Source of the DNA: Candidatus Gastranaerophilales bacterium
GTDB taxonomy: Bacteria; Cyanobacteriota; Vampirovibrionia; Gastranaerophilales; Gastranaerophilaceae
Assembly: GCA_944325705.1 (NCBI GenBank)
Contig: CALVBB010000005.1
Span: 1-64,000, forward strand
Reading direction: 5' to 3'
Length of the DNA stretch: 64,000 bases
Part shown: piece by piece, positions 1 through 64,000 of the stretch
Position numbering within the stretch: the stretch's first letter is position 1
Layout: the number at the start of each line of letters is the position of its first letter
Made by a program: the position numbers and the translations under genes
The notes under the pieces: model-generated
The model's input: the letters and a program-made list of their open reading frames with translations, nothing else
Told to the model about the DNA's origin: nothing
Database searches by the model: none

Positions 1-41
1 CCCCCCCCCCCGCAAATCCTTGCTATACTTGACTTTTCCAT
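1..41 (-). CDS. 5' end of a poly-G-gated gene, cut by the window edge
   Basis: Seen: on the minus strand a strong Shine-Dalgarno (AAAGGAG) lies 8 bases before an ATG at 41. Ten codons follow (MEKSSIARIC) and then a run of at least 11 G that reaches position 1. The product is unknown because the body of the gene lies outside the window. The arrangement matches the cassettes at 9699, 11839 and 34128: the RBS/start region AAAGGAGATTAAACAATG differs at only one or two bases from those at 11839 and 34128. A homopolymer directly after the start should make expression phase-variable by slipped-strand mispairing (inference). Confidence 0.6.
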   Translation of the reverse strand, partial: MEKSSIARICGGG

Positions 42-83
42 TGTTTAATCTCCTTTGCTTTATTTTTTTTATTACTTTTCTCT

Positions 84-161
84 GGACAATCTATAAATGT
101 TTTAGAGACGATAGCGAGAGCAAAGCGGGAGTGTGTTCGAGAAAACATTTATAGATTGTCC
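84..161 (-). repeat. Hairpin repeat, copy 1, in the 5' leader of the edge gene
   Basis: Two perfect 20-base inverted arms (84-103 and 142-161) enclose a 38-base loop. On the minus strand the loop contains CACTCCCGC and CTCTCGCTATCG. The same loop core recurs at 1510-1540, 5345-5375, 6918-6940, 11899-11933 and 49831-49862, while the arm sequences differ from copy to copy. Here it lies between a promoter (186-214) and the start codon at 41, so it should be transcribed as a 5' UTR hairpin. Confidence 0.75.
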
Positions 162-185
162 TATTTATTTTCCACTGCCTTTTTT

Positions 186-214
186 ATTATAGCATTATTT
201 TTGTAGCTCTGCAA
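186..214 (-). promoter_or_regulatory. Sigma70-type promoter of cassette A
   Basis: Minus strand: TTGCAG, 17-base spacer, TATAAT, followed by AAAAAAGGCAG. The copy at 11991-12019 has the same two hexamers, the same spacer length and the same downstream AAAAAAGGCAG, so the promoter appears to belong to the repeated cassette. Confidence 0.65.
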
Positions 215-216
215 GC

Positions 217-1449
217 CTACCTTACATATTTTTTCCCAACAAGTTCGTCCGGCAGAAACTGCTGATAAACATCCGGTGCGTCATGGGAATAAATATACCC
301 GACCCCGAAACCGTATTTTTTTGCGTCTTTGTAATGCGCATCCCTGAGGTGCATAGGCGGAGGGTAATCATTTCCGCCGTCAATATCTGAAAGCGCAGCA
401 TCTATAGCACAGGCAGCTTCATTGGATTTCGGAGCCCTCGCAACATAAATCACGGCCTGCGCAAGAGGAATTCTCCCTTCCGGAAGCCCAAGAAGTTCAA
501 CAGCTTTATAGGCATTTAACGCAACGTTCAAAGCATTAGTATCAGCATTTCCTACATCTTCCGCAGCACAGACAATCAGGCGTCTTGCAATAAATCGAGG
601 ATCTTCACCGGCTGCAATCATTTTGGCAAGATAATAAACCGCCGCATCAGGATCAGAACCACGCAGACTCTTCTGGAAAGCCGACGCGCAGTCGTAATGC
701 TCCTGCTGCGAATATCTGGTGTTTCTTTTCTGGCAGATTTCTTCAATAATTCTGACCGTCAAGTTCCGGCGCCCATCAATCAAATCACTTGCAAAATAAG
801 CGTTTTCAACGACGTTCAGTGCATATCTGGCATCACCGCGCGCAAGATTTATTATAAAATCAAGCACCCCGCTCTCGCAGTCCATAGGAACGTAATTTTT
901 CGCTAAATACGCAAATCCGCGCATTACAATCTTTTTCATGCTCTCATCATCAATAGAATTAAGCCTTACAACCTGCACACGTGAAAGAAGCGCCGGCACA
1001 ACCTGAAAAGACGGATTTTCCGTCGTAGAACCTATAAGAAACAGCGTTCCGTTTTCAAGATGAGGAAGAAGCGCATCCTGCTGGGTTTTGGAGTATCTGT
1101 GAATTTCGTCTATAAAAAGAATGGTTTTTGTGCCGCTTCTCAAAGCCATTTTAGCATTTTCGACCGCGTCTTTAATATCTTTTACACCGGAGGTCACCGC
1201 GGAAATTTCAATAAAATTAGCGCTTGTTTTTGTAGCGATAAGCCGCGCAAGCGTAGTCTTTCCGCATCCCGGCGTTCCCCAGAAAATCATAGAAAACAGT
1301 CTGTTCGTTTTTAAAAGATTTAAAATAGGACTGTTCGGCGCAACAACATTACTCTGCCCGAGAAATTCTTCGATAGATTTTGGGCGCAGAAGTTCCGCCA
1401 GCGGTATCTGCTTATTTTGGTTTTCCAGTTCCGTAAAAAGATTATTCAT
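217..1449 (-). CDS. rarA: Replication-associated recombination protein A (AAA+ ATPase)
   Basis: RarA/MgsA is a clamp-loader-like AAA+ ATPase that acts at stalled replication forks and gaps. Seen: 410 residues, the usual family length. It starts with the typical LAELLRPKSIEEFLGQ, has a Walker A GTPGCGKT at residues 58-65, a Walker B LFIDEIHR around 111-118, sensor motif GSTTENPSF, and the family C-terminal domain with a PPPMHLRDAHYKDAK-type tail. It stands alone; the neighbouring genes are unrelated. The start at 1449 is followed directly by the conserved N-terminus. Not essential in most bacteria, so cassette and repeat DNA on both sides is tolerated. Confidence 0.95.
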   Translation of the reverse strand: MNNLFTELENQNKQIPLAELLRPKSIEEFLGQSNVVAPNSPILNLLKTNRLFSMIFWGTPGCGKTTLARLIATKTSANFIEISAVTSGVKDIKDAVENAKMALRSGTKTILFIDEIHRYSKTQQDALLPHLENGTLFLIGSTTENPSFQVVPALLSRVQVVRLNSIDDESMKKIVMRGFAYLAKNYVPMDCESGVLDFIINLARGDARYALNVVENAYFASDLIDGRRNLTVRIIEEICQKRNTRYSQQEHYDCASAFQKSLRGSDPDAAVYYLAKMIAAGEDPRFIARRLIVCAAEDVGNADTNALNVALNAYKAVELLGLPEGRIPLAQAVIYVARAPKSNEAACAIDAALSDIDGGNDYPPPMHLRDAHYKDAKKYGFGVGYIYSHDAPDVYQQFLPDELVGKKYVR

Positions 1450-1486
1450 AGTATAATTGTAGCATTAAAGGACATTAATTCCAACA

Positions 1487-1563
1487 GAGTAATATATATT
1501 TATTTTCTAGGACGCGCTTCTGCCCTGCTCACGCTATCGCCTCGAAAATAAAATATATTACTC
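1487..1563 (+). repeat. Hairpin repeat, copy 2, in the 5' leader of the solute-binding protein gene
   Basis: Left arm 1487-1507 and right arm 1544-1563 pair almost perfectly. The loop reads on the plus strand with GCTCACGCTATCGCCTCGAAAA, broken here as GCTCACGCTATC and GCCTCGAAAA, the same core as the other copies. The right arm ends about 21 bases before the start codon at 1585, so the gene's mRNA should carry it. Core orientation relative to the downstream gene is the same as in cassettes A and C. Confidence 0.7.
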
Positions 1564-1584
1564 AGATAAAAGAGAGGGCTTAAA

Positions 1585-2805
1585 ATGAAAAAACTTATCT
1601 CTGCGCTAATAATCCTTATAATTATACTCTGTGCCGTATATTGCGCGCCGAAAAAAGATACAAACACAAACGAGGTAATCGTCTGGACTTTGCAGATGAG
1701 CGATTTTTCGGAATATATGAACGGGGTTATCTCGGAATTTGAAGCGCAAAATCCTGATATAAAAATAAAATGGATTGACGTACCGTTTTCGGAAGGTGAA
1801 AAAAGAACGCTCGCCTCTGTTTTAAGCGATAATCCTCCGGATTTAATCAACCTTAACCCGGATTTTTCGGCAGCACTAGCACAAAAAGGGGCTCTCGCTG
1901 AAATTAACACTGCCGAAACCTCTCAGTTTAATGAAGGAATTTTGAATTCTCTGAAATACGACGGAAAACTCTATTCAATCCCGTGGTATGCAACATCCGC
2001 TGTCACAATTTACAATAAAAAATTAATGAAAAAAGCAGGACTTGAAGTTCCGCTGACCTACGAAGCCGCCAGAGCAACAGCCCCCCTGATACGCGAAAAA
2101 ACAGGAGCATACATCTTTCTCCCTAATATTACGGAAAATGACACAATGCTTAAAATCCTAAATAAATACGGCGTAAATTCACCCGAAACAATTGCAGACA
2201 AAGATTCCGTTCAGGTATTTAATTATTTTAAAGACCTTTACGCAAAAGACTTAATACCTAAAGAATCCATCACGCAAACGCACCGCGAAGCACTTGAAAA
2301 ATATATGTCTGAAAATATAGTTCTTTTTCAGGCCGGTGCAAACTTTCTCAATATGATTAAAGAAAATGCGCCATTAACTTACAAAAACACAGACGTAGCA
2401 CCGCAAATGACAGGGAAACTGGGTCAGAATGACTTTTCACTGATGAATTTTATAATACCTCTCAAAGCAAAACACAAAGAAGAAGCCCTAAAATTCGCAC
2501 TGTTTCTGACAAATGAAGAAAACCAGCTGCAGCTTGCAAAGTTAACAAATGTAATCGCTGTAAACCGAAATGCGCTAAAAAATGAATTTTATACGACTTA
2601 TGCTGAAGGAGATTTGATGTCAAAAGCCCGCGTTATAAGCGCAGTACAGCTTGATAAAGTTGAACCGGTTTTCCGTCCGTCGCGTAACCAAAAAGATATC
2701 AATACTCTTATAAACACCGCAGTTCAGGAGGTTCTGTTAAACAAAGCTCCGACAGAACAAATCCTCAAAAAAGTTTCAAAAGAGTGGAAAGCACTGCTTG
2801 ACTAA
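1585..2805 (+). CDS. Extracellular solute-binding protein (ABC transporter, family 1 / sugar type)
   Basis: Likely the periplasmic substrate-capture component of an ABC importer for sugars or related compounds; substrate not readable from sequence. Seen: 406 residues, hydrophobic N-terminal signal (residues 1-20) ending in a cysteine pair region (CAVYC) that could be an atypical lipobox, then the typical EVIVWTLQ and 'DLINLNPDFSAALAQKGAL' style family-1 features and a SIPWYATSAVTIYNKKLM stretch. RBS GAGAGGG precedes the ATG. No permease or ATPase gene is adjacent, so it is an orphan and must partner with proteins coded elsewhere. It ends one base before the convergent gene at 2807. Confidence 0.8.
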   Translation: MKKLISALIILIIILCAVYCAPKKDTNTNEVIVWTLQMSDFSEYMNGVISEFEAQNPDIKIKWIDVPFSEGEKRTLASVLSDNPPDLINLNPDFSAALAQKGALAEINTAETSQFNEGILNSLKYDGKLYSIPWYATSAVTIYNKKLMKKAGLEVPLTYEAARATAPLIREKTGAYIFLPNITENDTMLKILNKYGVNSPETIADKDSVQVFNYFKDLYAKDLIPKESITQTHREALEKYMSENIVLFQAGANFLNMIKENAPLTYKNTDVAPQMTGKLGQNDFSLMNFIIPLKAKHKEEALKFALFLTNEENQLQLAKLTNVIAVNRNALKNEFYTTYAEGDLMSKARVISAVQLDKVEPVFRPSRNQKDINTLINTAVQEVLLNKAPTEQILKKVSKEWKALLD

Positions 2806-2806
2806 T

Positions 2807-3280
2807 TTAGCAGAAAAACCCTCTTGTGGTGAATACACTGAAGCCCGGGCCGAAATACGGGGTTGCTAAAGGCATCCCGCCGACAACACCTCCGAAAAAG
2901 CCGCCTCCGCAGCATCCGCCGCCAAATACAGGCATAGGCATCACAGGTGCAGCGAAACCGCCGCAGCAACCGGCCCACGGGTTCGTTACAGCTGCATTAA
3001 ATAACGACGCACCCAGAAGTCCTGCCATCCCCTTCTGGTTTGCCTCAGCAGAGCCGTAGCCCGCCATATTATTTACAAGAAAACCCATATTTGTACCGTA
3101 TTGACGCCGCATATCATAAGCAACTTCATTACGAACAGCTCCGTTAGTTAAGTTTAATCCAAAATTCATTATGGATTCACCGGTACTGGCTCCGTTTCTT
3201 TTATCCTCAACCGCACCCAGTGTCGAGCCCAGAATGTTATTTATATTACTCAACGTATAATTTAATTTTGGTAAATCCAT
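2807..3280 (-). CDS. Unknown glycine/cysteine-rich protein, 157 aa
   Basis: I do not recognise this protein. The N-terminal half (about residues 1-95) is soluble-looking. The C-terminal 60 residues are rich in Gly, Pro, Phe and Met, with two CCGG-like clusters (GCCGGF, GGCCGGGFFGG) and a terminal Cys. There is no signal peptide. The low-complexity tail could be a flexible or metal/thiol-reactive segment. A run of AT-rich sequence with TATATATA lies upstream (3281-3459). Codon use resembles neighbours. It could equally be a structural or surface-associated small protein of the lineage. Confidence 0.7.
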   Translation of the reverse strand: MDLPKLNYTLSNINNILGSTLGAVEDKRNGASTGESIMNFGLNLTNGAVRNEVAYDMRRQYGTNMGFLVNNMAGYGSAEANQKGMAGLLGASLFNAAVTNPWAGCCGGFAAPVMPMPVFGGGCCGGGFFGGVVGGMPLATPYFGPGFSVFTTRGFFC

Positions 3281-3459
3281 AGTTTTTCTCTTAATTTATA
3301 TACTTGATATATATATAAAGAAAATTTTTATATATTAATTGCCATGAAATTGATAATTTATTAAGTAATGTTACAAAAATAGTATAAAAAACTAAAGTTT
3401 AAGAACCATGCTGCCGATAGAAAAGATATAGGGAAATCAAAAGGGATTAATAAAAAACT

Positions 3460-3957
3460 ATGGTATTCAGTGTTTCACAAATGGATTTAGGAATTGACAG
3501 AGCCACCCTGCAGCAGGTGTCAAAGGCAATTCTTAATCGTGCCACAGAAAAAAACAGCCAGTACAATGTAAACACCAATACTAACTTCTTTCAACAGAGA
3601 GATCCGGGGATTGATCTTTATAAGGGGAATATCAATTCGGATGTAGCCAGACAAATTGCAATGAACAATTCAGGTATGCAGATTCAGTTAAGCCAGAGCG
3701 CACAAGATGCAATCAAGGCGTTAAACTCAAATGCAGCACAGAAGGTTCAGCAGGCAGTTGAAGGGAAAATGACAGCAGCAGTAAATGAGATTACCGTTCA
3801 GGAACAGAAAACACCAACCCCGAAATTCAACAGCATCATCAGCATGGCAACAAGTAAAGACAAAAACGGGTCAAATCCGTTTTACCACGGTGAATTATTG
3901 ATGAGCGGCAACAGCAAAAAAGAAGAAAAAGCAGAAGATAAATCTATTTTCGCTTAA
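3460..3957 (+). CDS. Unknown protein, 165 aa, polar and Gln/Asn-rich
   Basis: No recognised domain. Seen: no signal peptide or membrane segment, a central region rich in Asn, Gln and Ala (residues 20-110) with predicted helical character, and a highly charged Lys/Glu tail ending DKSIFA. It is divergent from the Gly/Cys-rich gene and its stop overlaps the end of the convergent gene at 3954-4346 by four bases. No clear Shine-Dalgarno lies before the ATG (only AAAGGGATTAATAAAAAACT), so translation may be modest. Confidence 0.65.
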   Translation: MVFSVSQMDLGIDRATLQQVSKAILNRATEKNSQYNVNTNTNFFQQRDPGIDLYKGNINSDVARQIAMNNSGMQIQLSQSAQDAIKALNSNAAQKVQQAVEGKMTAAVNEITVQEQKTPTPKFNSIISMATSKDKNGSNPFYHGELLMSGNSKKEEKAEDKSIFA

Positions 3958-4346
3958 TCAACAATATCGTCAATCTGCTCAATATCTTCTTCAAGAGAAT
4001 TAACAACCTCCTCCAAAACGCTTTCCTTGTGTTCAGATTTTGATTTTAAATCCTCGAGTTTTTTCTTCGCATTCTTTTCCATCTCAAGTTTTTTAGCGTT
4101 AATCACATTTGCAACATTCATCATAGCAAGAGAATTCAGCGTAGCACGCAGAACTGCACTTCTATCCATATAACGGTCATGGCCCTGATTTTCTTCTTCT
4201 TCCTCATTCTTCTGCTGGGCAAAGTATTCACCGCCCTGTCCCATCTTGTCATCCTGAGTACGGGCAGCAGTACCTGAAATGTCGCCGCTCTTAAAGTTAA
4301 AAGCGCCGCCAATCCCAAAAAATCCTGCTGACCTGTTATCGACCAT
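3954..4346 (-). CDS. Unknown acidic/coiled-coil protein, 130 aa
   Basis: Not recognised. The N-terminal 35 residues are Gly-rich, followed by a Glu/Gln-rich stretch and, from about residue 65 to the end, a long helix with heptad-like Lys/Glu/Leu spacing and a strongly acidic C-terminus (LEEDIEQIDDIVD). This suggests a coiled-coil or partner-binding protein. Start at 4346 (ATG) is preceded by an AGAGGAT-like RBS. It converges with and overlaps the 3460 gene by four bases. Confidence 0.65.
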   Translation of the reverse strand: MVDNRSAGFFGIGGAFNFKSGDISGTAARTQDDKMGQGGEYFAQQKNEEEEENQGHDRYMDRSAVLRATLNSLAMMNVANVINAKKLEMEKNAKKKLEDLKSKSEHKESVLEEVVNSLEEDIEQIDDIVD

Positions 4347-4498
4347 ATTCAGTATCCTCTGTTGAATCCTCTGATATTATGGAAATCAGTACAGATTTCC
4401 GCCACTATCATATCGTGTTTACTAGAGTATAGCTAATTCAATGCAATATTAACTCATCTAAATAAATTATTTTGCTAGATTATTAATAAATTTTTACA

Positions 4499-4536
4499 TA
4501 AAAAATGAACACCCCTTACGGAATGTCCATTTTCAA
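4499..4536 (-). terminator. Terminator after rpmB
   Basis: Inverted repeat on the minus strand (AAAATGGACATTCC against GGGGTGTTCATTTT, with mismatches) followed by a T-rich tail. It lies 19 bases after the rpmB stop. Confidence 0.7.
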
Positions 4537-4554
4537 AAAATTTTAAACAAATAA

Positions 4555-4746
4555 CTACACAGCTTTCTGAACTTTGCCTGCTCTCAAACAGGAAGTGCAG
4601 ACTTTAATCCTTTTAGTTGAACCATTGATAACAGCTTTCACAGACTGCAGATTTGGTTCCTGTGTATGAACGATTTGTTTATGCGAAAAAGTTAATTTCG
4701 CTGCTTTAACCGGTTTTTTACCGCAGATTTCACATTGTTTAGACAT
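4555..4746 (-). CDS. rpmB: 50S ribosomal protein L28
   Basis: Large-subunit ribosomal protein. Seen: 63 residues, the usual length. It begins MSKQCEICGK with an N-terminal CxxC pair and has a second CTSCLRAG pair near the C-terminus, giving the four-cysteine zinc-binding form of L28. Conserved KRIKVCTSCLRAGKV tail. It is transcribed alone with its own terminator (4499-4536). The start follows an AAAGGAAATTAACT leader on the minus strand. Confidence 0.97.
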   Translation of the reverse strand: MSKQCEICGKKPVKAAKLTFSHKQIVHTQEPNLQSVKAVINGSTKRIKVCTSCLRAGKVQKAV

Positions 4747-5439
4747 AGTTAATTTCCTTTTCTAGCTAGTTGCGTACCTTCATCATATCTAAAAAATTAC
4801 AAAAATCAAGTCACATGTTAATTTTCATTAAATTAACTAGTTACTTGTATAAGGATTGAAGCATAGTACTGATCGACACACCTCCACTTTGGGTAATGCT
4901 GCAATTTCCATCTTTAACTTTAAAAGACTTTTAGCTAATAAAAAGTTAAAAGAGAATAGATCATGTCCCCATTTGTTTGGCCTTTAGTTCCGTTAACATC
5001 AATTGCAAACAGCTGTGCTTCTGCCATTTTGTACGCATTCTGAGCTCTGCGAAGCAAGTGCCCCTGTATACCGTAGGTTGGCTGAGGGGGGCTGTAATGT
5101 TAAACGGTTGAAAAGTTGAATGGTTGAAGGGTTCACCATTAGACATGTCATTCTGAAACGGTAATTGCTTAGACGCGCAGAGCTGTCACTGTTCAGAATC
5201 TCTTTGTTTTGAGATCCTGTCACAGGAGCTACTTCAGAGCCTGCCCTGAATTTATTTCAGTGATGACATGAACCTTCCTTTTGTCATGCTGAATTTATTT
5301 CAGCATCTCTTTCGATTTTTCTATGATTTTTTTAACTTTTTGAGGCGATTGCTGGAGCAGCGCGGGAGCGTGCCCGAAAAAAGTTTTTTATTTAATTTGA
5401 AATGTTCTAGAGTTTTTTCCTCTGTCTTTTTATAATAAT
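4747..5439. other. 693-bp intergenic region with dispersed short repeats, no gene
   Basis: 4747-4900 holds the upstream region of rpmB. From about 5035 the sequence is a mosaic of short repeats. It has GTTGAAAAGTTGAATGGTTG-like direct repeats (5101-5130), a CATTCTGAA…TTCAGAATCTC palindromic type (5149-5210), and GTCATGCTGAA…TTCAGCATCTC (5283-5308). The same types recur near 9840-9910, 43622-43690 and 49775-49805. ORFs of about 60-75 codons in this stretch lack RBSs and are made of repeats. A hairpin-family copy ends the region (5334-5439). Confidence 0.7.
5334..5439 (-). repeat. Hairpin repeat, copy 3, with remnant promoter-like flank
   Basis: On the minus strand the order matches cassette C (11881-12000): TATTATAAAAAGACAGAGGA, then TCTAGAACATTT, then the loop core CACGCTCCCGCGCTGCTCC and AGCAATCGCCTC. 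The second arm is decayed, and no RBS/ATG/poly-G follows; a GCATGACA-type palindrome is found instead. It abuts the miaB stop. This looks like a cassette remnant. Confidence 0.65.
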
Positions 5440-6777
5440 CTATTTTTCGGTTTCATGCAGCATGCCCTGCAAATACCATGTTTTTGCACCTGTAATCCTG
5501 ACGTTTACAAATTTCCCTGTCAAATCGCTGTCGCCCGGAATATGAACAGTTTTGTTGTTTCGTGTTTTGCCGGTGTTTATGTGTTTACCTTTGCGGAGAT
5601 AGAAGCTTTCCACAAGAACTTCCATATCACGTCCGACGTATTTTAAATTTGATTTAAGACAGTTTTCTTGAACTTTTCTATTCAAGCGCTGGAACCGCTC
5701 AGCCTTAACATCCTCCGGAATATATTTATCAACCCATCTTGCTGCAACTGTCTTTTCACGCGGAGAATACGCCGCAACATTCGAGTAATCCAGTGCAAAT
5801 TCATCTATTGCAGTAAGAGTTTCTTCAAACTGTTCTTCCGTTTCTCCCGGAAAGCCTGCTATAAAATCACTTGTTATTGTAACATCCGGAATCATATCAC
5901 GAACTTTTTTAACAATTTTGGCATAAGTTTCTCTGTCATACCGGCGGTTCATTTTCTTCAAAACTTCGCTGCTGCCTGACTGCATAGGAATATGAAAATA
6001 CTCGCAAACCTTATCAAGAGAACGCGCGGTTTCAATCAATTCATCCGTAATATCAGTCGGATAAGAGGTTACAAAACGTATTCTAAACTTGCCTTCCATA
6101 CTGTTCAGGTCGCTCAGGAGATTTGAAAGCCTGTAATTAATATCCGTAAAATCTTTGCCGTAGCTGTCGACATTCTGACCGAGAAGCGTAATTTCCTTAA
6201 ACCCTGCATCAAGTGCGTCTTTTGCTTCTTTCAAAATAATCTCCGGACGGCGTGAACGCTCCCTGCCGCGGGTGTAAGGGACAATACAGTACGTACAAAA
6301 ATTGTTGCAGCCTTCTGTAATATTAATCCACGCATTCATGGATTTAACGCGCTTAATCCCGTAATTTTTTGCCTGCCCATCTTCTGTCGCATTTGTTTCA
6401 GTACACTCGCAAACCTTTTCGCCTTTTTCAACCTGTTTTAAAATTTCCGGCAGCGAATAAATCTTATGTGTGCCTAGAACAAAATTAACATAGGGCGCAC
6501 GTTTAAAAATTGTATCAGCCTTCTGCTGCGCAACACACCCGCAAACCCCGATTACTAAATCAGGTCTTGACTGCTTCCATTTTCCCCATGTTCCGATAAG
6601 ACTAAAGGCTTTATCTTCGCTTAACTGTCTGATGGAACAGGTATTTACCATAAGCAGGTCAGCCTCTTTCGGCTCTGATGTTTCTTCATAATTAAACGCT
6701 GAGAGCATACCGAGCATTCTTTCGGTATCTGACTTGTTCATCTGGCAGCCCATTGTTTCTATATAAACTTTTTTCAT
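5440..6777 (-). CDS. miaB: tRNA-2-methylthio-N6-dimethylallyladenosine synthase
   Basis: Radical SAM methylthiotransferase that converts i6A37 to ms2i6A37 in tRNAs reading UNN codons. Seen: 445 residues from the ATG at 6777. That start is preferred over the 27-codon upstream extension because AGAGGA lies just before it and the conserved KKVYIETMGCQMN follows at once. UPF0004 domain cysteines are C11, C47 and C81. The radical-SAM CNNFCTYC is at 157-164, and a C-terminal TRAM domain is present (about 380-445). Monocistronic; a hairpin-repeat remnant lies on each side. Confidence 0.95.
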   Translation of the reverse strand: MKKVYIETMGCQMNKSDTERMLGMLSAFNYEETSEPKEADLLMVNTCSIRQLSEDKAFSLIGTWGKWKQSRPDLVIGVCGCVAQQKADTIFKRAPYVNFVLGTHKIYSLPEILKQVEKGEKVCECTETNATEDGQAKNYGIKRVKSMNAWINITEGCNNFCTYCIVPYTRGRERSRRPEIILKEAKDALDAGFKEITLLGQNVDSYGKDFTDINYRLSNLLSDLNSMEGKFRIRFVTSYPTDITDELIETARSLDKVCEYFHIPMQSGSSEVLKKMNRRYDRETYAKIVKKVRDMIPDVTITSDFIAGFPGETEEQFEETLTAIDEFALDYSNVAAYSPREKTVAARWVDKYIPEDVKAERFQRLNRKVQENCLKSNLKYVGRDMEVLVESFYLRKGKHINTGKTRNNKTVHIPGDSDLTGKFVNVRITGAKTWYLQGMLHETEK

Positions 6778-7169
6778 AACATTCCTCTTGAGTGATACAA
6801 ATAAATTATACAATAAAAATTCTATTTTTTCTTGCCGGACAGGTATATCCGACCACACAGTTAAAGTTGAACAGATGAAAGGTTGAAGGGTTTAAAGGAA
6901 CAGTTGTATTTGTTTTCGAAACGATAGCGGGAGCGTGTTATGAAAGTCGGATTAGTATATCTGACCTACAAATGGTTGACCTTCCACCAACGGGGAGGGC
7001 ATTAGTTGAACCCTCCGCTCCTCACCCTTCACTCTTCACTTTTTTTTGTCGCCCTATCACCTTCTATTACCAATAACCTGCTTTTATTCTAAAATTTAAT
7101 ATACTTGACTTTTAGGCTAATAAATTATATCGTTTTATTATTCTCAGATTTGTACGGGGTTAAGAAAAT
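6778..7169. other. 392-bp intergenic region with partial hairpin repeat (copy 4) and short repeats
   Basis: A truncated hairpin-family copy lies at about 6914-6946. On the minus strand it has AACACGCTCCCGCTATCG and TTTCGAAAA; it has one loop core half and no matching arms. Next to it are GTTGAAGGGTTTAAAGG-type repeats (6877-6898) and a CTCCTCACCCTTCACTCTTCACT run (7019-7041, broken here as CTCCTCACCC and TTCACTCTTCACT), related to runs near 10130 and 12670. A TATAAT-like element and GGGGTTAAG precede the gene at 7170. No gene seen. Confidence 0.6.
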
Positions 7170-8843
7170 ATGGTTCTAAAACAGAAAAATGTCCTTTCTA
7201 TGCTGGAGGACAAAACAAACGAGTATAACGACAGGATTGCACTCGGAATGAAAACAGCACTCGGCTGGAAAGAGTTTACCTACAAAGGACTCGGACTTCT
7301 CTCCAGAAAACTCGCGTGGCACTTGATTAATGAACTGGAAGTTAAAAAAGGCGACAAACTTGCTATTCTATCAGAATCAAAACCTGAATACGGAGCATGC
7401 GTATTTGCCTCAATTCTTGCAGGAATGACAACCGTGCCTCTGGATATAAAGCTTACCAGATATGAACTTAAATCAATTCTATCAGACTGTGAGCCGCTTG
7501 TTATGCTTGTGTCGCAGTCTTATGTTAAAACTGCGCTGGAATTGCAGAAAGATTTACCGTCCCTCAAATATATTCTTGTTATGGATGAACCTTCTTACAA
7601 TCTGGGACTTACCAGCATATATGAACTTCCGAACAACTACGATTCAAAATGGCGCCACAGAAGCCCTAAATCTACCGTATTTATAATTTATACCTCAGGT
7701 ACAACCGGCTCGCCAAAAGGTGTTGAAATTACTTTCGGGAATATGATGTCGCAGCTGGATGATCTGGGTGACACTCTTGAGCCAATTCTTCCTGAAGGAC
7801 ACTGTACAATCCTTTCAATTCTTCCGATGAACCATCTTTTCGAGATGACAGTCGGATTTTCGACATTTTTAAATTTCGGATTTTCGGTTTACTACACACA
7901 GAGCCTTAAGCCGAAAGACATCATGACCATTATGCGAGAAAAACACGTAAACTTCATGATAGTAGTGCCGGCATTTCTAAAACTTTTAAAAACAAGCATT
8001 GAAAGTGAACTTCACAGCAAATCAGAAGCAGAACAACAAATTTTCAAACTTAAATACGCTATAGCAAAATTTATACCTTTTAACAGCATAAAGAAATTAA
8101 TGTTCAAAGATATTCATGAAAAATTCGGCGGCCAGTTTATGGGCTGTATGCCCGGCGGAGCACCGCTTGATGTTCATGTCGGAAAATTCTTTGAACGTAT
8201 CGGAATAAAAATTTATCAGGGCTACGGGCTATCTGAAGCAAGCCCTATTGTATCGGTAAACACAGACAGACGGAAGGATTTAACATCCGTGGGCAAGCCG
8301 CTTAAATCATACAGTGTCAAAATTGATAAAGAAACCGGAGAGCTTATGGTGAAAGGCCCTGCTGTTATGAAAGGTTACCACAATCAGCCTGAATTAACCG
8401 CTTCTGTTATAGACAGCGATGGATGGCTTCATACCGGCGATATTGCCAAAATTGACAAAGATGGACACATATTTATCACAGGCAGAATTAAAAATATGAT
8501 AGTGCTCTCTGGCGGTAAAAAAGTATTTCCGGAAGAAGTTGAAGCGGTACTGGAAAAAAGTCCTTATTTTGCAGAAGTATGTGTACTAGGGATTTCGAGG
8601 ACTTTCGGGGCAAAAGACGGCACTGAAGAAATTGCTGCAGTAATAGTTCCGTCAGAAGAATTGACATCTAAATACGACGATGAAACCCTTGAAACGCTTA
8701 TTCGTTCTGAAGTAAAAACACTCTCCAGCAGGCTGACCGCTTACAAACGTCCGGTAAATATAATTATTTCTAAAAAGCCGCTTCCGCGGACAGCAACCAG
8801 AAAAGTTAAACGCAAAGAAGTAAAAGAGTTAGTAAAAATTTAA
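7170..8843 (+). CDS. Long-chain-fatty-acid--CoA ligase-like AMP-binding protein
   Basis: ANL-superfamily adenylating enzyme. It probably activates a fatty acid to acyl-AMP and acyl-CoA, or acyl-ACP. Seen: 557 residues; P-loop YTSGTTGSPKG at 174-184; YQGYGLSEASP (motif II type); TGDIAKIDKDGHIFITGR (hinge region); and a C-terminal GRIKNMIVLSGGKKVFPEEVE, the FadD-type signature, ending with PRTATRKVKRKEV carrying the catalytic Lys region. No membrane segment. The next gene (8856) is 12 bases downstream and probably co-transcribed. Substrate specificity cannot be read by eye. Confidence 0.88.
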   Translation: MVLKQKNVLSMLEDKTNEYNDRIALGMKTALGWKEFTYKGLGLLSRKLAWHLINELEVKKGDKLAILSESKPEYGACVFASILAGMTTVPLDIKLTRYELKSILSDCEPLVMLVSQSYVKTALELQKDLPSLKYILVMDEPSYNLGLTSIYELPNNYDSKWRHRSPKSTVFIIYTSGTTGSPKGVEITFGNMMSQLDDLGDTLEPILPEGHCTILSILPMNHLFEMTVGFSTFLNFGFSVYYTQSLKPKDIMTIMREKHVNFMIVVPAFLKLLKTSIESELHSKSEAEQQIFKLKYAIAKFIPFNSIKKLMFKDIHEKFGGQFMGCMPGGAPLDVHVGKFFERIGIKIYQGYGLSEASPIVSVNTDRRKDLTSVGKPLKSYSVKIDKETGELMVKGPAVMKGYHNQPELTASVIDSDGWLHTGDIAKIDKDGHIFITGRIKNMIVLSGGKKVFPEEVEAVLEKSPYFAEVCVLGISRTFGAKDGTEEIAAVIVPSEELTSKYDDETLETLIRSEVKTLSSRLTAYKRPVNIIISKKPLPRTATRKVKRKEVKELVKI

Positions 8844-8855
8844 AAAGGAGAATAA

Positions 8856-9305
8856 ATGTTCAAAAAATCAATTGCCGCCGCACTTTTAATTTCAATTGCC
8901 TTCTTGAGTTTTGCAGTTATACCTGTATGCGCGGAGGAAGAAGAAATTATTCTGGAACCGCCGGCAGAAGTCGAACCGGAAAAAGAGGTTATTGAATCTC
9001 CTGCAATAGCACCAAAGTGGGAAGAATTTTGCGAAACAGGCTATGAAAAGGTTGAGGCAACAGAAAGAAGCGATGTTTTCGATATTTTTAGTTTTGTAAA
9101 AAGCGAGCGCGCCAAGAAAAATTACTGGGCTCAAAGACGTGAAAGTTTTAATAAATATCTAAACTACTGCAATACAATTACAGATGAAACAGATAAAGGC
9201 GTCTGCTATACAGAGCTCAGAAAAATTGAAACAGATAAAAATGATGAATACAAACATCAGCGTAAAGAGCTTCTTTATCAGCATAATATAAGAATCGACA
9301 AATAA
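8856..9305 (+). CDS. Unknown secreted protein, 149 aa
   Basis: No recognised family. Seen: a clear Sec signal peptide (KK, then a hydrophobic core to about residue 22, with a VCA-E cleavage site near residues 25-26), a short acidic Glu/Pro-rich linker (residues 27-50), and a charged helical body with three cysteines (in FCETGYEK, YCNTI and VCYTEL). RBS AAAAGGAG. It follows the acyl-CoA ligase by 12 bases, so one operon is likely, and a strong stem-loop (9310-9348) lies after the stop. Predicted periplasmic or surface-exposed. Confidence 0.75.
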   Translation: MFKKSIAAALLISIAFLSFAVIPVCAEEEEIILEPPAEVEPEKEVIESPAIAPKWEEFCETGYEKVEATERSDVFDIFSFVKSERAKKNYWAQRRESFNKYLNYCNTITDETDKGVCYTELRKIETDKNDEYKHQRKELLYQHNIRIDK

Positions 9306-9309
9306 CTTT

Positions 9310-9348
9310 ACAAACACCTGTCAAAAAATATTTTTTACAGGTGTTTGT
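9310..9348 (+). terminator. Stem-loop after the ligase operon
   Basis: ACAAACACCTGT pairs with ACAGGTGTTTGT around a loop of A and T runs. There is no long T-tract after it, so it may act as a 3' stabilising hairpin or a weak terminator. Confidence 0.5.
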
Positions 9349-9390
9349 GCTAACATCATCATATAGAAATTTAATAAAAAAGGAGAAAAA

Positions 9391-9618
9391 ATGATAAAAG
9401 TTACCCCGTTCACAAACACCAAGTTTACTATTCCAGCAAATCAGGACGTTCCGTATCTTTATAACCACCTGACAAAACTTGTAAAAAAAGAACAGACAGG
9501 CGGCGTTTTTCATGCTGACCGTGTTGAGATTTCTGCTTCATTAAAAACTCAGGAAGAAAATATCATAAACAAATTGACAGAACTCGGCGCAAAGTTCAAA
9601 ATGGAAAATAAGTTTTAA
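9391..9618 (+). CDS. Unknown small protein, 75 aa
   Basis: Not recognised. The ATG has a good RBS (AAAAAGGAG). The protein is basic, without signal or membrane segment. It has an N-terminal beta-like part (VTPFTNTKFTIPAN) and a C-terminal helix (EEENIINKLTELGAKFKMENKF type). Codon use resembles that of neighbours and the stop is followed by a separate promoter (9646). A homologue search would be needed to assign it. Confidence 0.6.
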   Translation: MIKVTPFTNTKFTIPANQDVPYLYNHLTKLVKKEQTGGVFHADRVEISASLKTQEENIINKLTELGAKFKMENKF

Positions 9619-9645
9619 AGTTTGTTGAAAAATTAATTTAACAGA

Positions 9646-9674
9646 TTGTTTTATCCTCCTTTTTATGTTAAAAT
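9646..9674 (+). promoter_or_regulatory. Promoter of cassette B, with an RBS-pairing inverted repeat
   Basis: TTGTTT, 17-base spacer, TAAAAT. In addition, 9652-9664 (TATCCTCCTTTTT) is a perfect 13-base complement of 9681-9693 (AAAAAGGAGGATA), which contains the Shine-Dalgarno of the ATG at 9699. A transcript starting upstream of 9652 would hide its RBS; one starting from this promoter (about 9681) would not. Confidence 0.55.
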
Positions 9675-9698
9675 AAATAAAAAAAGGAGGATAAATTT

Positions 9699-10876
9699 AT
9701 GCAAAACACAGCTATAGCTTCAAAACTCAGAGGGGGGGGGGGGGCTCGGCTTCCTGTAAATCCGCTCAGGACAAGGGCTTCTGGCGGACATTTTTAGAAA
9801 ATATTAAGCGCGGAGATTTTTTTAAATCTTTTTCCATTGCGGGCGCTAATGACAAAGAGATTCTGAACAGTTGCAGCTATTGTGAGCCGCAACAATTTAC
9901 GTTTCAGAATGATATATCAAAAGATGAAGGCAAAGACCTCCCTTGTAAGGGAGGCGGCACGATTGTGCCGGAGGGTGTTGAAGAAAACCCCTCACCCGAA
10001 TTACTAAATTCACTTCGTTCATTAAGTAATTCTACCCTCTCACCTGCACTGTGTTCCGGAAGCAGGCTCACAAGGCGCATTCTTCACCTGTTCGCTTTGC
10101 TCCGCAAGGGGCGAGGGATAGTAAAGACTTCACGCTTCACACGCCGAAAAGCCGCCTTTACATTGGCAGAGGTGCTTATCACACTCGGTATTATCGGGGT
10201 GGTTGCTGCGATGACACTGCCAACCCTTGTCGGCAACTACAAGAATAAAGAACTTTCAACGCGGGCTAAAAAGACCTACTCGCTTATAAGTCAGGCGCTT
10301 CAAAAATATCAGTCAGACAACGGAACAGTCGGCGATATAACAGGTCTGTTTGACACATCTAAAAACTCTGCAGACGTCACAACCGCCTTTTCAAAATATT
10401 TTAAAGCAACAAGAGTCTGTACCTCTAAAACACAGAAAGGCTGTGACAAATTCTATTATGAAGTTACGTATGCGTCACCGCTGTACAATGCAGAAGGTTC
10501 AGCAACAGGTTCAAGCATGTATACCCCAAAATTTCTCCTTCCGGATGGAGCATTGATAGGAATTAAGATGCAAAGTTCATGTATACATCCAACAACATCA
10601 ACAGTGTATAATCCTGACGGAACTCCACAAAAAGATGCTGACGGTAATGTAATAACAAACACCTATAACGAGAACAGCTGCGGCTCAATATATTTTGACA
10701 CAAACGGCCCGGCAAAACCAAACCAGTTCGGAGCAGATGCCTTTGAACTGCGTGTTAGAAACAACAGCAAATTATGGGGATGGGGCAAAACCGGCTGGGA
10801 CAGTCTGAATGAAATTCTCAGCGGCAAAGATCCGGTTTATTCAAAATATTCTAAAGGAGATAAGTTTAATTTTTAA
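9699..10876 (+). CDS. Poly-G-gated type IV prepilin-like protein, out of frame in this sequence
   Basis: The ATG at 9699 has an excellent RBS (AAAAAGGAGG). Eleven codons (MQNTAIASKLR) lead into 13 G (9732-9744). As sequenced, the frame ends 21 codons after the G run (stop at 9795-9797). With 14 or 11 G the frame runs without a stop into the prepilin reading frame (from 9965 on) to the stop at 10876. The prepilin part has AAFTLAEVLITLGIIGVV (pseudopilin N-methylation domain with the +5 Glu) at about 10150-10210, then a C-terminal disulphide-type domain with several Cys and a 'SIYFDTNGPAKPNQFGAD' region shared with the gene at 10908. The 130-residue stretch before the pilin helix consists of dispersed repeats and is far longer than a normal leader. 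Alternative reading: a decayed prepilin whose own start was lost to repeat insertion. Confidence 0.6.
9732..9744 (+). repeat. Poly-G tract, 13 G
   Basis: Homopolymer immediately after codon 11 of the 9699 ATG. Its length sets which frame is read downstream: 13 leads to a stop, while 14 or 11 opens the prepilin frame. Confidence 0.9.
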
Positions 10877-10877
10877 T

Positions 10878-10909
10878 AAAAAAGAGTTCCCGCGGGAACT
10901 CTTTTTTTT
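10878..10909. terminator. Bidirectional terminator between convergent prepilin genes
   Basis: Perfect palindrome AAGAGTTCCCG / CGGGAACTCTT flanked by A and T runs on both sides, lying exactly between the stops at 10876 and 10908. Confidence 0.9.
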
Positions 10910-11639
10910 ATCTTGGGCTGCCTACAGTGTATTTTGTGTACTGAAGTTCGTTTTTCCCTGCAAGAATATTCCTGAAGCTTGTACCGCCATAAGGAGCCCA
11001 GGTACCTGCTAAAACTTTATTTTGAGTTATCGCTACCTGATATGTATCAGCCCCGAACTGGTTCGGGTTTTTCGGCCCGTTAACATCTATATAAAGATAG
11101 GTACAAACAACAGATTTACCGGTTGTAGGAATTGTATTTCCGTCCTCATCAAGAATACAGCTGCCTGTAGAATCCTGCTTACAATCATTTGTTATTCTTT
11201 CGCATGCTGTCATCTGCTGGAGTGCAATAATTGCACCGTCATTTAGAATTATTTTAGGATGAGTCATATTTGAAGCTTTTGTTGTCGTGCCGGAACCGGA
11301 GTATTTCGTTGCATACTTCTGGGTGTAATAGTATTGAGAACAGCCTTTTTGTGATTTGTTTTCGCAGACCTTTGCCCCGTTAAAAAGCTTTGCGAACCTT
11401 TTGGCATTTTCCACAGAAGATTTTGTAACATCAAAGAAAACCGAATTGTCCCCTACAACACCGGCTTCTTTCTGCGCCAGAAGCACAGCATTTTGAATAT
11501 TTGAATATAACTTCCTTGTTTTGGTGCAGAGTTCTACCTCCTTATGCTTGTTTATCAGTGTCGGCATTGTCATTGCGGCAACAACACCGATGATTCCAAG
11601 TGTAATAAGAACTTCCGCCAGCGTGAATGCTTTCCTCAT
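10908..11639 (-). CDS. Type IV prepilin-like (pseudopilin) protein
   Basis: Predicted substrate of prepilin peptidase, inserted in the inner membrane and possibly assembled in a type IV pilus or pseudopilus. Seen: 243 residues, a very short leader (MRKA) directly before FTLAEVLITLGIIGVV with the conserved Glu5. The C-terminal globular domain has paired cysteines (VCENKSQKGC, CERITNDCK, SCILDE, VCTYLY) and a 'YLYIDVNGPKNPNQFGAD' block shared with the prepilin at 9965-10876 and, more loosely, with the one at 46159. RBS AAAGGAG at 11650; promoter at 11666-11694. Confidence 0.88.
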   Translation of the reverse strand: MRKAFTLAEVLITLGIIGVVAAMTMPTLINKHKEVELCTKTRKLYSNIQNAVLLAQKEAGVVGDNSVFFDVTKSSVENAKRFAKLFNGAKVCENKSQKGCSQYYYTQKYATKYSGSGTTTKASNMTHPKIILNDGAIIALQQMTACERITNDCKQDSTGSCILDEDGNTIPTTGKSVVCTYLYIDVNGPKNPNQFGADTYQVAITQNKVLAGTWAPYGGTSFRNILAGKNELQYTKYTVGSPR

Positions 11640-11665
11640 TATTGATTTGCTCCTTTCTTTATATT

Positions 11666-11694
11666 ATTATATCTTATAACTTATGCTTTTTCAA
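11666..11694 (-). promoter_or_regulatory. Promoter of the 10908-11639 prepilin gene
   Basis: Minus strand TTGAAA, 17-base spacer, TATAAT, with the RBS and ATG about 20-27 bases beyond. Near-consensus sigma70-type. Confidence 0.75.
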
Positions 11695-11716
11695 TCTATA
11701 AATTATTGTTTATTAT

Positions 11717-11839
11717 TTATATACACGCTAAAAAGCAGTCAATAAATATTGACTGCTTTTTAAACTTTAAAAACCTTTGTATGGAGCTTAAACTACTTGC
11801 CCCCCCCCCCGCTTTTCTTGATATTACTGCGTTTCCCAT
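11717..11839 (-). CDS. Orphan poly-G leader cassette (cassette C), 40-codon ORF
   Basis: Minus-strand ATG at 11839 with RBS AAAAAGGAG. Nine or ten codons (MGNAVISRKA) lead into 11 G (11800-11810), then 27 more codons to a stop at 11717-11719. The other two frames stop within five codons of the G run. A strong terminator hairpin (11730-11761) lies inside the last third of the ORF, so no longer gene is reachable. I read this as a cassette without cargo (lost gene or cargo-less copy), not as a functional protein gene; translation of a short leader peptide is possible. Confidence 0.5.
   Translation of the reverse strand: MGNAVISRKAGGGASSLSSIQRFLKFKKQSIFIDCFLACI
11730..11761. terminator. Terminator inside the cassette C ORF
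   Basis: AAAAAGCAGTCAAT pairs perfectly with ATTGACTGCTTTTT around a 4-base loop, with A and T runs on both sides. It separates cassette C from the prepilin gene at 11639. Confidence 0.85.
11800..11810 (-). repeat. Poly-G tract, 11 G (cassette C)
   Basis: Run of 11 C on the plus strand, 27-29 bases after the minus-strand ATG, the same spacing as at 34100 (28 bases). Confidence 0.9.
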
Positions 11840-11880
11840 TGTTTATTCTCCTTTTTATTATTCCGTTTCTCTTTTTTTAT

Positions 11881-11954
11881 ATTAAATAAAAAACTTTTCG
11901 AGGCGATTGCGGGAGCAGCGCGGGAGCGTGTCCGAAAAAAGTTTTTTATTTAAT
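11881..11954 (-). repeat. Hairpin repeat, copy 5, in the cassette C leader
   Basis: Perfect 18-base arms (11881-11898 and 11937-11954, ATTAAATAAAAAACTTTT type) enclose a loop that reads on the minus strand CACGCTCCCGCGCTGCTCC then CGCAATCGCCTCG. It lies between promoter 11991-12019 and the RBS at 11845-11852, the same order as in cassette A. Confidence 0.8.
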
Positions 11955-11990
11955 TTTAAATGTTCTAGAATATTTTCCGCTGCCTTTTTT

Positions 11991-12019
11991 ATTATAATCT
12001 ATTTTATCCAAATCTGCAA
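11991..12019 (-). promoter_or_regulatory. Promoter of cassette C
   Basis: Minus strand TTGCAG, 17-base spacer, TATAAT, followed by AAAAAAGGCAGCGGAAAATA. Both hexamers and the following stretch match the promoter at 186-214. Confidence 0.7.
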
Positions 12020-12057
12020 CCTTATAAAAAAATAACCATGCTTCTATAGTTATAAAA

Positions 12058-12585
12058 AATAAAGCAGCCCGTAAGCCGTGTTCTGTTTTAGATAATCATC
12101 TGTCTGGTATTGCGATTACTCACAATCTCAAGCGGTTACTTAGAAGTGGGCGGACGACCTTTAAACCTTCAATTCAACCTTGCATCCTATCGGGGTTTAC
12201 CTGGCCAATACCTCTCGATATTGCCGGTGAAGCTCTTAACTCACCGTTGCACCATCGCCTGTGACTTTCGTCCATTGGCAGTCTCACGTCTTTGCTTTTC
12301 CGCCGCCTGTACAATCCTATAACGGGATTGCTTTGTTCCTTCCGCATTCACTTCAGTCACAACGGTTGTATTGCAATGGTCAAGTCTGCTCGTCCTGCTC
12401 CGCAAACCGCACAGCACTTAACCTGCTGACGCATTCATTTCTGTGGCACTATCCACCGGCTCACGCCGTCCGGAGTTTCTCCGGCGATCTGTCCTTGGAT
12501 GCACGGACTTTCCTCACATTTTATCAGCTACAGCCTCCTTTCCGAAAGCTAAGACCTTATATGCGCGATTATCCGGCTGCTTTAT
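12058..12585 (-). ncRNA. rnpB: RNase P RNA, class A
   Basis: Catalytic RNA of tRNA 5' processing. Minus strand: the ends pair as AAAGCAGCC with GGGCTGCTTT (P1). Conserved core segments are visible in order: GAGGAAAGTCCGTGC (CR-I), a CACAGAAATGAATGC-like stretch, GGTGCAACGGTGAG, GGTAAACCCC (the region that pairs with tRNA CCA), AGATGATTATC and ACAGAACACGGCTTACGG (CR-V and end). Length of about 530 nt is at the long end for class A. A T-run follows at 12055. Open frames crossing this region on the plus strand are not genes. Confidence 0.95.
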
Positions 12586-12802
12586 TTAACTGCATATTAG
12601 CATAGAAAAATTTTTTTAGAAAGGGATTTATTGTAAGGCAAGTGCCAGACCTGTCAAACAAAGTCAGACACTTCACTCCTCACCATTCACTTTTTATTCT
12701 CTTTAAATTATTAAGTGATGTTACAACATTTGTAAAATATTTGTCTTTTTTTTGCGTCTAAAATAAAATATTAATGGGAAGTTTTGAGGGAACTATAAAA
12801 TT

Positions 12803-13300
12803 ATGTTGAAAGAAGCTTTAAAAGAGAAGACTTTATCTCCGCAGCAGGTCAGAGCTATATTAAATACTGACAACAAGGAAATCGTTGAACTTTGTAAACG
12901 TGCTTCTATTCTGCCGAGAAAAAATAGCAAAGGTCAAACCTACTTTTCTTATGATGAAGTAAAAAATCTGAGGAGAGTACAAGCTCAAAAAAGGAGTGTT
13001 ACTAATCCTATGGTTACGCAGGTACAAAAACAGCCTTCTGCTATGAGAAGCATTCTCGCTTCATTACAGCAAATGGAAAATACACTTAGCGATAAAATCG
13101 CAAAAGTTATTGATGAAAAACTTGAGGGGATGGATGAAGTTGTTGTTGAACTAATCAGATGCAAAACAGACAACGAAACCCTCAGACAAAAAATCGTAGA
13201 TTTGAATAAAGAAGTTTACCAGCTTAAAAATGACATTAACAGCTTCAAACCTATCGGACTTGGCTTATACAGAAAAAAAGAACGCCACGTTTGGGAATAG
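12803..13300 (+). CDS. MerR-like HTH / coiled-coil DNA-binding protein, 165 aa
   Basis: Probably a transcription or nucleoid-associated regulator, target unknown. Seen: residues 1-60 contain a short MerR-like helix-turn-helix (LSPQQVRAIL, then a wing-like GQTYFSYDEVKNLRRV), a linker, and a C-terminal coiled coil (about residues 80-150, heptad Leu/Ile with many charges). It lacks a ligand domain. It ends 86 bases before recA, possibly in the same transcript. The upstream region has TATTAATGGGAAG and a weak RBS (GAGGGAAC). A role in recA regulation is only a positional suggestion. Confidence 0.7.
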   Translation: MLKEALKEKTLSPQQVRAILNTDNKEIVELCKRASILPRKNSKGQTYFSYDEVKNLRRVQAQKRSVTNPMVTQVQKQPSAMRSILASLQQMENTLSDKIAKVIDEKLEGMDEVVVELIRCKTDNETLRQKIVDLNKEVYQLKNDINSFKPIGLGLYRKKERHVWE

Positions 13301-13386
13301 ACTAGACTTAACGGAAATGTTCTGCAATACAAATATCTGCCGGAACGGGTTTAGGCGGTAAACAAATAATATAAGGAATTTAGACA

Positions 13387-14409
13387 ATGGCGGTTAAAGA
13401 AAAAGAAACAGAAACGACATCAAACGCTGATGAAAGAAGTAAGGCGCTTAAGCTTGCAATAGAAAAAATAGAAAAAGATTTCGGTAAAGGTTCAATAATG
13501 AAGCTGGGTGACAAGGCTTCAGTTAATGTAGAGGCAATCCCGACCGGCGCACTGGCGCTTGACGTTGCACTCGGTATCGGAGGAGTTCCGCGCGGTCGTA
13601 TTATTGAAATCTACGGGCCTGAAAGTTCCGGTAAAACAACCCTTGCTCAGCATATTGTGGCTGAATGCCAGAAAAGAGGCGGTATCGCAGCTTTTGTTGA
13701 TGCAGAACATGCGCTTGATCCTGAATATGCAAGAAACCTCGGGGTTAAGGTTGATGATCTTCTTATTTCACAGCCTGATACAGGCGAACAGGCGCTCGAT
13801 ATTACAGAAGAACTTGTACGCTCCGGTGCTGTGGATGTTGTAGTTGTTGACTCTGTTGCAGCACTTGTTCCGAAAGCAGAAATTGAAGGCTCTATGGAAG
13901 ATCAGCAGATGGGACTTCAGGCTAGATTGATGAGCAAAGCGTTAAGAAAATTAACCGGCGTTATCGGAAAAACCAATACCACCGTAATCTTTATTAACCA
14001 GCTCCGTATGAAAATCGGCGTTATGTACGGAAATCCTGAAACAACCACCGGAGGTAACGCATTAAAATATTACGCATCAGTTCGTCTTGAAATTAAACGT
14101 ACTGATGGAGTAAAGGGTGATGGAGAGGACATCGGAAACCACGTCAGGGTAAGAGTTCTTAAGAACAAAGTTGCCCCGCCTTTCAGAACTGCAGAATTTG
14201 ATATTATTTTCGGAAAAGGTATCTGCAAAGTCGGCAACATTCTTGACGTTGCTGTTAATCTGGACATCGTGAAAAAAGCAGGCTCCTGGTTTAGTTACAA
14301 TGAAGAAAAACTCGGACAGGGAAGAGATAAGGCTAAAGAATTTCTCACCCAGAATCCTGACCTGCTGAACGAAATTGAAATTAAAGTAAGAGAAAAATTA
14401 GCCCAGTAA
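13387..14409 (+). CDS. recA: Recombinase A
   Basis: Strand-exchange protein for homologous recombination and SOS signalling. Seen: 340 residues, Walker A GPESSGKT at 77-84, the conserved [10 protein letters not shown], Walker B-like VVVVDSV, and loop L1/L2 regions ([33 protein letters not shown]). RBS AAGGAATTTAGACA. A terminator follows at 14435-14488. It is intact, with a slightly short C-terminal tail. Confidence 0.98.
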
Positions 14410-14434
14410 AATAATTTGCATTAAGAATTGTAAA

Positions 14435-14488
14435 AGAATATGTTTTTCTTCTTAATAAAGTAGCAAGAAAAAACATGTTCTTTTTTTA
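14435..14488 (+). terminator. recA terminator
   Basis: AGAATATGTTTTTCTT pairs with AAGAAAAAACATGTTC across a short AT loop and is followed by seven T. It covers the 14475 upstream start of the next frame, which argues for the later start at 14523. Confidence 0.8.
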
Positions 14489-14522
14489 TCTAACCAGTAA
14501 ATCAGGAAATCGGAGGCAATTT

Positions 14523-15530
14523 ATGCGAATAAACTCAATAAACAGCAGCTACATGCCGGCAAAAAATTTTTCAGGCAGCAGACAAACTAAATCAAACAAC
14601 AATATTACAGCTCCCAATATTCAATTTGAAGGGCAAAACAATAACAACGATAAAAATGGAGATAAATCGCTGAGAAAAGCGGCAAAATACAGCGTCGGCG
14701 CACTTGCAGCATCAATGCTTCTGGGTGCGGGAATGAGCAGCTGCGACAAATTTGATGCCGAGCATACAACTATTATTCAAATACCTGTTGATACAGCATA
14801 CAAATATATCCCGATAGTTCTGAAGCCTGATACAATCAAAGAAATACAAACTGATACCCTCAAAGTTCCTGTCATAATTCCTGGCAAAGACAGCATCGTA
14901 TACAGAGACTCAATAATCCATGACACAATTGAAAAAATTGTTGAAAAACGTGACACAATCTGGATGAAACGTGAATACGATTCTCCTGTTGCCCCTATTA
15001 TTAAGAAATTCTATGATGTATTAAATATCAATCCGGGCAACGGACGTATTCCGGTTAAAATGGTTTGGACAGATGAAAAAGACGGCTCATTCAACAAGTC
15101 AGTATTCGACGGCAAAAGTTCATCTATTAACCAGATGACCTTTAACATAACTAAAACTCCGTTTGATGAAAATGCAGGCGGTGTTGTTCTCGGCAAAAAC
15201 GAACAGTACTACAGACTTAAGTTCTCTAAAGTTAATGACAACGCTCTTTCTCTCATATTTGAAAAACCGAGAATTGAAGGCAAACCGGAAGAGGGCAGAG
15301 ATGATCAGTGGCTGCCTGTTGAATACTACATTTACGACATTTATTCTGATCAGGTTAAACGATTTGAACTTAATAATGACAACTCAACCGAGGACAGAGG
15401 TGAATTCCTGCCGGGCGATATACCGTCATCAATTATCCTCCAGAACATATACGGAGATAAGTACAGATACTCATCACTCAGCGTTCAATCAACAGACTCG
15501 CCGAGTAAAACTGAGGACTATGAAGATTAA
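14523..15530 (+). CDS. Unknown protein with internal membrane/lipobox-like segment, 335 aa
   Basis: Family not recognised. The start at 14523 (ATG) is chosen because GGAGG lies 8 bases upstream; the longer frame begins inside the recA terminator. N-terminal 50 residues are polar with FSGSR and FEGQN motifs. A hydrophobic segment (SVGALAASMLLGAGMSSC) ends in a lipobox-like Ser-Ser-Cys, but it lies about 70 residues from the start. Then comes a low-complexity region with repeated DTI/DSI motifs (about residues 90-150) and a C-terminal beta-rich domain. It may be a membrane-anchored envelope protein. Terminator region 15550-15710 follows. Confidence 0.7.
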   Translation: MRINSINSSYMPAKNFSGSRQTKSNNNITAPNIQFEGQNNNNDKNGDKSLRKAAKYSVGALAASMLLGAGMSSCDKFDAEHTTIIQIPVDTAYKYIPIVLKPDTIKEIQTDTLKVPVIIPGKDSIVYRDSIIHDTIEKIVEKRDTIWMKREYDSPVAPIIKKFYDVLNINPGNGRIPVKMVWTDEKDGSFNKSVFDGKSSSINQMTFNITKTPFDENAGGVVLGKNEQYYRLKFSKVNDNALSLIFEKPRIEGKPEEGRDDQWLPVEYYIYDIYSDQVKRFELNNDNSTEDRGEFLPGDIPSSIILQNIYGDKYRYSSLSVQSTDSPSKTEDYED

Positions 15531-15549
15531 CCTCCAGATAAAAACACAA

Positions 15550-15710
15550 TAAAAAAAGCTCTCCCGATAACAGGGATTTGTTGACTTTTCATTTACAACC
15601 CCTCCTCGAAATCTAAGATTTCGATCCTCCAGCAAGGTGAGGAAAAACTCATAAAATTCCCAACAAAGAGAAAAGTTAACAATACCACATTACGGAGGGC
15701 TTTTTGTTGT
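15550..15710. other. Nested inverted-repeat structure splitting a terminator
   Basis: The outermost arms AAAAAAAGCTCTCC (15551-15564) and GGAGGGCTTTTTGT (15694-15707) look like the two halves of one terminator stem. About 130 bases separate them, and these carry their own inverted repeats: TTGTTGACTTTTC (15578-15590) against GAAAAGTTAACAA (15670-15682), and inside that CGAAATCTAAGATTTCG (15607-15623). This suggests insertion of a small palindromic element into a terminator loop. Confidence 0.6.
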
Positions 15711-15724
15711 GTTATAATAAAATC

Positions 15725-16129
15725 ATGAAAACATTAGCGCAATTTGTACAAAAAAAGAGAGATAACCTCGGGCTTTCACCGAAAGGATTGGCTGAAAAAT
15801 GCAACCTGCCGATTTCCGTCATCGAGGAAATCGAAGCAGGCAAAGAACTTTTTCTTGCCGTAACTGTCAGACAAAATCTGGCAAAGGGCTTAAAATGCCA
15901 TCCAGATGAAATAAAAAAGCTTGAAAAAGATTTTACAAATATTCTTGTGTCACAGGAGATAACCGACAGCTTGAAAGAACTTATTTTAAACGGAGCAGGC
16001 GGTTTAAAATGTCCTCAATGCGGAGCACCGTTAGTTACAAGAATTGCAAGAATGTATGATCTGGAGGACAACCTCATATTACATCCGAGAGCACACTGTT
16101 CAAAATGTTCATTCCAGATACACAGTTAA
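15725..16129 (+). CDS. XRE-type HTH protein with C-terminal zinc ribbon, 134 aa
   Basis: Likely transcriptional regulator. Seen: residues 1-60 form a Cro/C1-type HTH (FVQKKRDNLGLSPKGLAEKC…VIEEIEAGK), and residues 95-134 hold CPQCGAP and CSKC pairs that look like a zinc ribbon. Start at 15725 is chosen because the alternative start, 21 bases upstream, lies in the promoter. TATAAT at 15713-15718 places the expected transcription start at about the ATG and there is no RBS, so the mRNA may be leaderless (inference). Confidence 0.75.
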   Translation: MKTLAQFVQKKRDNLGLSPKGLAEKCNLPISVIEEIEAGKELFLAVTVRQNLAKGLKCHPDEIKKLEKDFTNILVSQEITDSLKELILNGAGGLKCPQCGAPLVTRIARMYDLEDNLILHPRAHCSKCSFQIHS

Positions 16130-16160
16130 TGTTGATGATTGCAGGAACCTTTACTGTTTT

Positions 16161-16715
16161 TTAGTATAACTCGCTCACAAGCTTGTTAATCAAACCTTTC
16201 ACCGCAGGAGTAATTATCAAATCGGGTTCTTTAGCAGTAAATTCATCAAGAGTTGTGATTGCATCGCGCAAATTCCCTTTACGCTGGTAAAGCAGTCCGC
16301 GCATAATAAGGTTGAGCGGATTATCATTTTCATAAGTTTGTTTAATTTTCGTATCTACAAGCCCCAGTTCCTGATAGCAGTCAGCAAGATTTTCATAATA
16401 TCTGAAATTAAGACTGAACTGTTTCAGCGCACGTTCAAAGCAGTCCTGCGCCATGTCAGGATAACCCATTTTCATATAACATTCACCGAGATTGTTGTAA
16501 TATACAGCAGAAGCCTGCCTGTTCGGACTGAGGCTGATTGCTATTTTAAACTCCTGAATCGCCGGATAGTACCAGTGATCTTCCAAATAATACAACCCCA
16601 AATTATTATGATAATATGCGTTTTTCTCGGCATCTATTGTATAAAAATCCGGTCTACGGTATCCGGAAAACAATACCGCGCAAAATATAAGTGATATTAC
16701 AGCAAATTTTTTCAT
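16161..16715 (-). CDS. TPR-repeat secreted/periplasmic protein, 184 aa
   Basis: Seen: a hydrophobic N-terminal signal (residues 1-18), then tandem tetratricopeptide repeats with the A20/P32 pattern. The segments YYHNNLGLYYLEDHWYYPAI, AVYYNNLGECYMKMGYPDMA and FRYYENLADCYQELGL are each about 34 residues apart. Such proteins scaffold protein-protein contacts in the envelope. Partner unknown. It has a weak RBS (GAGGTATATT). It stands apart from the MBL/metallophosphoesterase operon but is on the same strand, 115 bases downstream. Confidence 0.8.
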   Translation of the reverse strand: MKKFAVISLIFCAVLFSGYRRPDFYTIDAEKNAYYHNNLGLYYLEDHWYYPAIQEFKIAISLSPNRQASAVYYNNLGECYMKMGYPDMAQDCFERALKQFSLNFRYYENLADCYQELGLVDTKIKQTYENDNPLNLIMRGLLYQRKGNLRDAITTLDEFTAKEPDLIITPAVKGLINKLVSELY

Positions 16716-16829
16716 AAAATATACCTCTCATACACCGCCACTGATATTTTGTGCTATGCCGCTCTGCCGGTAAAATCAACAACGGGCATACGTATTATTT
16801 AAGGATAATCCGCCTAGGGTCAAAACAAA

Positions 16830-17765
16830 TTATAATAAATCTATTTCCAGCCCTTCGTATGCAAGTATTGCCTTTCCTCCCAAAGCTTTATAGTGTTCAT
16901 TGATTTCATCAAGTTTTTCATCATCATAACCCGGATCAAAATGGAAGAATACGAGTTGTTCAGCATTAACCTGCTTCTGGCATTCTACAGCCATATCAAA
17001 AGTTGAATGTCCATACCCTTGTTTAGGTACAAAAGAACTCATATAATCTTCTGTAGTATATTGAGCATCATGAATTAATAGATTGCATCCGCGGGCAAAG
17101 TTAGCAAGCTTTTTATCTCCGCCGAGATAGCTTTCTTTGTCGGTTGCATAAACAAGGACCTTACCTTTGTAAGAAATCTTATAAATAATAACACCTTCCT
17201 GAGGATGTGCATAAGAGCGGTAGCAGGTAATTACCACATCATCTTCCCCGGTTGAAGCAAGATCATCCTGACGTTCAATTCTTTTTATAACAGGAGGCTC
17301 GCCCCGGCGCAGTATAATTGCATCGGTTTCTGCAATATTTCTGATATTAAGATTACCCGCAATATCGCCTAAATCAAGCGGGAAGGATTTGCCAAACAAA
17401 AGCTCTGCAAGCTCATCAGAAAGAGATTCATTGTAATTTACGTTGCCGTAAACATTTATTACAGTTGACGGAATATGGAGCGGTCTGAAAAATGTAAACC
17501 CCTGAATATGATCCTGATGAATATGCGAAAGTAATACAGTTGCCCTGATAGGAGTTCTACTGTCATTATCAACACCGGAAGCAATATAGTGTTCCAGAAG
17601 CTCGTTTCCTACATCTATTAAACCAGTACCTGCATCAAGTACAATAAGGTTTCCGCCTGCATAAACCTCAACACAGGAGGTATTGCCGCCGTATTTCAGA
17701 TATTCTTTTTTTGCTATAGGATAACTTCCTCTGACGCCTCTGAATTTTACTTTAAACTCGCTCAT
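16830..17765 (-). CDS. MBL-fold metallo-hydrolase
   Basis: Metallo-beta-lactamase fold enzyme, nearest in layout to the RNase Z / class II cyclic-nucleotide phosphodiesterase group; substrate unknown. Seen: 311 residues; FRGVRGSYP start typical of this group; GGNTSCVEV; the metal motif SHIHQDHIQG (HxHxDH, about residues 92-100); a later His in RSYAHPQE; LIHDAQYT (Asp ligand); and YGHSTFDMAVE with HFDPGYDD near the end. Last gene of a same-strand run with the metallophosphoesterase (14-base gap) and TPR gene. Confidence 0.85.
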   Translation of the reverse strand: MSEFKVKFRGVRGSYPIAKKEYLKYGGNTSCVEVYAGGNLIVLDAGTGLIDVGNELLEHYIASGVDNDSRTPIRATVLLSHIHQDHIQGFTFFRPLHIPSTVINVYGNVNYNESLSDELAELLFGKSFPLDLGDIAGNLNIRNIAETDAIILRRGEPPVIKRIERQDDLASTGEDDVVITCYRSYAHPQEGVIIYKISYKGKVLVYATDKESYLGGDKKLANFARGCNLLIHDAQYTTEDYMSSFVPKQGYGHSTFDMAVECQKQVNAEQLVFFHFDPGYDDEKLDEINEHYKALGGKAILAYEGLEIDLL

Positions 17766-17779
17766 ATTTTCAACCTCTG

Positions 17780-18754
17780 TTATTTTTTAATTTCATAAAC
17801 TGCACTCCGGTCTTTGCTGTCGCCTGCATATATATTTGAAGCAAATACAAGAAGTTTAGCCATTTTCTGAACACCTGTCTCGCGTGTTTCTTTCATCTGA
17901 ATATCAAAAACGACTTTCTTACGTGTATTTGTCACAGTAACTACTCTGAAAGCATTCGGATAAGACACAAGTGCCGGAGAATTTACATACAGAACATTCC
18001 CTTTCTGGAAAATCTTAGCGGCATGATAGTGTCCGGAAAAAACAGCGATAGGGTTTGTATGTTTTTCAATAATCTCCTGTACATCACCTGCGTTTTGAAG
18101 CCTGTGGCTTTCGCTCGGAAACGGTTCAAGCACAGGAACGTGCATAAATATCAACACTGTATCGTTTCCGGCCTCATCAAGTTCTTCATCAAGCCATTTG
18201 AGTTGTTCTTCATCAACAAGCCCCTGAGAGGTAAGCCTTTCGCTGATAATAGTGTCTAGAACAATAACCTTATACCCCTTTCTAGGCTCAAAAGAGTAGT
18301 ATCTCTGTTTGCCGCGCATATTTTCGTTATGCGAACCCAGAATATCAAGGTACAAAGCCTTTGTCAAAAACCCTCCGACGCAGCGGTCGTGGTTGCCGAA
18401 TGCAAAATACCATGGCACATTTAGCTTTTCAACATGCGGCAAAACTGCAGTCAGCTCTTTTTCAAAAGGTTTGTCTATCAAATCCCCCGTAAACATGACA
18501 AAATTAATGTTCGGGGTTTCATTAATCTGTTGTATGGCGTCATCCAGAAGCTTTGGAGATTCACCTGTCATTTTAAAGGTTGTATTTGAGCCTTCTTTCA
18601 AGAAATGAACATCACTTACCTGTGCAAACTTTAGGCTCGAGGCGCTGTAGCATTGCAGCCCGTAAACCATAACACCGGTAAGAGCCAGAGTGATTAGTGT
18701 ATTCATCAATCCGGTTAAGAAAGATTCTTTTTTCTTATATTTTTTTCTTGCCAT
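17780..18754 (-). CDS. Membrane-anchored metallophosphoesterase
   Basis: Calcineurin-like phosphoesterase facing the periplasm, substrate unknown (lipid- or nucleotide-linked phosphates are known for the family). Seen: 324 residues; basic N-terminus, then one membrane segment (about residues 14-33). Metal-binding blocks are in order: QVSDVHF, FTGDLID, FGNHDR, FMHVP, and SGHYHAAK. It lacks a lipobox. It starts one base before the end of the TPR gene (18756) and is followed at 14 bases by the MBL gene, so three genes form one operon. Confidence 0.88.
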   Translation of the reverse strand: MARKKYKKKESFLTGLMNTLITLALTGVMVYGLQCYSASSLKFAQVSDVHFLKEGSNTTFKMTGESPKLLDDAIQQINETPNINFVMFTGDLIDKPFEKELTAVLPHVEKLNVPWYFAFGNHDRCVGGFLTKALYLDILGSHNENMRGKQRYYSFEPRKGYKVIVLDTIISERLTSQGLVDEEQLKWLDEELDEAGNDTVLIFMHVPVLEPFPSESHRLQNAGDVQEIIEKHTNPIAVFSGHYHAAKIFQKGNVLYVNSPALVSYPNAFRVVTVTNTRKKVVFDIQMKETRETGVQKMAKLLVFASNIYAGDSKDRSAVYEIKK

Positions 18755-18755
18755 A

Positions 18756-19679
18756 CTACTCTTTCTCTTCTGACTGCTCTGACGCTGCGCCGTTCATGGC
18801 GGATTTAACTTCATTATACTTTAAAAGTAAAAATTTATCATCATCAGAGAGGATGAGTGCTTTATCAAGGTTAAGAAGAGCGTTGTTGTAATCTTTCAGC
18901 CCGTAATAGCAAAGCCCGATATATTTATAAATATCGGAAGTTTGAATATCACCAATCAAAGATTCCAGAAGCTCCTTTGCTCTGGCGTAACTGCCTTTAT
19001 TGTAGAGAATAATACCGTGCACATAGCGGTATTCAATATCATCATTCAGTGCTATCGCCGTATTAATTTCTGTTTCTGCATCGTTGTACTGTGACATGCC
19101 CATGTAAGCTTTTGCCCTTACAAAATATCCGAAATCCTCCTGCTGGTTATAATACAAAAACCTTGTAACCGGAGGAATTGCAGCATCATAGTGTCCGGCT
19201 TCAATATTACACAGTGCAATAGACAAAAGAGCCTGAGTGAACCCGGGTTGGCTTTCAAAAGCTTTTGAGTAGGCATCAATTGCCTGATTATACTGGCCGT
19301 TTTCTCTGTAATAATCTCCAAGAAAGCTGTAAACCCAGAAATTTCCACCGGCGGCCGCCTGCTTCAGCGCATCAAGCATTCCCTGCCGGTTTCCGTTTTT
19401 TCTTGCCTGAATTGCGGCATCAAGTTTCTGATTACCCGCGGTTATATAGGACTTTCTGTTGACATTCAGCAGACGTATCAGCATACTGCGAATATCATGG
19501 AAATCTTTATTATCCGGCTCAAGTGCCAGAGCCTTGTCAACATAGGTAATCGAGCCTGCATAATCCCCCATAACAGCATAATTCTTTGCAATATCAAGGT
19601 AATCCTCTGTCATTTCGCTTGAAAATACAGGCATAACCAACAATATACTCAACAGTCCCGATAACAGCAATTTTTTCAT
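18756..19679 (-). CDS. TPR-repeat secreted protein, 307 aa, first gene of operon
   Basis: Seen: cleavable signal peptide (residues 1-20, SGLLSILLVMPVFS), then seven or so tetratricopeptide repeats across residues 25-295 (for example KNYAVMGDYAGSITYVDKAL, YYRENGQYNQAIDAYSKAF, GLCYYGLKDYNNALLNLDKA). The C-terminus is Glu/Lys-rich. It is probably a periplasmic scaffold. It leads the operon with a metallophosphoesterase and an MBL hydrolase, which hints at a shared envelope function (inference only). A TATAAT-like element lies near 19692. Confidence 0.82.
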   Translation of the reverse strand: MKKLLLSGLLSILLVMPVFSSEMTEDYLDIAKNYAVMGDYAGSITYVDKALALEPDNKDFHDIRSMLIRLLNVNRKSYITAGNQKLDAAIQARKNGNRQGMLDALKQAAAGGNFWVYSFLGDYYRENGQYNQAIDAYSKAFESQPGFTQALLSIALCNIEAGHYDAAIPPVTRFLYYNQQEDFGYFVRAKAYMGMSQYNDAETEINTAIALNDDIEYRYVHGIILYNKGSYARAKELLESLIGDIQTSDIYKYIGLCYYGLKDYNNALLNLDKALILSDDDKFLLLKYNEVKSAMNGAASEQSEEKE

Positions 19680-19714
19680 ATCAAAATTATAACATATAAT
19701 TATAATCTTTGTAA

Positions 19715-19914
19715 TTAGTCCGGATGTTTATCAAAATCCAACAACTCTTTAGGTTCAACACCCAGAACATCCGCAATGATTTTTAACTTTGAAAGCGTAA
19801 TATCTGTGCGTGCAGTTTCCACCATTGCTATCGTGGATCGGGAAATTCCGCTCACTGCAAGGAAATCATCCTGCTTAATCCTCTTTTCTTTTCTAATCTT
19901 TGCTTTACTGACAT
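19715..19914 (-). pseudogene. XRE-family HTH regulator, start out of frame
   Basis: On the minus strand a complete Cro/C1-type HTH (KRIKQDDFLAVSGISRSTI, then TLSKLKIIADVLGVEPKELL) is open from about 19912 to the stop at 19715-19717. The only good ATG (19912-19914) is in a different frame and stops after 20 codons, so one indel separates start and body. Either a recent frameshift or a non-ATG start. It is divergent from a prepilin gene that is also broken (19959). Confidence 0.55.
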
Positions 19915-19958
19915 TATAAAAAAATCAGTGTCACTGACATTTTAGAAGGAGAAAATCT

Positions 19959-20709
19959 ATGTCTTATATACAGCAAAAAGGATTTACACTGGCAGAAGTC
20001 CTGATTACACTCGGTATTATCGGTGTTGTCGCAGCAATGACAATGCCTTCGATTGTCGGCAGATATAAAGAAAAGCAGCATACAATACAACTGCAGAAAG
20101 TTTATTCTATACTCTCACAGGCGTTTAAAATGGCAGTTTTAGAATATGGGGAACCTTAATACTGGGGGCTTAGCACAAGTGAAACCGGAGAAATCGATAA
20201 AAATGGCAATGTGATAGTAGACAACAGCGGCCAGATACTTGCCGCAAATATTTTTAGCAAATGCCGAATAATAAATCTGATAAACAAATCCGTAAATATT
20301 TGTCATTTGACGGTAGAGAGGCCACTTCTAATGTAACAAATATAAACCAGGGTTACAACAACACTTTATATCTGGCTGACGGCACAATTGTAACTTTTGG
20401 ATGGGTGTATGAAAATTGTGCAAACGATGCAATTGAATGCGGTGATATATCTGTAACTTTTCCGGGAAAAATGCACAGCTGGGCGTTAACCGATTTTTCT
20501 TCTATCTGTCGCCTAAAGGGATTATACCATACGGTCATAAAAATCATACAACAAGAAGCTTTAAAGATTATTGCGATATTACTAATTCGACAGGAAAATC
20601 AAGCTCTGAACAAGGAAGAGGTTGTACAGCATGGGTAATATCTAATAACAATATGGATTACCTTCACTGTACAGGACTGGACTGGGACTCAAAAACTTCC
20701 TGCAAATAA
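19959..20709 (+). pseudogene. Degraded type IV prepilin-like gene
   Basis: ATG with RBS AGAAGGAG, then an intact pseudopilin N-terminus (QKGFTLAEVLITLGIIGV) and 66 codons to a stop at 20157-20159. The following sequence still codes for prepilin-like protein in pieces: YWGLSTSETGEID in the original frame after the stop; SFDGREATSNV…LADGTIVTFGW in a second frame (from 20261); and GRGCTAWVISNNN…CTGLDWDSKTSCK in a third, ending at 20709. At least one nonsense change and two frameshifts. A terminator follows directly. Confidence 0.85.
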
Positions 20710-20734
20710 AAGCTCCTTTATAAGGAGCTTTTTT
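20708..20734. terminator. Terminator between the broken prepilin and thrC
   Basis: AAAAGCTCCTT pairs with AAGGAGCTTTT around TAT, with six T on the plus strand; convergent genes on either side. Confidence 0.85.
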
Positions 20735-20736
20735 AT

Positions 20737-21789
20737 TTACATATTCATTACCCTTAAAATTTCTGTCATATCGGATGAGGTCTTTTTTACATCCGCATTT
20801 GAATACTTAATAGCATTGTCCGGATCCTTCAGTCCGTTGCCTGTCAGGATACACACAACTTTTGAGCCGGCTTTTACCGTATCTTTAACCTTAATCAACC
20901 CAGCCACAGATGCAGCGCTTGCAGGTTCAGCAAGGACTCCCTCGGTTGATGCAATCAGTTTGTATGCTTTAACAATTTCTTCATCAGTGACAAAATTAAT
21001 CATCCCCCTGCTTTCATCTCGTGCAGCTTCTGCCTGTTTCCAGCTTGCAGGGTTGCCTATTCGTATAGCAGTTGCAAGCGTTTCAGGTTTTAAAATTCTT
21101 TCCCCGCGTACAATTGCAGCGGAACCTTCTGCCTCAAAGCCCATCATCTTAGGGAGAGCCGGAATTTTGCCAAGTGCATAAAATTCCTTGTAGCCTTTCC
21201 AGTAAGCAGTTATGTTGCCCGCATTCCCGACAGGTATAAAATGGTAATCCGGAGCTGTACCGAGGGCATTGCAGATTTCAAATGCACCGGTTTTCTGACC
21301 TTCAATTCTGTAAGGATTTACTGAATTTACAAGCGTTACAGGATATTTGTCAGCAATTTTTCTGACAAGCTCAAGCGCTTCATCAAAATTTCCCTGAATC
21401 GCAATAATCTCAGCACCGTACATCATTGCCTGCGACAGTTTGCCAAGCGCAATATACCCGTCCGGAATAAGAACAAAAGTCCTCATGCCGGCCCTTGCCC
21501 CGTAAGCAGCCGCAGAAGCTGATGTATTACCGGTAGAAGCACAAATTATCGCACCGGAGCCTTCTTCTTTAGCTTTTGAAACAGCCATTGTCATCCCGCG
21601 GTCCTTAAAACTGCCGGTAGGATTACACCCTTCAAATTTCAAATAAATCTCGGCATCAATCCCTATTTTCTTTGCAAGATTTTCAGCCTTGATTAACGGA
21701 GTGCTACCCTCGTTGAGAGTTATAACCGGTGTTTTTTCCGATACCGGAAGGTATTCTCTGAAAGTATTGATTAATCCTTGATAGTACAT
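20737..21789 (-). CDS. thrC: Threonine synthase
   Basis: PLP enzyme that converts O-phosphohomoserine to threonine in the cytoplasm. Seen: 350 residues (short, plant/archaeal-like class). PLP lysine in [11 protein letters not shown] (K62), substrate loop [18 protein letters not shown], phosphate-binding [14 protein letters not shown], and a C-terminal LTGNGLKDP. hom lies 1.9 kb away on the same strand, separated by the duplicated unknown genes, so the threonine pathway genes are close but not contiguous. Regulation not visible. Confidence 0.95.
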
Positions 21790-21834
21790 AAAATTTCCCT
21801 CGCTTTTTACATACTAATTCTACCATAGAAAATT

Positions 21835-22059
21835 TTAAAACGAAAAATCAAACAAATCTTTTAATTCCACATCAAGAGCATTAGCAAGAACCCTCATTGT
21901 CTTAATAGTAACATTTGCCTCCCCGCGTTCAATCTGGCCTATGTAATTAAAATTCATATCGACAAGTTCAGCAAGCTTCATCTGTGAAAGCTTTTGGGAC
22001 TTCCTGACATAGGCAAGTTTTGCACCGAAACGTTTCTCAATGTCAAAATTTTTATCCAT
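21835..22059 (-). CDS. XRE-family HTH regulator, 74 aa
   Basis: Small DNA-binding protein that is essentially one Cro/C1-type domain: FGAKLAYVRKSQKLSQMKLAE, then a recognition helix region NFNYIGQIERGEANVTIKTM, and LANALDVELKDLF. It is divergent from the tandem-duplicated unknown genes that begin at 22256 and may regulate them or itself; the 196-bp AT-rich gap between them contains several TTAATAACTATTA-like palindromic stretches that could be operators (inference). Confidence 0.85.
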   Translation of the reverse strand: MDKNFDIEKRFGAKLAYVRKSQKLSQMKLAELVDMNFNYIGQIERGEANVTIKTMRVLANALDVELKDLFDFSF

Positions 22060-22255
22060 AACAACTATTATAAATTTTGTAATAACAAATTTCTAACGTA
22101 TTATAAGCAGTTTATACCAGTTAATAACTATTAAAATTTGTAAAGATTGCAAAAAAATCTGGCAATTTACAATTTAAAAATATCTTTATTAACATGTAAA
22201 TAACTGTTAATGACTATTATTTATTAGTTAATAGAGGATACGAAAGGAGATTACA

Positions 22256-22696
22256 ATGGACATCAATGGAGTAAATCAGACAGCAAAAGTACAGGCTGAG
22301 ACTGCAGGAATTTCAAACGACGCAGCCGCAGAAAAAACAGAAAAGCTGAACAGCGTTTTTGAACAAAAGCCAAAACTAGCAATACCAGATACAGACCTTC
22401 CGGAAGCATTACCTTTACATGAACAAGAACCGGAACAGCTGACCAGAAAACAAGCAAAAGAGTGGATTAAGGAGTACAGAGAAAAGACCGGATGCTCCAA
22501 AAAAGAAGCTAAAGCCGCCTTTAAAGAGGAATTTGGTTATAAAGTTCCGAGCAGTATGTTGATGAAAGGTCTAAGAGCTAACCTTATCGGAATAATTCCT
22601 ATTGCAGGCTTCCTTGCATTAACCGGGGATGCAATCAGCAATGGTAAACTTGGTATACAACGATTTATTGAAACAGGATCATTCAAAAGGAGTTAA
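22256..22696 (+). CDS. Unknown protein, first tandem copy, 146 aa
   Basis: Family not recognised. RBS AAAGGAG. The N-terminal 35 residues are Ala/Glu-rich and differ from copy two. They are followed by a Pro-rich acidic linker (PDTDLPEALPLHEQEPEQ), a charged helical segment (RKQAKEWIKEYREKTG, KKEAKAAFKEEFGY) and a hydrophobic C-terminal segment (LIGIIPIAGFLALTGDAI) that could cross or bind the membrane. Ends KRS. It is followed by a 16-codon fragment of the third gene of the cluster. Confidence 0.75.
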   Translation: MDINGVNQTAKVQAETAGISNDAAAEKTEKLNSVFEQKPKLAIPDTDLPEALPLHEQEPEQLTRKQAKEWIKEYREKTGCSKKEAKAAFKEEFGYKVPSSMLMKGLRANLIGIIPIAGFLALTGDAISNGKLGIQRFIETGSFKRS

Positions 22697-22698
22697 TT

Positions 22699-22746
22699 AT
22701 GACAGAACCGGTAAGAATAAAAATAGGGAATGTGTCGTTTAGTTAA
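22699..22746 (+). pseudogene. Truncated copy of the 23213 gene, 15 codons
   Basis: ATG followed by the same first codons as the gene at 23213 (TEPVRIKIGNVSF) and then a stop at the duplication junction. It keeps the same RBS (AAAAGGAG), so a 15-residue peptide could be made, but it is best read as a by-product of the tandem duplication. Confidence 0.85.
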
Positions 22747-22769
22747 AGAGGATACGAAAGGAGATTACA

Positions 22770-23210
22770 ATGACTATTAATGGAGTAAATCAGACAGCAA
22801 AAATTGTGCAGCCAGAAACTACCAGCATTCAAAATGATGCAGCAGCAAAATCAGAAAATCTGAACAGCGTTTTTGAACAAAAGCCAAAACTAGCAATACC
22901 AGATACAGACCTTCCGGAAGCATTACCTTTACATGAACAAGAACCGGAACAGCTGACCAGAAAACAAGCAAAAGAGTGGATTAAGGAGTACAGAGAAAAG
23001 ACCGGATGCTCCAAAAAAGAAGCTAAAGCCGCCTTTAAAGAGGAATTTGGTTATAAAGTTCCGAGCAGTATGTTGATGAAAGGTCTAAGAGCTAACCTTA
23101 TCGGAATAATTCCTATTGCAGGCTTCCTTGCATTAACCGGGGATGCAATCAGCAATGGTAAACTTGGTATACAACGATTTATTGAAACAGGATCATTCAA
23201 AAGGAGTTAA
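22770..23210 (+). CDS. Unknown protein, second tandem copy, 146 aa
   Basis: Paralogue of the gene at 22256. Residues 37-146 appear identical, while the first 36 differ at roughly half the positions (QTAKIVQPETTSIQNDAAAK here against QTAKVQAETAGISNDAAAEK), keeping length equal. Such a sharp boundary between diverged and identical parts suggests gene conversion of the 3' part or selection on the N-terminus (inference). RBS AAAGGAG. Translationally close to the next gene (2-base gap). Confidence 0.75.
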   Translation: MTINGVNQTAKIVQPETTSIQNDAAAKSENLNSVFEQKPKLAIPDTDLPEALPLHEQEPEQLTRKQAKEWIKEYREKTGCSKKEAKAAFKEEFGYKVPSSMLMKGLRANLIGIIPIAGFLALTGDAISNGKLGIQRFIETGSFKRS

Positions 23211-23212
23211 TT

Positions 23213-23653
23213 ATGACAGAACCGGTAAGAATAAAAATAGGGAATGTGTCGTTTAGACAAAAGGATATTAAGTCATATAGCGTAAACTTTCAAAACGATG
23301 AAAAAATTAACAGTGTTCTTTTGAACAACGGAACAAAAATAACTTTTAAAGATCAGGAAGCAGGAAATAAATCTGTTAACTGCGGCAGATTACGTGATGG
23401 CGAAATATATAATATGACAAATTTTTTCGGAATAAAAGGCTTAACAATCGAAGGGTCTAAAGAAAATGACGCCTACCGTTTATACAGCTGTGAGGACTAC
23501 AACATTGACACACGCGGCGGAAAAAAAGACCAGATTATACTTATTGATTCATCCAGAGGTACAATCAAAGCAGACGAAAATGATATAACTACCAATTCTT
23601 CAAGAAAAACACCCATTAAAGACAATGAAATTTATACAAGAATGAAAAAATAA
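23213..23653 (+). CDS. Unknown protein, 146 aa, beta-rich
   Basis: No recognised domain. Start ATG two bases after the previous stop, with RBS AAAAGGAG inside it. No signal or membrane segment. The alternation of short beta-like stretches (VRIKIGNVSF, GTKITFKDQ, GLTIEGS, DQIILIDSS) with Gly/Asn turns suggests a small beta-helix or right-handed repeat. C-terminus basic. Its truncated duplicate lies at 22699. The close spacing suggests the two gene products act together. Confidence 0.7.
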   Translation: MTEPVRIKIGNVSFRQKDIKSYSVNFQNDEKINSVLLNNGTKITFKDQEAGNKSVNCGRLRDGEIYNMTNFFGIKGLTIEGSKENDAYRLYSCEDYNIDTRGGKKDQIILIDSSRGTIKADENDITTNSSRKTPIKDNEIYTRMKK

Positions 23654-23661
23654 TACTTTTC

Positions 23662-23692
23662 AAAAAAGACCGGCAAATATGCCGGTCTTTTT
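23662..23692. terminator. Bidirectional terminator
   Basis: AAAAGACCGGCA pairs with TGCCGGTCTTTT around AATA, between the convergent gene stops at 23653 and 23694. Confidence 0.88.
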
Positions 23693-23693
23693 A

Positions 23694-25010
23694 TTATACC
23701 TGAACTCTTATCAAACTGTTTACATTGTTGATAACTTCATCATTTTCAAAAGCTTCAATCGCTTTTTGCATATTTTTTTCTTTCACAAGCTCTGTAATGA
23801 CTGTAATATCAGCAGTATTATCGTCTGAAACACAACGCTGTACAATGCTTGCAAGACTTATGTCATTATCCGCGCAAATATTACCGATTTTGCCGATAAC
23901 GCCTTTGTTGTTTTTAGCATTAATAGAAAGATAATACTTGTTGATGGTATCTAAAATATCAATCGGCACAGCATCATCACTGTGGCGGCATCTCATCATA
24001 GGAAGAATATAATCAGTTTTGCCAAGTTCAGAAACAATTGCCAGAATATCGCCTACGACAGAACTTGCAGTAGGAAACTCTCCCGCCCCCGGACCCGAAA
24101 GCGTAATATCCCCTACCGGATGCCCGCTTAATGAAACAGCATTTGTCACATAATCAATATGCGCCAGAGTCGATTTTTTGGAAACAAGCATAGGATGAAC
24201 CCTTACATCCGCTCTGCCTTCCTTATCAATATAAGCGGATGCAATAAGCTTTATCTTATAACCCAGATCATTTGCCGCAAGCATATCCTGTGCGCGGATT
24301 TTTGTAATCCCTTCGCGGTAAACATTCTCCAGCTTAATTCTCTTATTAAATGCAATTGTCGCAAGAGTTGTAATTTTATACGCAGCATCAAAACCTTCCA
24401 CATCACCTGTCGGGTCGGTTTCAGCATAACCAAGCTCCTGCGCTTCTTTCAAGACATTCGCATAAGAAGCTCCCTGAACATCCATTTTTGTCAGGATATA
24501 GTTTGTTGTACCGTTCAGAATAGCTTCAATTTTTGTGATTTTATTCCCTGCCAGAATTGTTTTAACCGGCATAATAATCGGAATGCCGCCTGCTATTGCT
24601 GCTTCGTAGAGAACAACCCTGTTATATTTTTCAGCAAAATTAAAAAGTTCTTCGCCGTGCTTGGCAAGAAGCTCCTTATTTGCCGTCACAATATGTTTGC
24701 CGTTTTTAATGGCAGTCTTAATCAAATCAAACGCCGGCTCCACACCGCCGATTAATTCCGCTACAATATCAACATCCGGATTGTTAACAACCTCGTAAGG
24801 GTCATCTGTAATTATCGAAACATCAAGCCCGTCAATATTACGCGGTTTGTTGATATTTTTCACAGCAATCTTTACAACTTCAATATTTTTAAAATCCCTC
24901 AGCGTTTTAAAAACACCGGAACCTACAGTTCCAAGCCCGATTATGCCGATTTTAATCTTTTTTCCGTAATTCTGCACCGGCTGCAAAATATTTTTATCGC
25001 AATTTTCCAT
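23694..25010 (-). CDS. hom: Homoserine dehydrogenase
   Basis: NAD(P)H-dependent reduction of aspartate semialdehyde to homoserine in the Thr/Met branch. Seen: 438 residues. Rossmann GIIGLGTVGSG at about 22-32, catalytic-domain motifs (TANKELLAKHG, AAIAGGIPII, LNGTTNYILTKM, GYAETDPTGDVEGFDAAYK), and a C-terminal ACT domain (KNNKGVIGKIGNICADNDISL), so feedback control by threonine is plausible from family knowledge. thrC is nearby on the same strand. A 16-residue N-terminal extension precedes the Rossmann strand. Confidence 0.96.
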   Translation of the reverse strand: MENCDKNILQPVQNYGKKIKIGIIGLGTVGSGVFKTLRDFKNIEVVKIAVKNINKPRNIDGLDVSIITDDPYEVVNNPDVDIVAELIGGVEPAFDLIKTAIKNGKHIVTANKELLAKHGEELFNFAEKYNRVVLYEAAIAGGIPIIMPVKTILAGNKITKIEAILNGTTNYILTKMDVQGASYANVLKEAQELGYAETDPTGDVEGFDAAYKITTLATIAFNKRIKLENVYREGITKIRAQDMLAANDLGYKIKLIASAYIDKEGRADVRVHPMLVSKKSTLAHIDYVTNAVSLSGHPVGDITLSGPGAGEFPTASSVVGDILAIVSELGKTDYILPMMRCRHSDDAVPIDILDTINKYYLSINAKNNKGVIGKIGNICADNDISLASIVQRCVSDDNTADITVITELVKEKNMQKAIEAFENDEVINNVNSLIRVQV

Positions 25011-25139
25011 AGATTAATCGTAACATAAAAAGAAAATTTTATATAATACTTTCATATATATGACAATAAGCCGCCCTATTCCAAAGCCGGTAACAACTTT
25101 TGATGAACTTAGCAGCCTAACGTCTTATTCTCAAACGTG

Positions 25140-25499
25140 TTACTTATCCACTTCACACTTTGTGATGTTTTTGTTATTTCTTATAATATTTGTAGTGCTG
25201 TAGCCTTTAAATTTACCGTTCAAATCTTTCTTAGCTTTCTTAACGACACTCTCCGAGTTTGTGGTGCCTGTAACGTTTCTATCCATGGACTTTTCAAGCA
25301 TTCCAGTTTTGTCATAAGTTCTGTAGGATGATATGTAGTATCCTTTCGGGTAAACATTACCTAAACTGTCAATATTTGTAAGCGTCATATCAATAGTTTT
25401 GCCTTTCGGGGCAGAAATCAAGCGTCTTACAGTATCAGCAACTTTTTCTTCCACAGCAAGATGCTGCACCAATCTCTGGGGTTTAAAATCAATTCTCAT
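25140..25499 (-). CDS. Unknown protein, 119 aa
   Basis: Not recognised. No signal peptide. A basic N-terminal part (MRIDFKPQRLVQHLAVEEKVAD type) is followed by a beta-rich part (GKTIDMTLTNIDSLGNVYP, YYISSYRTYDKTG) and a Lys-rich C-terminus. RBS AAAGGAAG. Similar start logic (short polar protein, single transcript) to 25583, 3460 and 51989. A TAGTGTAAATTATACACTAG palindrome upstream (about 25518-25538) may be an operator or promoter overlap. Confidence 0.65.
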   Translation of the reverse strand: MRIDFKPQRLVQHLAVEEKVADTVRRLISAPKGKTIDMTLTNIDSLGNVYPKGYYISSYRTYDKTGMLEKSMDRNVTGTTNSESVVKKAKKDLNGKFKGYSTTNIIRNNKNITKCEVDK

Positions 25500-25582
25500 A
25501 ATAAAATCTTCCTTTAACTAGTGTATAATTTACACTAATGATATTATTATGAACTTTTCTTGTTGTAAAGCCTTTTTAAATA

Positions 25583-25870
25583 TTACTTAATATTAAAAAA
25601 TTTTTTAAAAGTGAAAATTATCTGTGCAATAAATTTTGCAATAGAAAATTCTTCGTCGGGTTCTTTGAATTTCAAATCCTTTTCTGAAACAAAAACGTCT
25701 TTTTCTTTCTTAGAAAAAATGCTTTCATCCAATCGGCGTTTTTTCTCTTCCTGTTCGTTTTCACCCTGCTGCATGTAACCGAGATTACCAGCGCCGCCGT
25801 CGTTTTGCATGCTTGCGGCTTCTCTGATTACCGGTTTTGTACTCAAAACATTTACATCGAAACCACTCAT
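25583..25870 (-). CDS. Unknown charged protein with C-terminal amphipathic helix, 95 aa
   Basis: Not recognised. Residues 1-40 are polar and Gly/Asn-rich, residues 40-70 are very rich in Lys/Glu, and the C-terminal end (FSIAKFIAQIIFTFKKFFNI) is an amphipathic/hydrophobic helix that could attach to the membrane. RBS is weak (AAGGAAAAAAGTT). Separate from neighbours. Confidence 0.6.
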   Translation of the reverse strand: MSGFDVNVLSTKPVIREAASMQNDGGAGNLGYMQQGENEQEEKKRRLDESIFSKKEKDVFVSEKDLKFKEPDEEFSIAKFIAQIIFTFKKFFNIK

Positions 25871-25968
25871 AACTTTTTTCCTTATATTTTTCCCTTATAT
25901 ATATAAAGTATTTTTCATAAAGAAATGTTACAATTTTAGCGTTTTTGTAAAATTTTTGTTACATTGTG

Positions 25969-26559
25969 TTATAAATCCGAAAACTTAAGTACTGATTGGC
26001 TTTTAAACCCTATTTCCAGTAAATCTCTTTTCCTGATTGCGGCCGTAACATCCGGACGGAATTCAGGGGTTTCCGGTGTGAGATAAATTTCTATAATATT
26101 ATTTTCTCCATCATAGTTCACGGAAATTTTTTTTATTGCAGAAAGGTGAGAACCGTCAAGTCCGTCTGCAACACGTAAAATTCCTGCAAGACGCTTTATC
26201 CTTTTTCTGTCTTTTTTTTCAAATTCAGCATAGAAATCATGTTTTTCTTTATCCGGCAGACTTCCTCTGTGAAAACGTGCGATGCAGGCAACAAGTTTGG
26301 TATCGTGCGGAGAGAATTCATCCAGTCCGTTTTCAAGAATAATCCTGCGGGAGTGCTTGTTGTGGGATTTTGCTTCAATATAATACCCTATATCATGAAG
26401 AAGGGCCGCACTTTCAAGAATTTTTCTATCTTGAGGCGGCATTTCTTTAACCTTCCGGCTTAATTCATCAAACAACAAAAGGGCTATACGCCTGACTTCA
26501 TAAGGATGAGAACTGTCTTTTGAAAACTTTGCTAAAATATCTTCCGTTCTTAATTTCAT
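25969..26559 (-). CDS. HD-domain phosphohydrolase (Ppx/GppA C-terminal-like)
   Basis: Stand-alone HD-superfamily domain resembling the C-terminal domain of Ppx/GppA exopolyphosphatases. Seen: 196 residues, AALLHDIGYYIEAKSHNKHS (HD ligands and following His), ACIARFHRGSLPD (second His region), and RLAGILRVADGLDGSH, the typical third block. The ASKHA phosphatase domain is missing, so hydrolysis of polyphosphate cannot be assumed. It is divergent from the GGDEF gene, 74 bases between starts, consistent with joint control of nucleotide second messengers (inference). Confidence 0.82.
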   Translation of the reverse strand: MKLRTEDILAKFSKDSSHPYEVRRIALLLFDELSRKVKEMPPQDRKILESAALLHDIGYYIEAKSHNKHSRRIILENGLDEFSPHDTKLVACIARFHRGSLPDKEKHDFYAEFEKKDRKRIKRLAGILRVADGLDGSHLSAIKKISVNYDGENNIIEIYLTPETPEFRPDVTAAIRKRDLLEIGFKSQSVLKFSDL

Positions 26560-26633
26560 CTTGTGTAAACTTTAGCAAAAAAACTCTTTTTAATCAAATT
26601 TTATGTTATAATCAGTTTAGTAAAGAGGAGATT

Positions 26634-27299
26634 ATGGCTGATAAAAATGAAACTGATTTAGGTAATCTTAGCTTTGATATACCGCCGGAGGTTCTGGACG
26701 AAATCCAGAAAAATATTGAGGAGATTATAACAAATTTTCCGGTGCCGGAGAGCAACAAACTTGACGTAATCAGAAAAATCAATTTTATGTATTCCCACAC
26801 CAGACACCTCTCGGTTACCGATGCTCTGACCGGATTGTATAACCGCCGAAGCCTTGATGTTCATCTGGAAAGAGAATTTTTAAGAGCAAAACGCTACAAA
26901 AATGATTTGAGTATTGCAATTATCGACATAGATTTTTTCAAAAAAATAAACGATACATACGGACATCTTTGCGGGGATTACGTGTTGAAAGAGGCGGCTT
27001 ATCTGATTATGGAAACCTTCAGAAAAACTGATTTAATTTTCAGGTACGGCGGAGAAGAGTTTGTTGCGCTTCTGACAGAAACCCCGCTTGAAAAAGCGCT
27101 TATCCCTCTTGAAAGACTCCGCTCGCGTATTGAGAATTATCCGTTCAAATACAATAACACTCCCATAAAAATAACTGTGAGCATTGGAGTAAATGCTAAT
27201 AAAGAAAATACAGAAACAGCAAGCGAATTCCTTGACAGTGCAGATAGGGCGCTTTATCAGGCAAAAAATACCGGCAGAAATCGTGTTGTTACAACTTAA
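26634..27299 (+). CDS. GGDEF diguanylate cyclase
   Basis: Makes cyclic di-GMP from two GTP. The start at 26634 is chosen for AAAGAGGAG 3 bases upstream and because the upstream extension runs into the divergent gene. Seen: 221 residues; a short helical N-terminal part (about 1-65) with no known sensor; TDALTGLYNRR; a metal-binding IDIDFFKKINDTYGH; active-site RYGGEEF; and an inhibitory RxxD (RKTD) five residues before it, so product inhibition is likely. TATAAT at 26607-26612. Confidence 0.92.
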   Translation: MADKNETDLGNLSFDIPPEVLDEIQKNIEEIITNFPVPESNKLDVIRKINFMYSHTRHLSVTDALTGLYNRRSLDVHLEREFLRAKRYKNDLSIAIIDIDFFKKINDTYGHLCGDYVLKEAAYLIMETFRKTDLIFRYGGEEFVALLTETPLEKALIPLERLRSRIENYPFKYNNTPIKITVSIGVNANKENTETASEFLDSADRALYQAKNTGRNRVVTT

Positions 27300-27405
27300 A
27301 GCGGGAAAAGGGCTTGAGTCTTTTCAATAAATACCCAGTCGGGTGATAGAAAATTTTATCTGTCATGTTTATCATTAAAAAGTTATGGAGGTAATAACTG
27401 GATAG

Positions 27406-28083
27406 ATGACTGACAAAATTTCGATATACATTATAGAAGATTATTTATTGACAAGAAAAACTTATAAACATCATTTTACCCGCTATAATGAATTTGAAGT
27501 GTTAGGGGACTTTGAAACAGCTGAAGAAGGTCTTGAAGCAATGAAGAACCGCAGGGCAGACGTTGTTTTAATGGATCTTGGGCTTCCTTATATGAACGGT
27601 CTTGAGGCTACTAAAATAATCAGCCGCAAGTTTCCACAGACAAAAGTTATTGTACTCACATCCCATGACAGGGAAGAAGAAATTTTTGCATCGCTATCCT
27701 CCGGCGCAAATGCCTACGCATTGAAAGACATTTCCATGCCTGATCTTTGCAACGTTATCAAAGAAGTACATAAAGGCGCGGTCTGGATTGATTCCAGAAT
27801 CGCCAGAATGGCGCTGTCCGTCTTTCCTGAACCGGAAACAACCGACTTCGATAACCTTTACATCACAAAAGAAAAACTCAAAGTAAATCTCACAGAAAAA
27901 GAACTTGAAATATTAAAACTCATGGTCGAGGGAAAATCTAACACAAAAATCGGTGATATTATGATGATTAGCCCTCATACCGCTAAATCTCACGTCTGCA
28001 AAATCCTATCTAAACTGTCCGTAACGGATAGAGTTCAGGCTGCAGTAAAAGCAGTCCGGTATGACCTTTTAAAAAATAAATAA
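27406..28083 (+). CDS. NarL/LuxR-type response regulator
   Basis: Two-component transcription regulator. Seen: 225 residues. Receiver domain 1-120 has the acidic pair E11/D12, phospho-acceptor D57 (VVLMDLGLP), Thr86 (VLTSHD) and Lys in AYALKDIS; C-terminal LuxR-type HTH at about 158-220 (LTEKELEILKLMVEGKSN, SPHTAKSHVCKILSKL). It lies directly upstream of the histidine kinase gene on the same strand (stop followed by kinase start), so they are a cognate pair. RBS GGAGG upstream of ATG. Confidence 0.93.
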   Translation: MTDKISIYIIEDYLLTRKTYKHHFTRYNEFEVLGDFETAEEGLEAMKNRRADVVLMDLGLPYMNGLEATKIISRKFPQTKVIVLTSHDREEEIFASLSSGANAYALKDISMPDLCNVIKEVHKGAVWIDSRIARMALSVFPEPETTDFDNLYITKEKLKVNLTEKELEILKLMVEGKSNTKIGDIMMISPHTAKSHVCKILSKLSVTDRVQAAVKAVRYDLLKNK

Positions 28084-28101
28084 TTGAAAAGAAAACTTAA
28101 T

Positions 28102-29751
28102 ATGAGCAAAAAAGTAGTAAAAAGCATTTTCTATACGTTTTTTGCGGGCTTTATAATCTGGAGCGTCTATGCCGATGCTGCAGCAAGTTCAAGCCCCGGA
28201 ACACTCGTGACAGTCGGACTGATACTGGCATTGCTCACGGCATACATTGAAAATAAAAAACTGCTTAAAAGATTAAAAGTTAAAACTGACCGGCTTGAAG
28301 AATTGATTGATACTTTCAGCAAAAACTGTCCTGATCTTATAACATATAAGAATACAGAATTCCGCTATATCGGCTGCAACAAGGCTGTGTTTAAACTATT
28401 GCAGAAAAAACATTTCGGCAAAATTATTAACAAAACTCCGTATGAATTGCTGCCGCAAAAAACCGCTGCCACCATCATAAAAAATGATAAAAAAGTTCTT
28501 GAAACCGGCAAAAGTATAAAATATACCCTTCCCATAAAATACCCGGGCAAGGGCGAAAGAATCTATGACATTATCTCTGCTCCCACAATAAAAAACGGCA
28601 GAGTAACCGGAATTATTACAATCGCAAGAGATATTACAATAAGGGAGCGCATGCGTTTCAACTTTATCGAAAAACATCAACAACTCAGCGGAATGCTCAA
28701 TAATCTTCCTTTGGCATTTTTTATAACTGACAAAGAGGGCAGATACATAAAAGGCAACAGTGAATTTCAAGAACTAGCCGGTCATACAGAATTATCGCGT
28801 TTAAATATTGCCGGAACTTTTACTGAAATCGATGAGAGAATGCTACTTGATGAAAACAATATTATACTGAGGGAGAAAAAACCTCTTATCACAGAACACA
28901 TATACAAATTCCCTGATAAAAATCCGACATGGTACAAAGAATACCGCGTGCCTTTTATAAATGCACAAAAAGAAGTCATCGGGATAACAGTATTTTTGCT
29001 CAATATTCAGAAAGAAAAGGAGGCTGAACATCAGAAAGAACGTTTTGTTGCAACTCTTAGCCACGATTTAAAAACTCCGGTAATAGCACAGGTCAGATCG
29101 CTCGAAATGCTTATAAACGGAATGTTTGGTGAATTAAATGCCGAACAGAAGGAAATGCTGAAGTTAATACTTGATTCCTGTAATAATATGTACGATATGG
29201 TTTCAACAGTTCTTTTTTCATATAAATTTGAAAACGAAGAAATAAAACTTCAGCATAACGCCGTCAACCTTGTGGAACTTACAGCCGAGTGCTGTAACAA
29301 TCTCGCTAAAAAAGCGAACGAAAAAAATCTTGAAATTATAATCAGACCGGATGCAAATATCTATACCATTAACGGGGACAAAAACTTTTTACAAAGTGCG
29401 ATTTCTAACATTCTCGAAAACAGTATTTCCTACGCCTTTGAGCGGACAAAAGCTGAAATTATTATCAAAAAAAATCATGACAATTTAGAATTTAGAATAA
29501 TCACAGACAGCCCGTTTATTAAAGAGGAAGCACTTTCCGCAATGTTTGACAAATACAGAGGACACTCCTCATACAATAAAATCGGATTTTGCCTTAAGCT
29601 TCATCTGGCAAAACAGATTATAGAAGCACACGGCGGCAGTCTAATTGCAGAAAGCAGAAAAAACGACAAAAATACTTTCGGATTTGTAATTCCATTGTCA
29701 AAAAATATAGCTTCCTCACCAGAAAACAATTATGATATAATTTTTGCATGA
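28102..29751 (+). CDS. PAS-domain sensor histidine kinase with atypical ATP-binding domain
   Basis: Cognate kinase for the preceding regulator. ATG at 28102 chosen; a TTG at 28084 is possible. Seen: 550 residues; two N-terminal hydrophobic segments (8-22, 35-50); PAS domains at about 70-180 and 195-305; dimerisation/phosphoacceptor LSHDLKTP (His321); and N box NILENSISYA (about 437-446). The expected DxGxG (G1) is replaced by TDSPFI, and the G2 loop reads NKIGFCLKL without GxGLG, so ATP binding may be altered. Overlaps the GNAT gene by four bases. Confidence 0.88.
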   Translation: MSKKVVKSIFYTFFAGFIIWSVYADAAASSSPGTLVTVGLILALLTAYIENKKLLKRLKVKTDRLEELIDTFSKNCPDLITYKNTEFRYIGCNKAVFKLLQKKHFGKIINKTPYELLPQKTAATIIKNDKKVLETGKSIKYTLPIKYPGKGERIYDIISAPTIKNGRVTGIITIARDITIRERMRFNFIEKHQQLSGMLNNLPLAFFITDKEGRYIKGNSEFQELAGHTELSRLNIAGTFTEIDERMLLDENNIILREKKPLITEHIYKFPDKNPTWYKEYRVPFINAQKEVIGITVFLLNIQKEKEAEHQKERFVATLSHDLKTPVIAQVRSLEMLINGMFGELNAEQKEMLKLILDSCNNMYDMVSTVLFSYKFENEEIKLQHNAVNLVELTAECCNNLAKKANEKNLEIIIRPDANIYTINGDKNFLQSAISNILENSISYAFERTKAEIIIKKNHDNLEFRIITDSPFIKEEALSAMFDKYRGHSSYNKIGFCLKLHLAKQIIEAHGGSLIAESRKNDKNTFGFVIPLSKNIASSPENNYDIIFA

Positions 29752-30323
29752 CACTGAAACTTATTAATCAAAAAACGCTTGATAAAAATATTTATTCAGA
29801 TATGAAGAAGCAATTTCCGGCGGAAGAATTGAAAACGTATTCGGAATACAACACTCTGCTTGCCAGTGGAGATTACAAACTGGGACTTGTATTTGATGAT
29901 AACAACTTAATCGGATATATCCTATATCTGACAAAAGATTTCATCTGGGTGGATTATATTGCCGTCCTAAAAGAGTTTCACTCGAAAGGTTACGGCGGAA
30001 AAATTCTGGCCTCGCTGTTTGAAAAATATTCACACCTCAAGGGCTGCTATTTTGAGGTTGAACCTGAAGATGAAAAATTTCCGCAAACTATAAGACGGAT
30101 GAACTTTTACAAAAGACTCAGCTGCAGCGAACTGAATTTTGTCTACTACTTTCCAAACCCGCTAAAAAAATTGAAGATGAAACTTTTGTATAAAAGTTTT
30201 GACGGGAAAATTCCTGACAGAGAAAAAATAAAAAAAGATATTGAGGCAGTTTTTGAAGCGCTGCATAAAAAAGTTGAATGCAGAAAAGAAATTCTGGAAT
30301 TAATTTATCGGGAAAACTCGTAA
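29748..30323 (+). CDS. GNAT-family acetyltransferase
   Basis: Acetyl-CoA-dependent N-acetyltransferase, substrate unknown. Seen: 191 residues; beta4/beta5 region WVDYIAVLKEFHSKGYGGKIL carries the acetyl-CoA pyrophosphate-binding Q/RxxGxG/A motif (here HSKGYGGK), then YFEVEPED and NFYKRL. C-terminal 50 residues are basic and helical. Starts with an ATGA overlap with the kinase stop and ends one base before the DMT transporter, so it is part of the same operon. Confidence 0.8.
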   Translation: MTLKLINQKTLDKNIYSDMKKQFPAEELKTYSEYNTLLASGDYKLGLVFDDNNLIGYILYLTKDFIWVDYIAVLKEFHSKGYGGKILASLFEKYSHLKGCYFEVEPEDEKFPQTIRRMNFYKRLSCSELNFVYYFPNPLKKLKMKLLYKSFDGKIPDREKIKKDIEAVFEALHKKVECRKEILELIYRENS

Positions 30324-30324
30324 A

Positions 30325-31176
30325 ATGTACGTGACAGTGGCAATAATAATCAGGATAATCTCGAACACATTTTCAAACGTTTTTCAAAAAACGCTTACCG
30401 CAAACGGAACTGCGGCTCTTGCAGTTAACTTTTACACCTATCTTGGATTAAGTATTGTAAGTCTGTTTTTTCTTGCAGGAATACACCCTTCTGTTTCCGG
30501 TTACAAAATTTGGATTTATGCCGTAACCGGCGGACTTCTCGGAGCATCCGGCAATGGATTTTTAATAAAGGCACTTGAAACAGGTGAGCTTTCTGTACTA
30601 GGGCCGATAAATTCTTACAAAGCTGTTGCAGCTATGATTGCGGGAATTTTTCTGGCGCATGAAATTCCTTCTGTTGCCGGAATATTTGCAACCGGTCTGA
30701 TTATATGGGGAAGCTATTTTATATTCAACTCTACAGAGGAAGGGTTTTCGCTGAAACTTTTTAAACGTAAAGACATACAATACAGAATTGCAGCACTGAT
30801 TTTTACGGCGCTGGAAGCAGTTTTTATCAAAAAAATAATTCTGATTTCTGATATAAAAACCGCATTTGTTCTGTGGTGTTTTTTCGGAATGATATTTTCT
30901 TTTCTGGTTTTAAAAATTAAAAAAATATCAATAAGACTTTCCGGCAGTAAATCATTTCAGCAGCTTGTCGCACTGATTGCAACAACGGGTCTTATGCAAT
31001 ATACAACAAACTACGTTTTTAAAAATATGAACGTAAGCTATGCTCTTGCGCTGTTTCAGTTATCGACAATTCTGAGCGTAATCTGCGGGTGGAAATTTTT
31101 TGACGAAAAAGATTTTAAGAAAAAACTTGCAGGTGCCGTTATTATGGTAACAGGAGCAGCAATTTTGATATTATAA
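30325..31176 (+). CDS. DMT-superfamily (EamA-like) transporter
   Basis: Inner-membrane permease of the drug/metabolite type, substrate unknown. Seen: 283 residues with about ten hydrophobic segments in two five-helix halves (FYTYLGLSIVSLFFLAG…, AALIFTALEAVFIKKIILI…), with typical GPINSYKAVAAMIAGIFLAHEI and a C-terminal KKLAGAVIMVTGAAILIL. Last gene of the kinase operon; terminator at 31181-31214. Confidence 0.85.
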   Translation: MYVTVAIIIRIISNTFSNVFQKTLTANGTAALAVNFYTYLGLSIVSLFFLAGIHPSVSGYKIWIYAVTGGLLGASGNGFLIKALETGELSVLGPINSYKAVAAMIAGIFLAHEIPSVAGIFATGLIIWGSYFIFNSTEEGFSLKLFKRKDIQYRIAALIFTALEAVFIKKIILISDIKTAFVLWCFFGMIFSFLVLKIKKISIRLSGSKSFQQLVALIATTGLMQYTTNYVFKNMNVSYALALFQLSTILSVICGWKFFDEKDFKKKLAGAVIMVTGAAILIL

Positions 31177-31180
31177 ATGT

Positions 31181-31214
31181 GGCGGCCGGAAAAAATTTTC
31201 CGGCCGCCTTTTTT
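31181..31214. terminator. Bidirectional terminator
   Basis: GGCGGCCGGAAAA pairs with TTTTCCGGCCGCC, followed by a T-run; lies between convergent genes. Confidence 0.92.
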
Positions 31215-31217
31215 AAA

Positions 31218-31436
31218 CTAAGCAGTTTTTTTATGCTCTTTTTTGTCTTTCATTTCTTCTTTTTTTTCTGCAATTTTTTCTTTTACTTTTTCAGCACCTT
31301 CCTTAATATTTTCTTTCACATCGTGAGCTTTTTCTTTGGCGGCTTCAACACCGTGTTTTACATCGGCTTTAATTTTGCCGGCAGTTTTTTCAGCTTTTTC
31401 TTTGAGTGTTTCCTTATCGTCGTGATTTTTTTCCAT
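31218..31436 (-). CDS. Small Lys/Glu-rich helical protein, 72 aa
   Basis: Start at the ATG at 31436 (RBS AAGGAGAAATT), not at the upstream ATG at 31514. Almost the whole protein is a repeating Lys/Glu/Ala helix with an 11-residue-like rhythm (EKAEKTAGKIKADVKHGVEAA, given here only in part: EKTAGKIKADV, EAAKEKAHDV, EGAEKVKEKI), like LEA/plant-desiccation-type or YtxH-tail proteins. No signal peptide. A stress or chaperone role is a family-level guess. The antisense Phe-rich frame is not a gene. Confidence 0.7.
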   Translation of the reverse strand: MEKNHDDKETLKEKAEKTAGKIKADVKHGVEAAKEKAHDVKENIKEGAEKVKEKIAEKKEEMKDKKEHKKTA

Positions 31437-31544
31437 AATTTCTCCTTCAAATTTGGTGACAGAGTTATTATAGAAAATTTTCGGTGTGATTAAATCGGGA
31501 AAAAGCACAATCAAATAAGTAATATAATTTACCCGAAAGTATAA

Positions 31545-33077
31545 TTAATCCTTATGGAATTTTCGCCACTTAAAATTCGGGTAAGTTCTTCTGATACGGC
31601 TCCAATCAACTTCTATATTATTTTTTGCAGTAGATTTTTTAGCTGTTTCCCAGTCCTGAATAAAATCCACACACGCGTGATCCATAAAGTGAAGCCTGTC
31701 CGCGCATACATATATATCTTTGTCGTCCGGAAGATTCTCAAAAATATCAATAAGCTGCGGCAGCTGCAGAAAAATTATGTTGCCCTTAAGTTTTACGACA
31801 ACCTTGTTTTCTTCCTCGCTATCCTCAACCGTAATATGAACCTTCAGCATTTTGAATACGCTTTTTGCAATAGCAGCGCCGAAACCGACAAGAATTCCTT
31901 CAAACAAATTCGTAACCAGAATCGCAACAAGAGTAATCATATAAATTGCAAATTCACCTTTACTCAGACCGTAAAGATTTTTAGCCGCCTTCACATCCAC
32001 AAGTTTATATCCTGTGTAAACAAGAATTGCAGCAAGCGAAGCCTGAGGAATATAATTCAAAATCTGCGGGAAAAATGTTACGAATAACACAATCCAGATA
32101 CCATGCATAATTGTCGAAAATCGTGTCTGAGCATCAGCATTAATATTAGCAGCACTCCTCACAATTACACCTGTTACAGGAAGCCCTCCGACCAGTCCCG
32201 AAAGAGAGTTGCCTATACCCTGTGCGATAATTTCTTTATTGTAATCGGTCTTTGAACGCTCGCACATTTTATCTATAGCATTTGAAGTCAAGAGAGTTTC
32301 AGCACTTGCAATAAAAGTAATGATTAATGCACTCAAAAGAATTTTGAAATCCAGAACATACTTAAAAGTTGAAAGACTGATTAGCTTCACGCTATCCCAG
32401 AATTTTTCGCCAATCTGAATATAATTTATATCAAAATGAAAAATTCCTGCAACAAATGATGCCAGAAGAACTGCAACAAGAGCAGCCGGAATAACTTTAA
32501 ACTTTTTGTTTGGAATGTTATTCCATAAAATAATACAGCCGATTGTAAGAATACCTATAAACGCAGCGTGGTGATGCTGTGAACCGTCAAACGGCAGAAC
32601 AGAATTATAAATTACCAACCATAAATCCGCGATATTTTCAAAAAAAGTATTCTGCGGCTTGCTGTCAAGCATTATGTGAAACTGCGATAGAAAAATCGAG
32701 ATACCGATACCTGCAAGCATTCCCTGAATGATAGCCGGCGAAATTGCCCTGAACCATTTACCGAGAGAAAAAAGCCCGAAAATTATCTGCATCAGCCCAA
32801 CAACAAAAATTATCAAAAACAGCTTGTCAACACCGAGCGTCGCAATAATATCGACAATAATCAGAATTAAGCCTGCTGCGGGGCCTGAAACCTGCAGAGA
32901 GTTTCCTGAAAAAGCGCCTACAACAATTCCGCCGATAACAGCAGCCACAAGACCGCTATAAACAGGCAGTCCGCACGCTATGGAAATTCCGATAGCAAGC
33001 GGCATTGCTATTAAAAATACTATTATTGAAGCAAGAAAGTCTTTCTTAAATGAGGTAAGATTTAAAATATTATTCAT
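31545..33077 (-). CDS. SulP-family anion transporter
   Basis: Inner-membrane permease for inorganic anions (sulfate, bicarbonate or similar); related to cyanobacterial BicA-type carriers at the family level, substrate not determined. Seen: 510 residues, about 12 hydrophobic segments, SulP signatures (FLIAMPLAIGISIACGLPVYSG begins the core; QVSGPAAGL; SAETLLTSNAIDKM; GNSLSGLVGGLPVTGVIVRS; TRFSTIMHGIWIV), and a shortened C-terminal STAS-like domain (about 430-500). Monocistronic. Confidence 0.9.
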   Translation of the reverse strand: MNNILNLTSFKKDFLASIIVFLIAMPLAIGISIACGLPVYSGLVAAVIGGIVVGAFSGNSLQVSGPAAGLILIIVDIIATLGVDKLFLIIFVVGLMQIIFGLFSLGKWFRAISPAIIQGMLAGIGISIFLSQFHIMLDSKPQNTFFENIADLWLVIYNSVLPFDGSQHHHAAFIGILTIGCIILWNNIPNKKFKVIPAALVAVLLASFVAGIFHFDINYIQIGEKFWDSVKLISLSTFKYVLDFKILLSALIITFIASAETLLTSNAIDKMCERSKTDYNKEIIAQGIGNSLSGLVGGLPVTGVIVRSAANINADAQTRFSTIMHGIWIVLFVTFFPQILNYIPQASLAAILVYTGYKLVDVKAAKNLYGLSKGEFAIYMITLVAILVTNLFEGILVGFGAAIAKSVFKMLKVHITVEDSEEENKVVVKLKGNIIFLQLPQLIDIFENLPDDKDIYVCADRLHFMDHACVDFIQDWETAKKSTAKNNIEVDWSRIRRTYPNFKWRKFHKD

Positions 33078-33120
33078 AATATGTCAATAATAACAGCTAA
33101 TTACAAATATGGCAAGTATC

Positions 33121-34128
33121 CTACCGTATCTTATTTTCTTTGCTGCGGAATAAATTTATCAGTTTAATTTTAACAATGCAATCCCAGAACAAGGTTTTAT
33201 TAGTTTCTTTTGTAAGAAGGTGTTTATATTTTGATTTGTTTTTGACAAGATATTCAGGAAAACTTGAATCAATCTTTACAGGAAGCAAATAATATTTTTC
33301 AAATTTTTGATATGAAGGCAGCATCTGCGCGTCCTGTTTATAATCTCTTTTCTGCTGCATAGCCGCATTTTCATCACCATGGACAGCTACACCTTGAAGC
33401 TTTGCGGCAAGAACATCCGCACCGCCGGCATACCCGAAGTGCCAGCCTGCATAGTTGTAATACGTCTGCCGTTCAAGCCCGTCATACAACCTTATCTTTG
33501 TTGCTGTAGTTCCCCTGTTCCACTCCGGCAGAACTCCGGAATGAGAAACTTCTATATCATCGAGAATATTTTTGTAATCTTTGTATGAAAGAATTTTTGT
33601 TGCATGATTAAACTTCATGCCTGCTGCAACATTATTAAGCCAGTAATAAAACCCGAACATCTTTAATGATTTGATACCGGGTTTGTCCTTAACTTTCAAA
33701 ATAACTTTCGGGTCAGGAATTTCATCGGCATCGGAAATCATAATAATATCATTATCTTTGCAGTCCTTAAGCCCGCGCAAAATACAATTTCTCTGGTAAT
33801 TTTCCAGAACCCATGTAGATGTCAGAGGCGGAATATCATCCACAATTATATGTATAATTTTATCTTCAAAATTCTTAAATCTCTCTTTGTTTTCCAGAAA
33901 ATAAAGCGGCTTATCTTTGCCGGTGTGAGTTTTTACAGCCTCAACTATAACAAATTTGTCAACAATATCATTCAAAACATTCAATCGAATTTCCAAAATA
34001 TCAAGCTCATTAAAAAAACTAAAACAATCATAAATTTTACCTGCCGCAGATTTTTCATTGTTGTGCCGGTCAGGGCTTAAATCAGGCTGCCCCCCCCCCC
34101 GTTTTACTTGATATGACTGTGTTTTCAT
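33121..34128 (-). CDS. Poly-G-gated glycosyltransferase family 17, in frame (ON)
   Basis: Probably transfers a sugar to a surface glycan; GT17 is the family of beta-1,4-GlcNAc-transferase III. Seen: 335 residues. The first ten codons (MKTQSYQVKR) are the cassette leader, ending in a run of 11 G (34090-34100) read as Arg-Gly-Gly-Gly. The GT17 domain starts at about residue 31 (KIYDCFSFFNELDILEIRLN), with FVIVEAVKTHTGK, the metal-binding-type ISDADEIPDP, and a W-H-FGYAGG block. With 10 or 12 G the frame stops within five codons of the tract. No alternative in-frame start before the domain. Promoter TTGTTT-N16-TATAAT upstream (34150s). Confidence 0.88.
   Translation of the reverse strand: MKTQSYQVKRGGGQPDLSPDRHNNEKSAAGKIYDCFSFFNELDILEIRLNVLNDIVDKFVIVEAVKTHTGKDKPLYFLENKERFKNFEDKIIHIIVDDIPPLTSTWVLENYQRNCILRGLKDCKDNDIIMISDADEIPDPKVILKVKDKPGIKSLKMFGFYYWLNNVAAGMKFNHATKILSYKDYKNILDDIEVSHSGVLPEWNRGTTATKIRLYDGLERQTYYNYAGWHFGYAGGADVLAAKLQGVAVHGDENAAMQQKRDYKQDAQMLPSYQKFEKYYLLPVKIDSSFPEYLVKNKSKYKHLLTKETNKTLFWDCIVKIKLINLFRSKENKIR
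34090..34100 (-). repeat. Poly-G tract, 11 G, in the GT17 gene
   Basis: Starts 28 bases after the minus-strand ATG. In frame at 11; gains or losses not divisible by three close the gene. Confidence 0.9.
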
Positions 34129-34208
34129 GGTTTATTCTCCTTTATTCTTATTATACTTGATAAAATTTTTAAAACAAATGTTATAATAATAAAAAAGGAG
34201 AATTATAT

Positions 34209-35243
34209 ATGAAAGCACTTGTATATAAAAAAAATGGAAAAATTGAACTTTGTGAAAAACCTGTACCTGAAATTCAGGATGCGAATGATGCAATAGTAAA
34301 AGTCACATTATCAACAATCTGCACAAGCGACCTCCATATTATACATGGAGCAGTTCCGCTTGCAAAAGAAGGGGTAACTTTAGGTCATGAATTTGTCGGA
34401 GAAATTATACAGACCGGCAAAAATGTCAAAAATTTAAAAATAGGCGACAGGGTGAGTGCAAACTGTATAACTTTCTGCGGCGAATGCGGATTTTGCAAAC
34501 GCGGTTTTATAAACAACTGTATAAACGGAGGCTGGGAAATAGGATGTAAAATTGACGGCTGTCAGGCTGAATATGTAAGGGTTCCGTTTGCAAATACAGG
34601 GTTAACAAAACTTCCGGATAACGTCAGTGATGAAAATGCGCTCTTTGTCGGTGATATTTTATCCAGCGGCTATTTCGGAGCAGAACTATGCGAAATTAAA
34701 AATGGCGACATTGTTGCAATAATCGGCGCAGGCCCTGTTGGATTATGTTCTATGATGTGCGCCAAACTTCTCGGAGCTTCAAAAGTAATTGCAATTGACA
34801 TTGACGACAAAAGACTTGAAATTGCCCAAAGTCAAACTCTTGCAGATTATTTTCTTAATCCTGAAACAACTGATATAGAAAAAGCCGTTAAAGAAATTAC
34901 TAAAAATAACGGTGCTGACGGGGTTATCGAAGCGGCAGGGGGAGAAAACACCTTTGAACTTTCATGGAAAATAGCGCGCCCGAATTCCGTGGTTGCAGTT
35001 GTAGCAATGTACGAGAAACCGCAAATTCTTCCGCTGCCCCGGATGTACGGCAAAAACCTTATCTTTAAAACCGGCGGCGTTGACGCAATTCACTGTGAAA
35101 AACTTGTAAAATATATTTCAGAAGGCAAAATCTCCACAGACTTTCTCATAAGTAAAAAAATGCCTCTGAATAATATTATTGAAGCCTATAAACTTTTTGA
35201 AGAAAAGAGCAGCGGCTGTCTGAAAATTGCAATCACTTATTAG
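34209..35243 (+). CDS. Zinc-dependent alcohol dehydrogenase (MDR family)
   Basis: Medium-chain dehydrogenase/reductase, substrate an alcohol or polyol. Seen: 344 residues; catalytic zinc ligands in STICTSDLHII (Cys) and GHEFVGE (His); structural-zinc cysteines in CITFCGECGFCKRGFINNC (given as residues about 90-108); Rossmann GAGPVGLCSM; and VIEAAGG. RBS AAAAAGGAG. It is divergent from GT17 and its stop overlaps the end of the metal exporter gene by four bases. Confidence 0.92.
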   Translation: MKALVYKKNGKIELCEKPVPEIQDANDAIVKVTLSTICTSDLHIIHGAVPLAKEGVTLGHEFVGEIIQTGKNVKNLKIGDRVSANCITFCGECGFCKRGFINNCINGGWEIGCKIDGCQAEYVRVPFANTGLTKLPDNVSDENALFVGDILSSGYFGAELCEIKNGDIVAIIGAGPVGLCSMMCAKLLGASKVIAIDIDDKRLEIAQSQTLADYFLNPETTDIEKAVKEITKNNGADGVIEAAGGENTFELSWKIARPNSVVAVVAMYEKPQILPLPRMYGKNLIFKTGGVDAIHCEKLVKYISEGKISTDFLISKKMPLNNIIEAYKLFEEKSSGCLKIAITY

Positions 35244-36181
35244 CGCCACAAAAACTGGAGCACAATTCCGCATAAAATACTTATCAGCAAAAGCATAGAG
35301 ATAACAAGCGCAGTATCTTTCAGACTGCTGTTTTTCCTGATTAACACCAGAAGCCCGAGCCCTGCATTTGAACATAAACCTGCCATTGCAGCACCGAAAC
35401 TTATTGTTCCTTTTATAAGCATCATAGTGAAAGCAATTGACACAGCGCAATTAGGAATTAGCCCGAGAATTCCGGTTACAACAGGTTCAAGTATTTTGTA
35501 TTTAAAACCTGTATTTGTAAAAAATGCACTTATAACAGAATCTGTCACAAAATAATTCAAAAATAGTGTAATCACAAGCACAAAAGCAAATACATTCACC
35601 GTATGCACCAGAGGATGCAGCCAGAGATTATTTTTGCTTCCGGAAAGTATATCATGTTTGCAGCAGCCTTCATCCGGAATTTCTTCCACCGCATCTTTAT
35701 CAATTTTTGTCTTAAAAATAAAATCAATTAAATATCCGGCAATTATTGCCACGACAAGTTTCACCGTAATAACAGGCACAACGAGCCAGACCTTATCCGG
35801 TCTTGCAAGCAGAACAGGTATCGCCTCATCAGATGTTGCAAGATAAATCGCAATCAGGGTTCCTTTTGTGATTAATCTTCCAGAATACAAAGAGCTTGCA
35901 ATAATCGAAAACCCGCACTGCGGAACAATTGACGCAAGACTGCCTATAACAGGGCCGGCTTTTTCTGTTTCTTTCATAAAATGATTAATCTTATGCGCAT
36001 AATAGTACTCAAAAAGTTCTATAAAAACAAAAACTACAAACAGAAACGGCAGAATATGAAAACTGTCGATTATTGCGTCGGCAATCCATTCCGGAAAACC
36101 AAAATTCTCCACAAAACTGTCAAACCCGTGAAATAACCACTCATTTAATCCGTTTAGCTTATTCAAAAAATTTATAATCAT
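35240..36181 (-). CDS. Putative 10-TM heavy-metal exporter (ArsP_2-like)
   Basis: Resembles the 'putative, 10TM heavy-metal exporter' / putative manganese transporter family. Seen: 313 residues, about nine or ten membrane segments. Two internal GSLASIVPQCGFSIIASSLYSG / GILGLIPNCAVSIAFTMMLIKG blocks (each listed in part) show the family's internal duplication, with P-x-C motifs in each half. A cytoplasmic loop with a CC-His pair (EGCCKHD, about residue 175) could bind metal. Substrate not provable from sequence. Confidence 0.78.
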   Translation of the reverse strand: MIINFLNKLNGLNEWLFHGFDSFVENFGFPEWIADAIIDSFHILPFLFVVFVFIELFEYYYAHKINHFMKETEKAGPVIGSLASIVPQCGFSIIASSLYSGRLITKGTLIAIYLATSDEAIPVLLARPDKVWLVVPVITVKLVVAIIAGYLIDFIFKTKIDKDAVEEIPDEGCCKHDILSGSKNNLWLHPLVHTVNVFAFVLVITLFLNYFVTDSVISAFFTNTGFKYKILEPVVTGILGLIPNCAVSIAFTMMLIKGTISFGAAMAGLCSNAGLGLLVLIRKNSSLKDTALVISMLLLISILCGIVLQFLWR

Positions 36182-36284
36182 AAAACTCTTCCCTTTATTG
36201 TAATTTTAATATAAAATATAAAAATAAAACAAGTTTTTATCTGTTCCTGTACCGGTAATTCAAACAACAAAAAGAGGCAAATTT

Positions 36285-36491
36285 ATGAAAAAGTTTTTAT
36301 TAACATTTATTTCTGCACTTATTTTAAGTACAACAGCAGCACTTGCTGAAACCGTTGTTTTTAACCCTAATTCAAAAATTTACCACAACACTTCCTGCCA
36401 CTCCGCGCAAATCTGTAAAGTATGTATTAAAATTGATAAGCAGGAGGCAATAAAACGCGGCGGACGTCCTTGCAAAAAATGCGGAGGATAA
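36285..36491 (+). CDS. Small secreted Cys-rich protein, 68 aa
   Basis: Signal peptide (residues 1-21, cut after ALA), then a short domain with HNTSCHSAQICKVC and a terminal RPCKKCGG. The pattern (aromatic-His, Cys, an 'EAIKRGGRPCKKC' tail) matches the short zinc-binding module seen at the ends of secreted nucleases and in Ada-type metal-binding proteins. Probably periplasmic metal-binding; no catalytic domain. RBS AAAAAGAGGC. Confidence 0.75.
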   Translation: MKKFLLTFISALILSTTAALAETVVFNPNSKIYHNTSCHSAQICKVCIKIDKQEAIKRGGRPCKKCGG

Positions 36492-36510
36492 TCCGCCATA
36501 TCGAACAAAA

Positions 36511-37032
36511 TCACCTTATTGTCTTATTTTCAATCTTAAAGCCCTCAAGCTGCAGCAGTTTAATCTTTTTATCAATTCCTCCTGCATATCCGGTTAAACT
36601 GCCGTTCGAGCCGACAACCCTGTGGCATGGAATAATTATTGAAATAGGGTTATGACCTACAGCACCGCCGACTGCCTGTGCAGACATAGATTTCCTGTTC
36701 ATCTGAGCTGCAATTTTTTTAGAAATTTCTCCGTAAGTAAGGGTTTCTCCGTAGGGAATTTCGCAGAGAATTTTCCACACCGCCTTCCTGAAATCATTAC
36801 CCTGAGGGGCAAGCGGAAGTTCATCAACCAGAGGCTTTTCTCCTTGAAAATATCTATCGAGCCAGTTTTTAGTCTTAATAAAAACCGGCAAATCGTCTTT
36901 CTCTATCAATGGTTCCTTAACTGCGGCACAAAAATATTTCTGCCCTTCAAGCCAGACGCCTGTAATATTTTTCCCGTCACCGGCAATGGTTAGAACACCT
37001 AAAGGTGAATTGTATAAGGTCTTGTATAACAT
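36511..37032 (-). CDS. ogt: Methylated-DNA--protein-cysteine S-methyltransferase
   Basis: Repairs O6-alkylguanine by irreversible transfer of the alkyl group to a cysteine. Seen: 173 residues; N-terminal RNase H-like domain, then DNA-binding RKAVWKILCEIPYGETLTYG (in part), AQAVGGAVGHNPISIIIPCHRVVGSNG with acceptor Cys in PCHRV, and GYAGGIDKK. Single gene. Start at 37032. Confidence 0.95.
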   Translation of the reverse strand: MLYKTLYNSPLGVLTIAGDGKNITGVWLEGQKYFCAAVKEPLIEKDDLPVFIKTKNWLDRYFQGEKPLVDELPLAPQGNDFRKAVWKILCEIPYGETLTYGEISKKIAAQMNRKSMSAQAVGGAVGHNPISIIIPCHRVVGSNGSLTGYAGGIDKKIKLLQLEGFKIENKTIR

Positions 37033-37059
37033 AGTTTATATTATAAAACAAAATTTTTT

Positions 37060-37176
37060 AACTTGACGGATTTATGAGACAAATGTTATGATAGTAGTAT
37101 AAAATTTAATAAAATTATAAATAGAGTAAGGTAAGATATTTTAAATTATTTTAAAATTCTGTCTTACTCTTTTTTA
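37060..37176 (+). ncRNA. Candidate short transcript: promoter plus terminator without an ORF
   Basis: TTGACG (37063-37068), an 18-base spacer and TATGAT (37087-37092), then about 75 bases that end in a hairpin (AGAGTAAG…CTTACTCT, 37123-37170) with six T. No open frame lies between. It could be a small RNA or an attenuated leader for something to the right; there is no plus-strand gene until 37599. Confidence 0.3.
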
Positions 37177-37203
37177 TAACAAACACGGGAAAGGCGGTGG
37201 TGC

Positions 37204-37569
37204 TTATGAAAAGTTAAAAACTAAAATAGATATTATAATTGGTAAAATGTTGCCAATTATTCCAGAGTAAAAATATATCATAGCAATTTTGTTATTCTTA
37301 TATTCATCATTAATTTTATACTTTGCGCCGGGATTAATCATATATTCAATAAATGATGCAACGCAAAATAAAACAATAATAAAAATAGTTATAATAATGT
37401 TCAAGCCGGAAAGTATTGTAAGACCGGTTACAGCGGAGGCGTCTGTTTCAATTATAGTAAAGTTTTTAAATATAAGTTTAATAAAAATAATCTGCCAGAT
37501 AATATTAAAAAATCCCAGAAACGAAAAAAGATTTAGAGATGTATTTTTACTGATTTTGAAGATATTCAT
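37204..37569 (-). CDS. Small membrane protein, 121 aa
   Basis: Not recognised. Seen: about four hydrophobic segments (LNLFSFLGFFNIIWQIIFI, LTILSGLNIIITIFIIVLFC, IYFYSGIIGNILPIIISILVF) with a polar loop (NPGAKYKINDEYKNNK). It is divergent from the lipase-like gene, 29 bases between starts. Size and topology resemble the membrane proteins that follow the effectors at 54.6-58.1 kb, so a protective (immunity) role for the lipase-like protein is possible, though the divergent orientation is unusual for that. Confidence 0.6.
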   Translation of the reverse strand: MNIFKISKNTSLNLFSFLGFFNIIWQIIFIKLIFKNFTIIETDASAVTGLTILSGLNIIITIFIIVLFCVASFIEYMINPGAKYKINDEYKNNKIAMIYFYSGIIGNILPIIISILVFNFS

Positions 37570-37598
37570 ACACTATAATTTAACATAAAGGAGAAAAC

Positions 37599-38690
37599 GT
37601 GGAAAAATATAAATTACACGAAGATATTAAAATGTTATCAGAAAAAGTTTACTCTCTTGATAAATTTGAATTACCTGACGGCTGGAAACTTATAAAATAT
37701 GTACCGAATTCAAAGACAGGATTTCAGGGTGCTATTTATAAAAACAGAAACGATGTTATCGTTATATATGCGGGCACAAATCAGCCAAAAGATTTTTTTG
37801 GTGCAGATTTACAGATGGGTATTTTATCTGTTCCTAATCAACAACAGGAAGCCCATAATTTGTTTATGGAAGCTAAAAGAATGTATCCTCACGCGAATAT
37901 TATACTTGGCGGTCATTCTTTAGGTGCGAGTCTGGCTCAGATTGAGTCTGCTCATACCGGTGCTCCGGCAGTTACTTTTAATGCTTACGGAACAGGTAAT
38001 ATTTTAAGAGCAGAAGGTTACAAAAATATCAAGGATTTAAATATTATTAATTATGGAAATCCTGTGGATATTATATTTAATGCAAATTTCACAGCCCAGC
38101 CGGGCAGAACTTTTATTACAAATACAAATCTAAATTCCTCTGCTATATACGGTGTACAAAGAGGTCTAAGATTACATAAGCCTGATATAAGCAGTCATTA
38201 TTTATCAACAATGGGCAGATTAAAGGATGCTGTTGAAGTAACGGCATACGATTTTCCGGAAACACGTAAAACGCTGCAAGGACACGTTTATAAAGCAGAT
38301 AATCTCTACAAAAACAATGATGCAATGATGCGGCAATGGAAAGATATTCCGTTTGCTGATCCTGTCAAAAAACAGCAGAAAACACCGCAAGAATTAGAAC
38401 CTGTAATTAATCAATTTCTTGAACAAAAATTGTATGATATTGACTACTCCGGCTACCTGAACCCCGAAACCGGCGAGGACAAAATCTTTTCTCGCGAAGC
38501 TATCTCACAAATGTCAGGCGAAGAATTTTCCGGTAACGAATCCGCTATTATGGCTCAATTAAAAACTATCGGTATCCCTTACGAAGCCGATCTGACACTT
38601 GCAAGTTTGCAAGGCAAAGGTCTTGTGTACGTTAGACCTTACACAAGAAGCGACGGCACCGAAGTCAGAGGCTACTGGCGCTCATTTTAA
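37599..38690 (+). CDS. Lipase-like (alpha/beta hydrolase) protein with C-terminal YTR-DGT domain
   Basis: Start GTG at 37599, RBS AAAGGAG. 363 residues, no signal peptide. Residues 1-230: class 3 lipase-like fold with IVIYAGTNQPKDF, the nucleophile elbow GGHSLGAS (Ser about residue 109) and VTFNAYGTGN, similar to Mbeg1/DUF2974-type hydrolases; likely lipid or ester cleavage. Residues 275-363: the module IFSREAISQMSGEEFSGNE…GIPYEADL…YVRPYTRSDGTEVRGYWRS, nearly identical in DNA to the end of the next gene. Interpretation: an effector with a shared trafficking/sorting or adaptor domain (inference). Confidence 0.75.
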   Translation: MEKYKLHEDIKMLSEKVYSLDKFELPDGWKLIKYVPNSKTGFQGAIYKNRNDVIVIYAGTNQPKDFFGADLQMGILSVPNQQQEAHNLFMEAKRMYPHANIILGGHSLGASLAQIESAHTGAPAVTFNAYGTGNILRAEGYKNIKDLNIINYGNPVDIIFNANFTAQPGRTFITNTNLNSSAIYGVQRGLRLHKPDISSHYLSTMGRLKDAVEVTAYDFPETRKTLQGHVYKADNLYKNNDAMMRQWKDIPFADPVKKQQKTPQELEPVINQFLEQKLYDIDYSGYLNPETGEDKIFSREAISQMSGEEFSGNESAIMAQLKTIGIPYEADLTLASLQGKGLVYVRPYTRSDGTEVRGYWRSF

Positions 38691-41165
38691 CGTTTCAACA
38701 CCGGAAAGAACTATAGATAGCATACTAACAGACAAATATCAAAAATATCTGACTTTAATATGAAAGGAATATTTTATGACAAACACTATGCCGAAAAACT
38801 ATGCAGAAATGATTTTGCAAGATGAAAATTTGACTCAGGATGAAAAACTTCAACGAATTAATTTAGTTTATTACAACTACAGACAAAAACTGGAAGAAGA
38901 TTTAAGAAACTATTTAAGTAAAAAATGGGCAGGTGCCGCGCTTGAAATAGGAAGTGCCGCAATTCCGTTCGGTGGAGCAGGGAAAGCAGTCGCAATAGCA
39001 GGGCAAAATTTGCTTCAAAAAGCTCTAGGAAGAAAACTTTCTCAGGAAATCGGCTCGGGTGCCTTCTCCGGATTTGCTGCCGGTGCTATGTTCGGTACAG
39101 GCAGAGGCTTGATTGATGATAAAAATCCTGTGTTCACTGCCATGCAGGATGGCGCTGGCGGGCTTGCCACCGGCGGATTAATCGGAGGGGCAGGAAGCTA
39201 TCTGGAAAAAGCTGTACGGGCTAACCAGCTTGAAAACTCAAAACCTTTAAATGAACTTACAAAAGCTCAAATTAAGAAACTGGTAAAACAAGGAAAAGAA
39301 TATTATTGGGATTATTTGCAATGGCGTGATGTAGTTTCACCGCAATTAGGGAAAATATATTTTTCAGGAGCTCAAGCTGGTGAAATAAGAGCTCATAATA
39401 TGAAAATGATCCCCAAAATACCTGAACAAATCAGAACTGCACAAGGGTTAAAATATAGTAATGATAAACCCTGGAGGCAAGATGCAAATAATTTCTACAA
39501 ACTATACAATACTTATAAAGGTAAAAACTATGAATATGCAGTAAGAAATAATTCAAACAAGACCGGATATAATTTTTATCAAATAAAAGAAGTGGGTTCT
39601 ACCCCTGCATACTGGGACCAAGCCCCAGCGCTTGAGATAAAACCCAATAACATTATAAACGATAATTTCGAAAACTTCAACCCTTTACCGGTGATATTAC
39701 CTCCATACATAACGCAAGAACAGCAAACTACACCGACTTTCTTGCTTGAAGGTCACCTTGAAATGAATGTTGACAAAAACGGCAATCCTATCTTCACACC
39801 GCACGAAATCGGTAATATGACAAACGAAGAATTTGAGAAAAATTTAAGAAACTATTTAAGTAAAAAATGGGCAGGTGCCGCGCTTGAAATAGGAAGTGCC
39901 GCAATTCCGTTCGGTGGAGCAGGGAAAGCAGTCGCAATAGCAGGGCAAAATTTGCTTCAAAAAGCTCTAGGAAGAAAACTTTCTCAGGAAATCGGCTCGG
40001 GTGCCTTCTCCGGATTTGCTGCCGGTGCTATGTTCGGTACAGGCAGAGGCTTGATTGATGATAAAAATCCTGTGTTCACTGCCATGCAGGATGCAGGACT
40101 TGGAAGCGTTTTAGGAGCAGGAATTAGTGCAGTCAACGGCAAGGTACTTTTAAATAACCATGTTAAACAATTAAATGAAATTTTAGATAAACGGAAAGAC
40201 TGGGGGATTGCATTTCAAAAAGCCAGTGGAAATCCGGAAAAAGCAATCAACACTCTGCTTGAACACCAGAAAGGCTTTGTTCCTGATGCCTTCAATAAAA
40301 GAGGTATAGGCAAGACAGATTTGATTTGGGGAAAAGACGGAGAATCTGGATACGGAATGGCCCATTTAATAGAAAAACGACAAAAACAAAACATTGACAT
40401 CGATGAATTTTTAAAATCTTTACCGGAAACTATTGATAACGGTATTGTTACTCAAAATGATCCAAGACGTCCTAATAATAGATACATTGAAGATATAAAA
40501 AATAAAATAGCAATATCAACAGACTGGTTTGGGAAACCAAGAAATTGGATAATAACTGCACACAAACAAAATAAATCAGCTGCGAAGCGTTTGATGGATT
40601 CTGCACCTGCATCAAACCTTTCGCCGGAGAAAGGCAGGAACTCTATCTCCAGACTTGCAGCTAATAAACCTATTATAACGAACAGCGATAAAAATATCAA
40701 CCCTATTCAGCTAAGCATACCTCCATTCATACCGCAAGAACAACAAACCACGCCGACTTTCCTGCTTGAAGGTCACATTGAAATGAATGTTGACAAAAAC
40801 GGCAATCCTATCTTCACCCCGCACGAAATCGGTAATATGACAAACGAAGAATTTGAGAAAAATCTGCAGGTTATTGAACAGCAGTTAAATGACGGACTTA
40901 TAAAACCTCAAACACCTCAAGTTGACTACTCCGGCTACCTGAACCCCGAAACAGGCGAGGACAAAATTTTTTCTCGCGAAGCTATCTCCCAAATGTCAGG
41001 CGAAGAATTTTCAGGAAACGAATCCGCTATTATGGCTCAATTAAAAACTATCGGTATCCCTTACGAAGCGGATCTGACACTTGCAAGTTTGCAAGGCAAA
41101 GGTCTTGTGTACGTTAGACCTTACACAAGAAGCGACGGCACCGAAGTTAGAGGCTACTGGCGCTC
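38441..41165 (+). repeat. Internal repeats of the lipase/nuclease-toxin island
   Basis: Three repeat families. (i) 38441-38683 and 40923-41165 (C-terminal YTR-DGT module, about 95% identical by eye). (ii) 38901-39151 and 39843-40093 (251 bases, apparently identical). (iii) about 39701-39848 and 40721-40868 (linker with EGHxEMNVDKNGNPIF). Together they indicate recent recombination or gene conversion among neighbouring effector genes. Confidence 0.9.
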
Positions 41166-41172
41166 CGCTTAA
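38776..41172 (+). CDS. Composite multidomain effector: duplicated glycine-rich helix, two variable toxin-like regions, C-terminal YTR-DGT domain
   Basis: 798 residues, RBS AAAGGAAT. Domains in order. First, a helical/Gly-rich segment with AALEIGSAAIPFGGAGKAV (about 45-130) that can be membrane-active. Second, variable region 1 (about 170-300; YYWDYLQ…YFSGAQAGEIRAHNMK…EYAVRNN), which I cannot name. Third, a linker EGHLEMNVDKNGNPIFTPHE. Fourth, the identical Gly-rich segment again (about 356-440). Fifth, variable region 2 (about 470-615; DLIWGKDGESGYGMAHLIEK…WIITAHKQN), which resembles phage/polymorphic-toxin Barnase-EndoU-ColicinE5/D-RelE-like nucleases. Last, linker and C-terminal YTR-DGT module (about 715-798). 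It looks like two effector genes fused through their repeats. No signal peptide. Confidence 0.7.
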   Translation: MTNTMPKNYAEMILQDENLTQDEKLQRINLVYYNYRQKLEEDLRNYLSKKWAGAALEIGSAAIPFGGAGKAVAIAGQNLLQKALGRKLSQEIGSGAFSGFAAGAMFGTGRGLIDDKNPVFTAMQDGAGGLATGGLIGGAGSYLEKAVRANQLENSKPLNELTKAQIKKLVKQGKEYYWDYLQWRDVVSPQLGKIYFSGAQAGEIRAHNMKMIPKIPEQIRTAQGLKYSNDKPWRQDANNFYKLYNTYKGKNYEYAVRNNSNKTGYNFYQIKEVGSTPAYWDQAPALEIKPNNIINDNFENFNPLPVILPPYITQEQQTTPTFLLEGHLEMNVDKNGNPIFTPHEIGNMTNEEFEKNLRNYLSKKWAGAALEIGSAAIPFGGAGKAVAIAGQNLLQKALGRKLSQEIGSGAFSGFAAGAMFGTGRGLIDDKNPVFTAMQDAGLGSVLGAGISAVNGKVLLNNHVKQLNEILDKRKDWGIAFQKASGNPEKAINTLLEHQKGFVPDAFNKRGIGKTDLIWGKDGESGYGMAHLIEKRQKQNIDIDEFLKSLPETIDNGIVTQNDPRRPNNRYIEDIKNKIAISTDWFGKPRNWIITAHKQNKSAAKRLMDSAPASNLSPEKGRNSISRLAANKPIITNSDKNINPIQLSIPPFIPQEQQTTPTFLLEGHIEMNVDKNGNPIFTPHEIGNMTNEEFEKNLQVIEQQLNDGLIKPQTPQVDYSGYLNPETGEDKIFSREAISQMSGEEFSGNESAIMAQLKTIGIPYEADLTLASLQGKGLVYVRPYTRSDGTEVRGYWRSA

Positions 41173-41280
41173 ACAGACGATAAATCCGCGGCTTTAATCA
41201 GGTCGGGGCTTTTGCCCCGATCTGTTATCTGTTTGAAAAGTTAACACGCAAAATTTTTTATTCAGAACTTTTATAAGAAT

Positions 41281-42099
41281 ATGTCTGAAAATATAACATT
41301 TATTAACAAAATTCTTCCGCGTGCAGCATTACCTTTTAGACGGATAAAAGGGAGTGTTTCTGCCAGAAAACACTTAGCAGATAAATACAGCCTGAAATTT
41401 TACAGAGAATTAAACAGCCGCTGCAAAAATAATACTTGCAGTGTTAAAGATTTTAAAAAAGCTTTAAACAAAACTCTCTACCCTGATCGTATAAAATACT
41501 GTATATCAAGAGAAATAAACGAAGATAATGACGGCAGCTTTTATATAACAAGAAAATTTAATGCGGGGCAAAACGGAAGTTATACCGTTAATGTAAAAGG
41601 GTATCGTATTCTCTTGCCGCTAAACAGCAAAAGAGATACCATTCTGGATAAATTAACAGCTTTTCACGAAGCAAGACATCTTTTTGATTATATTTGTAAC
41701 CCGAAACATAGTATTTTACGCAAACATAATCTGACAAATACTCCGGAATACAACGGTATCATTAATTATATATCTAATCTATTTCTGGGTGATATTTACA
41801 AACCCTTAAAAATGAAAAATATTAAAACGGATACAGAAACTTTAATAAAAAACCTTCCGGATGATATGGCTATAGGATTTTTACAGATTATCAGATACAG
41901 ACTCCAATCAGAAATAAACGCATATAGAGATGAACTCCGGTTTTTGTTAAAAGACGGCAAATTAAAATCCGGATTTGAATTAAGCATTGACATGTATAAA
42001 TATTTCAAATTCAAATCGAAATTAAAATTTGTAGAAAATCTGCTAAAAAATATTATCAGAAAAGAAAGAGAGTCATTAAAAAAAAGATTACCATACTAA
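41281..42099 (+). CDS. Unknown basic protein with an HExxH motif, 272 aa
   Basis: Family not recognised. Central KLTAFHEARHLFDYI carries H-E-A-R-H (about residues 124-128), the zincin metallopeptidase signature, with a helix around it; a downstream third ligand could be the Glu-rich EINAYRDEL region (about residue 205). The protein is Lys-rich with no signal peptide. No RBS is obvious before the ATG. It lies at the end of the effector island and could be an effector or a processing peptidase; proof of zinc binding is lacking. Confidence 0.6.
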   Translation: MSENITFINKILPRAALPFRRIKGSVSARKHLADKYSLKFYRELNSRCKNNTCSVKDFKKALNKTLYPDRIKYCISREINEDNDGSFYITRKFNAGQNGSYTVNVKGYRILLPLNSKRDTILDKLTAFHEARHLFDYICNPKHSILRKHNLTNTPEYNGIINYISNLFLGDIYKPLKMKNIKTDTETLIKNLPDDMAIGFLQIIRYRLQSEINAYRDELRFLLKDGKLKSGFELSIDMYKYFKFKSKLKFVENLLKNIIRKERESLKKRLPY

Positions 42100-42139
42100 T
42101 ATCCGGACAGACATAAATACATAGATATACATAATAAAT

Positions 42140-42169
42140 AAGACAGGATAGAATAACCTATCCTGTCTT
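42140..42169. terminator. Terminator-like hairpin left of the tRNA fragment
   Basis: AAGACAGGATAG pairs perfectly with CTATCCTGTCTT around AATAAC. It is followed by the displaced tRNA-Arg 3' end, just as the real tRNA terminator (42324-42352) is. Confidence 0.8.
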
Positions 42170-42188
42170 ATTTACCCTGGATGCGATT
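42168..42188. repeat. Duplicate of the tRNA-Arg 3' end (att-like), 21 bp
   Basis: TTATTTACCCTGGATGCGAT plus T occurs here and at 42351-42371, the 3' end of tRNA-Arg. Direct repeats of a tRNA 3' end are typical attachment-site footprints of integrases. No integrase gene is visible in the window; the 183-bp interval between the two copies contains no gene. Confidence 0.65.
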
Positions 42189-42323
42189 GTCTTGGTCGCT
42201 CGCGTTTAACGGGTCTTCGGACTTTCTTTTCAGAAGCTGTGCTTCTTCCAAAGAAAGCTCCTCCGCCCTCAGCTCGCTCCCGCTCAAACGCAAAAAGCAT
42301 TCTCATCGCTATTCAATGTAAAT

Positions 42324-42352
42324 AAAAAGGACGAGATTAACCCGTCCTTTTT
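42324..42352 (-). terminator. Terminator of tRNA-Arg
   Basis: AAAAAGGACG pairs with CGTCCTTTTT on either side of an 8-9 base loop; minus-strand T-run, four bases after the tRNA. Confidence 0.85.
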
Positions 42353-42355
42353 ATT

Positions 42356-42429
<74 letters not shown>

Positions 42430-42704
42430 CTGGATCCAGAGGAACTTTCCAGACGTTTGGTTTCTGTGGGGTATCTGTATTCATTCCTCATAGTTTTTAT
42501 CTTAGCATAAACATTTTTTCGTGCAAGTCGTTTTTATAGAGACTTATATAAGTAAATTTCACTAAATAGGTTAAAATTGTTAAAATCGTTTAACTATCAT
42601 CATTTTTATCCTTAGAATTACAATTGCAACGTGCAGTTTTTCAGAAGGAGAGTGTAATAACAGAAAATGCACGCCGATAAAAGATTATAATAGATTAGGT
42701 GCTG

Positions 42705-43511
42705 TTAATCAATCATTGCAATTGGATAAACAGATTTTAAGTCTTTCACAATATTTAAATCTAATTCTGCATATAAGACACATTGCTCATTATCTGCCTT
42801 AGATATAATTTCTCCTGCTGGTGAACAGATTATTGAAGTTCCGATGGCACCGATTTTATCATTTATTAAACCTGTTTGATTGCAGGAAACTGTATAGACC
42901 ATATTATCGTATGCTCTTATTCTGTTTAATGCCGTCCATATTTCCTGTTCTTTTTTGAATGAATTTTTATAACTTTCAGCCGAAATAACCCACGCAGTCG
43001 GAAGAACTATAATTTCAGTCTCCATTTGTGCAAGTTTTTTATAATGCAGAGGATATCGTATATCATAACATATTCCGATACCGGCTCTTCCAAAATCAAA
43101 GTCGACCGTCACAAATTCATCTCCCGGAGTAATTCTCTCGCCTTCTGTTCCTCCAAGATAATTAAATAAATGTATTTTGCGGTATTTAGCAATAATTTTA
43201 CCCTGCCTGTTGATTATAAAAGCAGTATTATAAAGTTTGTCGTTTTGCGCTTCAATTACAGAACCTGCAATAATATTTGTATTATATTTTTTTGCAATTT
43301 CTTGCATTTTTAAAATTGTATCTCCGCCGTTTTTATCCTCCGGTTCATTCACAAAAATTTTATGGTCAATTCCTGTAGAGAAAAATTCAGGCATTACGAC
43401 CAAATCAATAGTTTTACGGCAATTTTCTTTTATAAATTGTTCAATAATATTTATATTAGCCTTTTTATCACCAATAACAGGTTTTGTTTGAATACATAAA
43501 ACTCCTATCAT
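42705..43511 (-). CDS. Nitrilase-superfamily carbon-nitrogen hydrolase
   Basis: Hydrolyses an amide or nitrile-type substrate, perhaps an omega-amidase-like reaction; substrate unknown. Seen: 268 residues with the Glu-Lys-Cys triad in context: VVMPEFFSTG (Glu, about residue 43), AKYRKIHLFNY (Lys about 112) and GIGICYDIRYP (Cys about 147). Monocistronic. Imperfect direct repeats flank the gene (42541-42575 and 43583-43618; GACTTATATA…CACTAAA…TTAAAATT). Confidence 0.87.
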   Translation of the reverse strand: MIGVLCIQTKPVIGDKKANINIIEQFIKENCRKTIDLVVMPEFFSTGIDHKIFVNEPEDKNGGDTILKMQEIAKKYNTNIIAGSVIEAQNDKLYNTAFIINRQGKIIAKYRKIHLFNYLGGTEGERITPGDEFVTVDFDFGRAGIGICYDIRYPLHYKKLAQMETEIIVLPTAWVISAESYKNSFKKEQEIWTALNRIRAYDNMVYTVSCNQTGLINDKIGAIGTSIICSPAGEIISKADNEQCVLYAELDLNIVKDLKSVYPIAMID

Positions 43512-43742
43512 ATTTCCTCTATCCTCTCTTAGTCTTTTTATTTACGCACTATGGATCTTGTTTGTCAATTCCTATTTTATGGGACTTATATAGCAAATTC
43601 CACTAAAAATGGCTAAAATTATCACCCCTGAAATAAATTCAGCATGACCAAAAATTTTGGATTCGCTTTGTCAAACAAGTTCTGCATGACAGTATTACGC
43701 TTATTTAGTGGAAACTTGTATATTATTTCCTTAAATACCTGC

Positions 43743-44660
43743 TTACGACCGCTCTGCCAAAATTTCTGCAGCTTTTGCAGCCTTCTTACCGTGAATTTTC
43801 AGTACAGGTATCAAACCAAACAGTGTATATTTTGTTGTATTCGGGTAGTAATGAAATATTTTTAAAATATTTAAACCGCAGAACTTTATCCTCTCCCGTC
43901 TGACAAGTTTCAGACCGTTCAGTATACAGGTAAGATTTTTTTCTTCCACAAATTCTATCATCTCTTTCTCAGACTGTCTTGCGTCTTCTTCATGTTTCGG
44001 GGATTTTGTGGAAACAATGGAAAACGGATTACGCCTGTAATAATAAGCACATTCCGGAACTGTTACCAGCCCGTTAAGATAATAAACAGCTTTTATCGAC
44101 CAGCAAATATCCTCGTACAATCTTCCGTCAGGAAACAGTAAATCAAGCGCAATAAGGCTTTCGCGCTTATAAATCTTGTTCCAGACATAGTTATACTTTG
44201 GAATTTTGGCAGCTTTCAATTTTTCAATACTATCAGTAATTAATTCTTCTTTTTCAAACTTTACCTTATATTTAACAGCCCTGTTGCCGCAGCGAATAAT
44301 ATTTCCCGAGGCAATTTCCGCATCATATTTTTTTGCAGCGGTATAAAGTTTTTCATAAAAATTTAAATCAACCCAATCGTCAGAATCCACATACCCTACA
44401 AATTCTCCGGATGCGACTTTCAAACCGTCATTACGGGCAGCAGAAAGTCCTGCATTTTGCTTATCTATAATTTTTATCCTGCTGTCTTTCTGTGCGTAAC
44501 ATTTCAATATTTCTGGTGAACTGTCTTTTGAGCCGTCGTTTATGCAGATTATTTCAATATCTTTGAGCGTTTGCTTGACGAGTGTATCAAGACAATTTGC
44601 AAGATATTTTTCCACATTATACACAGGAACTATAATTGATACCTTAGGATTTGCAGACAT
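43743..44660 (-). CDS. Family 2 glycosyltransferase
   Basis: Inverting sugar transferase for surface polysaccharide or glycoprotein. Seen: 305 residues; N-terminal GT-A signature VSIIVPVYNVEKYLANCLDTL, then the nucleotide-sugar binding EIICINDGSKDSS and GYVDSDDWVD (DxD-like). C-terminal region basic. The gene starts six bases after the stop of the upstream GT2 gene (44667), so the two form an operon. Acceptor and sugar unknown. Confidence 0.9.
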   Translation of the reverse strand: MSANPKVSIIVPVYNVEKYLANCLDTLVKQTLKDIEIICINDGSKDSSPEILKCYAQKDSRIKIIDKQNAGLSAARNDGLKVASGEFVGYVDSDDWVDLNFYEKLYTAAKKYDAEIASGNIIRCGNRAVKYKVKFEKEELITDSIEKLKAAKIPKYNYVWNKIYKRESLIALDLLFPDGRLYEDICWSIKAVYYLNGLVTVPECAYYYRRNPFSIVSTKSPKHEEDARQSEKEMIEFVEEKNLTCILNGLKLVRRERIKFCGLNILKIFHYYPNTTKYTLFGLIPVLKIHGKKAAKAAEILAERS

Positions 44661-44666
44661 TCAAAA

Positions 44667-45647
44667 TCAGCCTTTCTTTATTTTTCGTTTTGTTCTGGCA
44701 ATAAAAGTTTTAATTTTTAAACTCAGATAATTATCACGTCTATCAACATCAAGATATTTCCACCATCCGTCAGGATAAGTTGTATCAAGATGCTGTTTTA
44801 ATTCCATAAGTTTGTTATAATACTCGGATTTAAAATCATCACCGCATTTTCCGTACCACGAAAGAGCCTTTGAAAAATATCTGTCAGCAGCCAGGAAATA
44901 AAATTTTTTCGTCAGATTGAGTTTTTTTAGCAAATCTTCTGCTGCATAGAAATTCAAAATAGGCGAAACAGAAGTTTTTCTGGTATCGGAAGTTATAGCT
45001 CCGGCGCGGTTTTTAACGTAATAGTAAAAATTTTCATCCAGAATATAAACACTTTTTGCAGTGAGCATGGTATGCAGATAAAAGAGCTGATCTTCACCGT
45101 CTTTTATTTCCTGAAATCTTATATTGTTATCTTCAACAAACTTTCTGCGGTAAAGCTTGCACCACGCTGTAGGCGGAAATGCAAACAGATTATTTTCATA
45201 ATCTTTCAGCGACAAAATTCTTTCCTTGAATTTTGCAGGAATTTTATTCACGCTGTACATACCCTTTGAAACACTTTTTCCTTTAACGGAATATGCTCCG
45301 AAAATTACGACGTCCGCTCCTGTTTCAGTAATTTTATTAAGAGTTTTTTCAACAAGAGTTTTTTCAATCCAGTCATCCGAATCCACAAACAGGAGATATT
45401 CACCGGCGGCGGAAACCATCCCGACATGACGGGCAGAAAACAGACCGCCGTTAGGTTTGGTAATCATCTTAATCCTGCTGTCACGGTTTGAATATTCACT
45501 CAAAATCTGTGCTGAATTATCAGTCGAGCCATCGTTAACACAGATAATTTCAATATCTGAACAGGTTTGAGCTATAACACTGTCCAGACATTTTGAAAGG
45601 TACTTATCAACATTATAGACCGGAATAATTACCGAAACTTTTGCCAT
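44667..45647 (-). CDS. Family 2 glycosyltransferase
   Basis: First gene of the GT2 pair. Seen: 326 residues; VSVIIPVYNVDKYLSKCLDSV, EIICVNDGSTDNSA and LLFVDSDDWIE (DxD-type metal/nucleotide site), followed by ENLFAFPPTAWCKLYRRKF (in part), typical of capsule/EPS GTs. Homologous to its neighbour. Nothing else of a polysaccharide locus is next to it. No signal peptide or membrane segment. Confidence 0.9.
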   Translation of the reverse strand: MAKVSVIIPVYNVDKYLSKCLDSVIAQTCSDIEIICVNDGSTDNSAQILSEYSNRDSRIKMITKPNGGLFSARHVGMVSAAGEYLLFVDSDDWIEKTLVEKTLNKITETGADVVIFGAYSVKGKSVSKGMYSVNKIPAKFKERILSLKDYENNLFAFPPTAWCKLYRRKFVEDNNIRFQEIKDGEDQLFYLHTMLTAKSVYILDENFYYYVKNRAGAITSDTRKTSVSPILNFYAAEDLLKKLNLTKKFYFLAADRYFSKALSWYGKCGDDFKSEYYNKLMELKQHLDTTYPDGWWKYLDVDRRDNYLSLKIKTFIARTKRKIKKG

Positions 45648-45681
45648 AACAAGTTAATTGTATAATCAGATTAAATTAAAG

Positions 45682-46023
45682 TCAATAAATTGTAATGTTT
45701 TTAGATTTTCTGTTATATTTTACCGTCATTAATAAATTGTAGAAAACTTTTGTCAGAAGTTCATCTTTCGTCATCGCATCAGTCAGTTCGTCAATCATCT
45801 GCGCATTTGAAAGGGTTTCAAAATAATAAAACTCCCACACTCCTACCTGTAAAACTTCGGAAAGTTTCTGCAGGGTTTCAATTGACGGTGAAAACTTACC
45901 TGTTTCAATATAACTCAAACTCGGCGGTTCAATTCCGACAAGTTCCGCAAGCTGTTCCTGTGTCAGCCCTTTCGACTTCCTTATAGACTTTATCCTGCTT
46001 CCTAACTCTTTTTTAATATCCAT
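45682..46023 (-). CDS. XRE-family regulator, 113 aa
   Basis: Transcription regulator divergent from the prepilin gene at 46159. Seen: residues 5-62 form a Cro/C1-type HTH (RIKSIRKSKGLTQEQLAEL, PPSLSYIETGKFSPSIETLQ); C-terminal 45 residues form a small helical extension that could be a dimerisation part. The intergenic region (46024-46158) has the prepilin promoter and is a likely operator site. Confidence 0.88.
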   Translation of the reverse strand: MDIKKELGSRIKSIRKSKGLTQEQLAELVGIEPPSLSYIETGKFSPSIETLQKLSEVLQVGVWEFYYFETLSNAQMIDELTDAMTKDELLTKVFYNLLMTVKYNRKSKNITIY

Positions 46024-46094
46024 TACACTGCTCCCGTAATTTATTATTTGATAAATTTAAAGAGCTAAACATAAAGTTTTTATTTAAAATTATA

Positions 46095-46123
46095 TTGTTT
46101 TTTAAAGTAATACATGATATTAT
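46095..46123 (+). promoter_or_regulatory. Promoter of the 46159 prepilin gene
   Basis: TTGTTT, 17-base spacer, TATTAT, with an AGGAGG-like RBS (ATGGAGGATATTTA) before the ATG. Confidence 0.6.
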
Positions 46124-46158
46124 ATAAATAGAAACTTTATATTTATGGAGGATATTTA

Positions 46159-46908
46159 ATGTTAAAAATTAAATCTTTTGGGTTTACATTAGCTGAAGTG
46201 CTGATAACGCTTGGAATTATCGGAGTTGTAGCAGCAATGACACTTCCGGCAGTTATAAACAATACTAAAAATAAAGAACTCGAAACCGCGTTTAAAAAAT
46301 CATATTCCCAACTCGGACAGGCAATACAGAGCATATTTCTGCGGGAATACGGCGGAGCCGGAATTAGTATAGGAAGTACCGGTACAGGTACATCCAGTGC
46401 TGCTTATACGGACTTTGTCAATTATATGCAGAAGCAGTACAAACAAGCCTCCATCTGTATTGATGGTCAGAAAAATTGCTCACTTGCTATTTTTCCGCTG
46501 GAAACTTATTCAGGAACAGAAGGAAGCAACTTTATAACTAAAAACTACAAAACATATAATTCCAAAACAGCAAATGCCGGAGGTTATTGTAATGACGGGA
46601 TTATGGCAATAACAGATGGAAGCTTTATTTTCTTTGATGTAAGCAACGCAGAACAGGAAACAGCCGGAAAATTATTGTTTTGTATTGATGTAAACGGCTG
46701 GAAAAAAAGACCGAATAGGTTTGGACATGATTTTTTTATGTTTGAAATGGAGCAGAACACAGGCAAACTTTTGCCTATGGGACTTGAAAATACAGCATTT
46801 CCCGAAGATAAGTACTGTTCACTGACATCCTCTGCTGCACAAAACGGTCTCGGCTGTACCACAAAGGCTTTGAGCAATCCTGATTACTTCAAAAACCTGC
46901 CTAAATAA
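46159..46908 (+). CDS. Type IV prepilin-like protein
   Basis: Substrate of prepilin peptidase. Seen: 249 residues; leader MLKIKSFG then FTLAEVLITLGIIGVVAAM with Glu5; a C-terminal domain with cysteine pairs (CIDGQKNC, CIDVNGW) and a KKRPNRFGHDFFMFEME block similar to that of the prepilins at 10-11.6 kb ('NGPxxPNQFGAD'). RBS GGAGG. It is divergent from an XRE regulator, the same arrangement as at 19.7-20.7 kb. Intact and in frame. Confidence 0.9.
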   Translation: MLKIKSFGFTLAEVLITLGIIGVVAAMTLPAVINNTKNKELETAFKKSYSQLGQAIQSIFLREYGGAGISIGSTGTGTSSAAYTDFVNYMQKQYKQASICIDGQKNCSLAIFPLETYSGTEGSNFITKNYKTYNSKTANAGGYCNDGIMAITDGSFIFFDVSNAEQETAGKLLFCIDVNGWKKRPNRFGHDFFMFEMEQNTGKLLPMGLENTAFPEDKYCSLTSSAAQNGLGCTTKALSNPDYFKNLPK

Positions 46909-46984
46909 AATTTTCTTTGCATAAAGTCTTTGTTTAATATAAAATTTTATCAGATATATTAAACGAAAGAGGAATTAGAAAATT

Positions 46985-49639
46985 ATGCTAACCGGAAATG
47001 AAATAAGAAAATTGTATTTAGACTATTTTAAGGATAAACACCAGCACACAGTTGTTGAAAGTTCAAGCCTTGTGCCTGACAATCCGACCGTACTTTTGAC
47101 AACAGCGGGAATGCTGCAGTTTTTGCCGATATTTTTAGGAATACAGAAATGTCCTTACGACCCTGCGCGTGCAACTTCATGCCAGAAATGCGCAAGAGCG
47201 GGCGGTAAAGATTCCGATATTGAAAACGTCGGCAGAACACCGCGCCATCATACTTTCTTTGAAATGTTAGGGAATTTCTCTTTCGGTGATTATTATAAAA
47301 AAGAAATTATTCCGTGGGCGTGGGAATTTGTGACAGAAGTTCTAAAACTCGACAAAGACCGCCTGTGGATAACTATTTTTGAAACAGACGACGAAGCTTA
47401 CGAAATATGGAGAAGCGTCGGCGTTCCGGCAGAAAGAATTAAAAGAAAAGGCAAAAAAGATAACTTCTGGGGACCTCCGGGTGCATCAGGCTCTTGCGGC
47501 CCTTGCTCCGAAATCCACTACGACCTCGGAGAACAATATAAGTGCGACGACCCTCGCGGATGCGGTATAGATACCTGCGAATGTGACAGATGGGTTGAGA
47601 TTTGGAACCTTGTATTCACAGAACTTTATCAGGATGAAGAAGGCAACCAGTCACCGCTCGACAGCAAAAACGTTGATACCGGTATGGGGCTTGAACGTAT
47701 TACAATGGTATGTCAGGGCGTTGCCTCAACTTTTGAAACCGACCTTTTAAAACCTATTCTGGACAAAGTTTCAGAGATGAGCGGCGTTTTATATTCAAAA
47801 ACCCCTCACCCTAACCCTCTCCCGCAAGGGGCGAGGGAAGGCAGCGAAAAAACGGACATTTCGCTGAGAATTATCACAGACCACGCAAGATGCGTCACCT
47901 TCCTCATTTCAGACGGTGTAATCCCGGGTAACGAAGGCAGAAGTTATGTTTTAAGAATGATTTTACGCCGTGCACTCCGCCACGGTAAAATCCTCGGTAT
48001 GGACTTGCCGTTCCTCTATAAACTCGTTGACGTTGTTATTGAAAATTACGGCGAAGCTTATCCTGATTTGGTTAAGAACAGACAAAAAATTATCGACACA
48101 ATCAAAAAAGAAGAAGAAAGATTTGCCAAAACCCTCGACAGAGGCTACAAACTTCTCGATGAATTTATCGCAGAGAAAAAAGATATTGACGGTGAGAGTG
48201 CATTCAAACTCTACGACACCTACGGCTTCCCGCTTGAACTTACCAAAGAAATCGCAGCGGAAAACGGGTTGAACGTTGATGAAGAAGGCTATAAAACCGC
48301 AATGCAGGAACAGAAAGACCGCGCAAAAGCCGCAACCGCAAAAATAAGCGTCACCGGCGATATGAAATACGCAAAGCTTGAAGACGAAGTCGGCTCAACA
48401 GAATTCGTGGGCTACGAAGAAAGTGAATGCGACGCAAAAATCTTAGCGACAATCGAAGGCGACGGATATGTTGATATTGTTCTCGACAAAACACCTTTCT
48501 ACGCTGAATGCGGCGGTCAGGTCGGCGACAGCGGATATATTGAAAACGATAACCTGAAAGCTGAGGTTCTCACAACTTTCAAAGTTAATAAACTTTTCGT
48601 ACACCGCTCAAAAGTTATTAACGGAGAAATCACAATCGGCGAAACAGTCAAAGCAAAAATTGATGTTCCGCGCCGTGAAGAAATCAGGCTTCACCACACA
48701 TCAGCGCACCTTTTGCAATCAGCATTGAGAAAAGTTCTCGGAGAAGAAGTTCATCAGGCAGGGTCGCAGGTGGAACCTGACAGAATGCGTTTTGACTTCA
48801 CATTCTCTCGCGCAATGACTGTGGATGAAATCTTTAAAGTTGAAGAAATTATGAACAACTGGGTTGCAAAGGGTTTGAACGTTCACACAGATGTTATGGA
48901 TATTGAACAGGCAAAACTCACGGGTGCAACTGCGCTGTTCGGCGAAAAATACGACGATGTGGTAAGGGTTGTCTCAATCGGCAACGAAACCTGTATTTCA
49001 AAAGAATTCTGTGCAGGTACTCATGCAAGAAATACCCGCGACTTAAGACTTGTAAAAATTGTCACAGAAGGCGCAATCGCCGCAGGTACAAGACGTATTG
49101 AACTTGTCGTTTCCAAAGCCGCATTTGAATTTATGAATGCAAAAGTCAGAGAAATGGATAAGCTTTCTCTTATATTCAAAACCCACTTTGACGGCGTTGT
49201 TGAACGTGTGGAAAAACTTCAGGAAGAAAATAAAGAACTCCAGAAAGAACTTGCACACGTAAAAGAAGAAAACGCGCGCGCAAAATTTGCGTCATTCTTA
49301 TCAAAAGCGCAAGAAATTGAAGGCGGCAAACTCTTTATCACAAAAGTTGAAGATGTTGACGGCAACGCACTCAAAACAGGTATTGAATTTGCCTCTCAGA
49401 AACTCGGCGAAAGCATCATAGTTCTTGCAACAACAAGAACCGTTGCGGTGAAAGTTTCGGACAGTTTTGTGAAAAAAGGTGTAAATGCCGGTAAAATCGT
49501 CGGTGAAATTGCACGCTTTACAGGTGCAAACGGCGGCGGCCGTCCGAATTTTGCACAGGGCGGTATCAAAGACGCCTCTAAGCTCGACGAAATCCTTGCA
49601 AAAGTCGAAGACGATTTAAAAAATTATCAACTCGTTTAA
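46985..49639 (+). CDS. alaS: Alanine--tRNA ligase
   Basis: Charges tRNA-Ala; essential. Seen: 884 residues. The class II core (FLDYF…, RHHTFFEMLGNFSFGDYYK, GPPGASGSCGPCSEIHYD, NVDTGMGLERI) is followed by the editing domain (LHHTSAHLLQSALR, CAGTHARNT zinc-binding part) and the C-Ala coiled-coil region (GGGRPNFAQGGIKD). An in-frame extra segment (TPHPNPLPQGAREG, about residues 273-287, bases 47800-47841) inserts a short palindromic repeat. The protein is otherwise complete. RBS AAGAGG. Confidence 0.97.
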   Translation: MLTGNEIRKLYLDYFKDKHQHTVVESSSLVPDNPTVLLTTAGMLQFLPIFLGIQKCPYDPARATSCQKCARAGGKDSDIENVGRTPRHHTFFEMLGNFSFGDYYKKEIIPWAWEFVTEVLKLDKDRLWITIFETDDEAYEIWRSVGVPAERIKRKGKKDNFWGPPGASGSCGPCSEIHYDLGEQYKCDDPRGCGIDTCECDRWVEIWNLVFTELYQDEEGNQSPLDSKNVDTGMGLERITMVCQGVASTFETDLLKPILDKVSEMSGVLYSKTPHPNPLPQGAREGSEKTDISLRIITDHARCVTFLISDGVIPGNEGRSYVLRMILRRALRHGKILGMDLPFLYKLVDVVIENYGEAYPDLVKNRQKIIDTIKKEEERFAKTLDRGYKLLDEFIAEKKDIDGESAFKLYDTYGFPLELTKEIAAENGLNVDEEGYKTAMQEQKDRAKAATAKISVTGDMKYAKLEDEVGSTEFVGYEESECDAKILATIEGDGYVDIVLDKTPFYAECGGQVGDSGYIENDNLKAEVLTTFKVNKLFVHRSKVINGEITIGETVKAKIDVPRREEIRLHHTSAHLLQSALRKVLGEEVHQAGSQVEPDRMRFDFTFSRAMTVDEIFKVEEIMNNWVAKGLNVHTDVMDIEQAKLTGATALFGEKYDDVVRVVSIGNETCISKEFCAGTHARNTRDLRLVKIVTEGAIAAGTRRIELVVSKAAFEFMNAKVREMDKLSLIFKTHFDGVVERVEKLQEENKELQKELAHVKEENARAKFASFLSKAQEIEGGKLFITKVEDVDGNALKTGIEFASQKLGESIIVLATTRTVAVKVSDSFVKKGVNAGKIVGEIARFTGANGGGRPNFAQGGIKDASKLDEILAKVEDDLKNYQLV
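47800..47841 (+). repeat. Short palindromic repeat inserted in frame in alaS
   Basis: ACCCCTCACCCTAACCCTC then TCCCGCAAGGGGCGAGGGA; the centre CCTCTCCC/GCAAGGGGCGAGG forms a hairpin. It is translated as PHPNPLPQGAREG. Related pieces lie at 9980-10110 (CCCCTCACCC, CGCAAGGGGCGAGGG). Confidence 0.85.
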
Positions 49640-49666
49640 TGAAGATAAATTGAAAATATTACATAG

Positions 49667-49710
49667 ACGGTCAAGCTGTTTGAAAGAAATTTCTTCCGCC
49701 TGACCGTTTT
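49667..49710 (+). terminator. alaS terminator
   Basis: ACGGTCAAGC pairs with GCCTGACCGT over a 20-base loop; four T follow. Confidence 0.7.
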
Positions 49711-49808
49711 CTAATTTCAAAACAAGTTTAGAAAAGCAGTTCGGATTTAATAATCCGATAAAATCTTGATACAGTTTGTCATTCTGAACTTGTTTCAGAA
49801 TCTACATC

Positions 49809-49887
49809 AGGAAGAGTTGTATTGGTTTTCGAAACGATAGCGGGAGCAGGTCGGGAGCGTGTTGAGAAAATAAATACAACTCTTCCT
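49809..49887 (-). repeat. Hairpin repeat, copy 6
   Basis: Arms AGGAAGAGTTGTATT (49809-49823) and AATACAACTCTTCCT (49873-49887) enclose the loop core, which on the minus strand reads AACACGCTCCCGACCTGCTCC then CGCTATCGTTTCGAAAA (shown in parts). It lies between alaS and dut; nothing is translated from it. No RBS/ATG/G-tract nearby. Confidence 0.75.
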
Positions 49888-50070
49888 AAAGTATTATGTA
49901 GTAAATAATTTTATTTAATTTGTCAAATTACTTTATTAAGTGTAAACGAATTTAAAATTATTGCATGAATATCCGGATATAGTATAGAATTTAAGAAAGA
50001 AAAATAAAAAAGGCAAAACCTTCCGGGCGTGGAGCAAATCCAGAAGAGGGGGACAGGGGGATTTTATAAC

Positions 50071-50508
50071 ATGACAATACTAAAAATAGAACGATTGGCG
50101 CACAACAGGTTTGTGCCGGAATACAAAACAGCAGGCGCAGCAGGGATGGATTTGTGCGCGGCAATTTCTGAGCCTATTACTTTAAAACCGCTGGAAAGAG
50201 CTTTGGTGCCGACAGGTCTGAAAATAGAACTTGAACATGGCTATGAGGCTCAGGTACGCCCGCGCTCGGGACTTTCTATTAAGCACGGAATTACATTAAT
50301 CAACTGTGTGGGCACAATCGACGAGGATTACCGCGGCGAAGTCTGCATCCCCGTCGTAAACCTCTCCAACGAAACTTACACAATCCAGCCGGATGAAAGA
50401 ATTGCACAGATGATTATCTCGCGTGTTGAACAGGCAAAAATAGAAGTTGTAACAGAACTCACGGAAACAGCAAGAGGTGCCGGCGGTTTTGGCTCTACAG
50501 GTAAATAA
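50071..50508 (+). CDS. dut: dUTP diphosphatase
   Basis: Converts dUTP to dUMP and PPi. Seen: 145 residues from the ATG at 50071, preferred over a GTG 42 bases upstream because GGGGGAT lies before it and the trimeric dUTPase core begins here. Motifs: AAGMDLCAA (1), RPRSGLSIKHG (2), GTIDEDYRGE (3), NERIAQMII-like DERIAQMII (4) and RGAGGFGSTG (5). The downstream gene overlaps by 32 bases. Confidence 0.95.
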   Translation: MTILKIERLAHNRFVPEYKTAGAAGMDLCAAISEPITLKPLERALVPTGLKIELEHGYEAQVRPRSGLSIKHGITLINCVGTIDEDYRGEVCIPVVNLSNETYTIQPDERIAQMIISRVEQAKIEVVTELTETARGAGGFGSTGK

Positions 50509-50797
50509 ATATTTTATTAAACGAATTTTCATACTTTTGCTGCCGGTAATTTTCTTTACAGGCGTAAAATTTCTTATATACCTTGATTTGAAATCAATTT
50601 GCATCTGGAAAATTCTAACAGGTCATGACTGTCCGGGGTGCGGAATTACAAGAGCTTTTAATGCAATTTTCAGCAGGCAGTTTATGGAGGCGTACCGCTA
50701 TAACCCGAAAATTGTTATCATTGCACCGCTAATGATTTTTGTGTGGCTCGGCTTATTATTCCACAAAATCCTCAAATCTCAATCATTGAGAGGATGA
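50477..50797 (+). CDS. DUF2752-like small membrane protein
   Basis: Two or three hydrophobic segments (about 14-33, 72-95) around the family signature GHDCPGCGITRAFNAI. Function unknown; the conserved CPGCG loop may bind metal or haem-type cofactor. Starts inside the end of dut (32-base overlap), and a TM2 gene overlaps its stop by four bases, so dut, this gene and the TM2 gene formed one translational unit. Confidence 0.8.
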   Translation: MPAVLALQVNKYFIKRIFILLLPVIFFTGVKFLIYLDLKSICIWKILTGHDCPGCGITRAFNAIFSRQFMEAYRYNPKIVIIAPLMIFVWLGLLFHKILKSQSLRG

Positions 50798-51096
50798 CAA
50801 ATTCACAACCTGCTGCACAACGCAGCTTTCCTGTAACATTGCTGCTTTGTTTTTTACTCGGCGGCTTAGGTGTTCACAGATTTTATACCGGTTACATCGG
50901 TCTTGGAATATTATAGCTGCTCACAGCCGGCTGCTGCGGTATCTGGTATTTAATCGACCTGATTTCAATTATATTTAACAAATATAAAGATGCGGACGGT
51001 CAGGAGCTTGCCGGCTATAACCAGAATATTGGTTACGGAGTTTTGATTGTCCTTGCCTTAATAATTATCATTTGCTATGCAACTATGATGAAATAA
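50794..51096 (+). pseudogene. TM2-domain membrane protein with internal amber stop
   Basis: ATG at 50794 overlaps the previous stop (ATGA). Frame: FPVTLLLCFLLGGLGVHRFYTG, then a TAG at 50914-50916 where family members have a polar residue (often Gln in GIxQLLT), then LLTAGCCGIWYLIDLI and on to TAA at 51094-51096 without another stop. One C-to-T change (CAG to TAG) explains it. TAG is a normal stop here (for example at 13298-13300), so I call it a pseudogene. Confidence 0.85.
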
Positions 51097-51113
51097 TTAA
51101 GTGTTACATACAC

Positions 51114-51152
51114 AAAAAAGCTCTCTGTAACTATACTACAGATGGCTTTTTA
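51114..51152 (+). terminator. Terminator after dut/TM2 operon
   Basis: AAAAAGCTCTCTGTA and TACAGATGGCTTTTT form an imperfect stem with a 7-base loop. Confidence 0.6.
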
Positions 51153-51271
51153 TAGAAATAAATTAATTTTTATTACTTTAGCCGGCTGATCGGGCAATTT
51201 TATTTTATCACGGTTTTTACATATAATGGCTTAATTCTGATGTGCAGTTTTAGCAAAAATAAGGAGTTTAT

Positions 51272-51985
51272 ATGCCGGTAAATCGTGTAGAAAATACAAG
51301 TTCGCAGGGAAAACTTGTCCGCACCTCAATTGCTGCAGGTTTTCTTGCCGGAGGGGCCGCAGGTTATTTTAAACCCGTCATAAAAAACGGTGAACCGTAT
51401 GACAGCTTTATAAAAGAAATCGGCTATTCGCTGAAAAATGAGGATAACAAACATATAATCAGAACCGGTGAAATTCTGGAGGCGCTTGATGAAATTCCAA
51501 AGGAAACCCTTTCAGCCATTGAAACGGTAAAAGCCCGTGCAGAAGGTATAGATCCCGCAGAAGCAGCCGCAAAAAAGGCAGCTTTCGCAAAAGAAGAACT
51601 TGACTACTTTCTGACAATCCACTCGGATGAAATAGGCATATTTCCACAGGAAAACGGAACCCTTGAGGATGCAGTAAACAATTTTACCGCCGGTAAAACT
51701 ACTCAGGAAATAAAAGACGCAGTAAAAAATGAACTTGCCGGCAAAATTAACAACCGCCCGCAGATTGATTACGAGGAACTTGCAAAAGACTACTTTGACG
51801 AAGTTTACGACAAATCCGCAAAAAAATACAAGCAGGCAGGTGAAAACCTTGCGCAGGAAACAATAGATTTTGTCAAAAAAGCCGCCCGCAACACAAGAAT
51901 TAAAACCGGCGTACTTTACGGCCTCGCAACTGCCGCAGGCGCAGGTGTACTGACATTTATAGCCTCAGCCTTCCGAAAAAAATAA
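51272..51985 (+). CDS. Unknown protein with C-terminal membrane anchor, 237 aa
   Basis: Not recognised. RBS AAGGAG. N-terminal hydrophobic/Gly-rich stretch (IAAGFLAGGAAGYF, about 17-30), then a long charged helical middle (residues 45-205), and a C-terminal segment (TGVLYGLATAAGAGVLTFIAS) followed by FRKK, like a tail anchor. Lys/Glu-rich, no enzyme motif. Confidence 0.7.
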   Translation: MPVNRVENTSSQGKLVRTSIAAGFLAGGAAGYFKPVIKNGEPYDSFIKEIGYSLKNEDNKHIIRTGEILEALDEIPKETLSAIETVKARAEGIDPAEAAAKKAAFAKEELDYFLTIHSDEIGIFPQENGTLEDAVNNFTAGKTTQEIKDAVKNELAGKINNRPQIDYEELAKDYFDEVYDKSAKKYKQAGENLAQETIDFVKKAARNTRIKTGVLYGLATAAGAGVLTFIASAFRKK

Positions 51986-51988
51986 CAT

Positions 51989-52174
51989 CTACTCCTTCAA
52001 ATCAGGAGAAAATACAGAAATCTTTTTTAGGCTTTCTACATCAAAATTGGTTTTAATAAGGTTGTCAAAGAGGTTTTCCTGCTGTTTTTCAACAGGCTTC
52101 TGCCTCTGCCAGTAATCCTTGTCCAGCTGCGGTAACCCTTTATTTGATGATATGTCGCTGCTAAAATCCACCAA
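51989..52174 (-). CDS. Unknown small protein, 61 aa
   Basis: Polar, charged, no signal peptide; the stop is three bases from that of the convergent gene at 51985. The start (ATG at 52174) is preceded by AAGGGAAATAAAATTG. Codon use plausible. Similar in style to other short unknown proteins in this window; no family recognised. Confidence 0.5.
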   Translation of the reverse strand: MVDFSSDISSNKGLPQLDKDYWQRQKPVEKQQENLFDNLIKTNFDVESLKKISVFSPDLKE

Positions 52175-52266
52175 TTTTATTTCCCTTATTCCTCATGCTA
52201 TAACGGTCGTAATTAAAAAAACTTTAGACCGGAAAAAATATTTTTTACAATATTTAACATTTCTCA

Positions 52267-54498
52267 TCATTCCCTTTTCATATTCAGAAGCATCTCGTTC
52301 GGAATAAACAAATCACTCACCCCGCCTGATGCAATTACAAAAATGAATTCCACGCTCTCTCCTGGTTCAATATCAAGACATCTAAACGGCACGCGCAAAT
52401 CCATTACTCTGTCATATACTGCCAGAATTTCTTTGGGATTCTGCACAGCCCAGAGGTTGTTAGGAATTGCCTTAATCAGCCTTATAAGCCTCAACCTCCC
52501 GTCAGATACGGTAATTTGAAGTTCACTGTGAAATTTCTCTTTTGATACAGGGAGAATGTTTTCCGTTTTGTTAATCAATCTCATAGGCGACAGTGAATGC
52601 CGGCGGTTCGAACTTCTCGTGTACACATACATCTGGTAAGTGTTTTTCAAAAGTTCAGGATTACTCTGCATGTATTCACTTATGTAAAATCTTAAATAGA
52701 GATTATCACTGTCGCAGCCGAAGCATATTTTATCAAAGAACTTGTTCTCCTTAATCACAGGCCCGTCAGGAATTCCTATACAACCTGCATTAAGCCATGA
52801 ATCATTGCTTCTGTCATTTCCGTCCAGAACAGGATTAATCTCGCCTTTCGGGTATCGGGAAGGTTTGCTCGCAGCAGACAGCAGCGGAATATCCAGATAA
52901 TCAGGCACCTCTGCACCAAGATAAATATAGATATTTTTCAGGTGTTCGCGGAATATGTAATCAAAAATATTGTCACGGCCGGAATCGTTCGGCGCACCGT
53001 ACCACCAGAACCAGTCGCTGCCTTCACAGATAAAAAGCTCTCGCCTTGCAAGTTCTATATTCGGGTTGTAAGGATTTTCCTTAACAAAGTTTGAGAAATC
53101 ATCACGAACCTGTTTTAAATAACTCCACGCAAGATTTTTCATAGGCTCGTCAATCCAGAGCTTAAAATTTCTGTTAATCCATGAGCCGGAAGTTATCTTT
53201 TTCAGAGGTTTTACAGATGTATCCTTCTCAATATAATCACTTAACAGCACGGTTTCCAGAGAGGTGTCCTCGTCAATAAGTTTATAAAGTGTCTTTAAAA
53301 AAGTAATCCCGTCATGCGGATAATTTTCCCAGCAGTTTTCTCCGTCCATTGCGATTGTGAGAAGATGATTTTCATCCGGAGAGGTCAAGAGTTTGCTCTG
53401 CATAACTTTTATACGGTCGTAAAGGTCGTTTGCCGCAAGTTCTGAATCGTAATTCGGATATTCAAAACTTATCAAATTCGACACAAGAGAATCTCTGAAC
53501 ACCATCTTCAAGCCGTTTTTATATTCGTAAGTTTTCAACAGGTGATACGGTTCTTCAAGATACCCTTTAAAATCCCGCACAAATTCAAAGTTAATAGAAT
53601 CCGCAAGAATTCCGTCATCGGAAATTGTCCATTCAACCCCGACGTCTTTAAACAAATCCAATTCCTTCGGGCTTACGCAATGTTCGGACGGCCAGATACC
53701 GCGCGGGCGGACGCCTATTAATTCTTCCACTCTGTCAAGTGCACTCACGGTCTGAATTTTCGCATCGAGCGGCATCTTCAAATTCGCAGGAAGCCCTTCA
53801 CTGTTTGAAATTTTTATGCTTTTTATATCAAGCAAAATAGGCAGTATCGGGTGGTAATAAGGACTTGTGGTAATTTCAATTTTACCTTCCGCAGCGTACT
53901 TTCTGTATGCCGGAATAATTTTTCGTATAATATCGCGCTGGATTTCTATAATTTTGCATCTGTCCTCAAAAGTGTAGCCTCTGCCTTTTTTGAACAGCTT
54001 TTTAAGTTCAATATACTGATTTTTATAAACAGGATCAAACCAGGCAAGGTTAAACAGCGCCATAAGGTCAGAGTATTCCTGCTCCGTAAAGGCAGTAATA
54101 TCTGCCTGCACCATCTGCTGTCTTTTTTGATAAAGTCTGTTGTATTCCTCGTAAGGAAAAATCATTGTCTGATAATTCGCGTCAAAAAAGTTATTCAAAA
54201 TGAATTCTCTGTCATCAGAGTTAAGTTCCTCAACAGGAGTTACGGTAAGCCTTGAGTGCAAATCGTGCAGCCCTTTCTCACCGTAATCAATAAAAGCATC
54301 CAGCAAGACCGGTACAACATTAAAGTTTAGTTTAATGTTTTTAAAATTATCCAGAATAGTAACCATATCGAGATAATCCTTAACCGCGTGAAGCCTTACC
54401 CATGGCATAAGATAATCACCTTCCGGCGAAAGCTGGTAAACAGGCTGGTGCATGTGCCAGTAGAATGCTATGGAAACTTTTTTGTTTTGACTCATCAT
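52267..54498 (-). CDS. Glycoside hydrolase family 57 (alpha-amylase/4-alpha-glucanotransferase type)
   Basis: Acts on alpha-glucans such as glycogen. Seen: 743 residues. N-terminal FYWHMHQPVYQ (GH57 motif 1), RPRGIWPSEHCVSPKEL (catalytic Glu region), WTISDDGIL, and AMDGENCWENYPHDG (catalytic Asp region). The (beta/alpha)7 barrel spans about 1-430. A C-terminal domain of about 300 residues includes a beta-rich portion. The enzyme has no signal peptide, so it is cytoplasmic and likely used in glycogen turnover. Start M1 or M2 (RBS weak). Confidence 0.9.
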   Translation of the reverse strand: MMSQNKKVSIAFYWHMHQPVYQLSPEGDYLMPWVRLHAVKDYLDMVTILDNFKNIKLNFNVVPVLLDAFIDYGEKGLHDLHSRLTVTPVEELNSDDREFILNNFFDANYQTMIFPYEEYNRLYQKRQQMVQADITAFTEQEYSDLMALFNLAWFDPVYKNQYIELKKLFKKGRGYTFEDRCKIIEIQRDIIRKIIPAYRKYAAEGKIEITTSPYYHPILPILLDIKSIKISNSEGLPANLKMPLDAKIQTVSALDRVEELIGVRPRGIWPSEHCVSPKELDLFKDVGVEWTISDDGILADSINFEFVRDFKGYLEEPYHLLKTYEYKNGLKMVFRDSLVSNLISFEYPNYDSELAANDLYDRIKVMQSKLLTSPDENHLLTIAMDGENCWENYPHDGITFLKTLYKLIDEDTSLETVLLSDYIEKDTSVKPLKKITSGSWINRNFKLWIDEPMKNLAWSYLKQVRDDFSNFVKENPYNPNIELARRELFICEGSDWFWWYGAPNDSGRDNIFDYIFREHLKNIYIYLGAEVPDYLDIPLLSAASKPSRYPKGEINPVLDGNDRSNDSWLNAGCIGIPDGPVIKENKFFDKICFGCDSDNLYLRFYISEYMQSNPELLKNTYQMYVYTRSSNRRHSLSPMRLINKTENILPVSKEKFHSELQITVSDGRLRLIRLIKAIPNNLWAVQNPKEILAVYDRVMDLRVPFRCLDIEPGESVEFIFVIASGGVSDLFIPNEMLLNMKRE

Positions 54499-54645
54499 AA
54501 AAATCTCTCAATTCCGGCAATCCGGCTTCGCGCCCTGCCATCCTGTCCTCTAAATTATACGGCTCAGATTACAAATAAACTATACCATTAAAATTTGAAA
54601 AGTGAAAGAAAAAATACCCCCGATTATTCGTATTTTAAAAAGTTT

Positions 54646-55125
54646 TTATTTCTTATTATATCCTGTCCGGATTTTATTTATTAAATTTTTAACAAGCCTG
54701 AAAAAATTATGCCAAAAAATAACTAAATAAATTAGACAATAGCAGGGTGCCACCGAGATATAAGATATAAATAAAAATTTGCATAATTCATCACTTATAT
54801 CAACAGGTATCTTAATATCGGCAGTCAATGCGGGCAGCAGCAAGATAACAAGAACTAATGACGGCAGGAGCCATTGATTAAAAAAGCGGTCTAAATAGAC
54901 ACTCCAGTGTTTCTTGATAGCGTAGTGAGTTGTTATTAACGGAATTAGAAAATATAGAATAAAAAGGGTTATAAGTAAACAGATTACTATTTCTGTTAAC
55001 GTGTAATGCTTGTAATAACTCAATGAAAATGCTATTAACCCACCCCAGAAGAACACTGTAGGTATCAATATATTAATTAACATTATTAGCAAATATATAA
55101 TCAGCCCTTTTACGTCTTTATTCAC
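54646..55125 (-). CDS. Candidate immunity-type membrane protein, array copy 4
   Basis: Last of four tandem paralogues (period about 480 bases). 159 residues with four membrane segments (about 8-32, 47-66, 89-107, 122-147). The shared frame starts MNKDVKGL and has FLIPLITTHYAIKKHWS and CYCLIYLVIFWHNFFRLVKN. The TM3-TM4 loop (ALTADIKIPVDISDELCK) differs most from the other copies. Family not recognised. Position after an effector gene suggests protection of the producer (inference). Confidence 0.75.
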   Translation of the reverse strand: MNKDVKGLIIYLLIMLINILIPTVFFWGGLIAFSLSYYKHYTLTEIVICLLITLFILYFLIPLITTHYAIKKHWSVYLDRFFNQWLLPSLVLVILLLPALTADIKIPVDISDELCKFLFISYISVAPCYCLIYLVIFWHNFFRLVKNLINKIRTGYNKK

Positions 55126-55137
55126 ATCCTAATTCTA

Positions 55138-55602
55138 TCACAATTTTTTGCAAATAAAACTCAATAAATTTTTAACAAGCCTGAAAAAATTATGCCAAAA
55201 AATAACTAAATAAATTAGACAATAGCAGGGTGCCACCGAGATATAAGACATAGATAAAAATTTGAATAATTCCTCACTTACATCATCAGGAATCTTAATA
55301 CCGGGTGCCATTGGCAGCAGCAAGATAACAAGAACTAACGACGACAGGAGCCCCTGATTAAAAAAGCGGTCTAAATAGATGCTCCAGTGTTTTTTTATAG
55401 CATAGTGAGTTGTTATTAACGGAATTAGAAAATATAAAAATAAGAAAATAATAGCAATTAAAATAAATATTGTTTCACCGAATTCATCATATTCCGGCTT
55501 CACCGGTACCACTGTTAGTGCTATAAAGTAGATTAATGGTAACAACATCACAAATATTATTAAACTTAAATATACAATCAGCCCTTTTACATCTTTATTC
55601 AT
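55138..55602 (-). CDS. Candidate immunity-type membrane protein, array copy 3
   Basis: 154 residues, four membrane segments, same scaffold as its neighbours. TM1-TM2 loop differs (VVPVKPEYDEFGETIF) from the KHYTL/NHYTL loop of the other copies, and the loop before TM4 reads PMAPGIKIPDDVSEELFK. The gene spacing is 12 bases to each neighbour with the same short intergenic sequence, so copies arose by tandem duplication. Confidence 0.75.
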   Translation of the reverse strand: MNKDVKGLIVYLSLIIFVMLLPLIYFIALTVVPVKPEYDEFGETIFILIAIIFLFLYFLIPLITTHYAIKKHWSIYLDRFFNQGLLSSLVLVILLLPMAPGIKIPDDVSEELFKFLSMSYISVAPCYCLIYLVIFWHNFFRLVKNLLSFICKKL

Positions 55603-55614
55603 ATCCTAATTCTA

Positions 55615-56082
55615 TCACAATTTTTTGCAAATAAAACTCAATAAATTTTTAACAAGCCTGAAAAAATTATGCCAAAAAATAACTAAATAAATTAGACAAT
55701 AGCAGGGCGCCACCGAGATATAAGATATAGATAAAAATATGAATAATTCCTCGCTTACATCATCAGGAATCTTAATACCGGCTGCCATTGGCAGCAGCAA
55801 GATAACAAGAACTAACGATGGCAGGAGCCATTGATTAAAAAAGCGGTCTAAATAGATGCTCCAGTGTTTCTTGATAGCATAGTGAGTTGTTATTAAAGGA
55901 ATTAGAAAATATAGAATAAAAAGGGTTATAAGTAAACCGATTGCTATTCTTGTTAACGTGTAATGATTGTGATCACTCAATAAAAATGCTATTAACCAGA
56001 CCCAAAGGAACACTGTAGGTATTAATATATTAAGTAACATTATTAGCAAATATATAATCAGCCCTTTTACATCCTTATTCAT
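55615..56082 (-). CDS. Candidate immunity-type membrane protein, array copy 2
   Basis: 155 residues, four membrane segments. The C-terminal half is almost identical to copy 3 (ends LSFICKKL in both), while the N-terminal half is nearer copy 4. This mosaic pattern suggests recombination between copies. Loop before TM4: PMAAGIKIPDDVSEELFI. Confidence 0.75.
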   Translation of the reverse strand: MNKDVKGLIIYLLIMLLNILIPTVFLWVWLIAFLLSDHNHYTLTRIAIGLLITLFILYFLIPLITTHYAIKKHWSIYLDRFFNQWLLPSLVLVILLLPMAAGIKIPDDVSEELFIFLSISYISVAPCYCLIYLVIFWHNFFRLVKNLLSFICKKL

Positions 56083-56094
56083 ACCTCTATTCTA

Positions 56095-56565
56095 TCATAA
56101 TTTTTCGTGAATAAACTTCACTATCTTTCTCACAAGCCGCCATAAATTATGCCAGAATATTACTATATAGATCAGGCAATAGCAAGGGATAGCCCCAAAA
56201 TAAAAATCATACAAAAATACACTGAAATTCCAGCTGACTTTCGCTACATCATCAACCTTCAACGTTATTGGCAGTAATAGTAAAATAATAAGAACCAACG
56301 AGGGACAAAGCCATTGATTAAAAAACCAATCCAAATAGATGCTCCAGTGTTTTTTTATTGCATAATGCGTTATTATTATTGGAATTAGGAAATAGAGAAT
56401 AAAAATGGCTATAAGTAAACCGGTTACTATTCCTGTTAATGTATAATGTTTATAATAACTCAGTGAAAAGGCTATTAAACCGCCCCAGAACAACACTGTA
56501 GGTAATAATATGTTAATTAACAGGATTAGCAAATATATAATCAGCCCTTTTACATCCTTATTCAT
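56095..56565 (-). CDS. Candidate immunity-type membrane protein, array copy 1
   Basis: 156 residues, four membrane segments, the most diverged member: the TM3-TM4 loop is LPITLKVDDVAKVSWN and the C-terminus reads RLVRKIVKFIHEKL. It is the copy directly downstream (12 bases) of the effector gene ending at 56578, and both proteins end in HEKL, with identical intergenic sequence, so this copy is the best candidate partner of that effector. Confidence 0.78.
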   Translation of the reverse strand: MNKDVKGLIIYLLILLINILLPTVLFWGGLIAFSLSYYKHYTLTGIVTGLLIAIFILYFLIPIIITHYAIKKHWSIYLDWFFNQWLCPSLVLIILLLLPITLKVDDVAKVSWNFSVFLYDFYFGAIPCYCLIYIVIFWHNLWRLVRKIVKFIHEKL

Positions 56566-56577
56566 ATCTCTATTCTA

Positions 56578-57575
56578 TCATAATTTTTCGTGAATTACAT
56601 AAATGTTAAAATGGTTCTCTAAAAACCCTTTTTCCTGCATCGAATATCCCCAGTTGTTGATATTATTAGGAAAATCACCAATTCCAGCAGGTGTTCGGTA
56701 TCTAAAATCATAGTAATCAACAACTATTCCATTAAAATACCCGTCAGATGTTATGTGAGGATTATATAATTGACAGTGTTGTATACCTAAAAAATTATCC
56801 ATATTAATTAGATTAAATTTAAACTCAATCTCTACTGCATTATCTTGTTTGTTGTTTAATAATTTTAAATAATTATTAGTTATAAATTCTTGTATTTCCG
56901 GAGAATTCCAGAGTTGTTTTGACTGTTTTGAGTTATTGTCATAGATAACCCCTCTTGAATTTTTCGGAATACCAACTTTATCCATAAGTTTACTTAACCC
57001 TTCATTTTTTATTTCAGAACGTGAATTTAAAATATAAGCATGTTCATTCTCTCTGGCATACTCGAAATCTCTCATAGCATTCTGCAAATTTGCTCCTGAA
57101 ATGGTCATTTTATTACTTGCAATTCTGGCAGTGAAATCTGTTGCTTTTTCGCCGAGCTTCATGCCGTTTTCCAATGGAATATCATAAATATTTTTATAAA
57201 TGTCCGGTAGTGGATTTTCATAGTCATCAAAGCTGATGTCCGGTAAAAATGGGGTGTTCCACGGTGTTGTGTTCACATTGTATTCAAGCTTCCCTTTCAG
57301 GGCATTACCTTCAGGGATTTCAGTATGTCTTGCAGAACCTGGTTTTGAACGGTAATACGCTCTGACCTTAGTGCCGTCATCACGGGTGTAACTTCTGACA
57401 TAAACTTCATCCGACGCAGCAAGGTCTGCTTCGCGCGGAATCCCGAGATTACTTATCTATAATCTATTGCAGGCTCGTTCAGCTGAAACTCATCAGGATT
57501 CATGCGCCCGATTTCTTCCGCATAGTAAATTTTATCAGAGCCGCTAACTTTGTTAAAAAAATCTTTCAATGACAT
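56578..57575 (-). pseudogene. Effector/toxin-like protein 2 with N-terminal YTR-DGT domain, one-base deletion
   Basis: ATG at 57575. The first 40 codons (SLKDFFNKVSGSDKI…EIGRMNPDEFQLNEPAIDYR) end at a TAA (57453-57455). One base less than expected separates them from the continuing frame (ISNLGIPREADL…YVRSYTRDDGTKVRAYYRS…), which runs to the stop at 56578. The variable body (about residues 105-330 of the restored protein) is homologous to that of 58144 (GIPKNSRGVIYDNNS; FLGIQHCQLYNP; GYFNGIVVDYYDF) with no known motif. If translated only from GTG 57276 it lacks the shared domain. No signal peptide. The body stays open, so a restored or alternatively started protein cannot be excluded. Confidence 0.7.
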
Positions 57576-57660
57576 TTTTAAACCCTTTCATATTTATATT
57601 TTTCACTATTGCCATTGTTTACGATTTATCTAATCCGCGCAAGACCACGTTTTCGCCGCC
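57392..57660 (-). repeat. 269-bp duplication (second copy at 58856-59124)
   Basis: 57392-57660 and 58856-59124 differ at only a few bases. The unit covers the upstream region, RBS, start codon and N-terminal domain of both effectors, including the shared frameshift, but not the variable bodies. Confidence 0.92.
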
Positions 57661-57713
57661 TTGAATTTACGGGGTAAGTTGCTGCCGCATCTGTAAAAGG
57701 CTTTGAGAATAAT

Positions 57714-58121
57714 TCAACGATTTATGCCGGACAAGAATAAGTAAATCCAAAATAAATTTGCTATGGTATCTATAGTAATAATGTAAAGAGAGGCATTTGA
57801 CAGACATAAATAGGTATATAATAATACCGCCGCCAGACAAAAATAATTGAGTACTTTAAATACCATATTTTTTTGTTTTATTTTATATAAATAATGAAAG
57901 AAAATGTTAAAAAATAAATAATATGGAACCGCAAAAATTGTTAAAAGAACAATGCCCGAAAAAAGAGGAAGCCCCATACTGTCGGCAATGGTTATCATAT
58001 TTATTTCGCTGATTGACCTGTAGAAGCGTGACATTTGCGAGTAAGAAAACCAGATATAATACAGGTTTATAAAAGAAAACGTTAGCCATTTGGGCGGGTA
58101 TTGAAAATTCTTCACTAACAT
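57714..58121 (-). CDS. Candidate immunity-type membrane protein of effector 1, 135 aa
   Basis: Four hydrophobic segments (about 11-28, 47-70, 85-105, 112-130), basic N-terminus. Not similar in sequence to the four-copy array but similar in size and topology. It lies 22 bases downstream of the 58144 effector and 138 bases upstream of effector 2. Effector and partner pairs with different membrane proteins fit specificity pairing (inference). Confidence 0.72.
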   Translation of the reverse strand: MLVKNFQYPPKWLTFSFINLYYIWFSYSQMSRFYRSISEINMITIADSMGLPLFSGIVLLTIFAVPYYLFFNIFFHYLYKIKQKNMVFKVLNYFCLAAVLLYTYLCLSNASLYIITIDTIANLFWIYLFLSGINR

Positions 58122-58143
58122 ATCAAGATAATAACACGAAAGT

Positions 58144-59039
58144 TTAAAATGGCAGTTTGAATCTTAATGGTACTATAAAGTAATACTTTTCTAAGTTTTT
58201 AGTTTGTTGAAGTGCATAAGCTGAATTATTCAATATGTCGGTGCTGTTTTTGTACTTAGATTTATCAAAATCATAATTGTCATAAATCATAACATTGAAG
58301 TATCCTTCATTATCAAAATACGGATTAACAGCTGTAGCATTATGCAACCCCAGAAAAAGATTTCTGTCTTGATTAAATGAAACAGGAAAAACCTTATTTT
58401 TAAAGCCATATCTTTTTTGTGCTTTAACAAGATTTAGAAATTCCTGTGAATTAGAAATGTTCTTTGCTAAAGAACTATTATTACTAAAAAATATTCCGTT
58501 TATATTTTTAGGAATATTAATCCCTAATTGTTCACTAAGCTTTTTATTAAATTCAGAGCTGATAACGTGTATGTCGTTATTTGGCGGGATATTTTTTGTT
58601 CCTGTTATTGAAATATTCATAAGTATTTCTGAATCAATATAATTTTTATTCAATGTTTCATTAAATTCTTTTAAAACTTGTTGTGTGCTTAAAATATCTG
58701 GTTTACTGTATATATTAAGCGGAGAATTCCATATTGAATTGAACACGAAATTTTTTGAATTTGCTCTATCATGTCTTTTTATATTGTTATTATTGTTAAT
58801 ATCCGGTTTTGAGCGATAATAAGCTCTTACCTTAGTTCCGTCATCTCTGGTATAGCTTCTGACATAAACTTCATCCGACGCAGCAAGGTCTGCTTCGCGC
58901 GGAATCCCGAGATTACTTATCTATAATCTATTGCAGGCTCGTTCAGCTGAAACTCATCAGGATTCATGCGCCCGATTTCTTCCGCATAGTAAATTTTATC
59001 AGAGCCGCTAACTTTGTTAAAAAAATCTTTCAATGACAT
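58144..59039 (-). pseudogene. Effector/toxin-like protein 1 with N-terminal YTR-DGT domain, same one-base deletion
   Basis: ATG at 59039. The first 40 codons and the TAA at 58917-58919 match effector 2 exactly; the continuing frame carries SNLGIPREADL and YVRSYTRDDGTKVRAYYRSKP, then an Asn-rich linker (NNNNN) and a body open to 58144. Body: INIPKNINGIFFSNNS, FLGLHNATAVNPYFDNEGYF and DNYDFDKSKY align with effector 2 but at low identity. No catalytic motif recognised. The GTG at 58746 could start a protein without the shared domain. Confidence 0.7.
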
Positions 59040-59124
59040 TTTTAAACCCTTTCATATTTATATTTTTCACTATTGCCATTGTTTACGATTTATCTAATTT
59101 CCGCAAGACCACGTTTTCGCCGCC
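58856..59124 (-). repeat. 269-bp duplication (first copy at 57392-57660)
   Basis: See the other copy; offset 1464 bases. Confidence 0.92.
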
Positions 59125-59239
59125 GCGAAAATAGAGGTGCCTCAATTTATCCGAAAACAAAAACTAAATACTGCCTGAAATAGTATTTTTGTAGTATAAT
59201 ATTGACGTGGAGTATTACTCAATATAAGGAAGAGAAACT

Positions 59240-60922
59240 ATGAAAAAACTTTCACCATTACAAATCGAAAGATTAAAGTATCAGCCAAAACTTCCTGAAT
59301 GCCTTGCAAACGGCATTAACTCTCTTGAACTGGTTGAAGGTTCTGCTACCCAGTCTGTAAGAGATCAGGAACAGATTAAAGAATTATTCAAAAATACTTA
59401 CGGCAAACCTGTTGTAAGTTTCAAAAATTCAATTTCACTCTCAGCATCAATGACTAAAAATGTCGGCGTAATCCTCTCCGGCGGTCAGGCTCCGGGCGGT
59501 CATAACGTTATTGCCGGCCTTTATGATGCTTTAAAAGAAGCCAATTCCTCCAACAAATTATACGGTTTTCTCGGAGGCCCGTCAGGGATAATCGACGGAA
59601 AATACGTTGAATTTACTGATGAATTTATGGACGCTTACAGAAACACCGGAGGTTTTGATATTATCGGCTCCGGCAGAACAAAACTCGAAACTGAAGATCA
59701 GTTCCAGAAAGCTCTTGCAGTATGTAACAAATTAGGAATTACTGCTGTTGTTATTATCGGCGGCGACGATTCAAACACCAACGCGGCACTTCTTGCTGAA
59801 TGGTTTGTTAAAAACAATACTGGTATTCAGGTTATCGGATGCCCGAAAACCATCGACGGCGATTTGAAAAATGACCAGATTGAAATTTCTTTCGGCTTTG
59901 ATACCGCTACAAAAACTTATGCCGAATTAATCGGAAACATTCAGCGCGATGCTAATTCCGCTAAAAAATACTGGCACTTTATTAAAATTATGGGCAGAAG
60001 CGCTTCTCACGTTGCACTGGAAGCTGCTTTGCAAACCCAGCCTAACATTACCTTGATTTCAGAAGAAGTTGAAGCTAAGAAAATGTCACTCGAAAGCATT
60101 ATTAATTATATGTGTGATATTATTGTAAAACGTGCAGATATGGGTAAAAACTTCGGTATTGCAATTATTCCGGAAGGTCTGATTGAATTTATACCTGAGA
60201 TGAAATCTATGATTGCAAACCTTAATGACATCATGGCTTCACTTGAAAACGATCCTGATTTTGTTAATGCAACTACAATCCGTGACAAGTTTGATATAGT
60301 AGAAAACAGATTAGAACCTGCAAACGCAAAAGTTTACAGCTCACTTCCTGTATTAATCAAAGGCCAGCTGCTTGCTGACCGCGATCCGCACGGCAATGTT
60401 CAGGTGTCAAAAATCGAAACAGAAAAACTTTTAATCGAAATGATTGAAACAAGACTTGACGAATTAAGATCACAGGGAGATTACATCGGCAAATTCTCAG
60501 CACAGTCGCACTTCTTCGGTTATGAAGGCAGATGTGCATTCCCGTCAAACTTTGATGCAGATTACTGCTATTCACTCGGCTACAACGCATTTGCACTGAT
60601 TAACTTTGGTTTGACAGGATACCTTTCATCAGTAAGAAACCTGACAGCTCCGGCATCAGAATGGGTTGCAGGCGGTGTACCTCTTACAATGATGATGAAT
60701 ATGGAAAAACGCCACGGCGAAATGAAGCCGGTAATTCAAAAAGCTCTTGTTAAACTTGACGGCCCTGTATTCAAACAGCTTGAAGAAAATAGAGAGGACT
60801 GGGCACTCAATGACAGATACCTCTTCCCTGGTGCAATCCAGTATTTTGGCCCATCCTGTGTATGTGATGTAACAACCTGCACTCTTCAATTAGAAAGAAG
60901 CAAGGAGCTAATCAACGCATAA
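59240..60922 (+). CDS. pfp: Diphosphate--fructose-6-phosphate 1-phosphotransferase
   Basis: PPi-dependent, reversible phosphofructokinase of glycolysis/gluconeogenesis. Seen: 560 residues (long, plant-beta-subunit-like clade). GVILSGGQAPGGHNVI (phosphate-binding), GGDDSNTNAALLAEWF with the Asp that marks PPi use, PKTIDGDLKN, and MGRSASHVALEAAL, with the C-terminal GYEGRCAFPSNFD. RBS AAGGAAGAG. Own terminator at 60954. Confidence 0.95.
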   Translation: MKKLSPLQIERLKYQPKLPECLANGINSLELVEGSATQSVRDQEQIKELFKNTYGKPVVSFKNSISLSASMTKNVGVILSGGQAPGGHNVIAGLYDALKEANSSNKLYGFLGGPSGIIDGKYVEFTDEFMDAYRNTGGFDIIGSGRTKLETEDQFQKALAVCNKLGITAVVIIGGDDSNTNAALLAEWFVKNNTGIQVIGCPKTIDGDLKNDQIEISFGFDTATKTYAELIGNIQRDANSAKKYWHFIKIMGRSASHVALEAALQTQPNITLISEEVEAKKMSLESIINYMCDIIVKRADMGKNFGIAIIPEGLIEFIPEMKSMIANLNDIMASLENDPDFVNATTIRDKFDIVENRLEPANAKVYSSLPVLIKGQLLADRDPHGNVQVSKIETEKLLIEMIETRLDELRSQGDYIGKFSAQSHFFGYEGRCAFPSNFDADYCYSLGYNAFALINFGLTGYLSSVRNLTAPASEWVAGGVPLTMMMNMEKRHGEMKPVIQKALVKLDGPVFKQLEENREDWALNDRYLFPGAIQYFGPSCVCDVTTCTLQLERSKELINA

Positions 60923-60953
60923 TTGCAGCGCAAAATATTACTAAATCTAAGTC

Positions 60954-60985
60954 AAAACCCGTCCTGAAAATTCCGGACGGGTTTT
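60954..60985 (+). terminator. pfp terminator
   Basis: AAAACCCGTCC pairs with GGACGGGTTTT around a 10-base loop. Confidence 0.88.
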
Positions 60986-61111
60986 GCAGATTTTGTACAC
61001 CTGATAGAAATCTAATAAATTAATTATATATCCATAAATTATAACAATATCGATGTAACGCCTGTTACATCAGCCATTCCGGATGAGAAATATGTGAAAT
61101 CGAATAAAGAA

Positions 61112-61300
61112 TTAACCGATAAGATTTTCAAGAATTTTAGCATTGTCAACAGCTTTTCTTGACTGGCTTACTGTAACCCTGCGCATATAGGTTCTCAAAG
61201 CCTCACGTATAAGTTCACTACGTGTACGCTGTTCATCATTTGCAAGACCATCAACTTTACTCAAAAATTCATCGGGCATTGTGACTAAAATTTTTGCCAT
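61112..61300 (-). CDS. Ribbon-helix-helix (CopG-like) regulator, 62 aa
   Basis: Small dimeric DNA-binding protein: beta strand AKILVTMPDEFL, helices SKVDGLANDEQRTRSELIREALRTYM (given as residues 14-40). It resembles the DNA-binding half of NikR and antitoxins; no toxin gene is adjacent. RBS GGAGGG. Likely autoregulated. Confidence 0.85.
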   Translation of the reverse strand: MAKILVTMPDEFLSKVDGLANDEQRTRSELIREALRTYMRRVTVSQSRKAVDNAKILENLIG

Positions 61301-61457
61301 TTTCTAACCCTCCATACTACCACTCCGTATAAATATTTTAACATATCTTTTTAATTTACGCAATATATAATCCGCAGAATTAGTCCTGACAGGCTATGGA
61401 CAAGTTTTGCTGATTTGAAATATTATAATTTGTGTTAGAGAAGAAAGGAGCTTTCCT

Positions 61458-61976
61458 ATGGAAGAACATCACACTACCGATTGTTTTTTATGCGGACATC
61501 CTGTATTAAAACATGTATTAACAGGTTTGTTAGTATTTCTGGGCGCATTTGCTGCATTTTATGTTGTAACGGACTGGCATTACAAAAGAATGCTTGATCC
61601 TTTTGTTCAAATGAGAAAAGTTGACAAAATGATGATGAAAGAGCAGCAGCAGGCACGTAAATTGATTGAAAAACAGGCGCAAAAAGATTTCAATTTTGAA
61701 AAGAGAACCGAACGTTTTATCAGAGCAGAGAAAGACGGTGATAATTACAAGATTATCATTGACTTAAAACCTTTTGACAATGATGAAAAAAATGTTGAGG
61801 TCACAACAGACGGAAATGTCTTAACAGTAACTGCAGCAGGTGCAGTTAACCGCCACGGACACGAACACATTTTGAAAGTTGCGCAGAGCTATTCATTCAA
61901 TGATGATGTTGATTTGAGCAAAATCACAAAAATTAGAGAAGGAAATGAATACATCATTTTTGTTCCAGCAGAATAA
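61458..61976 (+). CDS. Membrane-anchored Hsp20/alpha-crystallin-like protein, 172 aa
   Basis: Seen: Cys/His-containing N-terminus (TTDCFLCGHPVLKHV), one membrane segment (about 20-40), a charged helical linker with many Met/Gln/Lys (60-90), and a C-terminal beta domain (about 95-172; YKIIIDLKPFDNDEKNVEVTTDG, VLTVTAAG, YSFNDDVDLSKITKI), like the alpha-crystallin domain of small heat-shock proteins. It may act as a periplasmic or membrane-bound chaperone (inference). RBS AAAGGAG. Confidence 0.7.
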   Translation: MEEHHTTDCFLCGHPVLKHVLTGLLVFLGAFAAFYVVTDWHYKRMLDPFVQMRKVDKMMMKEQQQARKLIEKQAQKDFNFEKRTERFIRAEKDGDNYKIIIDLKPFDNDEKNVEVTTDGNVLTVTAAGAVNRHGHEHILKVAQSYSFNDDVDLSKITKIREGNEYIIFVPAE

Positions 61977-62037
61977 GTAATAAGTTTATACTGCTTCCGG
62001 TCTACAGCCGGCCGAACCATATTTAATCTCACAACAT

Positions 62038-62075
62038 AAAAAGACCTGATTTTTATAAAAAATCAGGTCTTTTTA
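62038..62075. terminator. Terminator upstream of the REC gene
   Basis: AAAAAGACCTGATTTTT pairs with AAAAATCAGGTCTTTTT; ends 15 bases before the ATG at 62091, so the next gene must start its transcript inside or from read-through. Confidence 0.85.
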
Positions 62076-62090
62076 TGTTAACATCAGTAT

Positions 62091-62477
62091 ATGAAAAAAA
62101 TTTTAGTAGTTGACGATTCGCCAAACTGGGTTAAATACCATGAAAGCGCGCTTTTATTAATATTCGGTGACAATGTTATTATAGATAAAGCTTATTCTGC
62201 ACGCGAAGCTAATGATAAAATTACCGCGTCAGTTGACGAACCTTACGACATAATTTTCACTGATATGCAGATGGAAACCGACTTTCTGCCGTTTTATGCA
62301 GGAGAGTGGTTTATAAAACAGATTCAGCTTTTTAAGGAGTACAAGGCCACAAAAGTTGTAATAATTTCCGCAACCAGCAACATACGTCAGATTTCGGAAA
62401 AATACAATGTTGATTTTATTCCGAAATATATGTGCAAAAGCGTTGAAGCTTATAAAAAGGTTCTGGATGTAAAATAG
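62091..62477 (+). CDS. Stand-alone receiver (REC) domain protein, 128 aa
   Basis: CheY-like response regulator without output domain. Seen: KILVVDDSPNW (acidic pair D8/D9), IIFTDMQME (phospho-acceptor Asp about 57), VIISATSN (Thr/Ser switch Ser), and a Lys in FIPKYMC. Proteins of this kind signal by protein contact. No RBS and only 15 bases after a terminator, so its promoter may lie in the hairpin; expression could be low. Adjacent kinase fragment at the window end is a possible partner (weak). Confidence 0.85.
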   Translation: MKKILVVDDSPNWVKYHESALLLIFGDNVIIDKAYSAREANDKITASVDEPYDIIFTDMQMETDFLPFYAGEWFIKQIQLFKEYKATKVVIISATSNIRQISEKYNVDFIPKYMCKSVEAYKKVLDVK

Positions 62478-62506
62478 CCCCTTTTATAATAAATTTTCAA
62501 CTTATT

Positions 62507-62536
62507 AAAAAAGACCGCCTTAAAAAAGCGGTCTTT
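62507..62536. terminator. Bidirectional terminator
   Basis: AAAAGACCGC…GCGGTCTTT hairpin between convergent genes. Confidence 0.85.
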
Positions 62537-62569
62537 AAAAAAAGAGTTAATCACACAGTTATATATTTT

Positions 62570-63445
62570 TTAGAAAGCTGCGGCAGGTTTCTTCTGGGCA
62601 GTAGCGCCAGGGATAGACTGCCAGTTGGCTGCCATAATCTTTTTGAAAGATTTCAACGCAGTATCTTCAAGTTCACCGAGTTCTTCAGCTTCCATAATGA
62701 GTTCTCTCAGAGGAAGCAGAGCACGCTGGTCGCGAAGAACACCGAGAGCGGCGGCGGCACCGGCTCTTACCAGTTCGTTTTCATTACGGTTTTTCATAAC
62801 ATCAATCAAAGCAGGAACTGCTTTTGTATCATTCAGTTTGCCCAGTGAAGTAACTGCATAAATTCTAACGTTTACCCATTCGTCATACAACATATTAATA
62901 ACTTTATCAACAGCCTTTTTGTTTCCGATTTCGCCCAGTGCTCTTGTAGCATCACATCTGACGTTAACTTTTTCGTGGTCTAGTGAAGCGATCAACGCAT
63001 CAGTTGCAACATCACCTATTTCAATAAGCGCATCTGTAGCGGTAATACAAACCTGCGGGTTTTCATCATTTAGCGCTTCGACCAGAGGTTCCACAACGAT
63101 TTCACCGCCCAAACGGCCGAGTGCACGTGCAGCGCGGACTCGAACATCAACGTTTCTGTCCTCTCTTAAAGATTCAATCAGGTGGGTTGTAGCTTTTGAA
63201 TCGCCAAGTTCGCCGAGAGCTCTTGCAGCATAAAGACGAACAGAACCATTTTTGTCATGTTTTAATACATCAATTAATGGTTCAACAGCTTTTGAATCAC
63301 CCATCTCGCCGAGGATACGGGCTGCGTTGTATCTGACTTTTTCGGAATTGCTTGTTTTTAAGTCTACTAACAATTCGTCAAATGATTTTTTAACCTGTTT
63401 TTTCTTACTGTTCACACTAATTGTCATTAAATTTTCCTCCGACAC
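62570..63445 (-). CDS. HEAT-repeat (PBS-lyase-like) protein, 291 aa
   Basis: Tandem alpha-helical HEAT/EZ repeats of about 31 residues from residue 35 to 265 (VRYNAARILGEMGDSKAVEPL; VRLYAARALGELGDSKATTHL; VRVRAARALGRLGGEIVVEPL and so on, shown in parts), like phycobilisome-lyase and scaffold HEAT proteins. No catalytic residues. Ends with a basic Ala/Pro tail (TAQKKPAAAF). Likely a cytoplasmic scaffold. RBS GGAGGAAAATT. Confidence 0.9.
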   Translation of the reverse strand: MSEENLMTISVNSKKKQVKKSFDELLVDLKTSNSEKVRYNAARILGEMGDSKAVEPLIDVLKHDKNGSVRLYAARALGELGDSKATTHLIESLREDRNVDVRVRAARALGRLGGEIVVEPLVEALNDENPQVCITATDALIEIGDVATDALIASLDHEKVNVRCDATRALGEIGNKKAVDKVINMLYDEWVNVRIYAVTSLGKLNDTKAVPALIDVMKNRNENELVRAGAAAALGVLRDQRALLPLRELIMEAEELGELEDTALKSFKKIMAANWQSIPGATAQKKPAAAF

Positions 63446-63788
63446 TACAATAAAAATTCTACACTATGTATTTATAAAAAATATTTGTAGAAAATTATTG
63501 CCTTTTTTCCTTATATATATTAAACATTTGTAACATTTGCCAAGTTGTCCTTAAGTGTTTGTCGGTGATGTCTTCTGATTTCCGGTTATTAAGGGGTTAT
63601 GTCTTTTTACCGTAAATCTGATTAAGGGTAACACTCACACTTTTTATTTTATACTATCAATATAACATATTTTTCAAACAATTTCTTAATTCGTTTATAT
63701 TATTTATGCAAATTTGATGATTGTTTTTTTAACATAATGTTTAATTCAATAATACGCCCATGTTTTTTGTAACATAACTTTACATATA
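63446..63788. other. 343-bp AT-rich intergenic region, no gene seen
   Basis: Contains runs of TATATA (63513-63520), TTTTTT and several TAACAT motifs (for example 63661-63667, 63733-63738 and 63769-63775), probably promoters of the flanking genes. No open frame or RNA signature that I can support. Confidence 0.5.
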
Positions 63789-64000
63789 TTACTTACTACA
63801 GATAGTAATAATAAATTCGCTACCCCTGCCAACCTCACTGTTTACAATAATTTTGCCGTTATGCTTTTCAATTATCTTTGCAGAAATCGCTAAGCCCAGC
63901 CCTGTGCCGACTCCTACACCTTTTGTTGTATAACCGGCTGTAAAAATTTTATTAATTTCATCCTGAGAAATTCCTTTTCCGGTGTCTTTCACGCTCACAG
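63789..64000 (-). CDS. 3' end of a sensor histidine kinase (ATPase domain), cut by the window edge
   Basis: C-terminal 69 codons or so: KDTGKGISQDEINKIF (G1 box DxGxG), FTAGYTTKGVGVGTGLGLAIS (F and G2 boxes, shown in part), HNGKIIVNSEVGRGSEF (tail strand). Intact catalytic motifs. Start lies beyond 64000; the GTG at 63998 is not a real start. Confidence 0.85.
   Translation of the reverse strand, partial: VSVKDTGKGISQDEINKIFTAGYTTKGVGVGTGLGLAISAKIIEKHNGKIIVNSEVGRGSEFIITICSK

Follow-up and report, generated by a model that had tools for sequence, protein, structure and literature searches.

The best explanation for the G-tracts described here, to which we give a probability of about three in four, is a replication-slippage switch that is OFF by default and acts on a very large prepilin repertoire. 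The evidence comes directly from the anatomy of the loci, their distribution, the statistics of their reading frames, the selection on OFF genes and the differences in tract length between orthologues and between paralogues. Length variation inside a population is what we infer, the tracts being known here from assemblies, in which homopolymer lengths may be off. A widespread and largely uncultured gut lineage, a non-photosynthetic relative of the cyanobacteria, appears to hold very many pilus-subunit genes, each of which can be switched separately. Gene callers miss or truncate OFF genes, and the repertoire is therefore easily overlooked. The common cassette also provides a natural series of replicates for studying how the ON fraction depends on tract length, frame and selection. 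We find no description of such a system in Gastranaerophilales or Melainabacteria in the literature that we searched.

The mechanism that we propose has the following steps. Dispersed 5' cassettes (a strong RBS, an ATG, about 10 lineage-specific codons and a poly-G of mostly 9-13) would put dozens of prepilin genes, together with a few enzymes of surface sugars, under independent contingency switches. Translation would begin at the cassette ATG; one tract length modulo 3 would lead into the prepilin, the two others would usually end within a few codons, and replication slippage, presumably within populations, would alter the length. The prepilin peptidase is expected to cut at the FTLAEV junction and to remove the whole leader including its poly-glycine; since the leader lies wholly before this junction and is removable by the peptidase, the switch would cost the mature pilin nothing. 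In the genus of the window, where most tracts have one G too many, deletion of a single G would turn a gene ON in what is probably a small minority of cells. Recombination or copying between loci would keep the 5' ends of the cassettes alike as the mature pilins diverge, and the probable role is to vary the pilus subunit displayed toward the host, phage or neighbours.

The cassette in the window and across the order

The window is the whole stretch of 64,000 nt that we analysed (G000:C5:1-64000). The earlier note had claimed four copies of a start cassette in it, on the minus strand at 41, 11839 and 34128 and on the plus strand at 9699. All four starts are real: each has an AAAGGAG-type RBS and an ATG, and the leader peptides MEKSSIARIC, MGNAVISRKA, MKTQSYQVKR (minus strand, in the order given) and MQNTAIASKLR (9699) are followed by G11, G11, G11 and G13. 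The window contains no further G-runs of at least 8, and it has 18 overlapping GGGGGGGG matches where 0.27 are expected, a count attained by no shuffle. A chance origin of leader plus G-run is ruled out by these shuffles and by a backwards-read control across the order.

Two of these loci belong to the main type, in which leader and cargo are fused. The cassette at 41 (1..56, minus strand; RBS 50-56, G11 at 1-11) is truncated, with its cargo beyond the contig start, and it matches complete copies elsewhere (L051, L036). The plus-strand locus (9680..10876) is a fused prepilin, in which the RBS, the ATG at 9699, the leader and G13 (9732-9744) are followed by a long spacer and by the mature pilin FTLAEVLITLGIIGVVAAMTLP, which spans 10157 to the stop at 10876 (N_methyl, PF07963, E=2.1e-5). 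As assembled it is OFF (32 aa), and one added G gives the coding frame (392 aa). The locus at 34128 (33121..34143, minus strand; RBS 34137-34143, G11 at 34090-34100) is a fused GT17 glycosyltransferase (PF04724, E=3.4e-27) that is in frame as assembled, that is, ON (335 aa); its leader resembles that of the locus at 11839. The GT17 and the prepilin were listed as cargo in the earlier note. The "unknown" cargo at 41 is unknown only because the contig begins inside the G-run, and the "none" at 11839 has a prepilin downstream. Dispersed repeats (CCCTTGTAAGGGAGGCGGCACGATTGTGCCGGAGGG..., peptide LPCKGGGTIVPEGV) are also seen in frame within the tract-to-pilin spacer, at about 9935-10115 of the window and in many fused loci.

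A count of four falls far short for the genome of the window (1.95 Mb), which has 73 distinct G-runs of at least 8, 50 of them behind an RBS-ATG-leader. The leaders are about 8 to 17 codons long and form two main families, ME(N/K)xSIARxx and MQNTxIASKLx. Given the right number of Gs, most cassettes read through the spacer into a prepilin (FTLAEVLITLGIIG... or FTLAEVLITLGIIGVVAAMTLP), so that a fused locus consists of the leader, G9-G15 (mostly 9-13), a spacer of variable length and the mature pilin past the presumed peptidase cut. The cargo has the N-methylation motif and the hydrophobic helix of prepilins (PF07963). The short basic leader that usually precedes the cut is absent from the fused loci: in the 30 long fused pilins examined, 22-178 residues precede the FTLAEV motif, while the unfused pilin of the window starts with MRKA followed by FTLAEV. 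The genome encodes an A24 prepilin peptidase (PF06750, E=2.2e-34). Its prepilin repertoire is unusually large, with 131 N_methyl matches at E <= 0.01; in the related genomes inspected the count is mostly 49-131, with 17 in G028.

Is the cassette present in other genomes of the order, as a search proposed in the earlier note was meant to reveal? Among 286 genomes of the order, 113 contain a looser form of the pattern, nearly all of them within the family of the window, and the backwards-read control gives about 0. A scan of named genomes (RBS-ATG-24..39-G9) returns, among the matches listed, mainly Candidatus Gastranaerophilales and Melainabacteria MAGs, the others being scattered. The leaders are lineage-specific and are reused within a genome, such as MLKLYEQL (G193), MFINAKTRT (G238) and MQKxxIxRIS (G003). 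Non-pilin cargo is also observed behind poly-G leaders, namely a 907-aa protein whose weak match is starch-synthase-like (L088:2987), a DUF1796 protein (L088:6875) and a GT-D-like protein (L073:8521).

The cassette behaves like a 5' module that can be exchanged. In 15 gene pairs selected for a leader identity of at least 85% and an identity of at least 80% over the downstream 60 nt (observed, 85-100% and 80-98%), the median identity of the mature parts is 0.28, and the correlation between leader identity and mature-pilin identity is 0.09. Such similar leaders on pilins that are about 28% identical indicate that copying or homogenisation of the module proceeds without regard to the cargo. The idea of a shared leader that gates many genes by frame is borne out, with one frame in three opening into a prepilin or, rarely, a glycosyltransferase. 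The cargo genes are mostly not "unrelated", as had been supposed, since they are overwhelmingly N-methyl prepilins with GT17 as the exception. Nor is there support for a "mobile" module, if this means an element that transposes: around the cassette copies examined, no transposon ends or transposase are seen, and gene conversion or segmental copying suffices.

A palindromic element adjoins some copies only. One copy (84..165, minus strand; stem GGACAATCTATAAATGTTTT, loop with ACACACTCCCGC..GCTCTCGC) lies directly 5' of the leader RBS, and a second (11875..11960, minus strand) has another stem with the same loop core. The element is also found at 5351-5377 of the window and 5' of L033, L036, L058, L071 and L078. 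Its stems are variable yet self-complementary, and its loop core (CACRCTCCCGC..TGCTCYCGC) is conserved and lies about 90 nt 5' of the cassette ATG, in 11 distinct contexts within the 0.4 Mb of sequence examined.

An unfused, terminator-containing type

The locus at 11839, on which the earlier note was centred, is of a second type that was not foreseen there, with a terminator between leader and pilin. At G11, its leader ORF (11717..11854, minus strand; RBS 11848-11854, MGNAVISRKA, tract at 11800-11810) is a 40-aa ORF that passes through the terminator to 11717, the open frame; at G10 or G12, a stop is met 7-12 nt past the tract. The intrinsic terminator AAAAAGCAGTCAATATTTATTGACTGCTTTTT (11730..11761, minus strand) is a 15-bp hairpin between the leader ORF and the pilin; the fold z of the region is -3.4, and conservation of the terminator extends over 6 paralogous loci in two species. 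Past it lies a promoter-like TTGAAA-17-TATAAT (11666..11694, minus strand; 11 of 12), also conserved in paralogues, and then the prepilin MRKAFTLAEVLITLGIIG (10908..11656, minus strand; PF07963, E=1.4e-4), which has its own RBS (11650-11656) and ATG (11639, the gene running from 11639 to 10908).

Unfused loci recur in G004, G003, G007, G011, G142 and G238. The distance from tract to pilin ATG is 138-161 nt in 29 of 32 such loci from several genera. A hairpin is found at 22 of the loci, and exactly one frame reaches it in 20, where 10.7 would be expected; the remaining two frames mostly stop within about 20 nt. The leader ORF has about 15 codons in the closed frames; in the open frame it can be as long as about 46.

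A tentative reading, compatible with the slippage switch that we prefer for the fused type, is that the leader ORF at 11839 acts as a phase-variable attenuator. A ribosome in one of the frames would run onto the terminator and transcription would reach the pilin; in the two others it would stop early and the terminator would form. The near-constant spacing of tract, terminator and pilin across genera speaks for this, as do the 20 of 22 loci with a single frame reaching the hairpin and the loci of G003, which nearly always keep the stops of both closed frames though the stop codons differ. The leader ORF, terminator and structural gene of a transcription attenuator are all present, but the window also has a separate promoter, near-consensus and conserved, past the terminator, which argues against full control and weakens the case for a clean attenuator at this locus. 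In addition, the unfused copies are not independent, and the hairpins of G238 were missed by the scan. We consider it rather doubtful, though worth stating, that at the unfused loci as a class G-run length decides whether the ribosome reaches the terminator, which would make these loci phase-variable attenuators built on the same cassette that serves the fused type across a family of gut bacteria. If this is true, slippage in the DNA controls the transcription of a separately initiated pilin.

The alignment A1 of the unfused loci of G003 has an invariant CCTCCG past the tract that complements the pilin RBS CGGAGG (columns 63-68 and 167-172), with almost no covariation. It is possible that this CCTCCG sequesters the pilin RBS, as a candidate pairing.

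Frame, selection and the competing readings of the fused type

The default state of the fused loci is OFF, which the earlier note did not foresee. Among 170 de-duplicated fused pilin loci, taken from assembled sequences and related to each other within a genome, 88 are one G too long, 66 are one G too short and 16 (9%) are in the coding frame, where one in three would be expected (p = 4e-13). When each of the 101 sequence classes is counted once, about 11 are in frame (p = 2e-7). In the genus of the window, 57 of 73 fused loci have exactly one G too many, 11 have one too few and 5 are in frame; the 31 fused pilins of the window's own genome divide into 23 ON+1, 6 ON-1 and 2 ON. One G too few is commoner than one too many in the other genera.

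The ON-length classes 9, 10 and 11 are mostly observed at 10, 11 and 12 (chi-square p = 7e-15). The tract length follows each gene's own frame, so there is no common preferred length, and a mutational equilibrium alone is ruled out because the length distributions differ by ON class. The assembled OFF frame closes within 6 codons past the tract in 87% of cases and the third frame in 60%; a null drawn from these genes gives 45%. An alternative start codon that would place the OFF length in frame is excluded for the main cassettes, where the pilin frame meets a stop after the ATG and before the tract and has no start codon downstream of the tract. The locking of the OFF bias to frame and not to length counts against the slippage switch in its simplest form, since simple equilibrium slippage would not produce it. 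We suggest, and do not present as a result, that deletion-biased slippage keeps the majority OFF and a small part ON. MutS is intact in the genome, so its loss is ruled out as a cause of hypermutability.

The OFF genes are not pseudogenes, at least for the pairs tested. For orthologues that are OFF in both the window's genome and G004, the dN/dS of the mature pilin is 0.08-0.15 and that of the tract-to-pilin part is 0.46-0.88; the latter values fit a removed leader that would be of little consequence. Tract lengths were also compared between relatives, where the earlier note had proposed to compare strains, and both length and phase differ among orthologues of two species and among paralogues. 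The GT17 gene is G11 and ON here and G12 and OFF in G004; the MLDMLKFTNRADF pilin is G11 and OFF here and G12 and ON in G004; L034 and L252 are an orthologue pair in opposite OFF frames; and near-identical paralogues of G193 with the leader MLKLYEQL or close variants range from G9 to G12. The loci thus have what is found in contingency loci: a translated 5' homopolymer beyond chance, a change of one unit that joins or separates the start and a full-length ORF under selection, and lengths that differ between relatives.

The same observations bear on programmed recoding. Under this reading the functional allele is the one with the out-of-frame length, and slippage on the poly-G in a fixed proportion of transcripts or ribosomes joins the 15-codon leader ORF to the prepilin. 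Such a scheme would account for a single OFF frame that dominates in each lineage and is locked to the gene's frame, for a default frame that stops almost at once, for the strong purifying selection on OFF genes and for a 15-codon zero-frame product that recurs with unrelated leaders. We nevertheless regard it as unlikely. In a programmed frameshift the frame relation is conserved in all members; here the required direction depends on the lineage (mostly -1 in the genus of the window, mostly +1 in others), and lengths and phases vary among orthologues and near-identical paralogues, some of which are in frame. In Bifidobacterium breve, moreover, where the tracts are likewise ON+1, it is the DNA that changes (PMC9187656).

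It is improbable that the OFF bias is an assembly artefact, with true lengths in frame and one G added or dropped by the assemblers. All the data are assemblies, several contigs end inside or next to tracts (C5:1, C1:66, C21:51, C33:213) and the bias is uniform within a genus, as an artefact might have it. The direction of the bias differs between genera, however, and the poly-G-started genes of viral contigs occupy all three phases (16 at +1, 11 at -1 and 10 at 0), the in-frame state not being depleted among them. Intact copies in frame and out of frame also stand side by side in one genome. Cassettes with an interrupted tract, which is more reliably assembled, are likewise locked out of frame (L404, L426, L431, L451), several of the interrupted cassettes having a decayed look.

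That the poly-G works as DNA or RNA and not via frame, as a G-quadruplex starting pilin gene conversion, is very improbable, because the importance of frame is evident from the open pilin-frame spacers of 22-178 aa and from the early stops in the other frames, and because the uninterrupted G9-G12 differs from the spaced G4 motif of pilE, even though a transcribed G-run does lie directly 5' of members of a large pilin family, the cassette 5' ends are homogenised and the unfused copies keep a pure G11. Its precedent is the G4 5' of gonococcal pilE with its small RNA (PMC3547852).

Relation to known phase-variable systems

The nearest system to the slippage switch proposed here is that of the sortase pili of B. 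breve, where a short ORF with good initiation signals lies 5' of the pilin, the annotated tracts of bbr_0113 and bbr_1889 are G11 and G10 with in-frame lengths of 10 and 9 (that is, ON+1), 3-6.5% of cells are one G shorter and the ON state is enriched in mice (PMC9187656). The two systems are alike in the short upstream ORF with an RBS, in a tract of G10-G11, in a default OFF state with one extra G (57 of 73 fused loci in the window's genus), in the life of a gut commensal and in a presumed surface role. B. breve has one or two LPXTG pilus clusters per genome, whereas tens of N-methyl prepilins share one cassette here. With a cargo of N-methyl prepilins in place of an LPXTG pilin and its dedicated sortase, the present system works like the B. 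breve switch but is no member of it, and it also differs in a leader that the prepilin peptidase would remove and in having a terminator type.

The homopolymer loci of Neisseria, Campylobacter and Helicobacter likewise have a G-run near the 5' end of surface genes and frame-gated ON/OFF states, as in the poly-G in the signal-peptide region of pilC and the G8-G11 tracts of C. jejuni. Each of those genes has its own context, in contrast to the common leader module and the default OFF phase seen here. The Opa proteins differ from the present loci in their pentamer repeats (CTCTT), in being outer-membrane proteins and in forming a smaller family. They are similar in that about 11 paralogous surface proteins of Neisseria gonorrhoeae are dispersed on the chromosome, each of them phase-variable (PMC3745409). 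Gonococcal pilE/pilS, with the pilE G4, shares a large pilin repertoire, a G-run near the pilin promoter and exchange between copies; it has silent donors and one expression site, while most copies here have their own RBS and ATG and full ORFs under purifying selection. Leader-peptide attenuators resemble the unfused type in that a short ORF is translated ahead of a terminator and the structural gene lies beyond it, but they depend on ribosome stalling on a metabolite signal, where the unfused type would use a heritable tract length. New here are the scale of the system, its common cassette, a cargo of prepilins and a terminator-containing type.

Comparable arrangements are also observed outside the order. 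Planctomycete prepilin-like genes (FTLVELLVVIAIIG; L111, L114, L207) have a short leader and then G10-G13, apparently as an independent occurrence. In the viral contigs L288, L293 and L272, phage genes appear to be switched in a similar way: several tandem genes that probably encode phage tail or receptor-binding proteins each begin with a short leader and then G8-G12, in mixed phases.
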